The notes under the pieces are model-generated. The model had not been told where the DNA came from. It searched no databases and saw only the letters and a list, made by a program, of their open reading frames with translations. A program made the position numbers and the translations under genes. Shown in pieces: positions 1 to 55,473 of a DNA stretch of 55,473 bases. The stretch is from Candidatus Berkelbacteria bacterium Licking1014_7 (GTDB lineage Bacteria > Patescibacteriota > UBA1384 > GWA2-35-9 > CG2-30-39-44), in the NCBI GenBank assembly GCA_007376535.1, contig VMGK01000001.1, positions 1 through 55,473 on the forward strand, read 5' to 3'. The stretch's first letter is position 1; every line of letters begins with the position of its first letter.

Positions 1-46
1 TTTGTTATTAACCCCTACAAAGAACAATATCAATCAACTTAAAAAA

Positions 47-87
47 GTGACATTTCTACTTTGCACAAATGTGACATTTCTATTTTG
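47..87. repeat. Two tandem copies of a 17-bp motif, period 24 bp (possible IS end)
   Basis: GTGACATTTCTACTTTG at 47-63 and GTGACATTTCTATTTTG at 71-87 lie 24 bp apart. The same period is seen for a different doubled motif at 33785-33826. Doubled sites near an edge resemble transposase-binding ends of insertion sequences, but no transposase is visible here, so this is inference. Confidence 0.35.
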
Positions 88-124
88 ATTTGACAGCCAT
101 GCACTGATCCAATACATCGTGGAC

Positions 125-169
125 ACTGCGAAACCGTTTCCACCTACGGAGTGGAAACGGTTTCGCAGT
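125..169. repeat. Perfect 19-bp inverted repeat
   Basis: The arm at 125-143 pairs perfectly with 151-169 around a 7-nt loop. The core GAAACCGTTTCCACC recurs as one half-site near 41654-41668, so this belongs to a dispersed palindromic family. A second small inverted repeat (CTCCGTCG/CGACGGAG) follows at about 180-208. No gene is supported in 1-235. Confidence 0.7.
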
Positions 170-235
170 ATGGGGTAAACTCCGTCGAGGGAAGGCGACC
201 GACGGAGCGATCTCGTTTAAGACAAAAAAAATTCT

Positions 236-523
236 TTAATTTAAGACCGAGTCCATCCAAAAAATATATTTCATTATGCCAAATCCCAGAAAAATAATCA
301 GGATAACAATCAATAACCCCGCCAAAAGCAAAAGCATTATTGACCAATGTATATGCGACGAGACAGGATTCGCGTGCCACTTATAATACCACTTAAATTT
401 CATCCGCAAAAAATTATGGGCTTTAGTAGACCAATTCCAAGCAGAACGGGTTGTTTTCTGAATCCGAATAATCTTTTCATCTGATCGTTTTGAATTTTGT
501 ATTTTGGTCATCTTATTTTTCAT
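236..523 (-). CDS. Short membrane protein with a WH-x5-SSHIH N-terminal anchor motif
   Basis: This small protein (95 aa from this start) has a basic N-terminal half, then the segment WYYKWHANPVSSHIHW directly before one long hydrophobic helix, and stops shortly after it. The motif and helix recur at the N terminus of the large surface protein starting at 54386 (FYHNWHNYKYSSHIHF), so this looks like the membrane anchor of such a protein, either stand-alone or truncated. It lies directly downstream of the ABC permease gene. Reading further upstream would translate a tandem TTTTGAC repeat (about 540-590), which looks artefactual, so a later ATG (523 or 511) is preferred. No clear ribosome binding site decides between them. 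Function unknown. Confidence 0.5.
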   Translation of the reverse strand: MKNKMTKIQNSKRSDEKIIRIQKTTRSAWNWSTKAHNFLRMKFKWYYKWHANPVSSHIHWSIMLLLLAGLLIVILIIFLGFGIMKYIFWMDSVLN

Positions 524-535
524 TTTTAATATGTG

Positions 536-592
536 TTTTTGACTTTTGACTTTTGACTTTTGACTTTTGACTTTTGACTTTTGACTTTTGTT
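536..592. repeat. Tandem 7-bp repeat (TTTTGAC)
   Basis: About seven copies of a TTTTGAC unit lie between the permease gene and the small anchored protein. This is a simple-sequence repeat prone to slippage. It may alter the spacing or the apparent N terminus of the downstream gene. Confidence 0.75.
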
Positions 593-1767
593 CACTCATA
601 TCTTAACGCCTGAAGCGGATTGAGGCGCGCCGCCCTTAAAGATGGATATATACCAGTAATAATCCCCACTAAAAGCGAAAAAACTATCACTCCTCCAACA
701 AAAGAAACGGGCAGACGAAAAATCGCCAAGCCCTCCTGACCAACGCTTTTTGCCAATAAATTAATCCCGACATTCACAAACAGGGATAAAATATAAGCCA
801 GAATAACGCCCATCACGCCGCCAGCCAATCCAATCATTCCCGACTCAAAAATAAATAATTTTTCTACTTCTTTGCGCCGCGCGCCCAGCGCCCGGATTAT
901 GCCAATTTCTCGTGTTCTTTCAAGTAAAGTAACTGTCATCGTGTTAAACATTCCGATTGCCGCCACTGCCAGCGCAATCAAACCAAAACTCGCCAGCACG
1001 ATTTGAATCACCTTAAAAACCCGATTGATTTCATTTAATTTTTCCATCAGCGAAGAAACCTCAAACCCCAAATCATTAACTTTTTTTTGCACAGCGGCAA
1101 CATCTGACACTGATTTGGCTTTAATTTTAATTCTTGAATAATCAATCGCGCTTACTGAAAAATCGCTATCTTGAATCTCAACTATCTGTGAAGGATTGTC
1201 AATCACACCCACAACTAAGCCCTTCATTTCATAACTATCCTTGCCATCGGACTGGTTTTGCAACATAAACAAAGATAACTGTATCTCTTTAGCGATGATA
1301 CTTTGCGGATCGCTGATATTAAAAAGTTTTAGCAATCCATTAGAAACGGTTATTTCATTCTTGGCTTTGGGTTTAACCCCGGCTAAAAATTTTGTTTGGT
1401 TCAATTCGTAATAATTGCTATCAACAATTTTTATCAATGTCTCTGTGTTCACTTCTGCATAAGCGCTTTGTCCCGGCAAACTGGTAGAGGCGGATATTTT
1501 TTCAACTTCGGGAAAATTAGAAATCCGCTGGACTACTTTGCTGTCAAGTTTAACCAAGTCAGGATTCCCTGAATAGACCTCTAAACTGGTGGTAGCCGAA
1601 GAAGTGGTTAGTTTTTTAATCGTTAGATCCTGCACTCCAAAACCAATTCCCACCAAAAAAATAATCGCGCCTATGCCGACGCCAACGCCAAGAATTGTCA
1701 AAAATGATCGCATTTTATTGCCGAGCAAATTTTGCAACGAAAGTAAAATTATATCTGATAATCTCAT
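592..1767 (-). CDS. MacB/FtsX-family ABC transporter permease
   Basis: The 391-aa protein has the MacB-like permease plan: an N-terminal transmembrane helix (about residues 20-45), a large extracytoplasmic MacB-PCD-like domain (about 50-250), then three C-terminal helices. The last part contains the typical ERTREIGIIRALGARR coupling-helix segment and ends in SLRAARLNPLQALRYE, a family hallmark. These transporters act as mechanotransmitters for export or lipoprotein-related work rather than classical import. Its ATG overlaps the stop of the ATPase gene at 1764-2447 by 4 bp (ATGA), so the two are translationally coupled. Substrate cannot be deduced; the adjacent giant surface protein gives only a weak hint. 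Confidence 0.9.
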   Translation of the reverse strand: MRLSDIILLSLQNLLGNKMRSFLTILGVGVGIGAIIFLVGIGFGVQDLTIKKLTTSSATTSLEVYSGNPDLVKLDSKVVQRISNFPEVEKISASTSLPGQSAYAEVNTETLIKIVDSNYYELNQTKFLAGVKPKAKNEITVSNGLLKLFNISDPQSIIAKEIQLSLFMLQNQSDGKDSYEMKGLVVGVIDNPSQIVEIQDSDFSVSAIDYSRIKIKAKSVSDVAAVQKKVNDLGFEVSSLMEKLNEINRVFKVIQIVLASFGLIALAVAAIGMFNTMTVTLLERTREIGIIRALGARRKEVEKLFIFESGMIGLAGGVMGVILAYILSLFVNVGINLLAKSVGQEGLAIFRLPVSFVGGVIVFSLLVGIITGIYPSLRAARLNPLQALRYE

Positions 1768-2447
1768 TTTACAATTTTCCCGTCTTGAATTTTTATTACT
1801 CTGCTGGCAAGGTGTAGATAGCCAGGATTATGAGTCACCAAGACAATCGTTCTTTTTGATTTTTTGTTTAAAACAACAATGAGTTTCATAACTTCTTTGG
1901 CTGATTTTGAGTCCAAATTTCCGGTCGGCTCGTCAACCAATAAAATCCAGGGCGCGTTGACAAGCGCTCGGGCAATCGCCACCCGCTGTTGCTGTCCGCC
2001 GGAGAGTTCCGAGGGAATCCTATTAAACATTTTTCCCAAGCCAAAATCAGTTAATAGTTTTTTGGCGCGGCTGATCCGACTAACTCTTGATTTTCCTTGC
2101 AACATTCTGGGCAAAGCCACATTTTGCAAAACAGATAAATTCTTGATTAAATTAAATTGCTGAAAGACCATCCCGATTTTGTTTCGGCGGTGAGATGTTA
2201 AACTGTCTTCGTTCATTTTACTCATTTTCTCGCCCCTAATTTTTATTTCTCCGCTGTCAAAAATTTCTAATCCTGCCAGGCAATGAAGCAAGGTTGATTT
2301 GCCGCAACCAGAAGGTCCCAGAATGATAATAAAATCACCAGCGTAAATCTTAAATGAAACGCCGCGCAACGCCCTAAATTCATTGGGTTGACCAATATCA
2401 TAGGTTTTTTCAATTTTAACAACTTCGATGATCGGATGTCGCTTCAT
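1764..2447 (-). CDS. ABC transporter ATP-binding protein (MacB/LolD type)
   Basis: This 227-aa nucleotide-binding subunit has Walker [10 protein letters not shown], the Q-loop in [11 protein letters not shown], signature [15 protein letters not shown], Walker [13 protein letters not shown] and the switch histidine in [15 protein letters not shown] is typical of the LolD/MacB/FtsE branch that pairs with FtsX-like permeases. It powers the permease encoded immediately downstream with a 4-bp overlap. Length is normal and it starts at ATG. Exported substrate unknown. Confidence 0.95.
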
Positions 2448-2461
2448 TGATTGCTATTTAT

Positions 2462-2755
2462 TTTAAGATGTTAAGTCCAAGAACAGATGGTTATTACAAG
2501 AGGACGCAGCCCGAAAATTCTTTGTTTAGTAAAATGAGGTATTGTTGATTTGAAGCCATCCGCAGCCGAGCGGGCACGGTGGTCGCCGCGGCGACCGAGC
2601 GAGGCGAGGACGAGCGAGGAGCCGTGCTGGGGCGACGAGCGTGCTGAAAATCAATTATACCTCTTTATTACAAGAGGGATTTTACGCAGCCCCGCCCTTT
2701 CAGAAGAAAGAGCGAGGCGCAGTAAAATCCCATTACAATTAGCGTAAAAAAGAAC
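2462..2755. repeat. GC-rich intergenic palindromic/repeat cluster
   Basis: No gene is supported here. The block holds two copies of a TTATTACAAGAGG...GCAGCCC motif (about 2492-2513 and 2666-2694; a third lies inverted at about 48653-48676). A long imperfect palindrome has arms near 2533-2550 and 2643-2660, and a hairpin with GGGATTTTAC/GTAAAATCCC arms spans about 2677-2733. The middle is much richer in G+C than its surroundings. Possible roles are termination or a REP-like mobile element; neither is proven. Confidence 0.55.
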
Positions 2756-2769
2756 GCCAGTAGGATTCT

Positions 2770-5700
2770 TTATTTTTTCAATATCGCCGGGATAAAACTA
2801 AAAGTATCTTCCAACAATTTTACAATAATTTGCAAGGTTGACGCCTCTTTTTCAGGAGTCAATATGGTGTAATCCGCGCTTTGCGCCTGATTATTAAACT
2901 CATCGCTGGACGCGACTCTAAAACGATAAGTGGTTGAAGCGTCAAGATTTTTCAAAACCACCACATGCGACTGATTTAAGTTGATGTCTAACTGACTTTT
3001 TTGCGAAAAATCCCCAGAAGCAACTCCGATCCCGTAAAAGGCCTGCGAAGAAGCCGGTTCGTCGGTCTGCCAAGATATAATCGTTTGCACTCGCGCCCCT
3101 TCCCCTGATCCAATGGTAGAGACCTCTGACTTAACTTTGCTAATCTGGGGCGGATACACGTCTGACTTGGTAGTCAAGGAATAGGTCTCTGACACCGCAG
3201 TATTGCCATAAGTGTCAGTTGATTTTATTTGATAAGAATACTTGGTATTGGGAGTTAGCCCCTGAAGCGTAACACTATGATTTACCAACTGGTCAGACGA
3301 ACCCTGATCTTGGTTGGGCACTGTGGTCCCAAAACTTACCAGAGAAGTGGTCGGCACATTGGTTTTCCAACTCACCACCGCTGTGCGCGCCAAAACCTCG
3401 CCCAACTTTATTTCTGTTACTTTGGGCTGGGGCAAGGTGGAAAATTGGTACAAATCCGACTCAACCGCATTGCTGTCTTCATCCAATCCTGACAACTTAA
3501 AATAATATTTTGTGTCTTCTGCCAAATCTTTGAGACGGATGGTGTGCGTGGTGGTGGAACCAACTGATTGATCAGCCAGAGTTTCGGTAATATTTTTATC
3601 TTTGCCATATTTGAACATTGACGATGTTACGACATTGGTTGTCCAGCCCACAATCGCCGAATTCAAACTAATATCGTTCACTTCCACATCGGAAATTGCC
3701 CCCTCTGCTTTGGTGGTAAAGGTTTGATTAGACAAAATTCCAATATTTCCGCTGGTGTCTTTGGAGCGGATTTCGTAATAATAGGTGGTGGCGGGGGCGA
3801 GTCCTGATAGAGTTACTGAATGCGAGGTGACTGTATCGTCCTTGCCGATTTCAGAGCCGAGCGCTGAAAAGGTCCCATAGCGGATAATTGAGTTGGAAAC
3901 CTTATCAGTCAACCAAGTAATTGTGGCTGAACGGGCTTCCACTGAAACCTGAGGGCTGTCGCCGGCAATGGTCGGCGGAGTGATATCAATAAGCAATGGC
4001 TCAGTCGTAAAATCAGAGACCGACGAATAAGCCACATTGCCATAACTGTCTTGGGATTTTACCCGATAATAATATTTGGTCTGGGCGCTTAAACCAGACA
4101 AAACGACTGTGTGTTCGGTCTGGCTATCATCTGGTTTGCCTTGTGAAATAGACAAATCGTCCGCGCTCGCGCCAAATTCCACAAAAGAATTGGCGCTTAC
4201 ATTTGAATTCCAACTAATGCTCACTGTGGAAAGAGTGATATCTGACGATAGGGGCGTTTCAACCGATGGGGTGGTTAAAGTGGTAAACGATAAATTATTA
4301 TCATCAGGATAACTCAAAATCGTTTGATTGTTGTTGGAATCCTTGGAAATCACTTTAGCATAATAAACCTTGCCCGCGGTCAAACCCGTCAAACTTACCC
4401 GATGAGTGCGGTTGGACTGAGTGTCTTCAGTAGTTGATAAATTTAAATTATTTGCCGCAATTCCATAAAAGACCTGCGAAGTGGCTGGTTCGTCGGTCTG
4501 CCAAGAAACTATGGCGGTTGTTTCGGTAATTGAACCAACTGACGCCAGAGTAATCACCGGGGCGGTCTCATCGCCGGTGGTAGTGAAAGAAATTTCATCA
4601 GACCTCACACTGTTAGCCGAACTGTCTTTTGACTCCGCCAAACAATAATAAGTGGTGTTGCGGGTTAAATCAGTCAACGAGACAGTGTGATTATAATCCT
4701 TTTCTGATTGCAAGGTTGATTTTGTTCCTAAATCAAATCCAAACCCGCTGGTAATAGAACAAGAGACCTGGGTGGTGGACGCCTCGCCGGTCTTCCAAGT
4801 GATAACGGCTGAATTATTCAGTATATTGTTTGCCGTTGGTCCGGTCGTAATAGTCGGCGGAGTTGAATCCGAAGCAGTGTTAAAGGAGAAATAGGCGCCG
4901 CTGTTATTGTTAGTCGTCTGGTTAGCGTCAGTGTCCCGGGATTTGACTTGAAAATAATAGGTGGTGCTTTGGTCTAAACCGGTCAACGCCACTGAATGAG
5001 AAGTGACTGATTCGCTGCGGTTGCCACTGGTCTTCCAGGTTGCATCAGGCGCAGCCGTGGTTCCCCATTCAATTAAACTATCCGAGGCGGTTGAAGTAGT
5101 CCAGGTGATGGTGGCGCTGGTCTGCCCGGGCGTGCCGGCAGAAACCGCAGAAATGACTGGCGCGGACAAAGTGGCAAAAGTATAGCCGGCGCCGGAATTG
5201 TCGGCTGTGCCCTCATTGCCCCCGCTGTCCCGGGATTTAACCCGGAAATAATAGGTGGCGCCGGGCGTTAAACCCTTTAATGCAACCGAATGCGAAGTAA
5301 TTGATTCCGCGCTATTGCCGGCTGACGAACCGTAAGAATTGGTCGCGCCATAATCCACAATGGAATTAGAGACCTCGTTAGTTGTCCAAGTGATGGTGGC
5401 GGTTTTAGTGGTGATAGAGGAGGCGGAAGGAACATTGGTGATGGTCGGCGGGGTGATGTCAAGCGAAGCCGGCTGATTGCTGGTTTCCGCAGAAGTGGTC
5501 GGATTGGCGGCTAAGTCCGTAACTTTAATTTTGTAATAATAAGTGCTGGTGTTGACTAATCCATCGTCAAAATAATGGGAGTCAGTTTGACTGGTGATGG
5601 TAGCCGCATCGCTATAGACACCGGCATCCACTTTGCGCTGGACTGTGTAGGAAGAAAAGTCGCCGTCCGGATTGGTGTCCCAGTCCACAAAATGGCGATA

Positions 5701-8379
5701 AGGTCCAGAGCCGCCGGTTTTAGAAACATCAAAGACCTCTAAATTAGTCGGGACAGCCGGATTGGTGGTGTCAAAGATAATCGTATCCGACGAAGTGGCA
5801 GTATTGCCTTTAGTATCTTTGAGTCGTAAATAGACCGTCTTATTGCCGTCGTTGGCAGTTAAAGTCCATGCCTTGGAAGTAGTATATGTCTCATAGTCCG
5901 ACCAAGTGGAATTATCATTGGAAAACTGCATCTGCAAAGCAGTGTCGTCAGTGGCGGAAAGCGTTAATGTGACAGTTTGCGAATTGGTGATGGCAGCGCC
6001 GGAATTGATGGAAAAAGTGGAGATAACCGGGTTTTTGGTGTCTAAAATAAAGGTTGTTGATTCAGCCGTGTTGGTGCCGCCGACATTGCCATCATTGGCA
6101 GTAACCTTGATCTTCATTCCAGTAGTGTATTGATTATTATAATCGGTTTTTGCCGTCCAAGCGCCGGTGTGATTATTGCCCGGAGAAGCGCCGCTGGCTT
6201 TTGCCCCCTCGCCGGTGGTAGTTGTCGCTTCTTGATACGCAGAACCGTCCCAGTATTGAAATGAAATCGTGGCAGTGGCGTCATCTTCATCGGATAAAGT
6301 GTAACTGATATTGACCTCGCCAGTGGCGGCTTGAGACGCTGTCAATGAGGTAATTTGCGGTTTGGCATTGGTTAAAAATGAATAAGTCGGGGTTGACCAA
6401 TCACCCCATGCGTTAGCGCCAGCAGGCGCCTTGGAGGCAGTGCGCCAATAGTAAGTTGTCTTGGCAACAAGCGCTGACTGCACCGTATATGTCACCGAAG
6501 TTCCAGTAGCATAAGGAGTAGTATTGCTATTCGTCCAACCAGTGCCACTTGATGATTGATCAAATGTCTGAACATTGGCGGTAAAGCCGGAATCAGTGGC
6601 GATCTGGATTTTAACATTCATTGGATTGCTGGCAGCTTCAGTCGGAGTAATGATAAATGCCGGCGTGACAGAGGCGGATGAAGTTGAACCGGAAACCGCC
6701 ACCCCGTCTACTGAAACCGGAGTTGAGACCGCCTTGGCGTAGAGATAATTGGAGCCAATGCCACCAGCAACATTGCCGGTTCCCCCGCTGACTGTCCGTG
6801 TGCCGGTAAATGTATTGGCAGTGATGTAATAAACCGCTATCCTTCCTCCGCCGCCTCCTCCGCCAAAGCTGACACCGTTGCCACCAATGGCAGTGATAGT
6901 GCTGCCTGCGCCGGCAAAAGTGTTAGCAGTAAGATAGACACTCCCACCCGAAGCGCCACCACCATCAGAACTACTGCCGTTGCTGCCATTGGCGGTCATA
7001 TTGCCATTGATGGTAACTGTGCCCGAAGAGCCGTTAATGGTAATTGCTCCTCCACCAGCGGTGGAAGCCCCTGAACCTAAGTCAGTCGGCGTAACAGCGC
7101 TACCGTAAACGCTACCGGCAATTGCCACGCCAGCACACGAACCGCCCGCCGCGCCGCCCGCTCCTCCATAACCGCCACCACCGGTACAAACTGAGCCGTT
7201 ATACATACCTGCGCCAGGACCGGTTTCAGCCGCATAGCCCTGCCCATTGGCAGAAAAAGTAGACCCGCTGTATAAAGAGAAACTACCGCTTAAGTTAAGA
7301 GTCGGACCAATTCCACTCGGAGAGACACCGCTCCCCTTGGCTAAGACCGTGGCATTATTTGAGACGTCTCCGAGAGTAACATTGCGAAAACGATAGATTC
7401 CGTCGCTTGAAGCGGTCAGATCAGCATTTACTCCTCTGGCGCCGCTAAACTCAAATGTTTTATAAACATAGGCATCCTTGTTGGTAATGTCAACAAAAAT
7501 CACTGTTCCATTTGAGCCGCTTTGTCCATTCACTGAAGTACCGGCAGTAGTAACTGCGTTGGCAAATGAAAAAGTGTTGGAACTTGAATACCTGATAGAG
7601 ATCCTTCCTCCTCCACCTCCGCCACCGTAACTGACACCGTTACCGCCATTGGCAGTAATATTCCCCGTTCCAGCAATCGTTCCAGTAGTAATATATGCGC
7701 TCCCTCCCGAGCCGCCGCCAGCTTCGCCCGCTGCTCCATTCAGACCATTAGCAGAAATAGTCCCGCTAACGGTTGTTGTGCCCGAGGCAGTGATAATAAT
7801 CGCTCCTCCTCCAGCTACTCCTCCTCCAGAACCCAAGTTGGTAGGCGCAGTGTCGTTCGTTCCGTAAGTACCGCCCCCTAAAGCTAAGCCTGTGCAAGAA
7901 CCCAAACCATTGCCTCCGCTTCCGCCATATCCTCCTCCGCCAGTGCAAGCGCTTCCTCCTGAAATTCCCGCACCCGGTCCGGCAGAAGCTCCAAATCCGC
8001 CTCCGTTTCCATCAATCGCTCCGCCACTCGCCACATTGACAGTGGCAAAATTAAAGGTGACGCCGTAACCGGTAGCGCCGGAAATTTCTCCATTGACCGT
8101 GACGGTGCCGTTGACGGTCAAGGTACCAGTACCGGTGATGGTAAAACCGCCTGAATCATAAACTCCGCCGCCCACAGTCAATGTCACGCCGCTATTCACG
8201 GTTAAATTACCGATACTACTCGGCACATCCGCCGCGTTCGCCCAAGTAGTATTAGATGAAATCGTATAATCAGTGGCAAAGACCGATTTGGGCACAAACG
8301 TCAAAACCAATCCCGCCACTAACAAAATAGCGGTCAAGATGATGAATAGTTTGTGGTGCTTTTTGATAAAAGGTTTCAT
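2770..8379 (-). CDS. Giant secreted surface protein with Gly-rich repeats and about nine FN3-like domains
   Basis: The 1869-aa protein starts with a basic segment, a hydrophobic helix and a plausible signal-peptidase site (VFA then TDY, about residue 36). Residues about 60-560 contain two long Gly-rich beta-repeat blocks, each ending in a run of seven or eight glycines before R-I. Ig/FN3-like modules follow, including at least nine repeats with the pattern ATITWTTxExSxSxVxYG ... YYFRVKSxDxxGN, typical of purple-acid-phosphatase-like FN3 domains. No catalytic motif is evident and there is no sortase signal. The C terminus is a short hydrophobic segment. It is probably an extended adhesin or S-layer-like stalk. 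The neighbouring MacB-like exporter is separate. Confidence 0.85.
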   Translation of the reverse strand: MKPFIKKHHKLFIILTAILLVAGLVLTFVPKSVFATDYTISSNTTWANAADVPSSIGNLTVNSGVTLTVGGGVYDSGGFTITGTGTLTVNGTVTVNGEISGATGYGVTFNFATVNVASGGAIDGNGGGFGASAGPGAGISGGSACTGGGGYGGSGGNGLGSCTGLALGGGTYGTNDTAPTNLGSGGGVAGGGAIIITASGTTTVSGTISANGLNGAAGEAGGGSGGSAYITTGTIAGTGNITANGGNGVSYGGGGGGGRISIRYSSSNTFSFANAVTTAGTSVNGQSGSNGTVIFVDITNKDAYVYKTFEFSGARGVNADLTASSDGIYRFRNVTLGDVSNNATVLAKGSGVSPSGIGPTLNLSGSFSLYSGSTFSANGQGYAAETGPGAGMYNGSVCTGGGGYGGAGGAAGGSCAGVAIAGSVYGSAVTPTDLGSGASTAGGGAITINGSSGTVTINGNMTANGSNGSSSDGGGASGGSVYLTANTFAGAGSTITAIGGNGVSFGGGGGGGRIAVYYITANTFTGTRTVSGGTGNVAGGIGSNYLYAKAVSTPVSVDGVAVSGSTSSASVTPAFIITPTEAASNPMNVKIQIATDSGFTANVQTFDQSSSGTGWTNSNTTPYATGTSVTYTVQSALVAKTTYYWRTASKAPAGANAWGDWSTPTYSFLTNAKPQITSLTASQAATGEVNISYTLSDEDDATATISFQYWDGSAYQEATTTTGEGAKASGASPGNNHTGAWTAKTDYNNQYTTGMKIKVTANDGNVGGTNTAESTTFILDTKNPVISTFSINSGAAITNSQTVTLTLSATDDTALQMQFSNDNSTWSDYETYTTSKAWTLTANDGNKTVYLRLKDTKGNTATSSDTIIFDTTNPAVPTNLEVFDVSKTGGSGPYRHFVDWDTNPDGDFSSYTVQRKVDAGVYSDAATITSQTDSHYFDDGLVNTSTYYYKIKVTDLAANPTTSAETSNQPASLDITPPTITNVPSASSITTKTATITWTTNEVSNSIVDYGATNSYGSSAGNSAESITSHSVALKGLTPGATYYFRVKSRDSGGNEGTADNSGAGYTFATLSAPVISAVSAGTPGQTSATITWTTSTASDSLIEWGTTAAPDATWKTSGNRSESVTSHSVALTGLDQSTTYYFQVKSRDTDANQTTNNNSGAYFSFNTASDSTPPTITTGPTANNILNNSAVITWKTGEASTTQVSCSITSGFGFDLGTKSTLQSEKDYNHTVSLTDLTRNTTYYCLAESKDSSANSVRSDEISFTTTGDETAPVITLASVGSITETTAIVSWQTDEPATSQVFYGIAANNLNLSTTEDTQSNRTHRVSLTGLTAGKVYYAKVISKDSNNNQTILSYPDDNNLSFTTLTTPSVETPLSSDITLSTVSISWNSNVSANSFVEFGASADDLSISQGKPDDSQTEHTVVLSGLSAQTKYYYRVKSQDSYGNVAYSSVSDFTTEPLLIDITPPTIAGDSPQVSVEARSATITWLTDKVSNSIIRYGTFSALGSEIGKDDTVTSHSVTLSGLAPATTYYYEIRSKDTSGNIGILSNQTFTTKAEGAISDVEVNDISLNSAIVGWTTNVVTSSMFKYGKDKNITETLADQSVGSTTTHTIRLKDLAEDTKYYFKLSGLDEDSNAVESDLYQFSTLPQPKVTEIKLGEVLARTAVVSWKTNVPTTSLVSFGTTVPNQDQGSSDQLVNHSVTLQGLTPNTKYSYQIKSTDTYGNTAVSETYSLTTKSDVYPPQISKVKSEVSTIGSGEGARVQTIISWQTDEPASSQAFYGIGVASGDFSQKSQLDINLNQSHVVVLKNLDASTTYRFRVASSDEFNNQAQSADYTILTPEKEASTLQIIVKLLEDTFSFIPAILKK

Positions 8380-8443
8380 CTATTTTTAATCTCAAAACTT
8401 AAATGTTTTTTACTGAAATTTACAATTTACAATTCTCAATTTA

Positions 8444-8511
8444 CCCGCCTTCATTGCTTGATATTCCACTCGAATTATTCATTCGTGTTCCATTCAGGCA
8501 ATTATGGCGGG
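8444..8511. repeat. Imperfect foldback repeat, copy 1
   Basis: CCCGCCTTCATTGCTTGA pairs imperfectly with the downstream arm ending in GGCGGG. A second copy lies at 17108-17206 with an extra segment in its loop. It sits next to the four-helix gene. Dispersed REP-like element. Confidence 0.6.
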
Positions 8512-8553
8512 CAGGCATTGAATTTACAATGTTTCAATTTACAATTTAACAAA

Positions 8554-8913
8554 CTATTTCAAACTGTTGGTGATTTTTTGAAAAATCATCGTCAATTCTT
8601 GCGCTTCTTTCCAAAGTTGGGTAATTTTATCTTTTTTATCGGGTTCACATTTAGCCAGCATTCTTAACCAATGTTTTGATTCCTGAATTTCTTTTTTGCA
8701 AATAAATATTTTGGTTCTAAAATCTTTCTTGGAAGAGGCGGCATTAGCTTCCATGTAATTAGCGCCAACAGAAGTAGAAGATCTAATTAGTTGAGAAATA
8801 ATTGGCACTGAAATAATTGTCTGCTTTAAGGCGCGGCAGAAGACAATTACCTCCTCGCCAAATTTTGCCGTTCTTTCTTCAAGATTGTAGTTTGTGTTTG
8901 AAAATTGAGTCAT
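8554..8913 (-). CDS. Four-helix bundle protein (23S rRNA IVP/S23 family), copy 1
   Basis: The 119-aa all-helical protein matches the family pattern: NLEERTAKFGEEVIVFCRAL near the start, then LIRSSTSVGANYMEANAASSKKDF, then KEIQESKHWLRML. The family was first noticed inside 23S rRNA intervening sequences and is common as isolated genes in CPR genomes; its biochemical role is unclear. Two paralogues occur here (24508-24879 and 45131-45496). It is flanked by AT-rich imperfect repeats related to TTTACAATTTACAATT. Family assignment is strong; function unknown. Confidence 0.85.
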   Translation of the reverse strand: MTQFSNTNYNLEERTAKFGEEVIVFCRALKQTIISVPIISQLIRSSTSVGANYMEANAASSKKDFRTKIFICKKEIQESKHWLRMLAKCEPDKKDKITQLWKEAQELTMIFQKITNSLK

Positions 8914-8985
8914 TGTTTCATTGAAAATTGATTGAAAATTAGAAATTGGAATGTTTGAAAATTGATATTATAGTTTTGGATTTTG

Positions 8986-9570
8986 TCATTTTTTCAGTAT
9001 TTCCTCCAAATACTCTCCTGCTACTTTATTTTTGCTGTCTGAAGCAATCCTCTGTAAAAACGCCACCAAATCCTTTTTATTGACCCACTCTTGGGATTGA
9101 TAAAGATTGATTAAATTTTGATAAGCAGTTCTGAATTCAGGATTGAGTTCAATCGCTTTTTGATAATTCAATGTTGCTGACTGAAAATTCCCCATTTCCC
9201 GCCAAGCATTAGCCAAATAGTTATAATAAACAACGTTCTGCTCAAGACCCACTAATTTATCATAAATATTAATGACGTTTTCAAAATTTCTTAAATTAAA
9301 TTCTGCCAAACCCAGCAATTCTGAGTAGATTACATTTTCCGAGTCGCCCCTTACCACGGGATCTAATAAAATTTTTACCTGCTGATAATCTTGGTCTGCT
9401 TTTGCCTTTAACGCTTTGTGATAATTTTCTTCGGCTAACACCGAGCCCTTGGAAATAACCGACTCGCTATTTTTTGTTGGACGAAAAAATGATAATACCA
9501 CAATTAACGCGAGCACAAGAAGAAAAATAATTATTAAATAAAGAATTTTTCGCTTTCTGCTAATTTTCAT
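8986..9570 (-). CDS. Membrane-anchored TPR protein
   Basis: The 194-aa protein has a basic N terminus and one transmembrane helix (about residues 8-27), followed by an extracytoplasmic region with TPR-like repeats (for example ANAWREMGNFQSATLNYQKA and AIELNPEFRTAYQNL, about 120-160). TPRs mediate protein-protein contacts; a partner cannot be deduced. Its ATG follows a good ribosome binding site (AAGGAGG). It reads in the same direction as the Nramp-like and ksgA genes upstream. Confidence 0.75.
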   Translation of the reverse strand: MKISRKRKILYLIIIFLLVLALIVVLSFFRPTKNSESVISKGSVLAEENYHKALKAKADQDYQQVKILLDPVVRGDSENVIYSELLGLAEFNLRNFENVINIYDKLVGLEQNVVYYNYLANAWREMGNFQSATLNYQKAIELNPEFRTAYQNLINLYQSQEWVNKKDLVAFLQRIASDSKNKVAGEYLEEILKK

Positions 9571-9592
9571 ATTTCCTCCTTAATTTTTGTCA

Positions 9593-10942
9593 TTAAAAAT
9601 ACTGAAATACTAATATTATATCAAAAACCACCAAAACAACAACTGCGGCAATACCCACTAAATTTGACCAAACATTATTAACAAATTTGCCTAAAATCTT
9701 CCGGCTGTTGCAAACCGCCAAAAGCGCGACTAACAGAAACGGCATTAGAAAACCGTTGAGCACTTGCGAATAGACCAACGCTTTAACTGGATTTATATTT
9801 GACAAAGCAATCGTCAAACCCACCAGCAGCGACGAGACAATCACCGCGTAAAAACTGCGGGCATGGCTTTGCTTTAATTCCAAATTGCCGTGCCAGTGCA
9901 TCGCGTCTTTGATCACATAGCCGGCGGTGGCAGCCAACACTGGCACCGCCAAAATTCCCGAACCAATTATTCCCAACCCGAAAAACAACATTGCCCAACT
10001 TCCGACGGCTGGCTCCAAAGCAATCGCCGCCTGCCCGGCGGTTTCCACCACCACCCCTTTGCCAAAAAATACCGCGGCTGAGGAAATAATAATAAAATAA
10101 AAAATCAAATGGGCAAATGTCATACCCAACCAAACTCCAGCCGCCTCTTTTTTTAGATCGCGAATTCCGCGATGCTCCTCAATTTCTTCGGTCGTCTGCC
10201 AAAAAATAAGATAAGGGGAAATTGTGGTGCCCAGCAAACCGACTGCCAGCATCCAGTAATTAAAATCATTTGAAAAAGTTGGCGTTATAGTGGCGCGCAA
10301 AATTTCTCCCCATTCAGGATTTGCCAAAATTCCCGACGCCACATAAAGCAAAAAAATCGGCGTGATTAAAAACAAATACCGTGAAATGATTTTATAGTTT
10401 TTTCTAATCAAAAAATACGCGATTAAAAAAGTAATCGCCGCCACAAACAGCGCGCTGGGAGCGCCGGACATAATCTCAAAGACCTCTGAAATCGCGGCTA
10501 AATCAGCGCCGATGGTAAGTATATTCGCCACTGCCACCATCATTGCCACTGCCAACGCCAATTTCAAACCATAATTTTTGCGAATAACAGAATTAAGACC
10601 CTGTTTAGTCACTACGCCAACCCGCGCCGACATTTCCTCCACCACACTGAGCATTGGCAGAGACAAAAGCATCAACCAAAGTTGCGAAAAACCAGTGGCG
10701 GCGCCAACTTGCGTGTAGGTGACAATTCCGGCCGGGTCATTGTCCGCCGCGCCAGTGATCGTGCCTGATTTTGCCAAACGAAAAAAATCGCGAATTGACC
10801 GTCTTTTTTTATACGCAGAAGATAAATGAAACAAACGAAACGATAAAGAATATTTAATGACTTTTTCAATATCTTTGACTAAAAATGGCTGGGCTGTCTT
10901 TTCAATTTTGTTTTTTGACGTTTTGTTTTTTGACGATAGCAT
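9593..10942 (-). CDS. Divergent Nramp-family divalent metal transporter
   Basis: The protein has a soluble N-terminal tail, then about eleven transmembrane helices in the Nramp/LeuT fold. In TM1 the usual DPGN metal-binding motif is replaced by DNDPAGI, and the TM6 region reads TTISPYLIFWQ instead of the canonical A/M-PH motif. This suggests a divergent subgroup, perhaps with altered metal choice (Mg, Mn or other); that is inference. The gene overlaps the 3' end of ksgA by about 40 bp when started at the ATG at 10942. An upstream TTG at 10963 is possible but has no better ribosome binding site. Confidence 0.85.
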   Translation of the reverse strand: MLSSKNKTSKNKIEKTAQPFLVKDIEKVIKYSLSFRLFHLSSAYKKRRSIRDFFRLAKSGTITGAADNDPAGIVTYTQVGAATGFSQLWLMLLSLPMLSVVEEMSARVGVVTKQGLNSVIRKNYGLKLALAVAMMVAVANILTIGADLAAISEVFEIMSGAPSALFVAAITFLIAYFLIRKNYKIISRYLFLITPIFLLYVASGILANPEWGEILRATITPTFSNDFNYWMLAVGLLGTTISPYLIFWQTTEEIEEHRGIRDLKKEAAGVWLGMTFAHLIFYFIIISSAAVFFGKGVVVETAGQAAIALEPAVGSWAMLFFGLGIIGSGILAVPVLAATAGYVIKDAMHWHGNLELKQSHARSFYAVIVSSLLVGLTIALSNINPVKALVYSQVLNGFLMPFLLVALLAVCNSRKILGKFVNNVWSNLVGIAAVVVLVVFDIILVFQYF

Positions 10943-11750
10943 ATATTTTTTTCCAATTATCAATCGCTAAGTCCTCTGCCCGGCTTAGAGGATTAATTTT
11001 TGCCTGTTCTAACATATTATAAATGATTTTTTTGTTTATTGCTAAACCGCTGGCTAAATTATTGACGATTTGCCTCCGTTTGGCGCTAAAACCAATTTTA
11101 ATAAATTTGAAAAATTTCTCTTGCTCCGCGCCCCATTTTGCTCTGGGAATAATTTTTATTATCGCGCTATCAACTTTGGGAACTGGATTAAAATTCTCCC
11201 GCCCAACTTCAATAACTTTTTGAACGTCGCCTGCCATCTGGACAAGTATGGTCAAAAGTCCCCGTTGAGAACTGCCCGGCTCGCTGATTAAACGATTTGC
11301 CACTTCTTTTTGAATGGTTAAAACAATTGTCTGGGGCGGATTTTTCTGGGTGATTAACCGTCGCAAAATAAACGATGTGATGTTGTAAGGTATATTCCCC
11401 ACCACTTTGTAATCTTTAATGTCTTCAAAATCAAAAAATCGCGCGTCCGCGGAAATAATTTTTACATTTTTAAATCTGCCAACCCGTTTTCTGAGTCGTT
11501 CTAAAAGTTCCCAATCCTTTTCTATGGCTAAAATTTTTGCCCTTGTTTGCGCCAAAAAAAAGGTCAAATTTCCTGTGCCCGCGCCAATTTCCACCACTGT
11601 GTCCATAGGTTTAATCTGCGCGCTCGCCACAAGTTTTTGCAAAATTTTTTCGCTGGCTAAAAAATTTTGCCCCCATTTTTTCTTTGGTCTAAACTTTTTC
11701 TTTGGTCCAAACCTTTTCTTAGGTCCAAACCTGTCATTTGACATATCCAT
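10902..11750 (-). CDS. ksgA: 16S rRNA (adenine1518-N6/adenine1519-N6)-dimethyltransferase KsgA
   Basis: This rRNA dimethyltransferase acts late in 30S assembly. SAM-binding motif EIGAGTGNLT is at about residues 54-63 and the catalytic NIPYN motif at about 119-123, followed by a normal C-terminal domain. The N terminus carries short basic repeats (RFGPKKRFGPKKKFRPKKK) before WGQNFL. The annotated ATG, and a second ATG six bases later, lie inside the arm of a REP palindrome (11741-11781). No Shine-Dalgarno is visible, so the true start may be further in. Confidence 0.93.
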   Translation of the reverse strand: MDMSNDRFGPKKRFGPKKKFRPKKKWGQNFLASEKILQKLVASAQIKPMDTVVEIGAGTGNLTFFLAQTRAKILAIEKDWELLERLRKRVGRFKNVKIISADARFFDFEDIKDYKVVGNIPYNITSFILRRLITQKNPPQTIVLTIQKEVANRLISEPGSSQRGLLTILVQMAGDVQKVIEVGRENFNPVPKVDSAIIKIIPRAKWGAEQEKFFKFIKIGFSAKRRQIVNNLASGLAINKKIIYNMLEQAKINPLSRAEDLAIDNWKKIYAIVKKQNVKKQN

Positions 11751-11781
11751 ACCTGCAAACAGGTCTGACCTGTTTGCAGGT
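11741..11781. repeat. REP palindrome, copy 1 (overlaps ksgA start)
   Basis: The inner arms ACCTGCAAACAGGT / ACCTGTTTGCAGGT pair perfectly around CTG. The outer right arm has diverged. It shares its core with the perfect palindrome at 12516-12574. The two copies flank the RAYT gene. Confidence 0.8.
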
Positions 11782-11857
11782 TCGAGTATGTCGAGTATAT
11801 CAAATCACAATTTACCAATTAAAACTAACATAAATTTTAACATTTTTGACACAATTT

Positions 11858-12484
11858 TTAATCAATTTTGACCGATTTTAGTATCTCTGAACGATGATAT
11901 TTTTGTCTCAAAAAACTCTCATACAAAGTTGGTAAAGATGTCTGTCGTTTTTTATAATCAAAATAGTCCAGTATAATTTTTGTATCCAACCACTTCTGTT
12001 TTCGCTCTCCGGTATAATTCATTAAACTAGAATATGGATAATATAACGGATTTATTCCTATGTGGCGAGGATTTGTGTGAATATATCTTGATGTGTGTAA
12101 CAACTGCTCATCACTTTCTATCAAAGCGGCTTTGTATACTCCTTGACATAGCGACCCGACGCGCGCATATTTCTGATTAAAATAGTTGACATATGTATCG
12201 GATAAAATTTTCATAAATTGAGATATACTTCTGGCTTGATTCTGCCAAATTAACAAATGAAAATGATTAGGCATCAAACAATAAACTAAAAGTTTAATTT
12301 CTTCAAAAAAGCAACTCTTCATTTCATCTTCTTCTGTTTGGGGCGTAAGCAATCGTTTAAGAATTGACAAGAAAAAAACATAATCTTGCTGACACAAAAA
12401 AATGTGCCGTTTTTCAACTCCGCGATTATAAATATGATAATACGAATTATCTAAATAATTTTTAATGACATTTCTACTAGGCAT
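11858..12484 (-). CDS. REP-associated tyrosine transposase (RAYT, IS200-like Y1)
   Basis: The 208-aa protein has the Y1 HUH layout: YHIYNRGVEKRHIF at the N terminus, the metal-binding HUH motif in MPNHFHLLIW (H74, H76), and a candidate catalytic tyrosine in SDTYVNYFNQ (about residues 98-101). The family-typical GSLCQGVYKA and HTNPRHIGI follow. RAYTs are single-copy domesticated relatives of IS200/IS605 transposases that process REP hairpins. Palindromes with the same core lie just upstream and downstream, supporting this identity. It appears intact. Confidence 0.92.
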   Translation of the reverse strand: MPSRNVIKNYLDNSYYHIYNRGVEKRHIFLCQQDYVFFLSILKRLLTPQTEEDEMKSCFFEEIKLLVYCLMPNHFHLLIWQNQARSISQFMKILSDTYVNYFNQKYARVGSLCQGVYKAALIESDEQLLHTSRYIHTNPRHIGINPLYYPYSSLMNYTGERKQKWLDTKIILDYFDYKKRQTSLPTLYESFLRQKYHRSEILKSVKID

Positions 12485-12515
12485 TACAGATTAAATTTAA
12501 CATAACTTGACATAA

Positions 12516-12574
12516 TTTGACATATCCATACCTGCAAATAGGTCTGACCTATTTGCAGGTATGGATATGTCAAA
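12516..12574. repeat. REP palindrome, copy 2: perfect 28-bp inverted repeat
   Basis: Arms 12516-12543 and 12547-12574 are perfectly complementary around a 3-nt CTG loop. The core CCTGCAAATAGGT differs from copy 1 by one base (AAAC/AAAT) with the matching change in the other arm. It lies 31 bp upstream of the RAYT start codon and is the likely substrate or binding site of that protein. Confidence 0.88.
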
Positions 12575-12615
12575 TCTTCTGATAATTTTATAACAATCTT
12601 CTAAGAATCCAACAT

Positions 12616-13758
12616 CTAAAAATCCAACAAATCCAATAATTTTTTTTCTAAATTAGCAATATTTTGGTGCGCATTATAATGCTTTACAACCCATTTAACC
12701 GCTTTTTTTGACTGGTCTTTGTAATATTTTTTATCTTGTAAAAACTTTTGCAAAGCGCGGGCAATTTCGGAAGAATTTTTCTCTTTTACTAACGCGCACC
12801 CCTTACCATCGCTGATAAATTCTGGAATTGCGCCGGAGCGCGTGGAAATCACCGGCGTGGCGCAAGCCATTGATTGCAGATTAACCATTCCCACCTGCTC
12901 TTCCCAAACTTTGGTGGTAATTGACGGCGCCAGAGTAATAAACGTTTTTTGAAAATATTTTGCCAAATCGCTATTTTTTATTATTCCCAAAAATCGTGCG
13001 TTTTTCATCCTCTCAATTCGGGCTAAAATTTTTTTATCCTCGGGTTGTCCTGCCAACAATAGTTTTACTTGCGGATATTTTTTATTCACAATCTGAAAAG
13101 CGTCTAAAATCCACGGCACACCTTTGGCGCGACTGATTTTGCCCACGAAAAAAATTAGCGGATTTTGATATTTTTGCGCAATTGTCATCTGAGCGGGCTT
13201 AAATTCATTGGTGTCAATGCCCCAAGTTCCCCACATGGCTTTTTGCAATTTTTTTTCCGGCAGGGCAGCCCACAAAAGATTGCGCCGGGCGCCTTCATTC
13301 AGATAGAAAATTTTGTCCGCCCATTTTGAAAAAAATCCCACCCATTTTTTGAGCAACCATGTTTTAACCGGAGAAAATTTTTTCTCAATCGGACGATTTT
13401 CCAGCACTGGATAGACCAACTTTACTTTATGAAATAGACAATACCAAAAACTCACCAAAGTAATTTTTAATGCAATAGAATTTGTTGCCCACGCTTCCGA
13501 GGTTTGAATAATATCTGGCGCTGCGCTCGCTAACTTTTTATACAAATCAATCATGGTAGAAAATCGCTGCGCGGACGGATAACTAAAATCGCCTGGCTTC
13601 ATATCGTTGTAATTTGATTCAAAATAAAAATGAACGATGGTTATCTTTTGAAAATATTTCAGCGGCTGGTGTAAATCGCGACGAATACCAAAAGACAAAA
13701 TTGCCATTTTGGGCTTTTTTTGCCTCAAATCACCATTTGATTTTGAAAGTTTTTTCAT
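12616..13758 (-). CDS. GT4-family glycosyltransferase
   Basis: The protein has a GT-B fold with C-terminal GT4 features: PLIFFVGKISRAKGVPWILDAF (sugar-nucleotide domain, about 195-220) and an EX7E-like stretch near EEQVGMVNLQSMACATPVIS (about 285-305). It probably transfers a sugar to a lipid-linked or surface glycan. Its 5' end overlaps the preceding glycosyltransferase gene by 29 bp. An internal ATG at 13707 (MAILSFGI) is a reasonable alternative start, since the first 17 residues are a Lys-rich low-complexity leader. Confidence 0.85.
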   Translation of the reverse strand: MKKLSKSNGDLRQKKPKMAILSFGIRRDLHQPLKYFQKITIVHFYFESNYNDMKPGDFSYPSAQRFSTMIDLYKKLASAAPDIIQTSEAWATNSIALKITLVSFWYCLFHKVKLVYPVLENRPIEKKFSPVKTWLLKKWVGFFSKWADKIFYLNEGARRNLLWAALPEKKLQKAMWGTWGIDTNEFKPAQMTIAQKYQNPLIFFVGKISRAKGVPWILDAFQIVNKKYPQVKLLLAGQPEDKKILARIERMKNARFLGIIKNSDLAKYFQKTFITLAPSITTKVWEEQVGMVNLQSMACATPVISTRSGAIPEFISDGKGCALVKEKNSSEIARALQKFLQDKKYYKDQSKKAVKWVVKHYNAHQNIANLEKKLLDLLDF

Positions 13759-14842
13759 CTTTTTGATTTTTTTGATTGTTAGACCTATATACTTTTTCGT
13801 ATATTTCTAACGTCTCGCTGGCATTTCTTCTCCATGAAAATTTTTGCGCCTGCTGAAAACCTTTTATCATCATTGTTTGACGCAAATTGTGCCTTTGAAT
13901 TAAATTGCTAATCGCTTTCACCCACTCAATTTTGTCGTCTGGCGGCAATAAAATCCCGGCGTCTCCCACCACTTCAGGAATTGACGAAGCGTTTGACGCG
14001 ATCACCGGAATTCCGCATTTCATCGCCTCTAAGGGCGGCAAGCCAAACCCTTCGTAAATTGACGGAAACAAAAAACCAAAAGATGCTTGATACAATTGAA
14101 TTTTTTCCGCCTCGGTCAAATAGTCAGTGAAAATAATTGATTTTTGGAGCCCGAGTTTTTTTACCTGCTCAAAAAGTTCCTCAAAGTACCACCCTCTTTT
14201 TCCAGTGAAGACCAATTGATAGTTGGGGTATTTTCTGGCGATCGCAAAAAAAACATCAATTAAAAACGCTAAATTTTTACGCGGGTTTAAGGTGCCAACA
14301 TGCAAAAAATACGGCTGGGTGATGCCTAATCTTGCCGGCGGCATTTTTACGGATTTTGCTGGTTTATAATCCTCGCTTGCCGCCAAATAAACCACAGAGA
14401 TTTTTTCCTCAGGCACACCAATAATTTTTACCAAGTCCTTTTTCGTGTGCTCTGAAATGCACATAATATGATCTGCCTTGTGATAAGTAAACGGCATCCA
14501 ATGACCAAAAAATTGCCGTGAAAAAAAAGGAATATGCTCGGCAAATAAAACCGCAATCAAATCGTGAACTGTGGCAATCACTTTTCCGGGAAAAAGCAGT
14601 GGCAAAGAAAAACTGGGTTGATGAAAAATATCCACTTTTGCTTGGCGCGCCCGATAGGAAATGGAAAATTGATCCCAATAAAACCGGCCGGGCATGGAAA
14701 GGTCGCTTTCCTTTTTGGGCGCAAAATATACATATTCGTTTTTCCGGTCAATTTTTTTTAACTCTGCCACCAAATTTTCCACATAAAAACCAAAGCCGGT
14801 TTTTTGCCCCAATGTTGTTTGAATGTCAATACCGATTTTCAT
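13730..14842 (-). CDS. GT4-family glycosyltransferase
   Basis: The 370-aa protein begins MKIGIDIQTTLGQKTGFGFY and has the GT4 acceptor and donor domains: YFLHVGTLNPRKNL (about 187-200), then YEGFGLPPLEAMKCGIPVIAS (EX7E motif, about 265-285). It resembles mannosyl/rhamnosyl transferases of O-antigen-like loci. It is co-directional with a second GT4 gene downstream (29-bp overlap) and a flippase upstream (9-bp gap), so the three form a surface-polysaccharide operon. Donor and acceptor cannot be named from sequence. Confidence 0.9.
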   Translation of the reverse strand: MKIGIDIQTTLGQKTGFGFYVENLVAELKKIDRKNEYVYFAPKKESDLSMPGRFYWDQFSISYRARQAKVDIFHQPSFSLPLLFPGKVIATVHDLIAVLFAEHIPFFSRQFFGHWMPFTYHKADHIMCISEHTKKDLVKIIGVPEEKISVVYLAASEDYKPAKSVKMPPARLGITQPYFLHVGTLNPRKNLAFLIDVFFAIARKYPNYQLVFTGKRGWYFEELFEQVKKLGLQKSIIFTDYLTEAEKIQLYQASFGFLFPSIYEGFGLPPLEAMKCGIPVIASNASSIPEVVGDAGILLPPDDKIEWVKAISNLIQRHNLRQTMMIKGFQQAQKFSWRRNASETLEIYEKVYRSNNQKNQKDEKTFKIKW

Positions 14843-14851
14843 TTATTGTTG

Positions 14852-16300
14852 TTAGTTTTTAAATTGAACCAACATCTCTTTACCAATTCCCCGAATCAAC
14901 CACATCACTGACAAATATACCAGCGCGCCGATGGCAACCGCAATAAAAACATTTGAATCAATTAAATGATTAATTGCCAGCGCCATAACCAAAGACGAAA
15001 ATAACGCTTTTAAGAATCTGGTAATATGGGGCAAAGTATTGAAAGTTCGTTTAGCCAACCAAACAATCGTAATCAAAACCAATGTCTCGGTAACAATCGT
15101 GGTAAAAGCCGCGGCAACATAACTGTATTTTGGAATAAAAATAACATTGAGCACAATATTTACCAGCACAAAAAGCACGCTGGGCAAAATCAATTTTTTC
15201 TGGTAGCCGCCCGCCACCAAAAGTTGGGAAAAAGATTGCGCCAGAGCGCTCGCAAGAGCGGCGAAAATTAAAATTTTAAGTGTAACCGCAGAATTAGCCA
15301 ATATTCCGCCAAAATAAACAAAGCCAGTGTGCAGATATTCGTCGCCGGCAATCAATCGGACGATCGGAGTTGCCAATATAAAAATTCCCACCACCATCGG
15401 CACGGTGGCGATCGCCAAAAAATCAAACGATTTTTGCACCGCTGTTTTTAGACGGTCATCATGCTTGGCAATATAGCGAGAATAAACCGGCAAGACCGAC
15501 GAAATAAAAATTGCCGGCATCATTAACATCACTTCCAAAATTTTATAACTTGGTCCGTAAATTCCGACATGCTCTGGACCCTTCATCCAAGAAAGCATTA
15601 ACGCGTCCACCCGAAAATACACAAAATGGAGAATTATCGCTATCCCCATTGGCAGCGCTTTGACCATCAAATTTTTCCACATTTTAAGATCAAAAGCAAA
15701 ACTAATTTTAACATATTTTTGAGCCAGCCAATACGCCATTAGAAAATTCGCAAGAGAGCCGATAAGATACGCCAACATCACGAAAATCAAACCTTTTCCC
15801 AAATAGAAAAACCACAACACCACGGCCAATGTTATCGCGCGACTCACGATATCGCTTATAACCGCTTTGTCCATCCGGTAATTTACCTGAAAAACCGCGG
15901 TAATCGTATTTTGCAATGTCTGCCAAAAAAATCCCAACGCGCCAATCATAATCGCATATTTTGTAAGTTGATCATAAGACGGAATTGCCAGAGCGATTAA
16001 AATACCAAGTCCGTAAAATAAAAACGCGCCGCAAGCGCGTATCCCCAAAACATTTGAAGTTATTTTTTGAGAATTTTTGGGATCAATTGACAACTCGCGC
16101 ACTAAAATATAGAAAAAACCTAAATCCGCAAAAATTCCAAAAAAACCAATATAAGCCAGTACAGTCGTATAACGACCAAAATTTCCCACGCCCAGCTGGC
16201 GGGTAAGCACTCCGACAGTAACCAACGAAATTCCCACCAAAATTACTCTGCCCACCATTTGCGCGGCAGTATTGTAAGCCACTTTTTTAGTATAGGTCAT
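14852..16300 (-). CDS. Polysaccharide flippase (Wzx/MATE-like MOP superfamily)
   Basis: The 482-aa integral membrane protein has about 12-14 hydrophobic helices. The N terminus YNTAAQMVGRVILVGISLVTVGVL...LGVGNFGRY is typical of RfbX/Wzx O-antigen flippases. It would move lipid-linked oligosaccharides across the cytoplasmic membrane. It is the first gene of the operon with the two GT4 genes downstream. It starts at ATG with no strong ribosome binding site visible. No truncation seen. Confidence 0.9.
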   Translation of the reverse strand: MTYTKKVAYNTAAQMVGRVILVGISLVTVGVLTRQLGVGNFGRYTTVLAYIGFFGIFADLGFFYILVRELSIDPKNSQKITSNVLGIRACGAFLFYGLGILIALAIPSYDQLTKYAIMIGALGFFWQTLQNTITAVFQVNYRMDKAVISDIVSRAITLAVVLWFFYLGKGLIFVMLAYLIGSLANFLMAYWLAQKYVKISFAFDLKMWKNLMVKALPMGIAIILHFVYFRVDALMLSWMKGPEHVGIYGPSYKILEVMLMMPAIFISSVLPVYSRYIAKHDDRLKTAVQKSFDFLAIATVPMVVGIFILATPIVRLIAGDEYLHTGFVYFGGILANSAVTLKILIFAALASALAQSFSQLLVAGGYQKKLILPSVLFVLVNIVLNVIFIPKYSYVAAAFTTIVTETLVLITIVWLAKRTFNTLPHITRFLKALFSSLVMALAINHLIDSNVFIAVAIGALVYLSVMWLIRGIGKEMLVQFKN

Positions 16301-16861
16301 AGATGAAGTTTAGCAGAAAACCCTTGACAGGGCAAATCTAAATAGACCGGCTGTGGAATAACTTTTCGTAGCGAAAGTTAAATAAGAATTAAGAAATTTT
16401 ACGGGGCAAGTAAATAAATGTCAAAATCCAAATTGTTCCAAATGCCAAATGAATACCAAAATCCAAAATCTTAATGTCAAAAAATTTGGACTTTGACTTT
16501 GATTTGGTCTTTGGATTTTGGACTTTGACATTGTATAATTTAGGATTTGACAGGATATTGTAAGAGATTGAATGCAAGTGGGAGATTTGTGTCTTGAATT
16601 TTGAGATAATTTTGCATTTTTAGATGTCCCGTCGTCGTTCAATCTCTTGCAGAAACCTAATTATATGTTACTGCAAATAGATTTCACTTTGACGGGCAGG
16701 CATTTTGAGATTTGAGATTTGAGATGTATTTAGAGTAATAGGTAGAAAAGGTTGTTGCGCAGTGGGTCTACTATCTTAATTTTTTCTACACAAAAACCTT
16801 TGATCTTAACTCTTAACATTAAGATTGAGATCATAAGAAATTGAAAACCGAACGCTTTCCT
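16301..16861. other. 560-bp gene-free stretch of AT-rich repeats
   Basis: No supported gene. It contains CAAAATCCAAATTGTTCCAAATG (about 16423-16443), which recurs at about 45106-45125 in front of a four-helix gene, and simple ATTTTGGACTTTGA-type repeats. A dispersed repeat at about 16625-16705 matches sequence near 33790-33925 in reverse orientation. Confidence 0.6.
16625..16705. repeat. Dispersed repeat, copy A
   Basis: A stretch including TCAATCTCTT and AGAAACCTAATTATATGTTA is present in reverse complement at 33867-33925. The following AGATTTCACTTTG-ACGGGC piece matches the doubled motif at 33785-33826. Probably remnants of one mobile element. Confidence 0.6.
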
Positions 16862-17059
16862 CTATTTCTCTGGTTTTGCCAAACCGCCAGAAATCATCAA
16901 CACACCTGATAAACCAACCAAAGTATAGACGATGCGAAGCAGAACCGGTATTCCACCTAAAATTGCTCCCACCAAATCCCACTGAAAAATTCCAATCAGC
17001 CCCCAGTTGAGCGCGCCGATAATCACCAACACCAAAGCTACCTTTTTTAAAACTTCCAT
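16862..17059 (-). CDS. DUF378-family small membrane protein
   Basis: The 65-aa protein has two hydrophobic helices. The first contains the family signature GALNWGLIG (about residues 15-23) and the second VYTLVGLSGV. DUF378 proteins are widespread tiny membrane proteins of unknown function. The ATG follows a strong Shine-Dalgarno (AGGAGGTGAG). It appears monocistronic, with repeat-rich DNA on both sides. Confidence 0.88.
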   Translation of the reverse strand: MEVLKKVALVLVIIGALNWGLIGIFQWDLVGAILGGIPVLLRIVYTLVGLSGVLMISGGLAKPEK

Positions 17060-17513
17060 TTACACTCACCTCCTGACTATGTATATTTAATAATAATTTT
17101 CAATTTTCCCGCCTTCATTGCTTGATATTCCACTCGAATTACCTGCCCCTCGTAGTTAATAACGAAGTGGGGTTCATTCGTGTTCCATTCAGGCAATTAC
17201 GGCGGGCAGGCAATCAATTTTCAATGACACAATTTTCAGACATTCCATATCAATTTTTAATTTTCAATTTCTAATTTTCAATCAATTTTCAATGACACAA
17301 TTTTCAGACATTCCTGTTTGTTACATTGAAACATTGTAAATTCAATGAAACGAGCCTACTCGTCCACGCGCTCCTCGCTCGTTGAAATAATTTTGAATTT
17401 TAGATTAGATTTTGAATTTTGAATTGTGATTTTGCCTGCCCGCTAATCGCCTGAGCGATAGCGATGGCGGGCGGGAGATTTGAGATTTTAATTTTGAGAT
17501 TTGAATTTCGGGA
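17060..17513. other. 450-bp intergenic region of palindromic and AT-rich repeats
   Basis: No gene supported. It holds the second copy of the foldback repeat (17108-17206), repeated TTTTCAATGACACAATTTTC units (about 17217-17300), and a GC-rich inverted repeat near 17437-17476 (TGCCCGC.../...GGCGGGC). Confidence 0.55.
17108..17206. repeat. Imperfect foldback repeat, copy 2
   Basis: Same arms as 8444-8511 (CCCGCCTTCATTGCTTGA ... GGCGGG) but with an inserted loop segment that is itself palindromic (CCCCTCGTAGTTAATAACGAAGTGGGG). The size difference between copies lies entirely in the loop. Confidence 0.6.
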
Positions 17514-18251
17514 CTAATCTAACAAATATATTATACCAACTCCCAGCAAAATTAGCAAAAAATGCCGGTAAAAATGGCTGGGCTGGGCTTTTTTGTGCAA
17601 TTCGGGAATTAAATCAGTCAAAGCAATATAGATAAAACTGGCGCTGGCAAACGCCATTACGAACGGCAAAGTATTTTCCAGCGGACGCAAGATAAAATAT
17701 GTTAAAATGCCAGCCGGAAGCGAAACAATACCTGACAAAATATTAAGAAAAATTGCCCGCTTTTTTTCATAGCCGGAATGAAGCAAAATCCCCAAATCCC
17801 CGATTTCTTGGGCAATTTCGTGAATTATCACGGAAAAACCCACCGAAATTCCCAGCGGCGCGGACACCAAAAAACTGCCAGCCACAATTACGCCGTCAAC
17901 AAAATTGTGAAAACCGTCGCCAATCAAAATCATTGTTCCGGAAGTATTGTGATTGTTTTGCGCGCAATCTTTATTATGACAATGGTGCCAAATAATTATT
18001 TTTTCCAGCAAAATAAAAAATAAAATGCCTGAAAGTACAATCGGCAAAATAATTTCCGACTGGACCCGTTCTAACGAATGCGGCAAAAGATCTAAAAAAA
18101 CATTGGCTAAAAGCGCGCCCGCGGCAAATGAAATCAAATAATGCGCCAATTTATCAAGTCGTTTTTGCCCAAAACTAATCAGTAGCGCGCTCAAAATTAT
18201 CGCGCCCACACTTCCCAAGACCGTAAAAATTATGATGTAAAACAGAATCAT
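17514..18251 (-). CDS. ZIP-family divalent metal transporter
   Basis: The 245-aa protein has about eight transmembrane helices. The metal-binding helices show GDGFHNFVDGVIVA and VIIHEIAQEIGDLG, the two conserved ZIP motifs (HNxxD and HExxxE-like). A His/Cys stretch WHHCHNKDCAQNNHN lies in the cytoplasmic loop. It likely moves zinc or related divalent cations into the cytoplasm. It is followed on the genome by a co-directional small membrane protein upstream (18268-18579). Start at ATG. Confidence 0.93.
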   Translation of the reverse strand: MILFYIIIFTVLGSVGAIILSALLISFGQKRLDKLAHYLISFAAGALLANVFLDLLPHSLERVQSEIILPIVLSGILFFILLEKIIIWHHCHNKDCAQNNHNTSGTMILIGDGFHNFVDGVIVAGSFLVSAPLGISVGFSVIIHEIAQEIGDLGILLHSGYEKKRAIFLNILSGIVSLPAGILTYFILRPLENTLPFVMAFASASFIYIALTDLIPELHKKAQPSHFYRHFLLILLGVGIIYLLD

Positions 18252-18267
18252 AAAAAAGTTTACGGAT

Positions 18268-18579
18268 TTATTCTTTCTTTCCCCTCACCAACCAAGTCAA
18301 ACCCGCGCCCAATAATAACAAACTGGCCGCGCCAGTATAGTCCTCCAGCATCTGTATTTTTCGGCTGTCCTTGGTTTCCTCTTCGGTGCAGGTTGTTTTT
18401 TTATCGTCAACACTCACCGATTTGCACACGGAATATTCTGGCAAAGGATATTGATCAAACACCACTGTCTTAAAAATTGCCTTAAAAAGCATCACCGCGC
18501 CAGTCACAAAAAACACCACCACCAAAATTTTTGGCAGCCAAATGATCCATTCTCCCCATTTATTTTTTGCTATTTCCAT
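18268..18579 (-). CDS. Hypothetical protein with two transmembrane helices
   Basis: The 103-aa protein has a hydrophobic helix at about residues 13-35, an extracytoplasmic Cys-containing loop (VCKSVSVDDKKTTCTEEETK) and a second helix at about 80-97 ending in VRGKKE. The two loop cysteines could form a disulfide. A good GAAAGGAG site precedes the ATG. It is 16 bp upstream of the ZIP transporter gene, so they are probably co-transcribed. Family not recognised. Confidence 0.65.
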   Translation of the reverse strand: MEIAKNKWGEWIIWLPKILVVVFFVTGAVMLFKAIFKTVVFDQYPLPEYSVCKSVSVDDKKTTCTEEETKDSRKIQMLEDYTGAASLLLLGAGLTWLVRGKKE

Positions 18580-18616
18580 TTTTCTCCTTTCTTTTTAATT
18601 TTTTACATTAAAACCA

Positions 18617-20053
18617 TCATCTCACAAATTCACTCTGATTTCCAGTGAAGGTCCAGGGACCGGAGCCACAACTGGCGCTGGATTGTTTCTCAATTTTGAG
18701 CGCTGTGGAGAAAGTAAGCTGTAAAATAATCGTAAAATTTCCTTCTACCCATCCCTGACCGTCTAACTGGTAGCAGTAGATATTGCCGTCTGAACGGACA
18801 TCGTCAAAATCCCGATTTACCAAACCTGAACCGGAAGGATAAAATTCAAATGGCTTGGCAGGCAGACCGCTCGCGCTCATAGAGGTGCCGACTGAAAAAA
18901 CCGCCTTGTTCGGATAGATATTATTATGCACCAATGCCAAATGCGGATCTTCGCCAGAAACTTTGGTTGTGCCTTTAACCAGCCAAATTCCCTGGGCTGT
19001 CTCGGCTGCATCTTGATCAATACTGCCGCAAACTGGTTCAGTCGTCCTTTTTGGATCACCATCATAATCGCCAAACCGTCCCATTAAAGTCGTTTTTAAA
19101 TTTCCTGAATAATAATCTATTGGACAGACGGTATGCACGCTGTTTTGACGAGCTGATGGGTTAATAAAATTTAGAGTTGTGCGTGTGTCATAGGCGCCCA
19201 TATCTAATGCATTTTGACCGGGATTGCCGCCAGCAGTGCCGATTTGGTCGCCGGCGCTGACTGAAACACTTACATTTTTCCCATAATTGCGGTAGGTGCT
19301 ACCGCCGGTTGTATAGGTGCTATCCCAGCCGTACGGCGCCACTAAAACATTTTGTAAGGTCTGAGACAAACTTGAAATATGTAAAAAATAAACTTCCAGT
19401 TCAGAACAGGGCTTAAAAGAGATGCTATAATCGGTATACCCTTGGCCAACATGCTCGCTGGCAGAAATCTTAGTCACGGTCGCATTACCCGGCGCGTAAA
19501 CAGCAGATTTTTGATTGGGATTAGTCAGATAAAAATAAATATGGTCAGTGGGAAAAGTATGACCGGAAGGATTGAGATTACCCAAAGGCACCAGACCAGT
19601 AAAGTTAGACGAGTCGAGGGGCGAGTGGGAGAAAAACGAATAGTTTGCACCGCAAGATGACAAAACGTTATCAGACGACTGATCAGCACTCTCGCCTGAA
19701 TCTTGGCCTGAATCTTGGCTAGAGGAATTAGAACTCGCACCAGATGAATCGCCCGACGATTGGCTGGCGCCGGAACTGCCGGAATTTTTCACAGTCGCTT
19801 TTTGTCCGGCTTTTTGTCCATCAGATCCGCCATTAGTACTTTCCGCTGGAAAATTGGTGTTAAAACCTTCGGGAAAAATAGGTGTTTCTGCCTCTGGCGC
19901 GGTTGGCTGGACCAAATTAACTTGGCGATTATCGCTAATTTGTTTAACCGCCACAAGACCTGTTGTTCCAACAGCGCTAACACCAAAAACAATTAGACCA
20001 ATTTTTACCCATTGATAAGCAAATAATTTTGTAAGAAAAATTTTAGAAATCAT
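18617..20053 (-). CDS. Membrane-anchored envelope protein with an M23/LytM-like domain
   Basis: The 478-aa protein has an N-terminal transmembrane helix (about 17-38), a long Ser/Gly/Gln-rich linker (about 75-130), then a region resembling M23/LytM: PLGNLNPSGHTFPTDHIYFY, VYAPGNATVTKI, YFLHISSL and VSAGDQIGTAGG. A distal beta-rich domain completes it. The histidine pattern is only partly that of active lysostaphin-type peptidases, so it may be an inactive peptidoglycan-binding form. Cysteines in the exported part suggest disulfides. Confidence 0.65.
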   Translation of the reverse strand: MISKIFLTKLFAYQWVKIGLIVFGVSAVGTTGLVAVKQISDNRQVNLVQPTAPEAETPIFPEGFNTNFPAESTNGGSDGQKAGQKATVKNSGSSGASQSSGDSSGASSNSSSQDSGQDSGESADQSSDNVLSSCGANYSFFSHSPLDSSNFTGLVPLGNLNPSGHTFPTDHIYFYLTNPNQKSAVYAPGNATVTKISASEHVGQGYTDYSISFKPCSELEVYFLHISSLSQTLQNVLVAPYGWDSTYTTGGSTYRNYGKNVSVSVSAGDQIGTAGGNPGQNALDMGAYDTRTTLNFINPSARQNSVHTVCPIDYYSGNLKTTLMGRFGDYDGDPKRTTEPVCGSIDQDAAETAQGIWLVKGTTKVSGEDPHLALVHNNIYPNKAVFSVGTSMSASGLPAKPFEFYPSGSGLVNRDFDDVRSDGNIYCYQLDGQGWVEGNFTIILQLTFSTALKIEKQSSASCGSGPWTFTGNQSEFVR

Positions 20054-20085
20054 TTTGTATTAGATTGTATTAGACATCACCCGAC

Positions 20086-20583
20086 TTATGATTGCTGGCA
20101 TAACCCCGCTAGCGCCTGGCCAAACTGACGGCTGGAATCTGGTCCATCCGCAGTGACAATATGGCCGTCTGTCACCACTGGTTCATTCTGCCAGAGCGCC
20201 CCAGATTTCAAAAGCGTCTCTTTCATTCCCTGCCAACTGGTGGCTTTTTTGCCAACTAAAATTCCCCCGTTGGCTAAAATTCCGGGCGCGGCGCAAATAG
20301 CGCCTACGATTTTATCAGCATCAAAAAATTTACGCGCCAGCGCCTTAGATTCTTGGTTATTCACTAATGGCACGGTTCCCGGTCCGCCAATAAACGCCAC
20401 CCCAATATAGTCATGAACATCAACCGCGCTAACCAATTTTTCTGCCTGAACTTCTGCGCCGTCCGCACCCATGATTATCCCGGTTTTGAGCGAAGCAATT
20501 TCACAAAAAATTCCCTTGCCTTGTAAAATATCCCGTGGTGTCAACAGTTCTTCATCTTTAAAACCCTGCGGCGGCACTACCAA
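20086..20583 (-). CDS. DJ-1/PfpI-family protein (start codon unclear)
   Basis: The 165-aa protein has the class-I glutamine-amidotransferase-like fold, with the nucleophile-elbow cysteine in GAICAAPGIL and the upstream GGPGTVPL. Family members act as glyoxalases, chaperones or proteases; the exact activity is not predictable. The first listed codon is TTG, but in-frame sequence upstream reads K-I-K-I-T-K-F-L-L before VVPPQGFKDEELL, which completes the first beta strand. No ATG, GTG or TTG precedes that segment before an in-frame stop. Either a non-canonical start (ATC/ATA, with AAGGAAAGGA upstream) is used or the start was lost. Confidence 0.8.
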   Translation of the reverse strand: MVVPPQGFKDEELLTPRDILQGKGIFCEIASLKTGIIMGADGAEVQAEKLVSAVDVHDYIGVAFIGGPGTVPLVNNQESKALARKFFDADKIVGAICAAPGILANGGILVGKKATSWQGMKETLLKSGALWQNEPVVTDGHIVTADGPDSSRQFGQALAGLCQQS

Positions 20584-20729
20584 TAAAAATTTAGTTATTT
20601 TGATTTTTTCCTTTCCTTCGACTCATTGCATTCGCTCAGAGCATTCGCCTCGTCACTTGGATATGTTTTTTGACGAACAATATGCCAAAAACAAGAATGG
20701 CCTGCCGTGAGCGAGCGAAGCGAGTCGAA

Positions 20730-20796
<67 letters not shown>

Positions 20797-20819
<23 letters not shown>

Positions 20820-21222
20820 ACAATTGGTTTATCATTTTTTGTAATTTTAGAAAATCATTCTTGTGTGTATATCTTAATTTAAATGTTCCCATAGGATTTG
20901 GCTTGAATTTCCCTGTCTTTTGTTTTAAACAGATGCTTTTTTGAAATTGAGAGATTGGAATATTCGAAATATTTGACCATTGCTTGATTAAATTATGTTC
21001 ATTTAAATCTGGATAAAAAAATAGTTGCCCCCTGATTCTACTCCAATCAGCACAAATAATTTTTTCTAAGAAAAGACTAAAAGATTTAATAATGAAAGGA
21101 TTGGAATTTGTAATTTCAATCGAGTATATATAACCATTTTCTCGACGAAAATCACGACGCATCTTTGTTCCTTCGCATACATATAATGAAGATCCTAATA
21201 TAGTTAATTCTTTGTCCGTCAT
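20797..21222 (-). CDS. LAGLIDADG-like protein overlapping tRNA-Ser
   Basis: The 141-aa protein starts MTDKELTILGSSLYVCEGTK and contains a second segment SIEITNSNPFIIKSFSLFLEKI, the pattern of single-domain LAGLIDADG homing-endonuclease-like proteins. In many bacteria these have lost endonuclease activity. The acidic residue expected in the LAGLIDADG helix is replaced by the E in VCEG. The last codons (L-W-R-D-A-G-V-V-stop) are read from the 5' part of the tRNA-Ser gene on the same strand, a 23-bp overlap. Endonuclease activity is not established. Confidence 0.65.
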
Positions 21223-21556
21223 ATAACGCTATTATAGCGCGTTTTATGTCGAATATACAAACATTTTTCAAAGTTACTATGCGACCCCACCACTCAACCC
21301 CTTACCCAACAAACAATAAAGGATCTTTAAACCGCTCCGCCAGTGGCGGATTCAAACATTCCACATCAATTCTCATTGCTTGCCCTATTATAACTTTTCT
21401 GCTACAACTAAATCAAGAGACAGATTTTTAACTCCTGCCTGCCGCAGGCAAACAAATTAAAAATTTCTTAATTGCCTGCCCCGTAATTCGCCTCAGGCGG
21501 GTGTTCGAGGTAATTTACATTCTTATTTCTTCATTCTTAATTTTAATTTAACTTCC
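21223..21556. other. 330-bp intergenic region before dnaG
   Basis: No gene supported. It has short inverted repeats (CCGCCAGTGGCGG near 21338-21350; CTGCCGCAGGCA near 21437-21450) and AT-rich sequence with AATTTCTTAATT. The dnaG promoter is not obvious. Confidence 0.4.
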
Positions 21557-23194
21557 ATGACTGACCTCGATCTCATCAAACAAAAAATAGATCTGATTGA
21601 CTTTATCGGACAATATTTAGAATTAAAAAAAGCCGGCGCCAACTACAAAGCCCTTTGTCCGTTTCACAGCGAAAAAACCCCTTCTTTTATGGTTTCAGCA
21701 GAAAAACAAATTTGGCGATGTTTTGGCTGTAACATTGGTGGCGACGCCATCACTTTTTTGATGAAATATGAAAACTTGGAATTTTATGACGCGTTAAAAA
21801 TTTTAGCGCAGAAAACCGGCGTGGCGCTTAAAACAAAATCAGGCGAAAGTTCATTGGCGCAAAAACCAGACGGGAAAATCAAACTTTATAAAATTAATGA
21901 ACTCGCCAGCCGCGCCTTCCACCAAATTTTGCTCAAACATTCTTCAGCCAAAATCGCGCGCGATTATCTTAAAAAACGCGGTCTAACAGATCAAACCATT
22001 CAAAATTTTCAACTCGGCTTTGCCCCGAAAAATCGCGCCTGGCTCACCAAACTTTTAATCCAACGGGGTTTTACTGATTCGGAAATTGCCACTGCCGGCG
22101 CCCCGCAAAAATTTTTCAATCGCATTATTTTCCCCATTACCGACATTCTGGGCAACACGGTCGGCTTTACCGGACGGGCGCTCACTAACAAAATGATGCC
22201 CAAATATCTCAACACACAGGAGACAGCGATTTTCTACAAATCAAAAATTCTCTACGGCTACCATGAAGCGCGCCAAGCGATCAAAGAAAAAAAGGTGGCG
22301 ATTTTAGTCGAGGGACAAATGGATGTGATTATGAGCCACCAAGCCGGAGTAAAAAACATTATTGCCTCTTCTGGCACCGCGTTGACCACTGAACATCTCA
22401 AAATTCTCTCCCGCATCGCGCCCAATATCATTTTAGCCTTTGACGCGGACCAAGCCGGCAAAAAAGCCAGCCGACAAGTATTGGCGCTGAGCCAAAATTT
22501 TGATTTTAATATCAAACTTATCCGCTACCCCAAGGGCGTCAAAGATCCGGGCGAGTTATCAAAAAATCCGGAAAATTGGCGCAAAATCCTGAAAAACAGC
22601 CGCTATTTTGTTGAATGGCTTTTGGAGACCAACTTAGAAAAAATTAAAGGCGACCCGACCATCGCGCAAAAAAAAGAAATCTTTCGCCAAATTTTGCCTG
22701 AACTCAAAATTATCCAAAACCCGATTGAAAAAAATCACTGGATTCACTTTCTATCAATTAAACTCCAAATACCAGAGGAGACAATCGCTTTGGCGCTGGA
22801 AAAATTAGCCGCACAGCCCTTGAGACGCGCTCAATCGCAAATTAAAACCCCAAGCGAAACAACCACAAAATCAGCCAGTAGTATTGATCTTTTAACCGGC
22901 ATTTTTCTAAAAATTCCCCGCCTCGCCAAAAAATACCCGGCGCTTTACAACAAACTTATTCAGGGCTATAATAAAGAGGGTTTAGCCCAATTAGAATTTT
23001 TGGTTGAAAAAAATTACGAGGGATTTGCCGACGACGACTTGGAAAAAGAAGCGGAAAGTTTAATCAGCCGACTAAAAATCAAGAAGCAAGAAAAGATAAA
23101 GTCCGACTTTGCCAATCAAATCGCCGCAGCGGAAAATCAGGGCGATCGTAAATTAGTCAAAAATCTGCTCAAAAAATTGCAGAAGAAATTGTGA
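21557..23194 (+). CDS. dnaG: DNA primase DnaG
   Basis: The primase makes RNA primers for replication. The N-terminal CHC2 zinc finger has C34, H37, C55 and C58 (CPFH, CFGC). The catalytic core includes the RNAP-basic segment FPITDILGNTVGFTGRAL. TOPRIM motifs follow: VEGQMD (about residue 251) and AFDADQAGKKA (about 294). The C-terminal part is helical and would bind the helicase. Length (545 aa) is slightly shorter than E. coli DnaG. It is followed by rpoD at 170 bp, echoing the dnaG-rpoD arrangement of other bacteria. Confidence 0.96.
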   Translation: MTDLDLIKQKIDLIDFIGQYLELKKAGANYKALCPFHSEKTPSFMVSAEKQIWRCFGCNIGGDAITFLMKYENLEFYDALKILAQKTGVALKTKSGESSLAQKPDGKIKLYKINELASRAFHQILLKHSSAKIARDYLKKRGLTDQTIQNFQLGFAPKNRAWLTKLLIQRGFTDSEIATAGAPQKFFNRIIFPITDILGNTVGFTGRALTNKMMPKYLNTQETAIFYKSKILYGYHEARQAIKEKKVAILVEGQMDVIMSHQAGVKNIIASSGTALTTEHLKILSRIAPNIILAFDADQAGKKASRQVLALSQNFDFNIKLIRYPKGVKDPGELSKNPENWRKILKNSRYFVEWLLETNLEKIKGDPTIAQKKEIFRQILPELKIIQNPIEKNHWIHFLSIKLQIPEETIALALEKLAAQPLRRAQSQIKTPSETTTKSASSIDLLTGIFLKIPRLAKKYPALYNKLIQGYNKEGLAQLEFLVEKNYEGFADDDLEKEAESLISRLKIKKQEKIKSDFANQIAAAENQGDRKLVKNLLKKLQKKL

Positions 23195-23201
23195 GCCCAA
23201 T

Positions 23202-23235
23202 GTGATGAATGATGAATGATGAATGATGAATGATG
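23202..23235. repeat. Tandem TGATGAA repeat
   Basis: Four to five copies of TGATGAA lie just after the dnaG stop. Simple repeat; no function evident. Confidence 0.75.
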
Positions 23236-23363
23236 AACTTCAAATCAAATTTAAATAATAAAATGCACGACTTAGGCAAAATTACCTTATGTTATATTTT
23301 CTTGGAATTTTAGTCATTGGGATTTGATTAGAAATTAGGAATTAAAAATTAGAAATTAATTTT

Positions 23364-24455
23364 ATGTTGTCTCCCCAAAATTTTAAAAATGTCCGCGTGC
23401 CGGAGACGGCGCGCCAATTAGTGGAAAAAGGCAAGAAAATCGGTTTTGTCACCTTTCGGGAAATTCTGCAAGTCGTGCCCAAACCCTACCAAAATACCGC
23501 TTTGGCGGACGCGATTTATGACGAACTTTTGGATCAGGGTATTGATGTGCGCGAAGGGACAAAACTTTTTCAAGATCAGACCCAGGAAGAATTAGACGCT
23601 GAACTTAAAGATCTGGATTTGTCAAATATCGCAGACGACTCAGTGCGTATGTATCTGCGCGAAATCGGCAGAATTCCGCTGATTACCGGAGAGCAAGAAG
23701 TGGCATTGTCAAAAAGAATTGAACATCGCGACCTTTTGGCAAAAAAACAATTAGCCGAAGCCAACCTCCGTTTAGTTGTCTCAATCGCCAAAAAGTATAT
23801 TGGACGCGGATTAACGTTTTTAGACCTGATTCAAGAAGGAAACACCGGACTGCTGAGAGCGGTGGAAAAATTTGACTATAAACGGGGCTATAAATTTTCC
23901 ACTTACGCCACTTGGTGGATTAGACAAGCCATCACCCGAGCCATCGCTGATCAGGCGCGCACCATTCGTATTCCGGTGCATATGATTGAAACCATCAATA
24001 AACTCATTCGCACCCAAAGACAATTAGTGCAGGATTTGGGACGAGAGCCCACGCCAGAAGAAATCGCCAATGAAATGCAACTGCCCAAAAATAAAGTTGA
24101 ACACATTATTAAAATTTCCCAAGAGACCGTCTCGCTTGAATCGCCAGTCGGCGAAGAGGACGACTCGCGCTTGGGCGATTTTATTGAAGATAAAATTTCT
24201 CTCTCCCCCCAAGAAGTGGCGATCTACCAACTGCTCAAAGGTCATATTTCCGAATATCTGCATCTTTTGAATGCCCGCGAGCAAAAAATTTTGAAAATGC
24301 GTTTTGGCTTAGAAAATTATCGCACCCATACTTTGGAAGAAGTGGGAGTGGAATTTGGCGTCACGCGCGAAAGAATTCGCCAGATTGAAGCCAAAGCGTT
24401 AGAGCGGCTCAAAGACCATGTTGAAAGCAAAAAGTTGAAGGATTATCTTAAGTAA
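23364..24455 (+). CDS. rpoD: Primary RNA polymerase sigma factor (sigma-70, RpoD)
   Basis: The 363-aa sigma-70 has an N-terminal region 1.1-like segment (about 15-75), region 1.2 from [15 protein letters not shown], and region 2 with [12 protein letters not shown] and [19 protein letters not shown] (about 176-194; promoter -10 recognition and melting). Region 3 follows, and region 4.2 helix-turn-helix is [20 protein letters not shown] (about 323-342; -35 contact). It is short compared with proteobacterial RpoD, as in other small genomes. It is the factor expected to read the consensus TTGACA-17-TATAAT promoters seen in the accessory region. Confidence 0.97.
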
Positions 24456-24467
24456 TTTCTAATTAAT

Positions 24468-24948
24468 AAACCCTAAGTCCTAAATCTTAAACTCTAAACA
24501 ATATTCAATGGCTCAAATACAAAACTCTAAACATTATGACCTAGAGGATAGGACTTATAAATTTGCCAAAGAGTGCCGTGATTTATCATTGAAAATCTCA
24601 AAAAATTTTGCCTCACTTGAATACGCAAGACAATTAATTAGATCTTCAAGCTCAACTGCTGCAAACTACATTGAAGCAAACGAAGCTATCAGCAGAAAGG
24701 ATTTTGTTCATCGGATTAAAATTTGCCGCAAGGAAGCAAGAGAATCAAAATTATGGCTAAATTTAATATCTATTAAGCCTGATAGCGGTTTTACCTCAAA
24801 GCAAAATGGTCTTGTACAGGAATCCATTGAATTACAAAAAATATTCGGCGCAATTATTGAAAAATGCAAAAAGGACTAATACTTTAGTTTAAATTTTTGA
24901 ATTTATTATTTGTTTAGAACTTAGGATTTAGGGTTTAAAACTTGAGCA
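24468..24948. repeat. Imperfect inverted repeats flanking a four-helix gene
   Basis: TAAACCCTAAGTCCTAAATC begins near 24468. The downstream flank around 24909-24941, read on the minus strand, gives TAAACCCTAAATCCTAAGTT. The enclosed gene is 24508-24879. A third copy of the motif lies at about 44499-44531. This may be a mobile or duplicated unit boundary; inference. Confidence 0.5.
24508..24879 (+). CDS. Four-helix bundle protein (23S rRNA IVP/S23 family), copy 2
   Basis: The 123-aa helical protein has the family pattern DLEDRTYKFAKECRDLSLKI, then LIRSSSSTAANYIEANEA and KEARESKLWLNLI. It is divergent in sequence from copies 1 and 3, so it is not a recent duplicate. It lies 50 bp after rpoD on the same strand and could be read through from it, but the AT-rich inverted repeats around it argue for an inserted unit. 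Confidence 0.85.
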   Translation: MAQIQNSKHYDLEDRTYKFAKECRDLSLKISKNFASLEYARQLIRSSSSTAANYIEANEAISRKDFVHRIKICRKEARESKLWLNLISIKPDSGFTSKQNGLVQESIELQKIFGAIIEKCKKD

Positions 24949-25219
24949 GTTGTTGGTGCTTAATTAGGAATTAGAAATTAGGTTAATTAGTAATTTAAAC
25001 TGATAAAGGCTTGACTTTATCAGTTTTTTATGGTATATTTGGTTCTTATCTCTTGCCTCATATTTGAGGCACCTGAAGTCCCTTGACAATCAGGGTTTAT
25101 CCTCCGAAGCCTGTAGGTGAAGGACGGATTGAGCCGCGAGGTTCCCCTGTTTCAGTTTTGCTCCTTGGCAAATCCCAAACGCCAAGTTGAGCCCAGCTCG
25201 CAACTTTAGGAGGTGTAAA
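24880..25219. other. Intergenic repeats, then promoter and leader of GC-rich unit A
   Basis: The first 130 bp are AT-rich repeat. The promoter is at 25011-25039. The ~175-nt leader changes abruptly to GC-richer sequence and begins with a hairpin TGCCTCATATTTGAGGCA (about 25055-25072). It contains no convincing ORF of its own. Confidence 0.55.
25011..25039 (+). promoter_or_regulatory. Sigma-70 promoter of GC-rich unit A
   Basis: TTGACT at 25011-25016 and TATATT at 25034-25039 with a 17-bp spacer. It drives the genes at 25220 and 26269 after a long leader. Confidence 0.8.
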
Positions 25220-26269
25220 ATGCGAGAAGTGTTCCGTTTACCGTTTGTTGTTTCGCTGGCGCTTTGCGCCTGCTCGTCAGTTTCGGCTGGCGAACGAAGC
25301 GAACTAAGGGTCGACATCTCCCTCTGTCCTTACGAGGTTTACAAGGGAGAAAAGTCACCTGATAATCGGGTACGCTACTACAAAGTAGCGGGGCGACAGG
25401 AGCCCGTCTTTTGGGATCCTGTTTTCCCAATTGTAGTAGGCGACTTCGTTGAAGTTCGGGTATTGCCCGACAAAACGGAGCGTGAGTTGGCGATCGTCGA
25501 TATAGCTCTTGATGAAGGAGCCATCAGGCGATTCCGCCCAACCCCTGTCGTCAACCCCGTGGTGGACGCTCCACCATGGGAAATCACTTTCTCAACCGCT
25601 GGCCTAAAAGAGGGTTGGCACAAGGTTGGTGTTTTCTGCCAGCAACGTAGCAACAACGCGTTGCGAGCAAGTGCGCCTATGAAATTCCTTCTTGTCCGGA
25701 CACTAGAGGACAAGGCAAGCGTCGCGCGTATCGCGGTGCTGGAAAAACTCGCCAGCGAGCTCGTTCGGCAAAGTGCCGAGCAAAAGACCGCCTATGGGGT
25801 GGAAACAGCTCGGCTGGCTGACGAGCAGGCCGCAAAAGTGGCGCGATGGCAGGAAGCCAGCGCCCTCGCCGAGCCCATTGCGGTCGGCGAAGAGGTCGCT
25901 ACCACTCTCCAACCCGGGGAAGGTGGCTGGCGGCTCGAAGGGGCATTTACGGCAGGCGGAGGGGTTTCGTACTCCAGCCCGCCAGCGGAACTTCGCACGG
26001 GAATCCCAACCGCCCCCCGGCGAAAGGTCACTCTCCAAAGCATCGGGGAGTTGACGATTTTGACTCCGGGACGCCAGACGGTGCGTGTTGACTACGAGGT
26101 AGCGGACGGTCGCAAGCTGTCCAAAACCTTTGTGGTCAACCGGAAGCTGACGCTTCAGGGCGTCAGCGTTCCCCTAACCGTCACCGCAACTCTCGGGAAT
26201 GTTCGGGTGACCCGAGAGTTGATTCTCCAGAACCCGATCGCGGTCATAGACTTCAAGGAGGTGAAATAA
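25220..26269 (+). CDS. Secreted protein of unknown function, GC-rich unit A gene 1
   Basis: The 349-aa protein starts at the ATG after a strong AGGAGGTG site. An in-frame TTG at 25187 lies upstream of that site and is rejected. The N terminus is a signal peptide ([20 protein letters not shown], possible cleavage after VSA; an atypical lipobox at LCAC cannot be excluded). Residues about 30-150 look beta-rich, about 160-210 form an Ala/Glu-rich coiled coil, and the rest is beta-rich again. Codons end mostly in G or C, unlike the neighbouring rpoD. Its stop overlaps the next start (TAATG), so the two proteins are made together. Not a family I recognise. Confidence 0.8.
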
Positions 26270-27336
26270 TGACCGTAACAATCCTCGTTCTGTCCTTAGT
26301 CGCTCTCGCCCCGATCTTTGGGGCAGAGCTCCCACTTTCGACCACGATCGAAAACCTCGCGAAGCACGATCTGATCGTGTACAGCGAGACTTCGACTGCC
26401 GGGGAGCAGGTTAATTGGGTTAAGCCGGGTCAAGCCGGCAACCTGCTTTTTCGCGACTCTCGGGGAGTGTTGCGAGTGCGCGAGTGCGGAAACCGGATCC
26501 GCACCATCCGCATCGATGAGCACCGCGCGCCCGGACCTAAGGAAATTCCAGGTCCCCAGGGACCGCGCGGGCAAAAGGGCAAGCCCGGCCCGCGCGGGAA
26601 CGAAGGTCCGCAAGGACCCGAGGGCCCAATCGGCCTTCCCGGAGAACCCGGTGCGCAAGGCGTGCCCGGAACACCGGCAGACATTGGGCCGATGTTGACC
26701 GCGATTGCCCAGCTCATCGAGCTGGAAAAGTCGCGATCGCATGAGGGGATCATTCCGGGGGTGTACGCCGTACGCGACACCCCCCAGGCGCCGAAGTATA
26801 CCTACGAGTCGCGAAAATGGTGGGAAGCTGTCCTGCCTTCCGCGATATCGGGGTACTTCTTCAGCCGGGGTATGAGAAACCTCCGCCCCAGCCAAACCCA
26901 GATCGCCCAAACCCAAACGGGTGGCGGCGCCAAGATCGGTGACTCCACGCTCAGAGTCACAATTGGCGCCGTCACCGCCGGTGGCGCGACCATCGCTCCC
27001 GGAGCGGTGGTCGCCGAAGGCGGCGCCGGAGGTCTCGGTGGCGAAGGCGGGCTCGGCGGTGCCGGAGGTGCCGGAGGGCTTGGCGGCTTGGGCGGTCAGG
27101 GCGGCAATGCCGCTCCAGTGACCGTAACCGCCACTGGCGGCGCGGGTGGACTTGGCGGCACAGGAGGCGCAGGCGGTAACGCCGCTCCCGTGACCGTAAC
27201 CGCCACCGGCGGTGCCGGTTACGGCGCCGCTGCCGCTGCCGCAGCCGTAGCCGCGGCAGCGGTCACCCCGACCTCCGGGGCGGCAGCTAACAACGGCAGT
27301 TCCGCCTCCGCTGGCGGAGCTGCCGGTCCTAAGTAA
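26269..27336 (+). CDS. Secreted collagen-like and Gly-rich protein, GC-rich unit A gene 2
   Basis: The 355-aa protein has a signal peptide (ending near PIFGAELP). From about residue 88 it has roughly 14 consecutive collagen Gly-X-Y triplets ([20 protein letters not shown] and following), with one break at its start. A helical segment with a possible membrane-spanning stretch follows (about 185-205). The C-terminal 110 residues are Gly/Ala-rich with two copies of [16 protein letters not shown] and a poly-Ala run. Collagen triplets in bacteria form triple-helical stalks; trimerisation is inferred here. It is translationally coupled to the gene before it. Confidence 0.85.
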
Positions 27337-27343
27337 CCCCTCT

Positions 27344-27583
27344 GGCAGGGCGCCTTAGCCGCCCTGCCTGTACCACTGTTCACTAAGGGCGACCCGCAAG
27401 GGTCGCCCTTACCCATATCCAAAACCAAAACTGCCCAATGCAGCACCCAAGCCCAAAAAGCACACTTACGAAGTGTACTTTTTTACAGGTTCAGCAAAGT
27501 TCCGCGCTTCATCTCGAGAGACACGAGTCAGGGCTACCGTTCACTCGCCCCTCACCAGACCCTTGGTGGGGGGCGCTTTTTTT
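27344..27583 (+). terminator. Four successive hairpins closing unit A
   Basis: GGCAGGGCG/CGCCCTGCC (27344-27368) and AAGGGCGACCC/GGGTCGCCCTT (27385-27410) lack T-runs. AAAAAGCACACTT/AAGTGTACTTTTTT (27455-27484) and CGCCCCTCACCA/TGGTGGGGGGCG plus T7 (27546-27583) are intrinsic terminators. A further palindrome TTTTTGCAAGCCC/GGGCTTGCAAAAA lies at about 27594-27622. The stretch to 27746 holds no gene. Confidence 0.75.
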
Positions 27584-27746
27584 ATTCAAACCCATTTTTG
27601 CAAGCCCGACGGGCTTGCAAAAATATCCAAAATTACCTTCCTTTTAACCAAACAATCTCGGACTTTTTTCTAAAATTGTAATGTTTTTAAGGATCTTTTG
27701 AATTTTTTTTGGGGGAAACTTCTTTAGTTTTTTTACTGCGCGCCTG

Positions 27747-27944
27747 TCAATTTTTACCTGATAGTCCATCTTTTAGGCCTTCAAAACCGACAAAATCTCG
27801 TTTAGATGATTTTATTTTTTGGGACAAAATACGACTATCAACCAAATCTTCTAGATCATCAAGATTGAGAGCACAGATAACCGCCTCTATCTTTTTAAGC
27901 CTGGCGTCAACCTCTCTAATTGTAGGATGTGTTCTGATTCTCAT
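27747..27944 (-). CDS. Small hypothetical protein downstream of MNT/HEPN genes
   Basis: The 65-aa charged, helical protein begins MRIRTHPTIREVDARLKKIE. It is fourth in a minus-strand series after the MNT, HEPN and 33-aa genes with only a 9-bp gap, which supports it. No clear ribosome binding site. It could be part of the neighbouring module or the remnant of a longer gene. Confidence 0.45.
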   Translation of the reverse strand: MRIRTHPTIREVDARLKKIEAVICALNLDDLEDLVDSRILSQKIKSSKRDFVGFEGLKDGLSGKN

Positions 27945-27953
27945 AATTATATT

Positions 27954-28055
27954 TTACCAAACCTTGGGATGTATTTCAAATCCTATAGCTAAATTTCCCA
28001 ATACTTCCGCCATAAATTCTAATTGCGCATTACTCAATTTTGCAAATTTTCTCAT
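27954..28055 (-). CDS. 33-aa hypothetical protein
   Basis: A 33-aa frame starting MRKFAKLSNAQLEFMAEVLG lies between the HEPN gene (9 bp after its stop) and the 65-aa gene. It reads as a helical peptide with protein-like composition. It may be an independent small protein or the broken start of a longer protein whose remainder is in another frame. Confidence 0.4.
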   Translation of the reverse strand: MRKFAKLSNAQLEFMAEVLGNLAIGFEIHPKVW

Positions 28056-28064
28056 AACAACCAT

Positions 28065-28466
28065 TTAGAAATCTATCAATTCTGCAACAAAATCAAAAAC
28101 TCTCCGAGCATTATTGTACGCCTGCTTGGCTTGCTTCAGGGTAATTTCAGATTGTTTTATTCCGGGATACCGCGACCCGACATAATAATCAGTTAGGACA
28201 AAAATTTCTTTTTTAACCAGCGTAATGTCCGACCCCGTTTTATTCGCCAGTTGATAAAGTTTCGTTAAATCGTGTTCTTTGGGGTATGAATTGGCACTAT
28301 AAAGCAACAACGCTTTTAATATTTTCTCTACTGCTTGCTGGCAATGAAAACCGGCAGCCCAGCCCGGCGCCTTTGCCGTCAATATTGCTTCAGCGGCAAT
28401 TAAATCGCCTTCTGCTTTTGCAATCCATTCTTTAATTTCTTCCTGATAATGATGGGTTTTTCTCAT
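28065..28466 (-). CDS. HEPN-domain protein of an MNT/HEPN module (copy 1)
   Basis: The 133-aa helical protein carries HEPN features: AEGDLIAAEAIL near the start, then AGFHCQQAVEKILKALLLY, KEHDLTKLYQLA and YYVGSRYPG. HEPN proteins are commonly RNases or toxins; in MNT/HEPN pairs the nucleotidyltransferase can inactivate the HEPN partner by adding nucleotides. The classical RX4-6H motif is not obvious, so nuclease activity is uncertain. Its start overlaps the end of the MNT gene by 35 bp. Confidence 0.85.
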   Translation of the reverse strand: MRKTHHYQEEIKEWIAKAEGDLIAAEAILTAKAPGWAAGFHCQQAVEKILKALLLYSANSYPKEHDLTKLYQLANKTGSDITLVKKEIFVLTDYYVGSRYPGIKQSEITLKQAKQAYNNARRVFDFVAELIDF

Positions 28467-28770
28467 ATAATGTTTTACCTTTTGATAAAACTGTTTCTAT
28501 AAAATAATTTGGAGTTTGTAATTCTTGTGGCGTATAAACCATAATGTCAACTCCCCGCGAAGGGTAGTTGACAATTTTCTTTCTAACCGTGGTCATTCTG
28601 TCAAAAAATTTCTCTCTGGTATTTTTAATAATAAAAAGATCGTAATCGCTATTTTTGTTAGGCTTTCCCATAGTAAAAGAACCGAATAAAATAATCTTTT
28701 CGGGCTTATATCCTTTGACAATTTGATCGGTAATAGATTTGAGTTCTGGATTGACTTTGGGTGATTTCAT
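28432..28770 (-). CDS. MNT-domain nucleotidyltransferase (copy 1)
   Basis: The 112-aa minimal nucleotidyltransferase has the pol-beta signature IILFGSFTMGKPNKNSDYDL (GSx10DxD, about residues 24-43) and a later acidic residue in VDIMVYTP. It pairs with the HEPN gene overlapping its 3' end, as in antitoxin/toxin modules. It starts at ATG with AT-rich codons like the chromosomal backbone, in contrast to the GC-rich unit divergently transcribed next to it. Confidence 0.9.
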   Translation of the reverse strand: MKSPKVNPELKSITDQIVKGYKPEKIILFGSFTMGKPNKNSDYDLFIIKNTREKFFDRMTTVRKKIVNYPSRGVDIMVYTPQELQTPNYFIETVLSKGKTLYEKNPSLSGRN

Positions 28771-28843
28771 ACTCTCACTATATCAAATCCTTGACTTTTG
28801 GTCAAGCAAAATTAATGTTTATGTCCGTTTCGGGTCTAAGGTA

Positions 28844-28872
28844 TTGACTTTTTCGACCGTATATGTTATAAT
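28844..28872 (+). promoter_or_regulatory. Sigma-70 promoter of GC-rich unit B
   Basis: TTGACT at 28844-28849 and a consensus TATAAT at 28867-28872 with a 17-bp spacer; TG precedes the -10 by one base (extended -10). Confidence 0.85.
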
Positions 28873-28894
28873 GCAACTCTTGACAATAAATAAT

Positions 28895-28936
28895 CACTAA
28901 TCAAATCTCGAATTTAGTCACGAATAATCGCGAATA
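28895..28936. repeat. AATCGCGAATA-type repeat in unit B leader
   Basis: CACTAATCAAATCTCGAATT and ACGAATAATCGCGAATA closely resemble 40668-40706, just after unit E. The sequence is composed of short near-palindromes around TCGCGA. Confidence 0.55.
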
Positions 28937-29130
28937 GTAAAAAGGATTTAGACGAATGGGTTGCGTTAAAGCAAGACATTCGTTTGAATCTTGACAATTG
29001 GTTTTTTTCCAACGGGCAGCTGCGCCCGATAAGCAGCGCCTTCAAGTGGAAATCGGCTATAAGCCAATCCCTTGGAGAAGAAAAGTCGGTAGGATTGAGA
29101 GCTCCTGCCGCCGCCACTGGAGGTGTCGTT

Positions 29131-29787
29131 ATGAAAACGCTCTCCGCCGCCTTCGTGGCGGCGGCATTTTCCCTCCTCCTTTCCGCGCCCTTGTGGGCGC
29201 AGGGACAGGAGTCGCCAGCAGACGAGGGCGAGGGTATTACGGAGGGCACGCCCGTGCCCGACCCAGACGCCCCAACCCTTCGGACCGTCGTCGACGAGGC
29301 ACAGCGCCTTGTAAACGACGCGATGAAGGGGGTTGTCCGGTCGGACAACCCACGACTGGCGGAGATTGAGCAACAGCTTCGGCTGTTGCAAAATCCGCCC
29401 AAGCCGTCTCGCCCGACCCGCCCCACAACCCGCGGGTCCCGACCCACGCCCAACGCCCCCGCCCCCAGTTCCCCCCAGTCCATCAACGGGCACATCGGGG
29501 ATCCTGGGCACGGCACGACCGAGCACCTCGTTTTAGAGGTGTGGGGCGTGTGCAGGCAACTGCGCGCGCTCCATGGAGGCGCTAAGGAAAGCAAGAACGA
29601 GCTCCTTGCGATCCGAAACCGCCTTGACCGAGTCGACCAGGCGCTCAAGAAGTTTGACGAGCGCCTGACTACCGAACAAGAGGAACGGCAAAGTGATGAT
29701 ACCACACTTGTCGTCCTCTTCCTGCTCCTCTTTGGAGCAGGAATGTTCTTCATCGGCATCACCCACACCCACCAACAAGGAGACTGA
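29131..29787 (+). CDS. Secreted membrane-anchored protein, GC-rich unit B gene 1
   Basis: The 218-aa protein starts at the ATG after GGAGGTG. It has an N-terminal signal peptide (MKTLSAAFVAAAFSLLLSAP, cleavage near LWA-QGQ), an acidic segment, a helix around residues 50-90 and a Pro/Thr/Arg-rich linker (about 90-120). A coiled-coil region (about 135-185) and a C-terminal transmembrane helix (TTLVVLFLLLFGAGMFFIGI) end in a short tail. The topology is exported N-terminal domain, C-terminal membrane anchor. Codons are strongly GC-ending. No recognised family. The next gene begins 6 bp later, with its ribosome binding site inside this gene. Confidence 0.78.
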   Translation: MKTLSAAFVAAAFSLLLSAPLWAQGQESPADEGEGITEGTPVPDPDAPTLRTVVDEAQRLVNDAMKGVVRSDNPRLAEIEQQLRLLQNPPKPSRPTRPTTRGSRPTPNAPAPSSPQSINGHIGDPGHGTTEHLVLEVWGVCRQLRALHGGAKESKNELLAIRNRLDRVDQALKKFDERLTTEQEERQSDDTTLVVLFLLLFGAGMFFIGITHTHQQGD

Positions 29788-29793
29788 AACAAC

Positions 29794-30408
29794 ATGGACA
29801 CAACCCTCGTCGTTATTCTCGTCGTCGCCTGCCTGTTGGCAGGCGCCGGGATCGGAGCATGGCTTGTATCGCTCCGTCCCCAGCCCGCGCCCCAACCCAA
29901 CAACGCAAACGCCCTCACCCCGACCGTCGGCGACCGGCTCGTCGCCGAGGCAGCCGGAACCAAAGCGGTCCGGCTTGCCCATGGCGCCCCCGCCCCGCCC
30001 AACGCGGGGGGGGAGTCCCTGGTAGAAGGCGGACTGTTCCGCCTCCTCCCCGGAGGAGGGTTTGAATGGCAGGAGTACAAACCTGCCAGGATCGAAGTCG
30101 AGTCCGCGGGCGAGCGGATCGATCGGCTGGAGCGAGACTTTCTCGCTACCCAGCCCCAACCCACCCCCGAGACCCAAGCCCCCGCCTCGACCGTCGTTAC
30201 GGTCGAGACAGCAGGCGCTCAAGCGGACTCCGCGTCCGCTTCGCTCGCCGAACAGACCGCCGCCATTGTGGCGGCGGTCAAGGAAGTGTTGGCCGCCGCC
30301 AACCCGGCGAGCACTACGCCCGCCCCCGCCACCGAACCCGCGCCGCCCCCACTCCTGACCATCGTCCCGGCTGGCACCGAGCCGGCCGAGGGTCCCGCGC
30401 CCACCTGA
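29794..30408 (+). CDS. Membrane-anchored Pro/Ala-rich protein, GC-rich unit B gene 2
   Basis: The 204-aa protein starts with a transmembrane helix (LVVILVVACLLAGAGIGAWL, about residues 5-24). A Pro-rich linker follows, then a small domain (about 45-115) with LVEGGLFRLLPGGGFEWQEY, then an Ala/Thr/Pro-rich tail containing a helix at about 150-170. Together with gene 1 it could form a membrane complex: one protein anchored at the C terminus, the other at the N terminus. This pairing is inference from operon structure only. Family not recognised. Confidence 0.72.
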   Translation: MDTTLVVILVVACLLAGAGIGAWLVSLRPQPAPQPNNANALTPTVGDRLVAEAAGTKAVRLAHGAPAPPNAGGESLVEGGLFRLLPGGGFEWQEYKPARIEVESAGERIDRLERDFLATQPQPTPETQAPASTVVTVETAGAQADSASASLAEQTAAIVAAVKEVLAAANPASTTPAPATEPAPPPLLTIVPAGTEPAEGPAPT

Positions 30409-30414
30409 CCAATG

Positions 30415-30462
30415 AGCCCTGCTCGTCGTATGCCTAGCATACTGACGGGTGGGGCTTTTCTT
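30415..30462 (+). terminator. Terminator of GC-rich unit B
   Basis: AGCCCTGCTCGTC pairs with GACGGGTGGGGCT, with an inner ATGC-rich loop, followed by TTTTCTTTT. Confidence 0.75.
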
Positions 30463-30489
30463 TTATCTAAAATCAAATATAATGAAAAT

Positions 30490-31191
30490 ATGTTTACAGA
30501 CCAAACTGAATTAGATCACTGGAAAAAAGAATTTTTCCGAGAACAAATAACTGCTAACACACATCACCCATTAATCACAGAATTTAACCAGTGCTACAAA
30601 GAGGATAACAACGACACGCGACTGATAGAACTATGCGCTGAGATAGTAGATTATGATACTAGCTGGAAATCAAAATCAGGCAGAATAGCTGAAACCCAGA
30701 TAGTTGGCGTAATGAAAAAATTGAGCTTACCAGGCGTATTGATAGAAAGCGCGCCTATATCGCTTGATATGCCAAACGGTTCCAGCAAAGTGGATATGGT
30801 AATGGTTTTTGGTAGTGGTAATTTTTGGTTGCCAATCCAGTTTATGGAAAGCCGTAAACATCTTAGTAAAGAAGGCAGGGGTGATATAATTAAAAAATAT
30901 CGCTATTGCGTAGAGCATAAAATTAACCCCATTAAAAGATACAAAAACAAGCCAATGTTTGGCGGAAAAAATTTGCCGATAGCATTGGGCAATGTGGAGC
31001 AAAACACTCTTGTCAATGATAATGCCAATGCAATTGGCGCTGAATTTGTTCGATCTTTAATTTTTAGCATAGACCCAAGCGCAAGAAATAAAATCCTTTA
31101 TGTTGGTCCAGACGAAACAAAAAAGCTCGAAGCATATCGCCTCGAGCTACTGAAAATGCTAGCCGATATTCAAACAGCTAAACATTCTTGA
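30490..31191 (+). CDS. Hypothetical protein, possibly a nuclease-like fold
   Basis: The 233-aa protein uses AT-ending codons typical of the backbone. The ATG at 30490 is chosen because the upstream in-frame part lies in the unit B terminator. A segment KVDMVMVFGSGNFWLPIQFM followed by ESRK could be a beta-hairpin with D...ExK spacing loosely like PD-(D/E)XK nucleases; this is a weak resemblance only. It converges with, and overlaps by 22 bp, the 3' end of the gene at 31170-31406. No family recognised. Confidence 0.65.
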   Translation: MFTDQTELDHWKKEFFREQITANTHHPLITEFNQCYKEDNNDTRLIELCAEIVDYDTSWKSKSGRIAETQIVGVMKKLSLPGVLIESAPISLDMPNGSSKVDMVMVFGSGNFWLPIQFMESRKHLSKEGRGDIIKKYRYCVEHKINPIKRYKNKPMFGGKNLPIALGNVEQNTLVNDNANAIGAEFVRSLIFSIDPSARNKILYVGPDETKKLEAYRLELLKMLADIQTAKHS

Positions 31192-31406
31192 ATGGATTTG
31201 ATTGATTGGAGACTCTTTTTTTGGTCGTCGGTTATCAAACCAATGTCTATCTCTAGCAAACAAATAGCCATGCGCAAATAATGCTGGAGGTTTTTTTTGT
31301 GTACTTCTGATATTTTTTCATAATCCCCTAGGTTGATACCAAGCGCTTCACAAATAACCTCGGGAGTATAGTAACCAGTATGGCACAGAGCTTCTTTGTT
31401 TTCCAA
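31170..31406 (-). CDS. Small hypothetical protein with strong promoter
   Basis: The 78-aa helical protein starts at TTG 31406, 8 nt after a strong AGGGAGG site; a TTG further upstream (31439) lies in the promoter -10 and is rejected. It reads LENKEALCHTGYYTPEVICE, then EVHKKNLQHYLRMAICLLEI. It could be a small DNA-binding or regulatory protein, but nothing specific is recognisable. It has its own promoter at 31439-31467. Confidence 0.6.
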   Translation of the reverse strand: MENKEALCHTGYYTPEVICEALGINLGDYEKISEVHKKNLQHYLRMAICLLEIDIGLITDDQKKSLQSIKSIQECLAV

Positions 31407-31438
31407 GATACCAACCTCCCTTGACGCGTTCGGTCTCA

Positions 31439-31467
31439 ATTGTATACTAAAAACAAAATAAAATCAA
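31439..31467 (-). promoter_or_regulatory. Sigma-70 promoter for the 78-aa gene
   Basis: On the minus strand, TTGATT (31462-31467) and TACAAT (31439-31444) are separated by 17 bp. Same geometry as the GC-rich units' promoters. Confidence 0.7.
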
Positions 31468-33224
31468 CTGTATAATATCAAAAAGCATAATAATTTTATA
31501 TTGCCTTCGTTTGTATCGTCGGAAATCGTAATTTTACGTTCTTTGTTAGTATCCGTCGTATCATAGTATTCTACACTGGTTATTCCGCCTTTATCGTTAA
31601 AATTAGAACTTTCGATAATTATGCTCTCTTTGAAATCATCAGGGTAATGTTTGTTAAATATTACCCAATATTCTTTCATATCGCCATCTTTTTTAGCGTT
31701 GAGGCGCGCCCTAGGCTGTATTTTGTTTTGTATTTCTAGCCAATTAGTTTTTGGCGACTCGCCAGCGTCGCTATCAGCCCCACTTTGACCACCAACAATA
31801 CTACGGGCTAGATCTAACAAACCAGGTATCTTGCTCTTATCACCACTTTCGGCGATTTCTTGAGCTTTTGTTAACACATTCTGCACCTTTTCGGCGATTG
31901 ATAGCTCGCTTGATACTGGCGGTTCGCTTGGCGTTTGATTTGTGGTTCCCTCTGGCGTGGACGCAACGGGTTGTTCCGATCTTTCAGAATTGGCTTCGCT
32001 TTCTGCTGGCGCACTGGCTTGCCCTAAACTTGCCCTACTGGTTGCGCTTTCTGCTACCGCTGGCGTTTCTGTCTGAGCTGATTTTTCGCTCTTTATGTAA
32101 TCAGGCGCGAGATTAACTATACTTCCAAACCCTGCTCCCGCCACCATACCCCATAACTGCCCCATCAAGTATTGGGTGGCTTGAGATGTTGTTTTTGACT
32201 TAATAAGCGCGCCTACGAGCTTACCCGGAATCTCCAGCTTATGCCCATATTTTTCACCTATTTTTTCAACGGTTAAACTATTTTGTAACCATGCCTGAAT
32301 ATGCTCTGCTTTTGGGTTTAAATGTTTTATTTTTTCAGCAAAATATTTCGCCAGATATTCTCTGTCATTCATATTTTTATATAACGAATAAAAAGCGTCA
32401 CCCACCTTTTTGACCACATGCCTCACCCCATCTCCGTCCAAATCCAAGCTCACTCCCTTACTGGCAATCGCTTTAGCCACTTCTGGTATCTTTCTGGCTA
32501 TTTCCCAATTACCGGCCAAAAATCCGCCTGCCCCTGCCATAACTTCCTCTAGTCCGTTAAATAGCTTTTGAGATCTCTGGTAATCAATGGCCAAGTTCCA
32601 ACGATTTCGACGCTCCTCTCGCGATTGAAGTTCGCCAATAATGCCATCAATAATCACGTTAGGGTTGCTCTTATCTTCCTCGCTTTCGCCAATATATTCT
32701 TGAATTATCTGATAATAATCCCCAATATCGCGAGCGATTGCCTCCCTTCTTTTCTTTTCAAACGGATGCCTAGCTAATTCTGCCAATATCCTTCCGCCAC
32801 CACTTCCTGCCCAAGTAAACAAAAATGCCATTCCTTTCACTCCAATCGGCACCATTCCCCAGCCACCTGTCAGGGTTATGCCGATTGCCGCGCCAACCGT
32901 CATCCCAGCGCCAGTCCACAGCATTTTATTACGAAATTTTACTAATTTTTTATTTACTTGCGACTGCAACTCCACATTTGGAACGCCTGCTTCTGTATTT
33001 AGTTTGGCGCAGAGTTGGCTCTCGAGATAATTATCTAGACTCTCTGCCCCGGTTTCACCGATCTTCAAAGTCTCAAAAACGATTTGCTTGGTTTTTTCGG
33101 TTTGATCAAGCTCCGTATTAACTATAATTTCCGTAATCTTCTGTCTAGCTTGCTCATTTTTCTCTTCTACTGTTGGCTCTGGGACTGATTCTTGCTCCGA
33201 ACTAGACCTTCTAAACCACAACAT
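31464..33224 (-). CDS. Hypothetical protein with Gly-rich membrane segment and Ser/Pro-rich linker
   Basis: The 586-aa protein has an acidic helical N-terminal region (about 1-95), a Gly-rich hydrophobic stretch (about 98-145: MTVGAAIGITLTGGWGMVPI and following), a helical middle to about 370 with another Gly-rich segment, a Ser/Ala/Pro/Glu low-complexity linker (about 385-445), and a small beta-rich C-terminal domain. It follows the gene at 33227-33730 by 2 bp, so the pair is an operon. I do not recognise the family. Codon use is AT-leaning backbone type. Confidence 0.7.
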   Translation of the reverse strand: MLWFRRSSSEQESVPEPTVEEKNEQARQKITEIIVNTELDQTEKTKQIVFETLKIGETGAESLDNYLESQLCAKLNTEAGVPNVELQSQVNKKLVKFRNKMLWTGAGMTVGAAIGITLTGGWGMVPIGVKGMAFLFTWAGSGGGRILAELARHPFEKKRREAIARDIGDYYQIIQEYIGESEEDKSNPNVIIDGIIGELQSREERRNRWNLAIDYQRSQKLFNGLEEVMAGAGGFLAGNWEIARKIPEVAKAIASKGVSLDLDGDGVRHVVKKVGDAFYSLYKNMNDREYLAKYFAEKIKHLNPKAEHIQAWLQNSLTVEKIGEKYGHKLEIPGKLVGALIKSKTTSQATQYLMGQLWGMVAGAGFGSIVNLAPDYIKSEKSAQTETPAVAESATSRASLGQASAPAESEANSERSEQPVASTPEGTTNQTPSEPPVSSELSIAEKVQNVLTKAQEIAESGDKSKIPGLLDLARSIVGGQSGADSDAGESPKTNWLEIQNKIQPRARLNAKKDGDMKEYWVIFNKHYPDDFKESIIIESSNFNDKGGITSVEYYDTTDTNKERKITISDDTNEGNIKLLCFLILYS

Positions 33225-33226
33225 AT

Positions 33227-33730
33227 TTATTGCTTATTTTGAGATTGTTTTAGGGCTTCTTGAGTAATGCCCGCCATTTCTATTTTGTAAATCATCGCCT
33301 CTTGAAGGAAAAACTTTTTAACATCTATTTTTCTAGCGATTAAAAATTGGTCTATTTGAGCTTGGTCGCCTGCTTCTAAAACCCTTTTCCATTCATCTAG
33401 ATCCTGCTCGGGCATTGTTTCGAAAACTCTCTGCATCGCGCGATTTTTTATCGTCGCCATCATTTTCTGATATAATACTTGTTTTTTCTCCTCTGGCATA
33501 TTTTTGGCACCCATTAGCTCCAAGATGTCTTTATTCAAAATATCCTCGGTGGAAATTTCGTCGGCAGGAGGAATAGAGGCGTTAACTTGGCTTGAGGTTG
33601 GCTGGGTTTGGGCTTGGCTTTGTCCGTCGGTCAAGGCGCCACCAGCGCTAGCGCCAGCTAGATTATTTTGATCCTGCCCAACAGCTGGGGCAGCTGTGTC
33701 CTGATTGTTGGCTAAATTTTGCGTGTTCAT
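33227..33730 (-). CDS. Hypothetical Gln/Ala-rich protein
   Basis: The 167-aa protein has a low-complexity Gln/Ala/Asn/Ser N-terminal half (about 1-60) and a helical C-terminal half with EDILNKDILELMGAKNMPEE and a Met/Gln-rich helix. It starts at ATG with GGAGCGGGAG upstream. It is immediately upstream of the 586-aa gene and probably works with it. No known domain recognised. Confidence 0.65.
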   Translation of the reverse strand: MNTQNLANNQDTAAPAVGQDQNNLAGASAGGALTDGQSQAQTQPTSSQVNASIPPADEISTEDILNKDILELMGAKNMPEEKKQVLYQKMMATIKNRAMQRVFETMPEQDLDEWKRVLEAGDQAQIDQFLIARKIDVKKFFLQEAMIYKIEMAGITQEALKQSQNKQ

Positions 33731-33784
33731 AATTTTCTCCCGCTCCTGAATTGCGTTTCAAAGCAGAAAGCAAGTTCAGGAAGT

Positions 33785-33929
33785 CCGCCAAAATGAAATC
33801 TACCGTGCCCGCCAAAGTGAAATCTAATTTGAGAAGAGAAATAATCATCTACTTCTCAAAGAGATTGGACGACGGCGGGTTTGCAGTAACATATAATTAG
33901 GTTTCTGTAAGAGATTGAATGACGGCGGA
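33785..33929. repeat. Composite repeat: doubled 18-mer plus dispersed element
   Basis: CCGCCAAAATGAAATCTA (33785-33802) and CCGCCAAAGTGAAATCTA (33809-33826) are 24 bp apart. They are followed by two copies of AGAGATTGRAYGACGGCGG (about 33858 and 33910) around a core shared in reverse with 16625-16680. Likely an IS remnant or solo ends. Confidence 0.6.
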
Positions 33930-33952
33930 TTAAATTTTTACTTTACTTTTAA

Positions 33953-34360
33953 TTATTTTAACTTATTTTTAACTTTTTTAATAATTTTCTCCGCAATGGC
34001 TAATGCTTTTTCCGCGTCTTTTTTGGTATGAAATTCAAAATAAGCATCTGGATATCGGGTTTCAAAATAACAACCAGACAACCATTTAATGCTTCTAATA
34101 TCAATATTGATTTTTTCTCCGTTTTTGCGCAGAAGACTCAGCAATTGAGCTAGATCGTGTGTTTTGGTGAATTTTATTTCTTTGTGTGTTAGCCAACCCT
34201 TAAAATATTTTTCAACCGCTTGCTGGCTATGAAAGCAAGCATTATTAAATAATTTCGTTTGCGTCAAATAACCAGCGGATTTTAAATCTTCCTCGGCAAA
34301 TAATATCCATTCTTTAACGAATTGTTGTTTTGTTTTTTTCATAAATAGTTTGACCTTCAT
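33953..34360 (-). CDS. HEPN-domain protein of an MNT/HEPN module (copy 2)
   Basis: The 135-aa helical protein has HEPN features: AEEDLKSAGYL, NACFHSQQAVEKYFKGWL, KTHDLAQLLSLL and CYFETRYPDAYFEF. It overlaps the MNT gene by 47 bp. It is clearly related to the HEPN protein at 28065-28466 but diverged. As there, an RX4-6H active site is not evident, so enzymatic activity is uncertain. Confidence 0.87.
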   Translation of the reverse strand: MKVKLFMKKTKQQFVKEWILFAEEDLKSAGYLTQTKLFNNACFHSQQAVEKYFKGWLTHKEIKFTKTHDLAQLLSLLRKNGEKINIDIRSIKWLSGCYFETRYPDAYFEFHTKKDAEKALAIAEKIIKKVKNKLK

Positions 34361-34667
34361 CTAATGCTTCGCGTAAAAAAAACATCCATTTAGGCACATC
34401 TGAGACCTCTTCTGGTGAATAAACGCGAGGTTCTATTCCGTAAATATCTCGTAGTTTAACAAGCACTTGGTAGACCCTTTGATGCGGACGCACTTTATCC
34501 ACTCCTTTTTTAATAATCAAAAGATCTATGTCGCTATCCTCGTTAAAATCGCCGTGGGCGACCGAGCCGTAGAGAATGATTTTTTCCGGATCGTAGTATT
34601 TGGCGAGGCGTGCCACCGCTTTTTTTATCTTGGCGTCAAATTGTTTTTTAAGGGCTGACCTAGTCAT
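34314..34667 (-). CDS. MNT-domain nucleotidyltransferase (copy 2)
   Basis: The 117-aa protein has the nucleotidyltransferase signature KIILYGSVAHGDFNEDSDID (GSxxxG...DxD, about residues 29-48) and begins MTRSALKKQFDAKIKKAVAR. Partner of the overlapping HEPN gene. The module is transcribed away from GC-rich unit C, as copy 1 is from unit B. Confidence 0.92.
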   Translation of the reverse strand: MTRSALKKQFDAKIKKAVARLAKYYDPEKIILYGSVAHGDFNEDSDIDLLIIKKGVDKVRPHQRVYQVLVKLRDIYGIEPRVYSPEEVSDVPKWMFFLREALDEGQTIYEKNKTTIR

Positions 34668-34742
34668 ATTTTATAATTTAATTATGCAATTATTTATCTG
34701 TGTTATTTGCGTATCCGTATATGATTTTATTATATAAATTGC

Positions 34743-34771
34743 TTGACTTTTTGTCAATTGTGTGGTATGAT
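34743..34771 (+). promoter_or_regulatory. Sigma-70 promoter of GC-rich unit C
   Basis: TTGACT at 34743-34748, TATGAT at 34766-34771, 17-bp spacer. Immediately downstream is a nested hairpin (about 34797-34829, GCCTC/GAGGC outside CGGC/GCCG). Confidence 0.8.
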
Positions 34772-34842
34772 TGCAATCTAAAAGTTTAAATCTCAAATTG
34801 CCTCATCGGCAATCGCCGTAGAGGCGATCTCAAAATTAAGGA

Positions 34843-34936
34843 ACAGATAATTGGTTTTATTCCAGCGCTGTCATTCCTGAGTCGAATGAAATTTACTATC
34901 AGGAATCCATGCAATCAAGCCAGATATTTGTTTCTT
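34843..34936 (+). promoter_or_regulatory. Conserved palindromic leader element (unit C)
   Basis: About 94 nt that match 37195-37289 at most positions. The inner stem ATTCCTGA/TCAGGAAT differs from the unit D stem ATTCCCGA/TCGGGAAT by a compensatory pair. Outer arms TGGTTTTATT/AATCAAGCCA also pair. Either a structured 5' UTR or a palindromic repeat. Confidence 0.65.
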
Positions 34937-34967
34937 GTAATTCTAGCCCCCGAAGGAGGAAGGAAAG

Positions 34968-35306
34968 ATGCAGAAGACCCAGACCATCGAAAACCCCCAG
35001 ACCAACTGGGAAGGGTGGGTCGCTTACCTCGCCAGCGCGATCAACGCGCTGGTAGAGGAAAATGAGGGGCGATTCTCCGCCATCGAGGCGGAGAACAGCG
35101 AGCTCCGCGAAGAGATCGCGGAGCTGAAAGGACGCCCCGAGCTCACGAAGGAGGCGCACGATCGCCTCCACCGCGAGCACTCCCGCGAGATGCGGGAGAA
35201 AAGGGAGACAGAGGAAAGCGCCCCCACCCACCCCGCCTCCGACCCAGCCCTGCCTCAGCCCAGCACGGCGATCGAGGCGCCCCCCCTCCCTGAATACCTG
35301 CAGTAA
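34968..35306 (+). CDS. Coiled-coil protein with C-terminal LPEYLQ tag (unit C)
   Basis: The 112-aa protein follows a strong AAGGAGGAAGG site. The N-terminal 20 residues contain two Trp (NWEGWVAYLA). Residues about 25-55 form a heptad-like acidic coiled coil (ENSELREEIAELKG), then a highly charged helix (about 60-83). The last 30 residues are a Pro/Ala/Ser linker that ends in P-P-L-P-E-Y-L-Q at the stop. That ending resembles the ends of the unit D proteins. No signal peptide, so probably cytoplasmic. Codons are strongly GC-ending. Function unknown. Confidence 0.78.
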   Translation: MQKTQTIENPQTNWEGWVAYLASAINALVEENEGRFSAIEAENSELREEIAELKGRPELTKEAHDRLHREHSREMREKRETEESAPTHPASDPALPQPSTAIEAPPLPEYLQ

Positions 35307-35330
35307 GGAGGGACTGTTCGCGCCAACTTG

Positions 35331-35378
35331 CGCCAGTTATGTGTCTCGCACACACATAGCTGGCGCGTTTTTTTTTAA
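35331..35378 (+). terminator. Terminator of GC-rich unit C
   Basis: CGCCAGTTATGTGT pairs with ACACATAGCTGGCG (one G-U), followed by CG and a long T-run. A classic intrinsic terminator. Confidence 0.9.
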
Positions 35379-35402
35379 AATTATATACCGCTGTTTTTTA
35401 TC

Positions 35403-35433
35403 AAAAAACCCGCGTCCCATTTCTGGTAGCGGG
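35403..35433 (-). terminator. Likely terminator of the RNase J-like gene
   Basis: On the minus strand, ACCCGC and GCGGGT pair and are followed by TTTTTT. It lies 23 bp beyond the stop at 35456. Confidence 0.65.
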
Positions 35434-35455
35434 TAATAAAACAAAACATCACACA

Positions 35456-36847
35456 TTAAGAATCCAAGCCCAACATTGTTGTTGGCTGAAAATAGTTAAC
35501 CCCCAAAGAATCAAGGAATCGCCCAAGCGCGCCTTGTTTCCCTATGGGCACATGGTATGGAATTACAAATTCTGGTTTAGCAAGCTGGAGCAACAACTTA
35601 ATATCTAGCTGGCTTCCGTGCCCAGAATTATGGATATTTGCCTGCGCAAACACATTCTCCGGCGGATTTGTCCCTAAGGCGCGATAGGTGCTAGGTGAAA
35701 CCACCGCATAGCCCTCCGAGCAGATAGCAGACAAACGACGCACCATTTCAACGACTGGCGCTTCGTTGCCGGGTATGATCTCACTAGACAGAATAATAGA
35801 AGCTTCCTTATGAAGGCGTAATCGCTGGCTTTCACCCAGCGAAGCTAATGTCAACACTGCGTATGGCTCGGCTTGCGATCCTGTGCAGGCAATCAGTTCA
35901 GATCCAAACCCCAAATACTCTCCATCAAACAGCTCAAGAGATTCTCCAATCCCCCAAACCGTTTCCATGGCAGTGCCTTTGGGATGAAACGAACCAATAC
36001 CCAGATCGCGCGCCTTTTTACCAATCATTTGCCAACGCTCAAGATTGGAAGCAAAACCAGATACGATAATCTGCTTCGCTCCTTTTACAAGCAAACGACC
36101 CAACACTTTGCCAACAGTGCTAACCGTCTCGTCCTCTGATTGGGTATAACCAGGGCGATCGCAGTAAAGCATATCAGCAATCACAATATCAAACGGTCTC
36201 TCAGCGCACAGCACATCAACCATCACCTGCGCCATTTGAGAGCCACCGTAATTCTCCTGCAATCGAAAATCACTCATAAACAGCACCTTAAACCACTTGT
36301 CACCCGAAAGCTTAACCTTAATGATAAAGCTCTTAGTCCCGGGGATAGAGTGAGGCACTGTAAAGCTAGTTACCTTAACAAGGTTGCTCAAACTCACGCT
36401 CGAGCACAACCCTTCAAGCTTGGCTATCTGGGGAAACTCTTGCTCGTTATACTCAAACATCGCCTCTGTCATTTTCTCACCAAATGGTGATAGATGAAGT
36501 ATCGGCAAATTATCGTCCCCAACTACTTCGCGCGCCATAGCGTAAAACTCTGGCAACGCTCCTGCATGGTCAAGGTGGCTATGGGTAATAAACAGATGCT
36601 TGATTTTGTGGAGAATATCCTTGAGCGAGTCAAGGTAATGACTACTCGATTTTGATACATGGGCTTCTTGGTCGACGATTGCGTCTTCTGCCCCTAAACT
36701 ACCGGGGGCTTTTCCGCAATCAATCTCGATCCAAAAATCCTCTTGCTTAAAATGAATCGGAAAACAATTGCGCCCAACTTCACGCAAACCTCCAAGGCAA
36801 GAAATACTCAAACAAGGATTGCTAAAAAGTCTATGATGCTTATGCAC
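35456..36847 (-). CDS. RNase J-like metallo-beta-lactamase/beta-CASP ribonuclease
   Basis: The 463-aa protein starts at GTG (36847), 7 nt after GGGAGG. It has the metallo-beta-lactamase motif THSHLDHAG (about residues 86-93), the metal aspartate in LFMSDFRL, and beta-CASP motifs FASNLERW, ACTGSQAEPYAVL and SSEIIPGNE. Late histidines are in HNSGHGSQ and PYH. These are RNase J signatures, but it is about 90 residues shorter than typical RNase J and lacks the C-terminal domain. It may be a specialised paralogue for RNA processing. It sits between GC-rich units C and D, which share a structured leader. Any functional link is speculation. Confidence 0.82.
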   Translation of the reverse strand: MHKHHRLFSNPCLSISCLGGLREVGRNCFPIHFKQEDFWIEIDCGKAPGSLGAEDAIVDQEAHVSKSSSHYLDSLKDILHKIKHLFITHSHLDHAGALPEFYAMAREVVGDDNLPILHLSPFGEKMTEAMFEYNEQEFPQIAKLEGLCSSVSLSNLVKVTSFTVPHSIPGTKSFIIKVKLSGDKWFKVLFMSDFRLQENYGGSQMAQVMVDVLCAERPFDIVIADMLYCDRPGYTQSEDETVSTVGKVLGRLLVKGAKQIIVSGFASNLERWQMIGKKARDLGIGSFHPKGTAMETVWGIGESLELFDGEYLGFGSELIACTGSQAEPYAVLTLASLGESQRLRLHKEASIILSSEIIPGNEAPVVEMVRRLSAICSEGYAVVSPSTYRALGTNPPENVFAQANIHNSGHGSQLDIKLLLQLAKPEFVIPYHVPIGKQGALGRFLDSLGVNYFQPTTMLGLDS

Positions 36848-36886
36848 TTTGGTTCCTCCCTTTTTTCGCAAGTTGTCAAAGATCAG

Positions 36887-36915
36887 TATTAAACTGAAAT
36901 AAGAAAGCTTGTTAA
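36887..36915 (-). promoter_or_regulatory. Possible promoter of the RNase J-like gene
   Basis: On the minus strand, TTAACA (36910-36915) and TTAATA (36887-36892) are 17 bp apart. The -35 abuts the MITE at 36916, so insertion of that element may have shaped this promoter. Confidence 0.4.
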
Positions 36916-37076
36916 GAGCTTGTCTGATAACTGCTCTTGAAGCGAAAATGAAATTATTTTAGGCGAAAAAGGAAAATTATGAGGAAAGGTAGCTAATGCT
37001 ACCTTGACGACTAATTTTCATTTTAGAGCCAAAATTAATCATTTGTAGCTATCAGATGTAGTTATTAGACAAGCTC
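36916..37076. mobile_element. Foldback MITE, copy 1 (161 bp)
   Basis: Terminal inverted repeats GAGCTTGTCTGATAACT / AGTTATTAGACAAGCTC are flanked by a TAA duplication (36913-36915, 37077-37079). The two halves are imperfect complements along their length, with a central GGTAGC-TAAT-GCTACC hairpin. No coding capacity. Closely matches 37291-37451. Confidence 0.88.
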
Positions 37077-37143
37077 TAAAGCCCTTTATATTTTAGTTTA
37101 AATTTTGAATAATTTTGAGATTGTAATAAATATACCATATCCC

Positions 37144-37172
37144 TTGACAAATGTCAATATCTATGATATAAT
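37144..37172 (+). promoter_or_regulatory. Consensus sigma-70 promoter of GC-rich unit D
   Basis: TTGACA at 37144-37149 and TATAAT at 37167-37172, both perfect, with a 17-bp spacer. The strongest-looking promoter in the window. Confidence 0.9.
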
Positions 37173-37194
37173 CCTAACTTAAAGTAAAAACAGA

Positions 37195-37289
37195 AACAGA
37201 TACTTGGTTTTATTCCATCGCCGTCATTCCCGAATCGAATAAAATTCGCTATCGGGAATCCATATAATCAAGCTAACTATTTGTTTCTT
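37195..37289 (+). promoter_or_regulatory. Conserved palindromic leader element (unit D)
   Basis: Partner of 34843-34936: same ends (AACAGATA ... TTTGTTTCTT), same palindromic plan and a compensatory change in the central stem. It starts about 22 nt after the -10. A MITE has inserted at its 3' end. Confidence 0.65.
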
Positions 37290-37290
37290 A

Positions 37291-37451
37291 GAGCCTGTCT
37301 AATAACTGCTCTTGAAGCGAGAATAAGATTATTTTAGGCGAAAAAGATAAATTATGAGGAAAGGTAGCTAAAGCTACATTGACGAGTAATTCATCTTTTG
37401 TAGCCAAAATAAGCTATTTACAGCTATCAGATGTAGTTATTAGACAGGCTC
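37291..37451. mobile_element. Foldback MITE, copy 2 (161 bp), inside unit D leader
   Basis: Same length and ends as copy 1 (GAGCCTGTCTAATAACT / AGTTATTAGACAGGCTC). The right-end change is mirrored by the left (CCTG/CAGG instead of CTTG/CAAG). Flanks are TTA and TTG, an imperfect 3-bp duplication. It separates the promoter and leader element from the unit D genes, so it should be transcribed as a long hairpin. Confidence 0.88.
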
Positions 37452-37518
37452 TTGCACATTGACAACTTGACAGCAAAACGCTTCGCAAAATCTGCCAAAA
37501 CCAAAGGAGGAAAATCCA

Positions 37519-38211
37519 ATGGCAGACGAATCCACAGGTACCGCAGAAGCCATCCCAGAGGGTGGTGAGGACACAAAGGTCGAGGTCGAGGACGTTGGCG
37601 AAAGCCAGACGCCCGAGACCGAGACAGACAACGAGCAGGGCGGGAAGACCGAAGAGGTCGTTGACCCTATGCCCACAGCCCTCGCCGACCTCGCGGACGA
37701 AGCGCTCCGCGCGCTCATCCACGAGATCGCATCAGATGTCGCCCTTGAAGCCCTTACGGGCTTTGGGGAAGACATAGACAAGACAACCAAGCGGATGGAT
37801 GAGGCGCGTCAAGCGCTACTCATTGAAATCCGCACCGGACGCGAGGCGTCCGAAGCCGAGGTTGTGGCTGGCGCTGCCAGCATCGTTGACAACCTCGGCA
37901 AAAGCGTTGCCCGGACCCAGTCTAGCGTGCCCGAACTCCGGGCAGAGCTGGTAAGGTCCGAGCAGGGGCTGCGCCGGGAGATCGAGGAGCTCCGAGAGGG
38001 AATGAAGTACCTCAACGACGAGCTCCAGCTCTGGAAGGGAACGGCGCAAAATCTGGCGCGGATCCTCGAAGCCCGCAAGGTGCTTCAGGAACTCCAGCCC
38101 CAGCCTGCCCCGACCCCAACCAAGACGTCCGCAAGCCCGGTATCCGCCCCGACCCAGCCCGAACCCCGGTCCGCACCCGACCTGCCCGACTTCTTACGGG
38201 ATGTGAGGTGA
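37519..38211 (+). CDS. Coiled-coil protein with C-terminal LPDFLRDVR tag (unit D gene 1)
   Basis: The 230-aa protein follows AAAGGAGG. The first 55 residues are very acidic and probably disordered. Residues about 60-185 are almost wholly helical (ADLADEALRALIHEIASDVA, ELRREL-type heptads, REEIEELREGM-like), suggesting a rod or oligomer. Residues about 190-222 are a Pro/Thr/Ser linker, and the protein ends A-P-D-L-P-D-F-L-R-D-V-R. No signal peptide or membrane helix. Strong GC-ending codon bias. First gene of the operon; no family recognised. Confidence 0.8.
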   Translation: MADESTGTAEAIPEGGEDTKVEVEDVGESQTPETETDNEQGGKTEEVVDPMPTALADLADEALRALIHEIASDVALEALTGFGEDIDKTTKRMDEARQALLIEIRTGREASEAEVVAGAASIVDNLGKSVARTQSSVPELRAELVRSEQGLRREIEELREGMKYLNDELQLWKGTAQNLARILEARKVLQELQPQPAPTPTKTSASPVSAPTQPEPRSAPDLPDFLRDVR

Positions 38212-38217
38212 GCCCCA

Positions 38218-38889
38218 GTGGCAAACCCCACATTCTTTGAAAGGATCGGCTTTGGGGAGGTGATAAGGGAGCAAAAGCAGAGAGAGGTTGAAAACGAGCT
38301 TTACGCTCGCAAGATTCAACCCCACCCTACTGCCCGTGCGCCCCAGCCCCCTCCCCAACAAACCAAACCAGTTCGCCTGCGAGGATCAGCGGAGAAAGTT
38401 TTCCGCGAGGTCTTCAAAAGCGAACCCGGCTGGAGAGGCAAACCTAACCCCAAAACCCTTCCGCTGGACATTTTGTTCGGACCAGTTCCGAGCAACCGTT
38501 ATAGCGCGAGAAATGGGGAAGGGCGTTCCCCTCGTCCTCAGGCAACTGAGGGTGTGGTGGAGTTTCGCAACTGGATCCCCGGTCACCGGGGAAAAGTTGT
38601 GATTCATCGCGAACAGCTTTCTGGCGAAGAGTACGCAAGTGCTCTTGCCGAAGCTAAAGCGATCTGGGCTTGCCCAGAGCTCCATCACAAGTACGAGGGT
38701 AAGCTGGTGTCACATCGGCAACCAGCCCCAGCACCGCCAACTTTGCCCGAATGGCTTCGCATTTCTGCGTCGGCTATCCAGCCGGCAATAGAAGCAACAT
38801 CGCAGCCACAAAGGCTAACCTCCCAGATCTTGGAGCTATGCCCAAAGCTCCTTGATTTTCGACTCGCAATGGGCAGAAAAGGTTCCTGA
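38218..38889 (+). CDS. Hypothetical protein with internal LPEWLR motif (unit D gene 2)
   Basis: The 223-aa protein starts at GTG, 6 bp after gene 1, with GAGGTGAG as ribosome binding site within the end of gene 1. A helical N terminus (FFERIGFGEVIREQKQREVE) is followed by a Pro-rich linker, a mixed domain (about 55-160) with EFRNWIPGHRGKVVIHREQL, then a Pro linker and P-P-T-L-P-E-W-L-R-I-S at about residues 168-178. About 45 further residues follow. The motif is internal here, unlike in its neighbours, so the tail may be an added segment. Bias to GC codons is weaker. Confidence 0.72.
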   Translation: MANPTFFERIGFGEVIREQKQREVENELYARKIQPHPTARAPQPPPQQTKPVRLRGSAEKVFREVFKSEPGWRGKPNPKTLPLDILFGPVPSNRYSARNGEGRSPRPQATEGVVEFRNWIPGHRGKVVIHREQLSGEEYASALAEAKAIWACPELHHKYEGKLVSHRQPAPAPPTLPEWLRISASAIQPAIEATSQPQRLTSQILELCPKLLDFRLAMGRKGS

Positions 38890-38941
38890 TTACCCTTGTT
38901 CCCAAAATCAGAATCCATTCCCCGAGGAGGGAAAACAGACC

Positions 38942-39727
38942 ATGAACCCCGTAATCACCGCCTTTCAGGCGGTCGTAAAGTACCTCTTCGCCCAAGGTGA
39001 AGAGGCGATCAGCCAGACCATCGAACTGGCAAAGAGCCAGTTCGATGCCATCACCAGCGCGCTTGCCCAAAAGACCGGGCAGGAGCTGGCGAATGTCGCT
39101 AGCGCGCTCCAAGCAATGGTCGAAGTGGAATACACCTCGATCGGGGCGTTTTGCCAAGCGGTCGAGGCAAAGATTCTGGCGAGCGCGGGAGCAACCATCC
39201 CCGCCTTCCTCGCCACCGCCCCGACCCCGACCCAAACCCCCCAGCCCAGTGCCCCCCCCACTCCGGACCAGATCACCACTGTCAAGGCGTTGGTCCGCGC
39301 CGGCGCGGACGCTGACGAAGCGTTTCGCGTCGTCTTGGGGCGGAACCAGGACGGCACCGAATGGGTGCCAACTGGCAAGCCCGGCGAGTGGGCGAAAGCC
39401 CGCCAGCTCGCCTATGGGATGACGATCATCTTGTCGATGAAGGAGGAGGAGCCCGAGGCGCTAAAATGGCTCCACCACTTTCACGACAAGACCAAGGAGG
39501 CTATCCTGCACACTGCCAAAGAGGCAGAATCGGTGCAGGACTGGCGGGAACGTCTCGTTCGGCAGTACGCGGGCGCTGTTCGCGCCCGCAAAGCGAATGA
39601 GACCGTAGTCGCGATCGGAGCGCAGTGGGGGTTCGACATCGACCTCCACACCATCGCCGACAAAGGGGAAGAAGGAGCGGAGGAAAACGGCACCACCACA
39701 GTGCCAGACTTCCTCCGTCGCTCCTAG
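38942..39727 (+). CDS. Helical protein with C-terminal VPDFLRRS tag (unit D gene 3)
   Basis: The 261-aa protein starts at ATG after GAGGAGGG; upstream in-frame codons run back through gene 2's end and are rejected. An N-terminal helical domain (about 1-85, TAFQAVVKYLFAQGEEAISQ) leads into a Pro/Thr linker (about 90-110), then a second domain (about 112-245) with Trp-rich helices (DWRERLVRQYAGAVRARKA). It ends T-T-T-V-P-D-F-L-R-R-S. A similar T-I-P-A-F-L-A sits just before the Pro linker (about 84-90). Soluble; unknown function. Confidence 0.78.
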   Translation: MNPVITAFQAVVKYLFAQGEEAISQTIELAKSQFDAITSALAQKTGQELANVASALQAMVEVEYTSIGAFCQAVEAKILASAGATIPAFLATAPTPTQTPQPSAPPTPDQITTVKALVRAGADADEAFRVVLGRNQDGTEWVPTGKPGEWAKARQLAYGMTIILSMKEEEPEALKWLHHFHDKTKEAILHTAKEAESVQDWRERLVRQYAGAVRARKANETVVAIGAQWGFDIDLHTIADKGEEGAEENGTTTVPDFLRRS

Positions 39728-39760
39728 CCCCCGCCCCGACCACCCCCGAAAGGAGTTTTA

Positions 39761-39795
39761 CTCCCCAGCCAGTGAGCTGATTACTGGCTGGGGAG
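39761..39795 (+). terminator. Strong hairpin after unit D gene 3 (no T-run)
   Basis: CTCCCCAGCCAGT pairs with ACTGGCTGGGGAG (13 bp). Without a T-run it could stabilise the mRNA 3' end or be an attenuator rather than a terminator. Confidence 0.5.
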
Positions 39796-39862
39796 ACATC
39801 CAAAATCAGCCCCTGCCTGCTTGGGTTAAAGCAGAGATCATGATGAAAGGAGGTGTCGCGCG

Positions 39863-39886
39863 ATGCGGCGCCACCTGACCATCTAG
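39863..39886 (+). other. Possible 7-codon leader peptide
   Basis: ATG CGG CGC CAC CTG ACC ATC TAG (M-R-R-H-L-T-I) follows an ideal AAAGGAGG site by 9 nt. A 12-codon alternative starts at 39843/39840 in another frame. It sits between two hairpins. It may be a chance or a degenerate gene start. The rest of 39728-40023 has no other gene. Confidence 0.25.
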
Positions 39887-39969
39887 CCCGCCGCCCACGC
39901 AAGGGCAGGCGGGCGACCCCACAACCCACCCCCCGGGGAGAGCCCACCCGGGGGAATCCCCGTCCGTCC

Positions 39970-40001
39970 CCGCCAGCAATTGCTGGCGGAGGTTTTCTTT
40001 T
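39970..40001 (+). terminator. Terminator of GC-rich unit D
   Basis: CCGCCAGCAATTGCTGGCGG, then AGGTTTTCTTTT. Confidence 0.8.
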
Positions 40002-40023
40002 GCAAAAATATAGTCCTTTAACC

Positions 40024-40052
40024 TTGACAAACGGATAAAAATATGGTACAAT
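40024..40052 (+). promoter_or_regulatory. Sigma-70 promoter of GC-rich unit E
   Basis: TTGACA at 40024-40029, TACAAT at 40047-40052, 17-bp spacer. Leader of about 35 nt. Confidence 0.85.
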
Positions 40053-40093
40053 TCAAATGTCTCAAAATCAAGAAGAAAGGTTGATGATTCGAA

Positions 40094-40546
40094 ATGTCCG
40101 AAGAGAAAGTTCGTTTTGTCCCGGCGCTCGTCGAGGCGGAGATTACCCGCCTCGGAGTGCACGATTACGGCTACGGAGACGTAGCCGTAATCGTAGAAGG
40201 GTCCCCCGATTTCCCCGACCCTGAGGTCGGGGACCAGCTGTACCTCCTTGACGGGGTAGTAATACCCGTCAAGGAATCGGGGATGCAGGTTGGGGATCGC
40301 GCCGTCATCGGCGTGATACCCAACAAAAATCCCGACGCGCCCCAGCGATTCGTCGGGATCTTCCTCCAGCGGGAGGAACTGGAGGAACCTGCTACCGCCA
40401 CCCCTGCAACCCGGCGCCTCGCCATCGAGGTTGAGGCGCCGACAGAACTCCTGCGGGACGCCAGCCGCTGGCTGGCAGACGCGCTGGCGGAGTTCGGCGA
40501 GAAGTTTCCGGAGGCGACCGCAAACCTCCGGATCCTGCCCGCCTAG
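40094..40546 (+). CDS. Hypothetical acidic protein (GC-rich unit E)
   Basis: The 150-aa protein begins MSEEKVRFVPALVEAEITRL. The first 100 residues look like a small beta-barrel (VGDQLYLLDGVVIPV, VGDRAVIGVI). After a short Ala/Thr/Pro linker, the last 40 residues are a helix (LLRDASRWLADALAEFGEKF). AGAAAGG lies 13 nt upstream of this ATG. Another ATG 10 nt upstream is closer to it but opens an incoherent frame. It lacks the LP-D/E-F-L ending of units C and D. No family recognised. Confidence 0.72.
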   Translation: MSEEKVRFVPALVEAEITRLGVHDYGYGDVAVIVEGSPDFPDPEVGDQLYLLDGVVIPVKESGMQVGDRAVIGVIPNKNPDAPQRFVGIFLQREELEEPATATPATRRLAIEVEAPTELLRDASRWLADALAEFGEKFPEATANLRILPA

Positions 40547-40578
40547 CCCTGCCCCCGCCCGCGACCAGATCTGTCTGT

Positions 40579-40615
40579 GCCCGCCCGTCCCTTTGGACGA
40601 GGCGGGCTTTTTTTA
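40579..40615 (+). terminator. Terminator of GC-rich unit E
   Basis: GCCCGCCCGTCC pairs with GGACGAGGCGGGC, followed by T7. Confidence 0.92.
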
Positions 40616-40667
40616 TAGAAAAAAAGCTAATCAGACGCGAATTAAATCGCGAATAATCACGAAATCG

Positions 40668-40706
40668 CTAATCAAATCTCTAATTTGAGCACTAATAATC
40701 GCGAAT
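40668..40706. repeat. AATCGCGAATA-type repeat after unit E
   Basis: CTAATCAAATCTCTAATTTG and ACTAATAATCGCGAATA parallel 28895-28936. Preceded by more of the same type (TCGCGAATAATCACGAAATC). A further inverted repeat CCGCCAGCTGGCGG is at about 40729-40742. Confidence 0.55.
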
Positions 40707-40806
40707 ACAAGTTTAAGAGATTGCCACTCCCGCCAGCTGGCGGAATCGCAACGACAAAAATGGCAATCGCAATGACAAAAGGTTAAAAATCTGCTACAAT
40801 TAATAT

Positions 40807-41034
40807 ATGAAACCAAACCAAAAATTTATCTGGGACTATGACGCCCAGTCGCTTGATCTAAAAAATCCGCAGGTTTTAAAATGGTATCTCGCGCGCAAAG
40901 TTAATTTTGGCGATTGGCAGTCAATTGACCATAATTTACTTAAAAAATATCTATCCCAACTTGATATTGACCCAACCTTAAAAAAAATGCTTAAAAAATA
41001 TTATGCTTACCAAGCCACAAAAACTCGCTCTTAA
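40807..41034 (+). CDS. Antitoxin-like protein paired with AbiEii
   Basis: The 75-aa protein, starting MKPNQKFIWDYDAQSLDLKN, has the DUF6922-like arrangement: FIWD near the start, then VLKWYLARKVNFGDW. Genes of this kind precede AbiEii-like nucleotidyltransferases and are thought to act as antitoxin. Its 3' end overlaps the toxin start by 32 bp, supporting co-translation. Family call is from memory of the pattern. Confidence 0.75.
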   Translation: MKPNQKFIWDYDAQSLDLKNPQVLKWYLARKVNFGDWQSIDHNLLKKYLSQLDIDPTLKKMLKKYYAYQATKTRS

Positions 41035-41638
41035 AATAATTTTTGACTCTAATCTGGCTAAAATCAGCGCTTGGGGCGGCGGGACCGCGCTATCAGAAGT
41101 GTATTTGCATCATCGTCGATCTAGCGATATAGATATAATTCTGTCTCAAATGCCACCATTAAGCGATCTAACTTTATTAGTTAAACAAATAAAATCTGCG
41201 CTCAGGGCAGGCAAGGTTATCTCTTATTCTAAAATGAATCGTTTTCAATATGTGTTTATTAGCGCAAAAACACAATTGAAACTTGAATTTGTTTTTTATC
41301 CTTTTGTAAAATTGAGCAGAATTAAACGGTGGGGAAATGTACGGGTGGAATCGCTTTTTGATATGGCTGCGTCTAAAACCTTGGCGAGTTATCAACGCCA
41401 TGAGCCAAAAGACACGGTAGATATGTATTTTTTGCTAAAAGATAAATTCCCCCTTGCCAAGTTGGTTAAGGGGGTTGAGAAAAAATTCGGCGAGACAATT
41501 GACGCGGCCCATTTGCTGGCAAAATTGACTGATAATTTAGAAAAGTGCCTGGCAATAAAACCGTTGCTGTATAAAAAATTTGATAAAAAAACCGTTGAAA
41601 AATTCTTTCAGCAAGAATTTAATCAATTAAAGTTCTAA
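41003..41638 (+). CDS. AbiEii-family nucleotidyltransferase toxin
   Basis: The 211-aa protein has the AbiEii/AbiGii signature AWGGGTALSEVYLHHRRSSD followed by IDIIL (about residues 20-45), a GSx10DxD-type nucleotidyltransferase site in the variant common to this family. Later motifs include VRVESLFDMAASKTLASYQR and DTVDMYFLL. Members form type IV toxin-antitoxin systems and some modify tRNA 3' ends. The gene overlaps its probable antitoxin and lies between unit E and the secretion cluster. Confidence 0.9.
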   Translation: MLTKPQKLALKIIFDSNLAKISAWGGGTALSEVYLHHRRSSDIDIILSQMPPLSDLTLLVKQIKSALRAGKVISYSKMNRFQYVFISAKTQLKLEFVFYPFVKLSRIKRWGNVRVESLFDMAASKTLASYQRHEPKDTVDMYFLLKDKFPLAKLVKGVEKKFGETIDAAHLLAKLTDNLEKCLAIKPLLYKKFDKKTVEKFFQQEFNQLKF

Positions 41639-41735
41639 AACTCGCCAGTCGCTGAAACCGTTTCCACCCCGTAGGTGAAAATAGAATTAGAGCAATTAGA
41701 AATTTTTGTGCTATAATACAACAAAAGGAGGAAAG

Positions 41736-44408
41736 TTGGGCTTTTTATCTTGGTATTATCCAACCGGGATTTTGCAGGTGGGAAAAATTTTTATATTTGC
41801 TCTGCGCTGGGAAATTGAGACCTTCTCAATTTTTGAACTGGCGCGCACGCTTTTTTCGCCCTGGCGCCGCGACATAATCTACGCGGTCCATCCCACCTTG
41901 CAACAACTATTTCAAATCTTTGCTCTGAATCTGGCCTCGCGATTTTTTGGACTGATTATCAGGTTGGTTACTTTAATCGCCGGTTTGTTGATTGTGGTCA
42001 TTTCGTTGATCTTTTTCATCCTGCTTTTTGCGGCGCTGGCATTTTTACCCCTCAGTTTGCCGCTCATCTTAGTGTCAAGCGCGCTTTTGTTTTTTTACCA
42101 TCCATTTTCGCCTTTTGCCTATCTGGCACTGTTGATCTTTATTATTTTAGCCCATATAATTTTTGAACTTTATCAAAAACCATATCTTAAAAATCCGCCT
42201 TTGCCTGAATCGTTAGTGGAAGCAATTGTCAAACTTCACCGCTCCGAATCAATCAATTTGGCGCCGTTTCTTGACTTTGAAGCCAAACAAATTTTTCTTA
42301 AGAGCCCGAATCTGAGCGAACTGAGAAAAAGGTTGATAGAGAGCCAAAAGGCGCGCTTTATTTTTTCCCGCGCCGCTATCAATCCATTAACATTGCCGGA
42401 AAATCATCACATTTCTGCCACGGCTGAGCAATTTTTGCTTTTTGCCGGAGAGCAGGCCGTGCTGGAAAAACACCAGCGGATTGAGGAAGGCGACCTGATT
42501 CTGGCGCTGGCGCATTTTGATCCCACTCTTACCCATATTTTAGCCAGTCAAAATCTTGACCAAAAAGACCTGGCGCAGATCGTTTATTGGCAAACCCATC
42601 TGTGGAAAATCTATTATCCGGTCTCGGTCTTTATCCAACCCGCAAATTTTCAAACCACCGGCGGTATCGCTAAAAACTGGGCGTCTGGTTACACGCCCGT
42701 CTTAGATGAATTTTCCAGCGATATTACTGAAATGGTTGTAAGCAAAAAGTTGGATTATATTTATCTGGCACACCGAACAAATACCGAACAGATTGAGACC
42801 GTACTGAGTCGGAGCGGAAAACACAATGTCATTTTGGTTGGTCCTCCGGGCATTGGCAAACAAACCACAGTGATGGGCTTGGCGCGAAAAATTTTAATCG
42901 GCAAAACCCTACCGCAAATAGCGCACAAACGAGTTGTTAGAGTTGACCTGAACACCGCGCTTTCCGCTTCGTCAGGGCAAGAAGTTGAGCAACGACTGAT
43001 CAGAATTTTGTCAGAAGTCAGCCGCGCCGGCAATGTAATTTTGTATATTGAAGATATCGAGCGGCTCTTTGAAAATCGCAATCTGGCGTTAGGCGCGATT
43101 AACGCTACCCAAATTCTTTTGCCTTTTTTAAATTCAACCCGAATGCAACTGATTGCCACCACCACTAATCAAAGTTATAATTCCTTCATCATCAATCAAC
43201 CCGGGCTGAGCGAGGCGTTTGAAAAAATTGATATTAAAGAACCAAATATGAGCCAATCGCTCCGTATCGCCGAAGAGGTCGCGCCCCAAATTGAAGTTAA
43301 AACCAATACTTTCTTTCTTTATGGCGCGCTCAAAGAAATTGTCAACCAAGCCGACCGCTTGTTTGCGAGCCGCCGTTTTCCGCAAAAAGCCATTGATTTG
43401 ACTGACGAAATCGCCAGTTTTGCCTCCAAAAATAATCTAAAAATTATTACTCCGCAAATCGTTGATCAATATATTTCAACCAAAACAAATGTGCCGATTG
43501 CCGAGGCAAACGCCCAGCAAAAACAAACCTTACTTAATTTAGAAACCAAACTTCACAACAATATGGTCAATCAAGAGCAGGCGGTCAAAGCAGTCGCAGA
43601 CGCCTTGCGCCGATCTTTTGCCGGCGTAGCCAGCCAGGGCAAACCTATGGGGAATTTTCTATTTATCGGTCCGACTGGGGTGGGCAAGACCCAGCTGGCG
43701 CGCTCGCTCGCTGAGGTCTTTTTCGGCTCGCAAAAACAGATTTTACGATTAGATATGAGCGAATTTCAGCAAACCGAAGATATCTACCGACTAATAGGCG
43801 AACAAAAGGCGAACATACCCGGCATTTTAACCGCGCGCATTCGGGAAAAACCTTTTACCTTACTGCTTTTAGACGAAATTGAAAAAGCCCACCCCAACAT
43901 CTTAAATCTCTTTTTGCAAATTTTAGACGAAGGGCAAATTACCGACACTTTTGGCGAAAAAGCCTATTTTAAGAACGCTCTGATCATCGCCACTTCCAAC
44001 GCCGGCTCGAATTTTATTCGCCAGGAATTAGAAAAAAACGCGCCGATGGAACAAATTTCTCCCAAACTTCTGGATTACATTCAAAACCAAAAAATTTTTA
44101 CGCCTGAATTCTTAAACCGCTTTGACGCGATCATCGCTTTTCGCTCGCTCAAAATTGAAGAATTAGAACAAGTGATGGAAATAAAAATCAGAAAATTAAA
44201 TCACCAACTGAAAAATAAAGTGATGGTTAATCTTTCCGGCCAGGCAATCAAAAAACTTGCCATATTAGGTCAAGATCCGGAATTTGGCGCCCGGGCATTA
44301 GAAAGAGTGTTGCAAGATAAAGTTGAAAACTTAGTTGCCAACGCCATACTTAACAATCAAGTTGCAGCCAACCAAACTTTTGTAATCAGCGAAAAGATGA
44401 TAAAATAG
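41736..44408 (+). CDS. Membrane-anchored Clp-like double AAA+ ATPase
   Basis: The 890-aa protein starts at TTG (41736) after AAAGGAGG; an earlier TTG lies upstream of a TATAAT box and is rejected. The N terminus is membrane-embedded, with two to three helices at about 70-145. A Clp-N-like helical region (about 160-300) precedes two AAA+ modules. D1 has Walker A GPPGIGKQT (about 369-377), where Gln replaces the usual Thr/Ser after Lys, and Walker B ILYIEDIE. D2 is canonical: GPTGVGKTQLA (about 646-656) and LLLDEIEKAHP. The C-terminal ClpB-D2 domain is present. It is a probable unfoldase beside the PrgI/VirB4 genes. Confidence 0.87.
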   Translation: MGFLSWYYPTGILQVGKIFIFALRWEIETFSIFELARTLFSPWRRDIIYAVHPTLQQLFQIFALNLASRFFGLIIRLVTLIAGLLIVVISLIFFILLFAALAFLPLSLPLILVSSALLFFYHPFSPFAYLALLIFIILAHIIFELYQKPYLKNPPLPESLVEAIVKLHRSESINLAPFLDFEAKQIFLKSPNLSELRKRLIESQKARFIFSRAAINPLTLPENHHISATAEQFLLFAGEQAVLEKHQRIEEGDLILALAHFDPTLTHILASQNLDQKDLAQIVYWQTHLWKIYYPVSVFIQPANFQTTGGIAKNWASGYTPVLDEFSSDITEMVVSKKLDYIYLAHRTNTEQIETVLSRSGKHNVILVGPPGIGKQTTVMGLARKILIGKTLPQIAHKRVVRVDLNTALSASSGQEVEQRLIRILSEVSRAGNVILYIEDIERLFENRNLALGAINATQILLPFLNSTRMQLIATTTNQSYNSFIINQPGLSEAFEKIDIKEPNMSQSLRIAEEVAPQIEVKTNTFFLYGALKEIVNQADRLFASRRFPQKAIDLTDEIASFASKNNLKIITPQIVDQYISTKTNVPIAEANAQQKQTLLNLETKLHNNMVNQEQAVKAVADALRRSFAGVASQGKPMGNFLFIGPTGVGKTQLARSLAEVFFGSQKQILRLDMSEFQQTEDIYRLIGEQKANIPGILTARIREKPFTLLLLDEIEKAHPNILNLFLQILDEGQITDTFGEKAYFKNALIIATSNAGSNFIRQELEKNAPMEQISPKLLDYIQNQKIFTPEFLNRFDAIIAFRSLKIEELEQVMEIKIRKLNHQLKNKVMVNLSGQAIKKLAILGQDPEFGARALERVLQDKVENLVANAILNNQVAANQTFVISEKMIK

Positions 44409-44498
44409 AATCAAGCCAAGCAGGCTTGACAATTTCTAATTTTTAATTTCTAATTTCTAAACAAATCTAAATGACCAAACTCCAAATCTAAAAAATTG

Positions 44499-44531
44499 TT
44501 TAGAATTTAGGATTTAGAGTTTAGGGTTTAT
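44499..44531. repeat. TTTAGGATTTAG-type repeat
   Basis: TTGTTTAGAATTTAGGATTT then AGAGTTTAGGGTTTA, the same motif that flanks the four-helix gene at 24508-24879. Confidence 0.55.
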
Positions 44532-44545
44532 CGGTAAGGAGGGTT

Positions 44546-44689
44546 GTGCCCCAGTATAAGGTGCCACAAAATATAGATTTGGCTGACCCCATAAAATTGC
44601 TTTCTGAAAAAGGGACTGCGTCCTCTAATTTCAAAAGCGCAATTTACGGGGCGAGACCTTGCCGCAAATTAACCCAGAGGAGTTCGTAA
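44546..44689 (+). CDS. 47-aa upstream ORF duplicating the PrgI N terminus
   Basis: It begins at GTG after TAAGGAGGG and encodes VPQYKVPQNIDLADP, nearly identical to the start of the next gene (MPQYKVPQNIDLADK). It then diverges (IKLLSEKGTASSNFKSAIYG) to a TAA that overlaps the ATG of prgI (TAATG). The strong ribosome binding site and the overlap suggest it is translated and couples to prgI. It could be a truncated duplicate left by a recombination event. Not a known family. Confidence 0.5.
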   Translation: MPQYKVPQNIDLADPIKLLSEKGTASSNFKSAIYGARPCRKLTQRSS

Positions 44690-45090
44690 TGCCTCAGTAT
44701 AAAGTGCCACAAAATATAGATTTGGCTGATAAAATTGTTGGACCGCTTACCTTATTGCAGTTTGCCTATCTTTTGGTGGGCGGAATGATTGCCTTTGGAA
44801 TTTTCAAAACCGGCAATTTAATAATTTTTATTTTAATCGGCGCGCCGATTGCCTTGCTTTCTCTGGCGCTGGCTTTTGTCAAAGTGCAAAATATGCCTTT
44901 TGGAAATTTTTTATTGAATATGATTTGGTTCACTCTTTCGCCCAAAGCGCGCGTCTGGCGCCATTCCCAATCCAGCCAACCAACTCAAATAAAAACAGAC
45001 GATCAAAAAAATGCCAGCCAGCAAGTTGTGGAAAGAAAAATCCTGAATAAAAAAAACCTCTTTGAAATCAGCAAGAAATTGGACAGATAA
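44689..45090 (+). CDS. PrgI-family membrane protein of a conjugation/T4SS-like cluster
   Basis: The 133-aa protein has PrgI hallmarks: an N-terminal KVPQNIDLADKIVGPLTLLQ, then two transmembrane helices (about 28-65) and a following NMPFGNFLLNMIWFTLSPKA segment. PrgI proteins accompany VirB4-type ATPases in conjugation-like systems of Gram-positives and CPR. The ATG at 44689 has AGAGGAG 6 nt upstream; a TTG at 44659 is rejected. The C-terminal third is a charged cytoplasmic tail. Confidence 0.9.
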   Translation: MPQYKVPQNIDLADKIVGPLTLLQFAYLLVGGMIAFGIFKTGNLIIFILIGAPIALLSLALAFVKVQNMPFGNFLLNMIWFTLSPKARVWRHSQSSQPTQIKTDDQKNASQQVVERKILNKKNLFEISKKLDR

Positions 45091-45130
45091 TAGAAAACAA
45101 TGACAAAATCCAAATTGTTCCAAATGACAA

Positions 45131-45496
45131 ATGAATACTAAAATCCAAAATCCTAATGACAAAAAGTATGATTTGGAAGAAAGAACCGCCAAGTTTGCCG
45201 AAGAAGTTTTAGTTTTCCTTAAAACCATCGAAGAAACAACCATAAATAAGCCGATCATCAGTCAGCTTGTCAGAGCGGTTACTAGTATTGCGGCTAATTA
45301 TTGCGAAGCTGATGGAGCTGAGTCGAAAAAGGACTTTAAGCACAAGATAGCAATTTGCAAGAAAGAATCTAAAGAAACAAAATTATGGTTAAGAATGCTG
45401 GCAAAAGTCAATCCCGAAATACAAGAGAAATACCGCAAATTCTGGCAAGAAGCTCAAGAATTAACCTTGATTTTTTCAGCGATTTTTAAAAAATAA
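45131..45496 (+). CDS. Four-helix bundle protein (23S rRNA IVP/S23 family), copy 3
   Basis: The 121-aa helical protein reads YDLEERTAKFAEEVLVFLKT, then QLVRAVTSIAANYCEADGAE and KESKETKLWLRMLAK. It is closest to copy 1 (8554-8913); both share E-E-R-T-A-K-F and the WxEAQELTxIF ending. Its start codon falls in the AT-rich repeat AAATGAATACTAAAATCCAA that also occurs at about 16447-16466. It interrupts the secretion cluster between prgI and the next gene, consistent with an inserted unit. Confidence 0.87.
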   Translation: MNTKIQNPNDKKYDLEERTAKFAEEVLVFLKTIEETTINKPIISQLVRAVTSIAANYCEADGAESKKDFKHKIAICKKESKETKLWLRMLAKVNPEIQEKYRKFWQEAQELTLIFSAIFKK

Positions 45497-45586
45497 TTTG
45501 ACATTTCGTCATTTGTCTGCCAGCTGGCAGATTAGGATTTGATTTGAAATTTGACATTTGAGCTTTGAAATTCATAATTTATTATT

Positions 45587-46603
45587 ATGCCCACAACTGC
45601 CTCAACTCAACAATCTGTGCCAATCGCGCAAATCAGAAAGTCCGTCGCGATTTTGAAAAGCGGAGGAATCCGGGCGATTTTAAGAATCACGCCGGTTAAC
45701 TTTGCTTTGAAAAGCCAACAGGATCAAGAGGTCTTGGTGGGACAATATCAAAATTTTTTAAATTCGCTTGATTTTCCAGTGCAACTATTGGTTCAATCCA
45801 GAAAAATAGATGTCTATCCCTACCTTAAAGGTCTGGCGGATTTTAGTCAAAACATCTCGTCTGACCTGCTAAGAATTCAAATTATTGACTATATAAATTT
45901 TGTGCAAAAACTCACTGAGTTGGCAAATGTGATGGAAAAAATATTTTTTTGCGTGGTGCCGTACGAACCAAACCCAACGGAAAATCCCAGTTTTTTAAAG
46001 AAAATTTTTTCCAGCCGACCCAAAATTTCCATCAACAAAACCCAATTTGATAAATATCAGAGCGAATTAGAACAGAGAGTAAAAGTAATTGCGTCCGGGC
46101 TCGAAGCCATGGGACTGGAAGTAAAACGGCTTGACACTCAAGAAATTATTGAAGAACTCTACAATATCTACAATCCAGGAGAAGCGCACGAGGAACGGTT
46201 GGGTAAAATGGCAAAAATCGACGCGCCGATCATACATTCCAAGATGAAAAAACCAGCGCCCAATACCCTTTCTAAACCAGTTAGTAATCTGGCGCACAAA
46301 CTTAATCCACCATCTTCGCAACTAACAACAGTCAATCAACCGACAGCCGAAAAACCAAGCCAGCCGCAACCAGCCGAAAAATCTCAACTCCAAAAACCAT
46401 CAGCCACTATTGACTCTCAGCCAGCCATCGCCAGCCCACAATCACCAATCCAACCAGCGACAGAAACCAAACCGACCAACGAAACCATTCCCCAAACCGC
46501 TGATATTCCTTCTTCCGAACCAGCCCAAATTGCTCCGGATCAAAAAACGATTGATCCGCAAGTCGCGCTTGACGCCGAAGCGATACTGAAAAACCTGCAA
46601 TAA
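45587..46603 (+). CDS. T4SS-associated protein with TraC-like N-terminal domain
   Basis: The 338-aa protein has a folded N-terminal part (about 1-200) with IRAILRITPVNFALKSQQDQ and QLLVQSRKIDVYPYL, a pattern found in proteins encoded between PrgI and the VirB4 ATPase in CPR-type clusters and related to the N-terminal domain of TraC/VirB4. The last 110 residues are a Pro/Gln/Ser/Thr-rich disordered tail. It probably associates with the ATPase encoded 80 bp downstream. Starts at ATG. Confidence 0.72.
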   Translation: MPTTASTQQSVPIAQIRKSVAILKSGGIRAILRITPVNFALKSQQDQEVLVGQYQNFLNSLDFPVQLLVQSRKIDVYPYLKGLADFSQNISSDLLRIQIIDYINFVQKLTELANVMEKIFFCVVPYEPNPTENPSFLKKIFSSRPKISINKTQFDKYQSELEQRVKVIASGLEAMGLEVKRLDTQEIIEELYNIYNPGEAHEERLGKMAKIDAPIIHSKMKKPAPNTLSKPVSNLAHKLNPPSSQLTTVNQPTAEKPSQPQPAEKSQLQKPSATIDSQPAIASPQSPIQPATETKPTNETIPQTADIPSSEPAQIAPDQKTIDPQVALDAEAILKNLQ

Positions 46604-46683
46604 AGAAACAAATAAGAGATAAAAATGAAGAATTAAGAATTGAAATAGTAAATCAAAAATTTCTTAATTTTAATTTGAAAATT

Positions 46684-48498
46684 ATGCTTTTCAAAAAACC
46701 ACAATCAGATCCGGCAAAAAAACCGATGTCAGTTGCCGACACCAATCCTCAAGCGCCCGGCGAAATCCAGGCAGGCGCCACCACTTTTATTGATATTGTG
46801 GCGCCCGCCGCCTTTGTCAATACTGCCAACTATGTCCAACTCAACAATTATTTTATCAAAACATTTTTTGTCTATACCTATCCTCGCTACCTCAACACCA
46901 ACTGGCTTTCGCCGCTTATCAACCTTGACGCCACTATGGATATTTCAATGCATATTTATCCGGTTTCAACTCCTGACCTGATGCGCCAGTTAAAAAGACG
47001 GCAAACCAATCTTGAATCCTCACTATCCATTAACCGCGAAAAAGGCATGGTGCGCGATCCTGAATTAGAAACCGCTATCTCTGACATTGACGCGCTGCGC
47101 GACACTCTGCAAAAAGGCGAGTCAAAAATTTTCCATTACTCGCTTTACTTCACGCTTTACAGCCGCACCAAAGACGAACTTGAAACCCTATCAAATCAAT
47201 TAGAATCAACCTTGGGCGGATTGCTCATTTACACCAAACAGACCTATTTGCAAATGGAACAGGGCTTTAACGCCAGTTTGCCGCTTCATCTGGACGAATT
47301 GCAAATTCTAAGAAACCTTGACACTGCCTCGCTCTCAACCACTTTCCCGTTTAACAGCGCCACCCTTACTTCCAGTCATGGAATTTTATACGGCTTAAAC
47401 CGCCACAATAATTCGTTGATTCTTTTTGACCGCTTTGACCTGGAAAATGCCAACTCAACTATTTTTGCCTCCTCTGGTTCGGGAAAAAGTTTTTTGGCGA
47501 AACTTGAGGTTATCAGATATTTGATGTTAGGAACCGATGTGATAGTCGTTGACCCGGAAAACGAATACAAAAATTTGGCCGAGGCGCTGGGTGGATCATT
47601 TATTAGCATTTCGCTTAATTCTGACAAAAGGATTAACCCGTTTGATCTGCCAACCATCACCGCAGGCGAAACCGCCGAAACCGTGCTACGTTCGAATGTA
47701 TCAATGCTCACCGGACTGATTGGTCTAATGACCGGCGGACTTACTCCAGACGAATCCAATATCTTAGACAAAGCGCTCTTTGAGGTCTATTCGCTCAAAG
47801 ACATTACCACCGACCCCAATTCGTTTAAAAATCCGGCGCCCACCCTCACTGATTTGGAGCAGGTCCTGCAAAATATCACCGGCGCGGAAAATCTGATTAA
47901 ACGACTGCAAAAATACCTTACTGGCTCGTACGCCGGGCTTTTTACCAAACCAACTAATTTTAATCTTGAAAATGGCTTGGTGGTTTTTTCAATTCGGGAT
48001 TTGGAAGAAGGACTGCGACCAATTGCCATGTACACAATTTTGTCTTATATCTGGGCAAAAATCAGAAAGACGCTCCGTCGTCGGCTTTTGGTGATTGACG
48101 AGGCGTGGGTAATGATGCAACACGAAGACAGCGCCAAATTCGTCCATATGCTGGCTAAACGGGCGCGCAAATATTATCTCGGTCTCACGATTATTTCCCA
48201 AGATGTGGAGGATTTCTTGAATTCGCCGCAAGGCAGATCAGTGCTTAATAATTCTGCCATGCAAATTCTTTTGAAACAATCCACCGCGGCGATTGAAAAA
48301 ATTAAAGAGGTCTTTAATTTGACTGAATCAGAAAAATTTCTGCTTTTGGAATCAGATGTGGGCGAAGGATTATTTTTCGCCGGCAAAAATCATGTGGCAG
48401 TCAAAATTATCGCTTCTTACACTGAGGAACAAATCATCACCACTGATCCGCGCCAACTTTTGGAGGCGCAACAAGGTCAAAACAGCGCTCAAGGATAA
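46684..48498 (+). CDS. VirB4/TraC-family conjugation-type ATPase
   Basis: The 604-aa protein has an N-terminal VirB4-like domain and a C-terminal RecA-like motor. Walker A is SSGSGKSF (about 263-270), followed by VVDPENEYKNLAEALGG, and Walker B is LLVIDEAWVMM (about 469-479). The conserved RKYYLGLTIISQDVEDFL follows. VirB4 ATPases energise type IV secretion, conjugation or type IV-like DNA and protein transport. Start ATG at 46684 rather than a TTG 9 bp upstream. Encoded downstream is a murein hydrolase, the usual cell-wall-opening partner. Confidence 0.95.
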   Translation: MLFKKPQSDPAKKPMSVADTNPQAPGEIQAGATTFIDIVAPAAFVNTANYVQLNNYFIKTFFVYTYPRYLNTNWLSPLINLDATMDISMHIYPVSTPDLMRQLKRRQTNLESSLSINREKGMVRDPELETAISDIDALRDTLQKGESKIFHYSLYFTLYSRTKDELETLSNQLESTLGGLLIYTKQTYLQMEQGFNASLPLHLDELQILRNLDTASLSTTFPFNSATLTSSHGILYGLNRHNNSLILFDRFDLENANSTIFASSGSGKSFLAKLEVIRYLMLGTDVIVVDPENEYKNLAEALGGSFISISLNSDKRINPFDLPTITAGETAETVLRSNVSMLTGLIGLMTGGLTPDESNILDKALFEVYSLKDITTDPNSFKNPAPTLTDLEQVLQNITGAENLIKRLQKYLTGSYAGLFTKPTNFNLENGLVVFSIRDLEEGLRPIAMYTILSYIWAKIRKTLRRRLLVIDEAWVMMQHEDSAKFVHMLAKRARKYYLGLTIISQDVEDFLNSPQGRSVLNNSAMQILLKQSTAAIEKIKEVFNLTESEKFLLLESDVGEGLFFAGKNHVAVKIIASYTEEQIITTDPRQLLEAQQGQNSAQG

Positions 48499-48686
48499 AG
48501 AACCCATTGCAAATCTCTCCAATCTACTACAATATGCCACATTTGGCTACAAAATACTCATCGTTCGTCATCGTCCGCCTTGGCGGATGCTTCCTCAAAG
48601 AATCCTCCCCGCGCTTTGGCGGGTCGGCATTCTTTATTAAATTAAAATTAGTAATGGGCTGCGCCCTCTTGTAATAAATATAAAAT
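48499..48686. repeat. Palindromes and TTACAAGAGGGCGCAGCCC repeat before the hydrolase gene
   Basis: It contains an imperfect hairpin AAAGAATCC...GGCATTCTTT (about 48597-48634) and, on the minus strand, TTATTACAAGAGGGCGCAGC (near 48653-48676), shared with 2492-2694. No gene. Confidence 0.5.
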
Positions 48687-50525
48687 ATGCTGTCTTTTGG
48701 CTCGGACAAAAAAAGTAAATCGTCATTTGGAATTCCTATTGCCGGCTGCGCAATCATCGGCATTATTATTTTATTTCTAAGCGCTTTGGGACTGATTTTC
48801 GGGGGATTGGGGGGGGAGGGTCCAGAGATAAGCGGAGAAATAAAATGTGAAAATATTCCAGAACCGCAACTAATAATATTAACCAAAGCGTCACAAAAAT
48901 GGCAAGTAAAGGTTGAGTTACTGGCAGCGATCGGACAAAAGGAAAGCTCGTTTATTACCGGAGATATCAACCGGAACTGGAATACAGAAGTTAACCAACA
49001 AGGATCTGAAGATCACAAAGGACCTTTTCAATTTGCTGATACCACCTGGCAATCGCAAATAGACACCGCCCACAAACCGCCCCATAGTTCTCTCCTTGAC
49101 GCTGGCGGAGATAGTTACGAGCAGGATTCAACGGGAGCGCCTGACGGAGACGAAAACATCTTTAGTCCCTGGGACAGCGCTTATGGCGCCGCTTTTATGT
49201 TTGCCATGAACGACGTCGATGGCAACATCACTCCCGACACCACAGTAGGACTTAAAAAAATAAAAGACGCTGTCTCAAAATTCCGCAAAGGCGCTGGCTG
49301 GGACGAAGGGGGAAAAGACGATCCGGTTGTAGTTAAATATGTGGACGATGTTTTGCAATTATATTCTCAATATAAATGCACCTACGGCGACTACGGCGAC
49401 GGCGATTTTACCAATCCAGCCTACACCGATTGCCAGAACAAAATTATCAATCGAGCGGTTTTTTATTACAATGACAGCCAACGAAACTCTTCCAAATATG
49501 AATATAATCAAAACAAAAGAACCCAACATCAACCCAATAATAATCCCAAATATTTTGACTGCTCCAGTTTAGTTTCAAAAATCTATCAAGAAGCAGCATT
49601 GTTTCGTAATCAATATGCCACTACTGGATCAATCAGAGATAACCCTTCTAACTATAAACTTAAAAAAAATTCCTTTGATGATCGTTTGGCAGGCGACATT
49701 ATCGTCCATTACTCAAGCCGATCAAATACCGGCCGGCATACCGGTATTTATGTTGGTAAAAATAAATATATTCACATTCCCGGCACAGGAAGAAAAATCA
49801 GCCTCTCCCGCATTCCTGCTGAAAATGCGATTATTGGTTTTTACCGCTCTGAAAAATGCCCAGCATCAAAACCCCAACCAACCAGCAGCACAACCAATTT
49901 TTCCGGCAGAACAGTTGTCATCGACCCCGGACACGGCACCGCTTCAAATAAAAGAGCCAATGAAGATATTCCAAACTGGCAGGTCTCATTAAAATTACAA
50001 TCCGCCTTACAAAACAAAGGGTTTAAGGTTTATTTAACGCATGCTGGCCCTATCAAAAGAGAAAAATTGGGCAACAATGAAGTTGAAGATAATATTACCA
50101 GAGCCAAACGAGCCAATGCCAAAAATCCCCTTTTAACTATTTCTATCCATGGAGACCAGCCCAATGGAGTGGCGCTGATATATTATCCTTATGATCCAAT
50201 CAATAATATCGCAAAATCCAGCAAAATGGCCGCGGAAACTGTTTGGTCTAATTATAAAAACATTCCGCCCATTTCTGAAAGCAAAAAGAAAGGGGCAAAA
50301 AGCGAAGATAGTTTTGACAACCCAACCACGCAAGAAAACAAAAAAGAACACGGTCGAGCGGTTTTAACAAAATCCCTCTACATTGATCATCCAATCATTA
50401 CAATTGAAATGATAAATTTAGACACACAAGGAATAAATTGGATCTCGCAAGAACAGAATCAGCAAAAAATCGCCCAAGCCATTGCCAACGGAATAGAACA
50501 ATACTATCAAAACAATGTTAAGTAG
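48687..50525 (+). CDS. Three-domain peptidoglycan hydrolase (transglycosylase + NlpC/P60 + amidase_3)
   Basis: The 612-aa protein has one N-terminal transmembrane helix (about 16-40). Domain 1 (about 60-220) is lysozyme/lytic-transglycosylase-like, with the candidate catalytic Glu in GQKESSF (about 85) and GPFQFADTTWQ. Domain 2 (about 255-395) is NlpC/P60-like, with Cys in FDCSSLV (about 292), His in GRHTGIYV and YIHIPG. Domain 3 (about 405-612) is N-acetylmuramoyl-alanine amidase_3-like: VIDPGHG, SIHGD and the late Glu in TIEMINLD. It would open the wall for the adjacent secretion machine or for contact with another cell. Three distinct cutting activities in one chain is unusual. Confidence 0.87.
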   Translation: MLSFGSDKKSKSSFGIPIAGCAIIGIIILFLSALGLIFGGLGGEGPEISGEIKCENIPEPQLIILTKASQKWQVKVELLAAIGQKESSFITGDINRNWNTEVNQQGSEDHKGPFQFADTTWQSQIDTAHKPPHSSLLDAGGDSYEQDSTGAPDGDENIFSPWDSAYGAAFMFAMNDVDGNITPDTTVGLKKIKDAVSKFRKGAGWDEGGKDDPVVVKYVDDVLQLYSQYKCTYGDYGDGDFTNPAYTDCQNKIINRAVFYYNDSQRNSSKYEYNQNKRTQHQPNNNPKYFDCSSLVSKIYQEAALFRNQYATTGSIRDNPSNYKLKKNSFDDRLAGDIIVHYSSRSNTGRHTGIYVGKNKYIHIPGTGRKISLSRIPAENAIIGFYRSEKCPASKPQPTSSTTNFSGRTVVIDPGHGTASNKRANEDIPNWQVSLKLQSALQNKGFKVYLTHAGPIKREKLGNNEVEDNITRAKRANAKNPLLTISIHGDQPNGVALIYYPYDPINNIAKSSKMAAETVWSNYKNIPPISESKKKGAKSEDSFDNPTTQENKKEHGRAVLTKSLYIDHPIITIEMINLDTQGINWISQEQNQQKIAQAIANGIEQYYQNNVK

Positions 50526-50560
50526 ACATGTCGGTCGTCAGATCGCCATAATTTCTGCGC

Positions 50561-50594
50561 AAAAAAACGCGACAGAGAAAGTTTCTCTGTCGCG
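50561..50594 (-). terminator. Terminator of the 50615-51619 gene
   Basis: On the minus strand, CGCGACAGAGAAA pairs with TTTCTCTGTCGCG and is followed by TTTTTTT. Extra GCGATAGATC repeats lie alongside. It may also stop plus-strand transcription of the hydrolase gene. Confidence 0.85.
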
Positions 50595-50614
50595 ATAGAT
50601 CGCGATAGATCGCG

Positions 50615-51619
50615 CTATTGCAAAACATATAATCCGAGATGTTCGCCGCCGAACATCATCACCAAATACAGTTTGTTGTCAAACCATTCCATTGAACAAA
50701 CATAACCAGAAAATGTTGTTTTCTTCAGGGTTTTGCCGGTTTGAATATCTACCCTATACAAAACAGTATCGTTGTGGTCGCCCGGAACAGCCGCAAACAA
50801 ACAATCACCTTTGATGGCAACCTGAAATACATTGCCCGCGCTGCTAAAACTTAATGGCACTCGTTTGTTGGTGTTAATATTATACAAAAAATCAGGATGC
50901 TTCTCGCTTGTAACTAACAAAATATGATTGTTTTTGCTAATGGGTCGGGCTTCACTGAATCCACCAATCTGGTCGTATCTTTTGCTTTTCCCGCTTTGTA
51001 AATCAATTTCAACCAAATTGGTTGTTTCACCCGTCTCCGAAGTCCCATGATAATAAAAACAACGATTACCGGCTAAAAAGCATGTGATGCAAACTGCCGA
51101 AAAATCCTTCTCCAATTTGCGAACTTTATTATTATGCCGTAAGTCGATAGTTCCTAAAAACCCCGTTTGAATGTTTTCATCATAATAATACCCCATCAAA
51201 ACGCCCAAACCAACCCAATTCACATCTTGCCACCATTTGTTTAAGACCTTATATTCCTGGGTGTCTAAATTCAGGTAACCAATTCTGCTTTGATATATTC
51301 TCGTACCACCAATTTCTTCGTAATCATTGTTATCGTTCGCGGAAAAAATCAAACCCGACTTGTAGAGAGCAGAAAATGTTATATAGTGAAAATCTTCAAA
51401 TCTTGCCACAACCTCAATTTTGCCCGACCTTAAATCATAACTTTGGATAACATCAGTATTATTCCTATCCACAAATAACATTAATCCACGGTCAACATCA
51501 AAGCGGGCGTCTCTGAGATTACCCCTGAAGAAAACTGGCTTAATATCATTGGAGAAAACCGCAGTGGCTCCCAACTGATTGATTATCACAAGAAAAATCC
51601 CAGCCAAGGTTTTACACAT
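50615..51619 (-). CDS. Secreted beta-propeller-like protein
   Basis: The 334-aa protein starts at ATG 51619, 6 nt after AAGGAGG; the earlier TTG and ATG overlap the ribosome binding site. Signal peptide: MCKTLAGIFLVIINQLGATA, cleavage near VFS. The mature part is a series of about 40-residue repeats with patterns like VDRGLMLFVDRNNTDVIQSY and YNINTNKRVPLSF, as in six- or seven-bladed propellers. A few cysteines lie mid-protein. It has its own consensus-like promoter, like the GC-rich units, but backbone-type codon use. Ligand unknown. Confidence 0.72.
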   Translation of the reverse strand: MCKTLAGIFLVIINQLGATAVFSNDIKPVFFRGNLRDARFDVDRGLMLFVDRNNTDVIQSYDLRSGKIEVVARFEDFHYITFSALYKSGLIFSANDNNDYEEIGGTRIYQSRIGYLNLDTQEYKVLNKWWQDVNWVGLGVLMGYYYDENIQTGFLGTIDLRHNNKVRKLEKDFSAVCITCFLAGNRCFYYHGTSETGETTNLVEIDLQSGKSKRYDQIGGFSEARPISKNNHILLVTSEKHPDFLYNINTNKRVPLSFSSAGNVFQVAIKGDCLFAAVPGDHNDTVLYRVDIQTGKTLKKTTFSGYVCSMEWFDNKLYLVMMFGGEHLGLYVLQ

Positions 51620-51651
51620 CGCCATCCTCCTTGTCAATGTACATTTTCAAT

Positions 51652-51680
51652 ATTATAATAATTTGTTATAATAAAGTCAA
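51652..51680 (-). promoter_or_regulatory. Sigma-70 promoter of the secreted propeller gene
   Basis: On the minus strand, TTGACT (51675-51680) and TATAAT (51652-51657) are 17 bp apart. It is back to back with the start of the divergent gene at 51681. An A/T-rich GTTATAATAA on the plus strand (51664-51673) may serve that gene. Confidence 0.8.
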
Positions 51681-52721
51681 ATGAATAAAGTAAAAATTAT
51701 TATAGTGGCTTTAATCGCTGTTTTATTGATGGCGTTAATAGCGCTGGCTGTTTTTTGGCTGCGCGCCAAAAAATCCCAACCCCAAACACCCAATGACATT
51801 GTTGACGTGTTGCCAAATTTATCCGATAGCGCAAAAAAAATTTTTGACGAACAAATTAATTCATACTGTATAGACAATAGTCAAAACACTTTTTATTTCT
51901 CAACTAACGGAGAACCAGCCAAAATCCAAAAATTAGCCCTTGACAACCCGGCCGGCGGACAGGCGGAAACCATCTTTGTTTCCGATAAAATTAACTACGT
52001 ATCTAATTTGCAATGCAGCCGGAATTTTCTTTTGTTTGAGGCGCAGGATCTTGGATCGCCCGAACAAATCGGCGACAATGTAATTTACCCAAGCAAAAGT
52101 TATTATCTAAGCATTTTAAGCCCGCAACCAAGAAAATTTAACGACAGCATTGAAAATAAAAAAATTTTAGACCAAGATCAAGCGGTTTTTCATTATCTTG
52201 ATGAGAAAAATAATTATTTGGGAAAAATAAATTTTGCCACAGGCGAAACCCAAAAAATAATTGACACTGAATTTGATTTTATTGAACTGCTGCCGGTAGC
52301 CAATCAATTGTTTTTTTATTCAGTACCCAGCGAAGCTGGCTCTTTCACTCACATTTACCGAGTTGACGAAAAACAGCCAGCCGCCTCTCAAATTGATCAA
52401 TTCGATGATTTGGTCTCTGCCGCAGTCGTAGATTCTGACCATTTATTATTGGTTAGATCTAACACATCTTCGCTTTACCAAATATCTAATCAAAAATTTA
52501 CCGATATCAATAATCATACCTGCCAGATTGCTAAAAAATACAACGATTGGCTATATTGCGTTGATCAACCAACCGAAAAATTTACCCTTGCGCAAATCAA
52601 TCTTAGCGACCAGCAAACCAATCAATATCAATTTAACAAACAAATTTTAAGTATAGGCATCATCGGTGATAATATCTATATCGTCGCGATAGACGGTCTC
52701 TATTTGTTTAATAATAATTAG
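51681..52721 (+). CDS. Membrane-anchored beta-propeller-like protein
   Basis: The 346-aa protein has an N-terminal transmembrane anchor (VKIIIVALIAVLLMALIALA, about 4-25) and an exported domain with repeats such as KNNYLGKINFATGETQKIID and NNTFYFSTNGEPAKI-like blades. It is divergently transcribed from the secreted propeller gene, with start codons about 60 bp apart. They may be functionally related; the sequence similarity is only of fold type. AT-rich codons. Confidence 0.7.
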   Translation: MNKVKIIIVALIAVLLMALIALAVFWLRAKKSQPQTPNDIVDVLPNLSDSAKKIFDEQINSYCIDNSQNTFYFSTNGEPAKIQKLALDNPAGGQAETIFVSDKINYVSNLQCSRNFLLFEAQDLGSPEQIGDNVIYPSKSYYLSILSPQPRKFNDSIENKKILDQDQAVFHYLDEKNNYLGKINFATGETQKIIDTEFDFIELLPVANQLFFYSVPSEAGSFTHIYRVDEKQPAASQIDQFDDLVSAAVVDSDHLLLVRSNTSSLYQISNQKFTDINNHTCQIAKKYNDWLYCVDQPTEKFTLAQINLSDQQTNQYQFNKQILSIGIIGDNIYIVAIDGLYLFNNN

Positions 52722-53247
52722 TCAGTCCTAACCGAATAATATGTGTTGGTCTTAAACGCACAGGTTTGGATTTTCGCTATAATTTTTTCTGTCATTGCGA
52801 CTCCCACTCAAGCGCAAGATTGCTCGTAATTAGAGAAAAATCAGAAAATTAGAGAGAAATCAAAGAAATCAGTCAAAGAAATCAGGGCCTGAGGAAATTA
52901 GGGCCAGGCCCTGCAAATCTTCCCTGCAAATCTTTAACATTTTAGTGCGACCGCATCAGTTTGTTAAAGATTTTTTATCTAAGATTTGAACCAGCAGCAC
53001 AAAAAATAAGAACAAATATCAGGAGTGGTAAGGATGAAGAGATCTAATCATCTTTAACATTTTAGTGCGACCGCATTGAATTGTTAAAGATTTTTTGTCT
53101 AAGATTTGAGACAGCAATGCAAAAATAAGAACAAATATCAGGAGTGGTTTTGTCTGTCATTGCGAGAAGTTCTGCGAATGCAGGACGACGAAGCAATCTC
53201 TACACAATCTCTGCTTTTCACACGCACCTGAACAAGGAGGAAGGGAA
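52722..53247. other. Long intergenic region upstream of the signal peptidase gene
   Basis: No supported gene. The first half has repetitive AATCAGAAAATTAGAG-type sequence and a CTGTCATTGCGA half-repeat (about 52790 and 53154). The second half holds the 120-bp tandem duplication. No consensus promoter is visible immediately upstream of the gene. Confidence 0.5.
52931..53149 (+). repeat. 120-bp tandem duplication with internal hairpin
   Basis: TCTTTAACATTTTAGTGCGA begins at 52931 and again at 53051, exactly 120 bp apart. About 100 bp are conserved to ATAAGAACAAATATCAGGAG. In each copy ATCTTTAACA/TGTTAAAGAT can pair around a conserved GTGCGACCGCA loop and is followed by a T-run. Could be tandem attenuators, small RNAs or protein-binding sites. 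Confidence 0.75.
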
Positions 53248-54315
53248 ATGAGAATCCTGAGAATGCATAGAATGATTAACCCTGATAGCGCGGCAAGACC
53301 CTTACCGTCAGATGTTCGCGCAAAAGAGGATATCGGTCAGGTGATTCCGCTTCGCAGACGTAGTTTCTGGTCAACTGAAATTCATTTTTCCACTATTTTG
53401 AAAATGGCTGCGCCTGTTGTGGCTGTGATGCTTTCAGCCATATTCATCCCAATGCTTTTCGGTTGGCTTCCAGTGTTTGGTAGATCAATGGAACCGACTT
53501 TACCGCTAGTTGGCGGATATGTTCATGTTGATCGGAAATGCAACCCGCACCGATTGAAAATCAACGATATTGTTTTACTGAAAGGTAAAACGCTTGGCTA
53601 CTCAGTCAAGCGCGTTAGCAAAATCGATACCAAGCAAGGTCTTTATGTTCTGGGTGACAACATCAATCAATCACTGGATTCTTCTTTTGGCGCTGACAAT
53701 TCTGAAACAATTAAAGATACCTATATTCCGTTTTCAGAATTTGTTGGTCGCGCCACAGATATTTGGTCGCCCCACCGGGCGTGGCGGGTGCGGACAGCCG
53801 AGGGAAAGTTTAAGAACTGGCTGGAACTTCAGTATATCGCAGATCAGATCAAAAAGGTTGATCCACCTTGGGTTGTAGTGGAAACAAACAATGGGGTTAA
53901 AGTGTACCAAACTCCAAATAGGCAATGTTTTGTAAAGGCAAGCGGGGAGTGGCGCTTTAGTTCTCTTGAAAATCAGATTTTAGTTTTAGGTGCTAAGCAA
54001 AAGGCAGCTCGAACTGAAATTGATCTCATAACGAAAGAAACGAAAACATATATAGCTCCAACCCTTCTTACCACAACCACTGTTAGGGCTGTGGTAAAAA
54101 GAAACGAGAAAGGTTTGATACAGCAATCTTTCTTAGTTCCTTTTGAACTTTCAAAGAAATTCAAGGTAAGGTATAAAGAATATGAATATATAGTGCAGGG
54201 TTTTGGGTTGCCATCTATTCCTGAATTTGGAGGCAAACCGGGAACTCAATTCTGTCTGCTTCCACCAATCCAAATATCTTGCAACACTCTGGAGATGGAA
54301 ATCAGCCCATTGTGA
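53248..54315 (+). CDS. Signal peptidase I-like protease with long C-terminal extension
   Basis: The 355-aa protein follows AAGGAGGAAGG. A transmembrane helix (about 52-72) precedes the S26 active site: Ser80 in GRSMEPTLP, Lys121 in GYSVKRV, and the box LGDNINQSLDSSFGA (about 135-149). Residues about 165-355 form an extra C-terminal region with no protease motif, probably beta-rich (VKVYQTPNRQCFVKAS). Type I signal peptidases cut exported pre-proteins at the membrane. The extension is not usual in bacterial LepB. A substrate role for nearby secreted proteins is possible but unproven. Confidence 0.85.
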   Translation: MRILRMHRMINPDSAARPLPSDVRAKEDIGQVIPLRRRSFWSTEIHFSTILKMAAPVVAVMLSAIFIPMLFGWLPVFGRSMEPTLPLVGGYVHVDRKCNPHRLKINDIVLLKGKTLGYSVKRVSKIDTKQGLYVLGDNINQSLDSSFGADNSETIKDTYIPFSEFVGRATDIWSPHRAWRVRTAEGKFKNWLELQYIADQIKKVDPPWVVVETNNGVKVYQTPNRQCFVKASGEWRFSSLENQILVLGAKQKAARTEIDLITKETKTYIAPTLLTTTTVRAVVKRNEKGLIQQSFLVPFELSKKFKVRYKEYEYIVQGFGLPSIPEFGGKPGTQFCLLPPIQISCNTLEMEISPL

Positions 54316-54319
54316 TTCT

Positions 54320-54353
54320 AGGCAACCGTTATGCAACGGTTGCCTTTTTCTTT
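54320..54353 (+). terminator. Terminator of the signal peptidase-like gene
   Basis: AGGCAACCGTT-ATGC-AACGGTTGCCT followed by TTTTCTTTT. A perfect 11-bp stem. Confidence 0.93.
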
Positions 54354-54385
54354 TATTTAATTTGTAAAATGTTATAATTAAATTA

Positions 54386-55473
54386 ATGCAAAAAATTCAT
54401 AATAGATTAAGAACCAAATTGGATTTTTACCATAATTGGCACAATTATAAGTATAGTAGCCATATTCATTTTTTTATTTTAATTATTTTTTTGGCAATAA
54501 TTTTTATGATTATTTTTCTAAAGTTTGAGGGCTTAATAGGTAAAAAAAATAATAATAAAATTTCCGCGTCAGAAAATTCAAAAGCATTAACAGCACAAGC
54601 CGATTGGCAGGCGGGAACTTATGATATGGGCGCAGATTTAATTAATGCTCCAGGAGATATGAAACTTTTTGACGAAGCTGAAGTGGATCCGTCGGTTGGC
54701 TCTTGGACTACGGACGGCGCTGGTAGCTTATCCAGTTTATATGATGGTAATACCGTGACGGGTATAAGTTTAGCCGGCGGCAATTATATACTGCGAGATT
54801 TTGGACAAACCGTCAGCAATATCACTAAATACAGAATATACTTCACCGGTGGACCTGGGGGGACAGTGTTTCCGGGTTTGTGCGGCAAGCCCAAAACGCC
54901 ATTAGCATTTTCTTGTGGCGATCTTGATGGAGATGGAATAGAATGGCTTAACTATGCTACTTTCGGAAACACGAATATGGAACCAGGTGTTTGGAATGAT
55001 AAACTTATCGGACCTTCTGGCCACTCAAAATTGCGTTTAGTGGCTGATGAAAGCTATACTATCACAGAATATGAATTTTATTTTCAGCCCCTCACCGCCA
55101 CCCATACCACCGCTTCCACCCAAATCGGAGATGTTTCCGCTGACCCGGGCAGATATGTTGTGCAATATCAAGGTTTTGATGCCACAGAAACCGAGCCAGC
55201 CAATACAACGATTGATTATCGTGTTCAATTAGTTAATTCCAGCGGTGCTTCTACCAGTGGCTGGACTGCTTGGGCTTCGGGCGATGTTGCCGATCTTACT
55301 ACTACTTATCCCAGCCAGCTCACTCTCACCCAAACCAAACTAGACGCTGGCGAAACCTATCTCCAAGTTCAATCAAAACTCACTTCCACTGATGGAGTTA
55401 GTACTCCTACTCTTTCCGACTACACGGTCAATTATCACACCAACAAAGCGCCGAGCGCTCCAAGCGCGTTGTA
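54386..55473 (+). CDS. Large surface protein, N-terminal part (runs off the window)
   Basis: From ATG 54386 an open frame continues to the window edge (362 codons plus two bases). The N terminus FYHNWHNYKYSSHIHF followed by one hydrophobic helix (about 32-50) is the same anchor motif as in the small protein at 236-523. Residues about 85-200 look like a discoidin/F5-8-type beta domain (WTTDGAGSLSSLYDGNTVTG, YRIYFTGGPGG). Further beta-rich Ser/Thr repeats follow. It is likely a cell-surface adhesin with its C terminus outside the window. Confidence 0.85.
   Translation, partial: MQKIHNRLRTKLDFYHNWHNYKYSSHIHFFILIIFLAIIFMIIFLKFEGLIGKKNNNKISASENSKALTAQADWQAGTYDMGADLINAPGDMKLFDEAEVDPSVGSWTTDGAGSLSSLYDGNTVTGISLAGGNYILRDFGQTVSNITKYRIYFTGGPGGTVFPGLCGKPKTPLAFSCGDLDGDGIEWLNYATFGNTNMEPGVWNDKLIGPSGHSKLRLVADESYTITEYEFYFQPLTATHTTASTQIGDVSADPGRYVVQYQGFDATETEPANTTIDYRVQLVNSSGASTSGWTAWASGDVADLTTTYPSQLTLTQTKLDAGETYLQVQSKLTSTDGVSTPTLSDYTVNYHTNKAPSAPSAL

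Follow-up and report, generated by a model that had tools for sequence, protein, structure and literature searches.

In this work, we consider why several proteins encoded close to each other in the genome of Candidatus Berkelbacteria bacterium Licking1014_7 carry the same six-residue peptide, [LV]-P-[DE]-[FYW]-L-[RQ] (the strict motif), at or near their C termini, and what such a tag could serve for. The window, meaning the whole analysed stretch of 55,473 nucleotides, is contig C33 of this 806,358-base genome (41 contigs). The contigs were taken as stretches with 879 ORF-based predicted genes (229,481 residues); because these genes are simply the longest non-overlapping ORFs, a crude set, the motif counts given below are approximate. 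An 800-kb stretch of a second genome of the same class (G034; 240,474 residues) was used as a control.

The tag occurs in two transcription-unit-like arrangements, C and D, with all features on the forward strand. Unit C is composed of a near-consensus sigma-70-type promoter-like site (34743..34771; TTGACT-17-TATGAT, extended -10), a 98-bp leader forming a long hairpin (34839..34936; z -4.6), a single gene and a terminator-like hairpin with a 16-pair stem and a T run (35329..35376). Gene C (34968..35306; GC3 0.83), preceded by a strong Shine-Dalgarno sequence, codes for 112 amino acids with a coiled-coil-like body, a Pro-rich linker and the tag. In unit D, a promoter-like site of perfect consensus (37144..37172; TTGACA-17-TATAAT, extended -10) is followed by the same kind of 98-bp leader with a long hairpin (37192..37289; z -6.5), an inverted-repeat element of approximately 163 bp and the genes D1 (37519..38211; 230 amino acids), D2 (38218..38889; 223 amino acids, GTG start, GC3 only 0.53) and D3 (38942..39727; 261 amino acids, ATG after a good Shine-Dalgarno sequence), the last two without a family. 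The claim that the leader is limited to these units held, with just two copies genome-wide, 84.7% identical and without an Rfam match. Because the leader is found only at these two genome sites, the tag-bearing units probably have a control element in common. Between the two copies, C:G is changed to T:A on each side of the inner stem. The inverted-repeat (MITE-like) element is present at 36916-37077 and 37290-37452, both before D1, and further copies lie on contigs C3 and C17.

Re-reading of the sequence placed all four motifs where the sequence-only reading had named them. LPEYLQ (35286..35303) occupies residues 107-112 of the 112 in C, i.e. the exact C terminus; LPDFLR of D1 (38182..38199; residues 222-227 of 230) stands in the context D-L-P-D-F-L-R and is followed by DVR and the stop; VPDFLR of D3 (39701..39718; residues 254-259 of 261) is followed by RS and the stop. 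The tag-like LPEWLR of D2 (38743..38760; residues 176-181 of 223) is internal, with 42 residues after it and not the 45 reported before. Read in the +1 frame, D2 ends (38743-38795) with ...PNGFAFLRRLSSRQ-stop, again an FLRR-like sequence near a stop, which may be a coincidence or a sign that the present tail of D2 is secondary.

A Pro-rich linker stands immediately before the tag in C and D1 (low-complexity) and, in a shorter form, in D2, as had been described; in D3 the Pro-rich stretch lies earlier, the tag is preceded by an acidic Gly/Thr stretch, and the 30 residues before it contain no proline. The description of the proteins as otherwise unrelated is correct in general. The exception is the pair C and D1, which have linker and tag in common (E 0.004 across their last 25 residues). 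Only weak coiled-coil-type matches were obtained for the tagged proteins with Pfam, PHROG and PADLOC. A single-sequence model of D1 predicts long helices at residues 51-105 and 112-192, a coil linker (193-223) and a short helix (224-229) over the tag, with low-to-moderate confidence in the tail (pLDDT ~58). D3 is predicted to be helical with very low confidence, its AlphaFold model being uninformative (pLDDT 45).

GC3 of the tagged-unit genes ranges from 0.53 to 0.83, and the genome median is 0.39, a difference that foreign DNA would be expected to show. Pairs of MNT/HEPN toxin-antitoxin type (28065-28770 and 33953-34667) and an AbiEii-type gene (41003-41638) surround the GC-rich units, which gives the region the look of an accessory island. 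Unit E (40024-40546) has a near-consensus promoter-like site (TTGACA-17-TACAAT) and a GC-rich ORFan of 150 amino acids with neither tag nor leader. Other GC-rich ORFan genes of the genome are found at C8:34974-35933, C22:7166-8089, C39:2302-2640 and C41:22436-22774, several of them with AAGGAGG Shine-Dalgarno sites; the proteins of C39 and C41 seem to be paralogues of each other, and those of C8, C22 and C39 gave no Pfam match.

A likeness that had not been pointed out before is that the tag resembles the P-x-aromatic-[LI]-R core of the FtsZ C-terminal peptide. The FtsZ of the host (C21:13013-14122) ends with EEEEDEIEVPAFIRRKLK, EVPAFIRRKLK being at its C terminus. The tails of FtsZ are nearly invariant in the class: of 23 that were read, 22 have [LIF][DE][VI]P[AT]FIRRKL[KR] after a disordered linker. 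An FtsZ-type pattern, [ILV]P.[FYW][LIM][RKQ] within the last 15 residues, matched four proteins of this genome (FtsZ, C, D1 and D3), and FtsZ alone in the control G034. The background rate predicts ~0.2 non-FtsZ matches per genome versus the 3 observed (Poisson 0.001), a figure that is indicative only because the pattern classes (the aromatic set and Q) were widened after the tags had been seen. When only R/K was permitted at the last position, with any residue before P, C was lost from the matches. The narrower core P-x-aromatic-[LI]-[RK] within the last ~15 residues is present in D1 and D3; C has Q, and the D2 copy is internal. Before the hydrophobic-P core, an acidic residue is found in D1 only and is missing in C, D2 and D3. 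In FtsZ C-terminal peptides, the D before the core is fully conserved in the species compared (PMC9939409); in the present class this position is E or D. As the upstream acidic residue is restricted to D1, the tags were not filed as members of the FtsZ-tail motif; they look like it and may work like it. No Pfam match to the FtsZ/tubulin GTPase core was obtained for C, D1, D2 or D3. SSB-tail and sortase-type motifs were dropped from consideration, their core and position being different.

FtsA, to which FtsZ tails usually dock, was identified in the genome near FtsZ (C21:15259-16503) and SepF was looked for there and not found; FtsA is the sole hub for FtsZ tails recognised from the sequence of this genome. 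Between ftsZ and ftsA, the suspected partners of the tag, there is a patch of high GC content in which no clear gene is seen (C21:14301-15100). In E. coli, the tail peptide KEPDYLDIPAFLRKQAD binds FtsA, and subdomain 2B of FtsA is the place where FtsZ tails are bound (PMC9098913). Our main reading, to which we give a probability of roughly 0.4, is that the tag would be a docking peptide of the kind represented by the FtsZ C terminus, carried by helical island proteins and with FtsA as its putative receptor. C, D1 and D3 (perhaps also D2) would provide helical or coiled-coil bodies, and a disordered linker rich in Pro would connect these to the tag in the case of C and D1; the tag core P-x-aromatic-L-R/Q would most likely fill the FtsZ-tail pocket of FtsA, and the bound tag would either bring an assembly encoded by the island to the site of division or be a competitor of FtsZ for FtsA. 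From what is seen directly, i.e. the sequence, position, rarity and codon divergence of the tag, the shared leader, the promoter-like sites, and the presence of FtsA and FtsZ with SepF undetected, we infer a peptide-level function, FtsA binding and an effect on division. Extended to the whole locus, the tentative picture is that of a mobile, GC-rich and strongly expressed CPR island in which unrelated helical proteins may bear FtsZ-tail mimics, so that a foreign assembly would be addressed to the host FtsA or would compete for it.

Only somewhat less probable is that the peptide is a genuine docking signal with another partner, such as an island protein (e.g. that of unit E, 40094-40546), an unfoldase of the ClpX type or a secretion apparatus, and that its resemblance to FtsZ is incidental. 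All tagged proteins are encoded inside one 4.8-kb island with common control elements, PrgI and TraG/VirB4-type genes lie ~5 kb downstream, and ClpX, too, recognises the FtsZ tail (PMC4835091). However, the sequence does not tell which partner this would be, and the core agrees with FtsZ at P, the aromatic residue, L/I and R, FtsZ being the only other carrier.

Another explanation, which we hold to be unlikely, is chance: Pro-, Ala- and charged-residue-rich tails of GC-rich ORFan genes could coincide in a pattern of six residues that was drawn up only afterwards. In the genome (879 predicted genes, an approximate set), the strict motif was matched five times; four of the matches are those of C, D1, D2 and D3, and the fifth, VPEYLR on contig C7, is internal. 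Within the last 15 residues it occurs only in C, D1 and D3 among the predicted proteins, and it is absent from the control G034 (0 matches), so that it is essentially confined to the tagged proteins. Chance controls on the three tails were run post hoc, with the best shared 6-mer as the score. The value obtained for the three tails, 68, was reached by none of 20,000 tail shuffles and by none of 40,000 random gene triples of the genome's C termini. The harshest control shuffled the nine GC-rich tails of the window, which are Pro/Ala-rich, and scored the best triple out of 84; here 1.2% reached the same score, and this speaks for coincidence, together with the internal position of one copy in four, the linker that C and D1 also have in common and the lack of any orthologue found. 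As the motif was defined after looking, a cautious estimate of chance for the tails by themselves is ~1%. On the other hand, L, F/Y/W and R of the tag are not the residues enriched in the linkers. A C-terminal frequency no higher than chance, which the sequence-only reading had held to count against a shared tag, was not what the genome controls and G034 gave. The tag is real and unusual inside this genome.

The codons of the tag are a separate argument. Listed in the order C/D1/D2/D3, they are ctc/ctg/ttg/gtg and cct/ccc/ccc/cca for positions 1 and 2, gaa/gac/gaa/gac and tac/ttc/tgg/ttc for positions 3 and 4, and ctg/tta/ctt/ctc and cag/cgg/cgc/cgt for positions 5 and 6. Across the four genes there are three synonymous codons for L at position 1, three for P, four for L at position 5 and three for R, with no synonymous variation at the D, E and F codons. 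The differing codons at L, P, L and R argue against a recent DNA copy and fit a conserved or converged peptide.

So far the tag is known from one genome. No believable relative was found for D3 in samples of the order, class and phylum, for D1 and C in 380 genomes of the phylum, for D2 and D3 in GTDB contigs, or for the tagged proteins in IMG/VR, phages and plasmids (not every protein in every collection). Two weak matches were rejected as homologues, one in G039 that spans a low-complexity stretch and one in G197 with stops in its frame. At the DNA level, the pattern hydrophobic-P-[DE]-F-[LF]-[RS]-[RS] was matched 75 times in the 380 phylum genomes, and besides D3 none of these matches convincingly represented a tag at the C terminus of a real gene; weak candidates were L163 (a 140-codon frame with the end LPEFLRRYVGYR) and L164 (FPEFFRRIINY). 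In the genomes sampled, the tag is hence not widespread in CPR.

A tagged-cargo or encapsulation system, in which the same peptide on different proteins would load them into a shell, is very improbable, since no shell or encapsulin was recognised among the proteins of units A-E, and in the tagged proteins, which are coiled-coil or helical, no enzyme domain was recognised. The sequence-only reading had seen correctly that helical proteins of different kinds carry one short peptide at the C terminus, above chance in this genome, with the anatomy of a docking peptide and limited to the units that share the leader; its suggestion of cargo loading was not supported, as no partner of the shell or encapsulin type was recognised among the proteins looked at and the motif resembles the FtsZ peptide core instead.

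The docking tail of FtsZ is usually regarded as private to FtsZ. If the main reading is true, this tail can serve unrelated island proteins as a copied address label, and a handle is obtained on the role of GC-rich ORFan islands in CPR genomes. The hypothesis comes down to a single peptide-binding assay.

Compared with the FtsZ C-terminal peptide (CTP/CCTP), which docks to FtsA, ZipA, SepF, ZapD and others, the tag is likewise a short C-terminal peptide with the core [IVL]-P-x-aromatic-[LI]-R and few residues after it. The FtsZ peptide usually follows a disordered linker, and the tags of C and D1 follow a Pro-rich one; in complexes, the FtsZ tail forms a helical segment beginning at the conserved proline (PMC4835091), and the D1 model has a short helix over the tag. 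In contrast to FtsZ, the tags sit on helical non-FtsZ ORFan proteins, they have D/E after the proline where the host FtsZ tail reads PAFIRRKLK, their tails diverge from that of FtsZ after R, and C ends in Q instead of R. Like T7 Gp0.4, lambda Kil and CbtA, which are phage or toxin proteins, the tagged proteins would be encoded by foreign or accessory genes and act on the division apparatus. Those three proteins bind or perturb FtsZ and are not known to copy its tail. A precedent for one C-terminal motif on unrelated proteins addressed to one division hub is the single recognition motif for GpsB in S. aureus FtsZ and PBP4, which differs from the tag in sequence, (S/T/N)-R-x-x-R-(R/K), and in its hub (PMC11062636).
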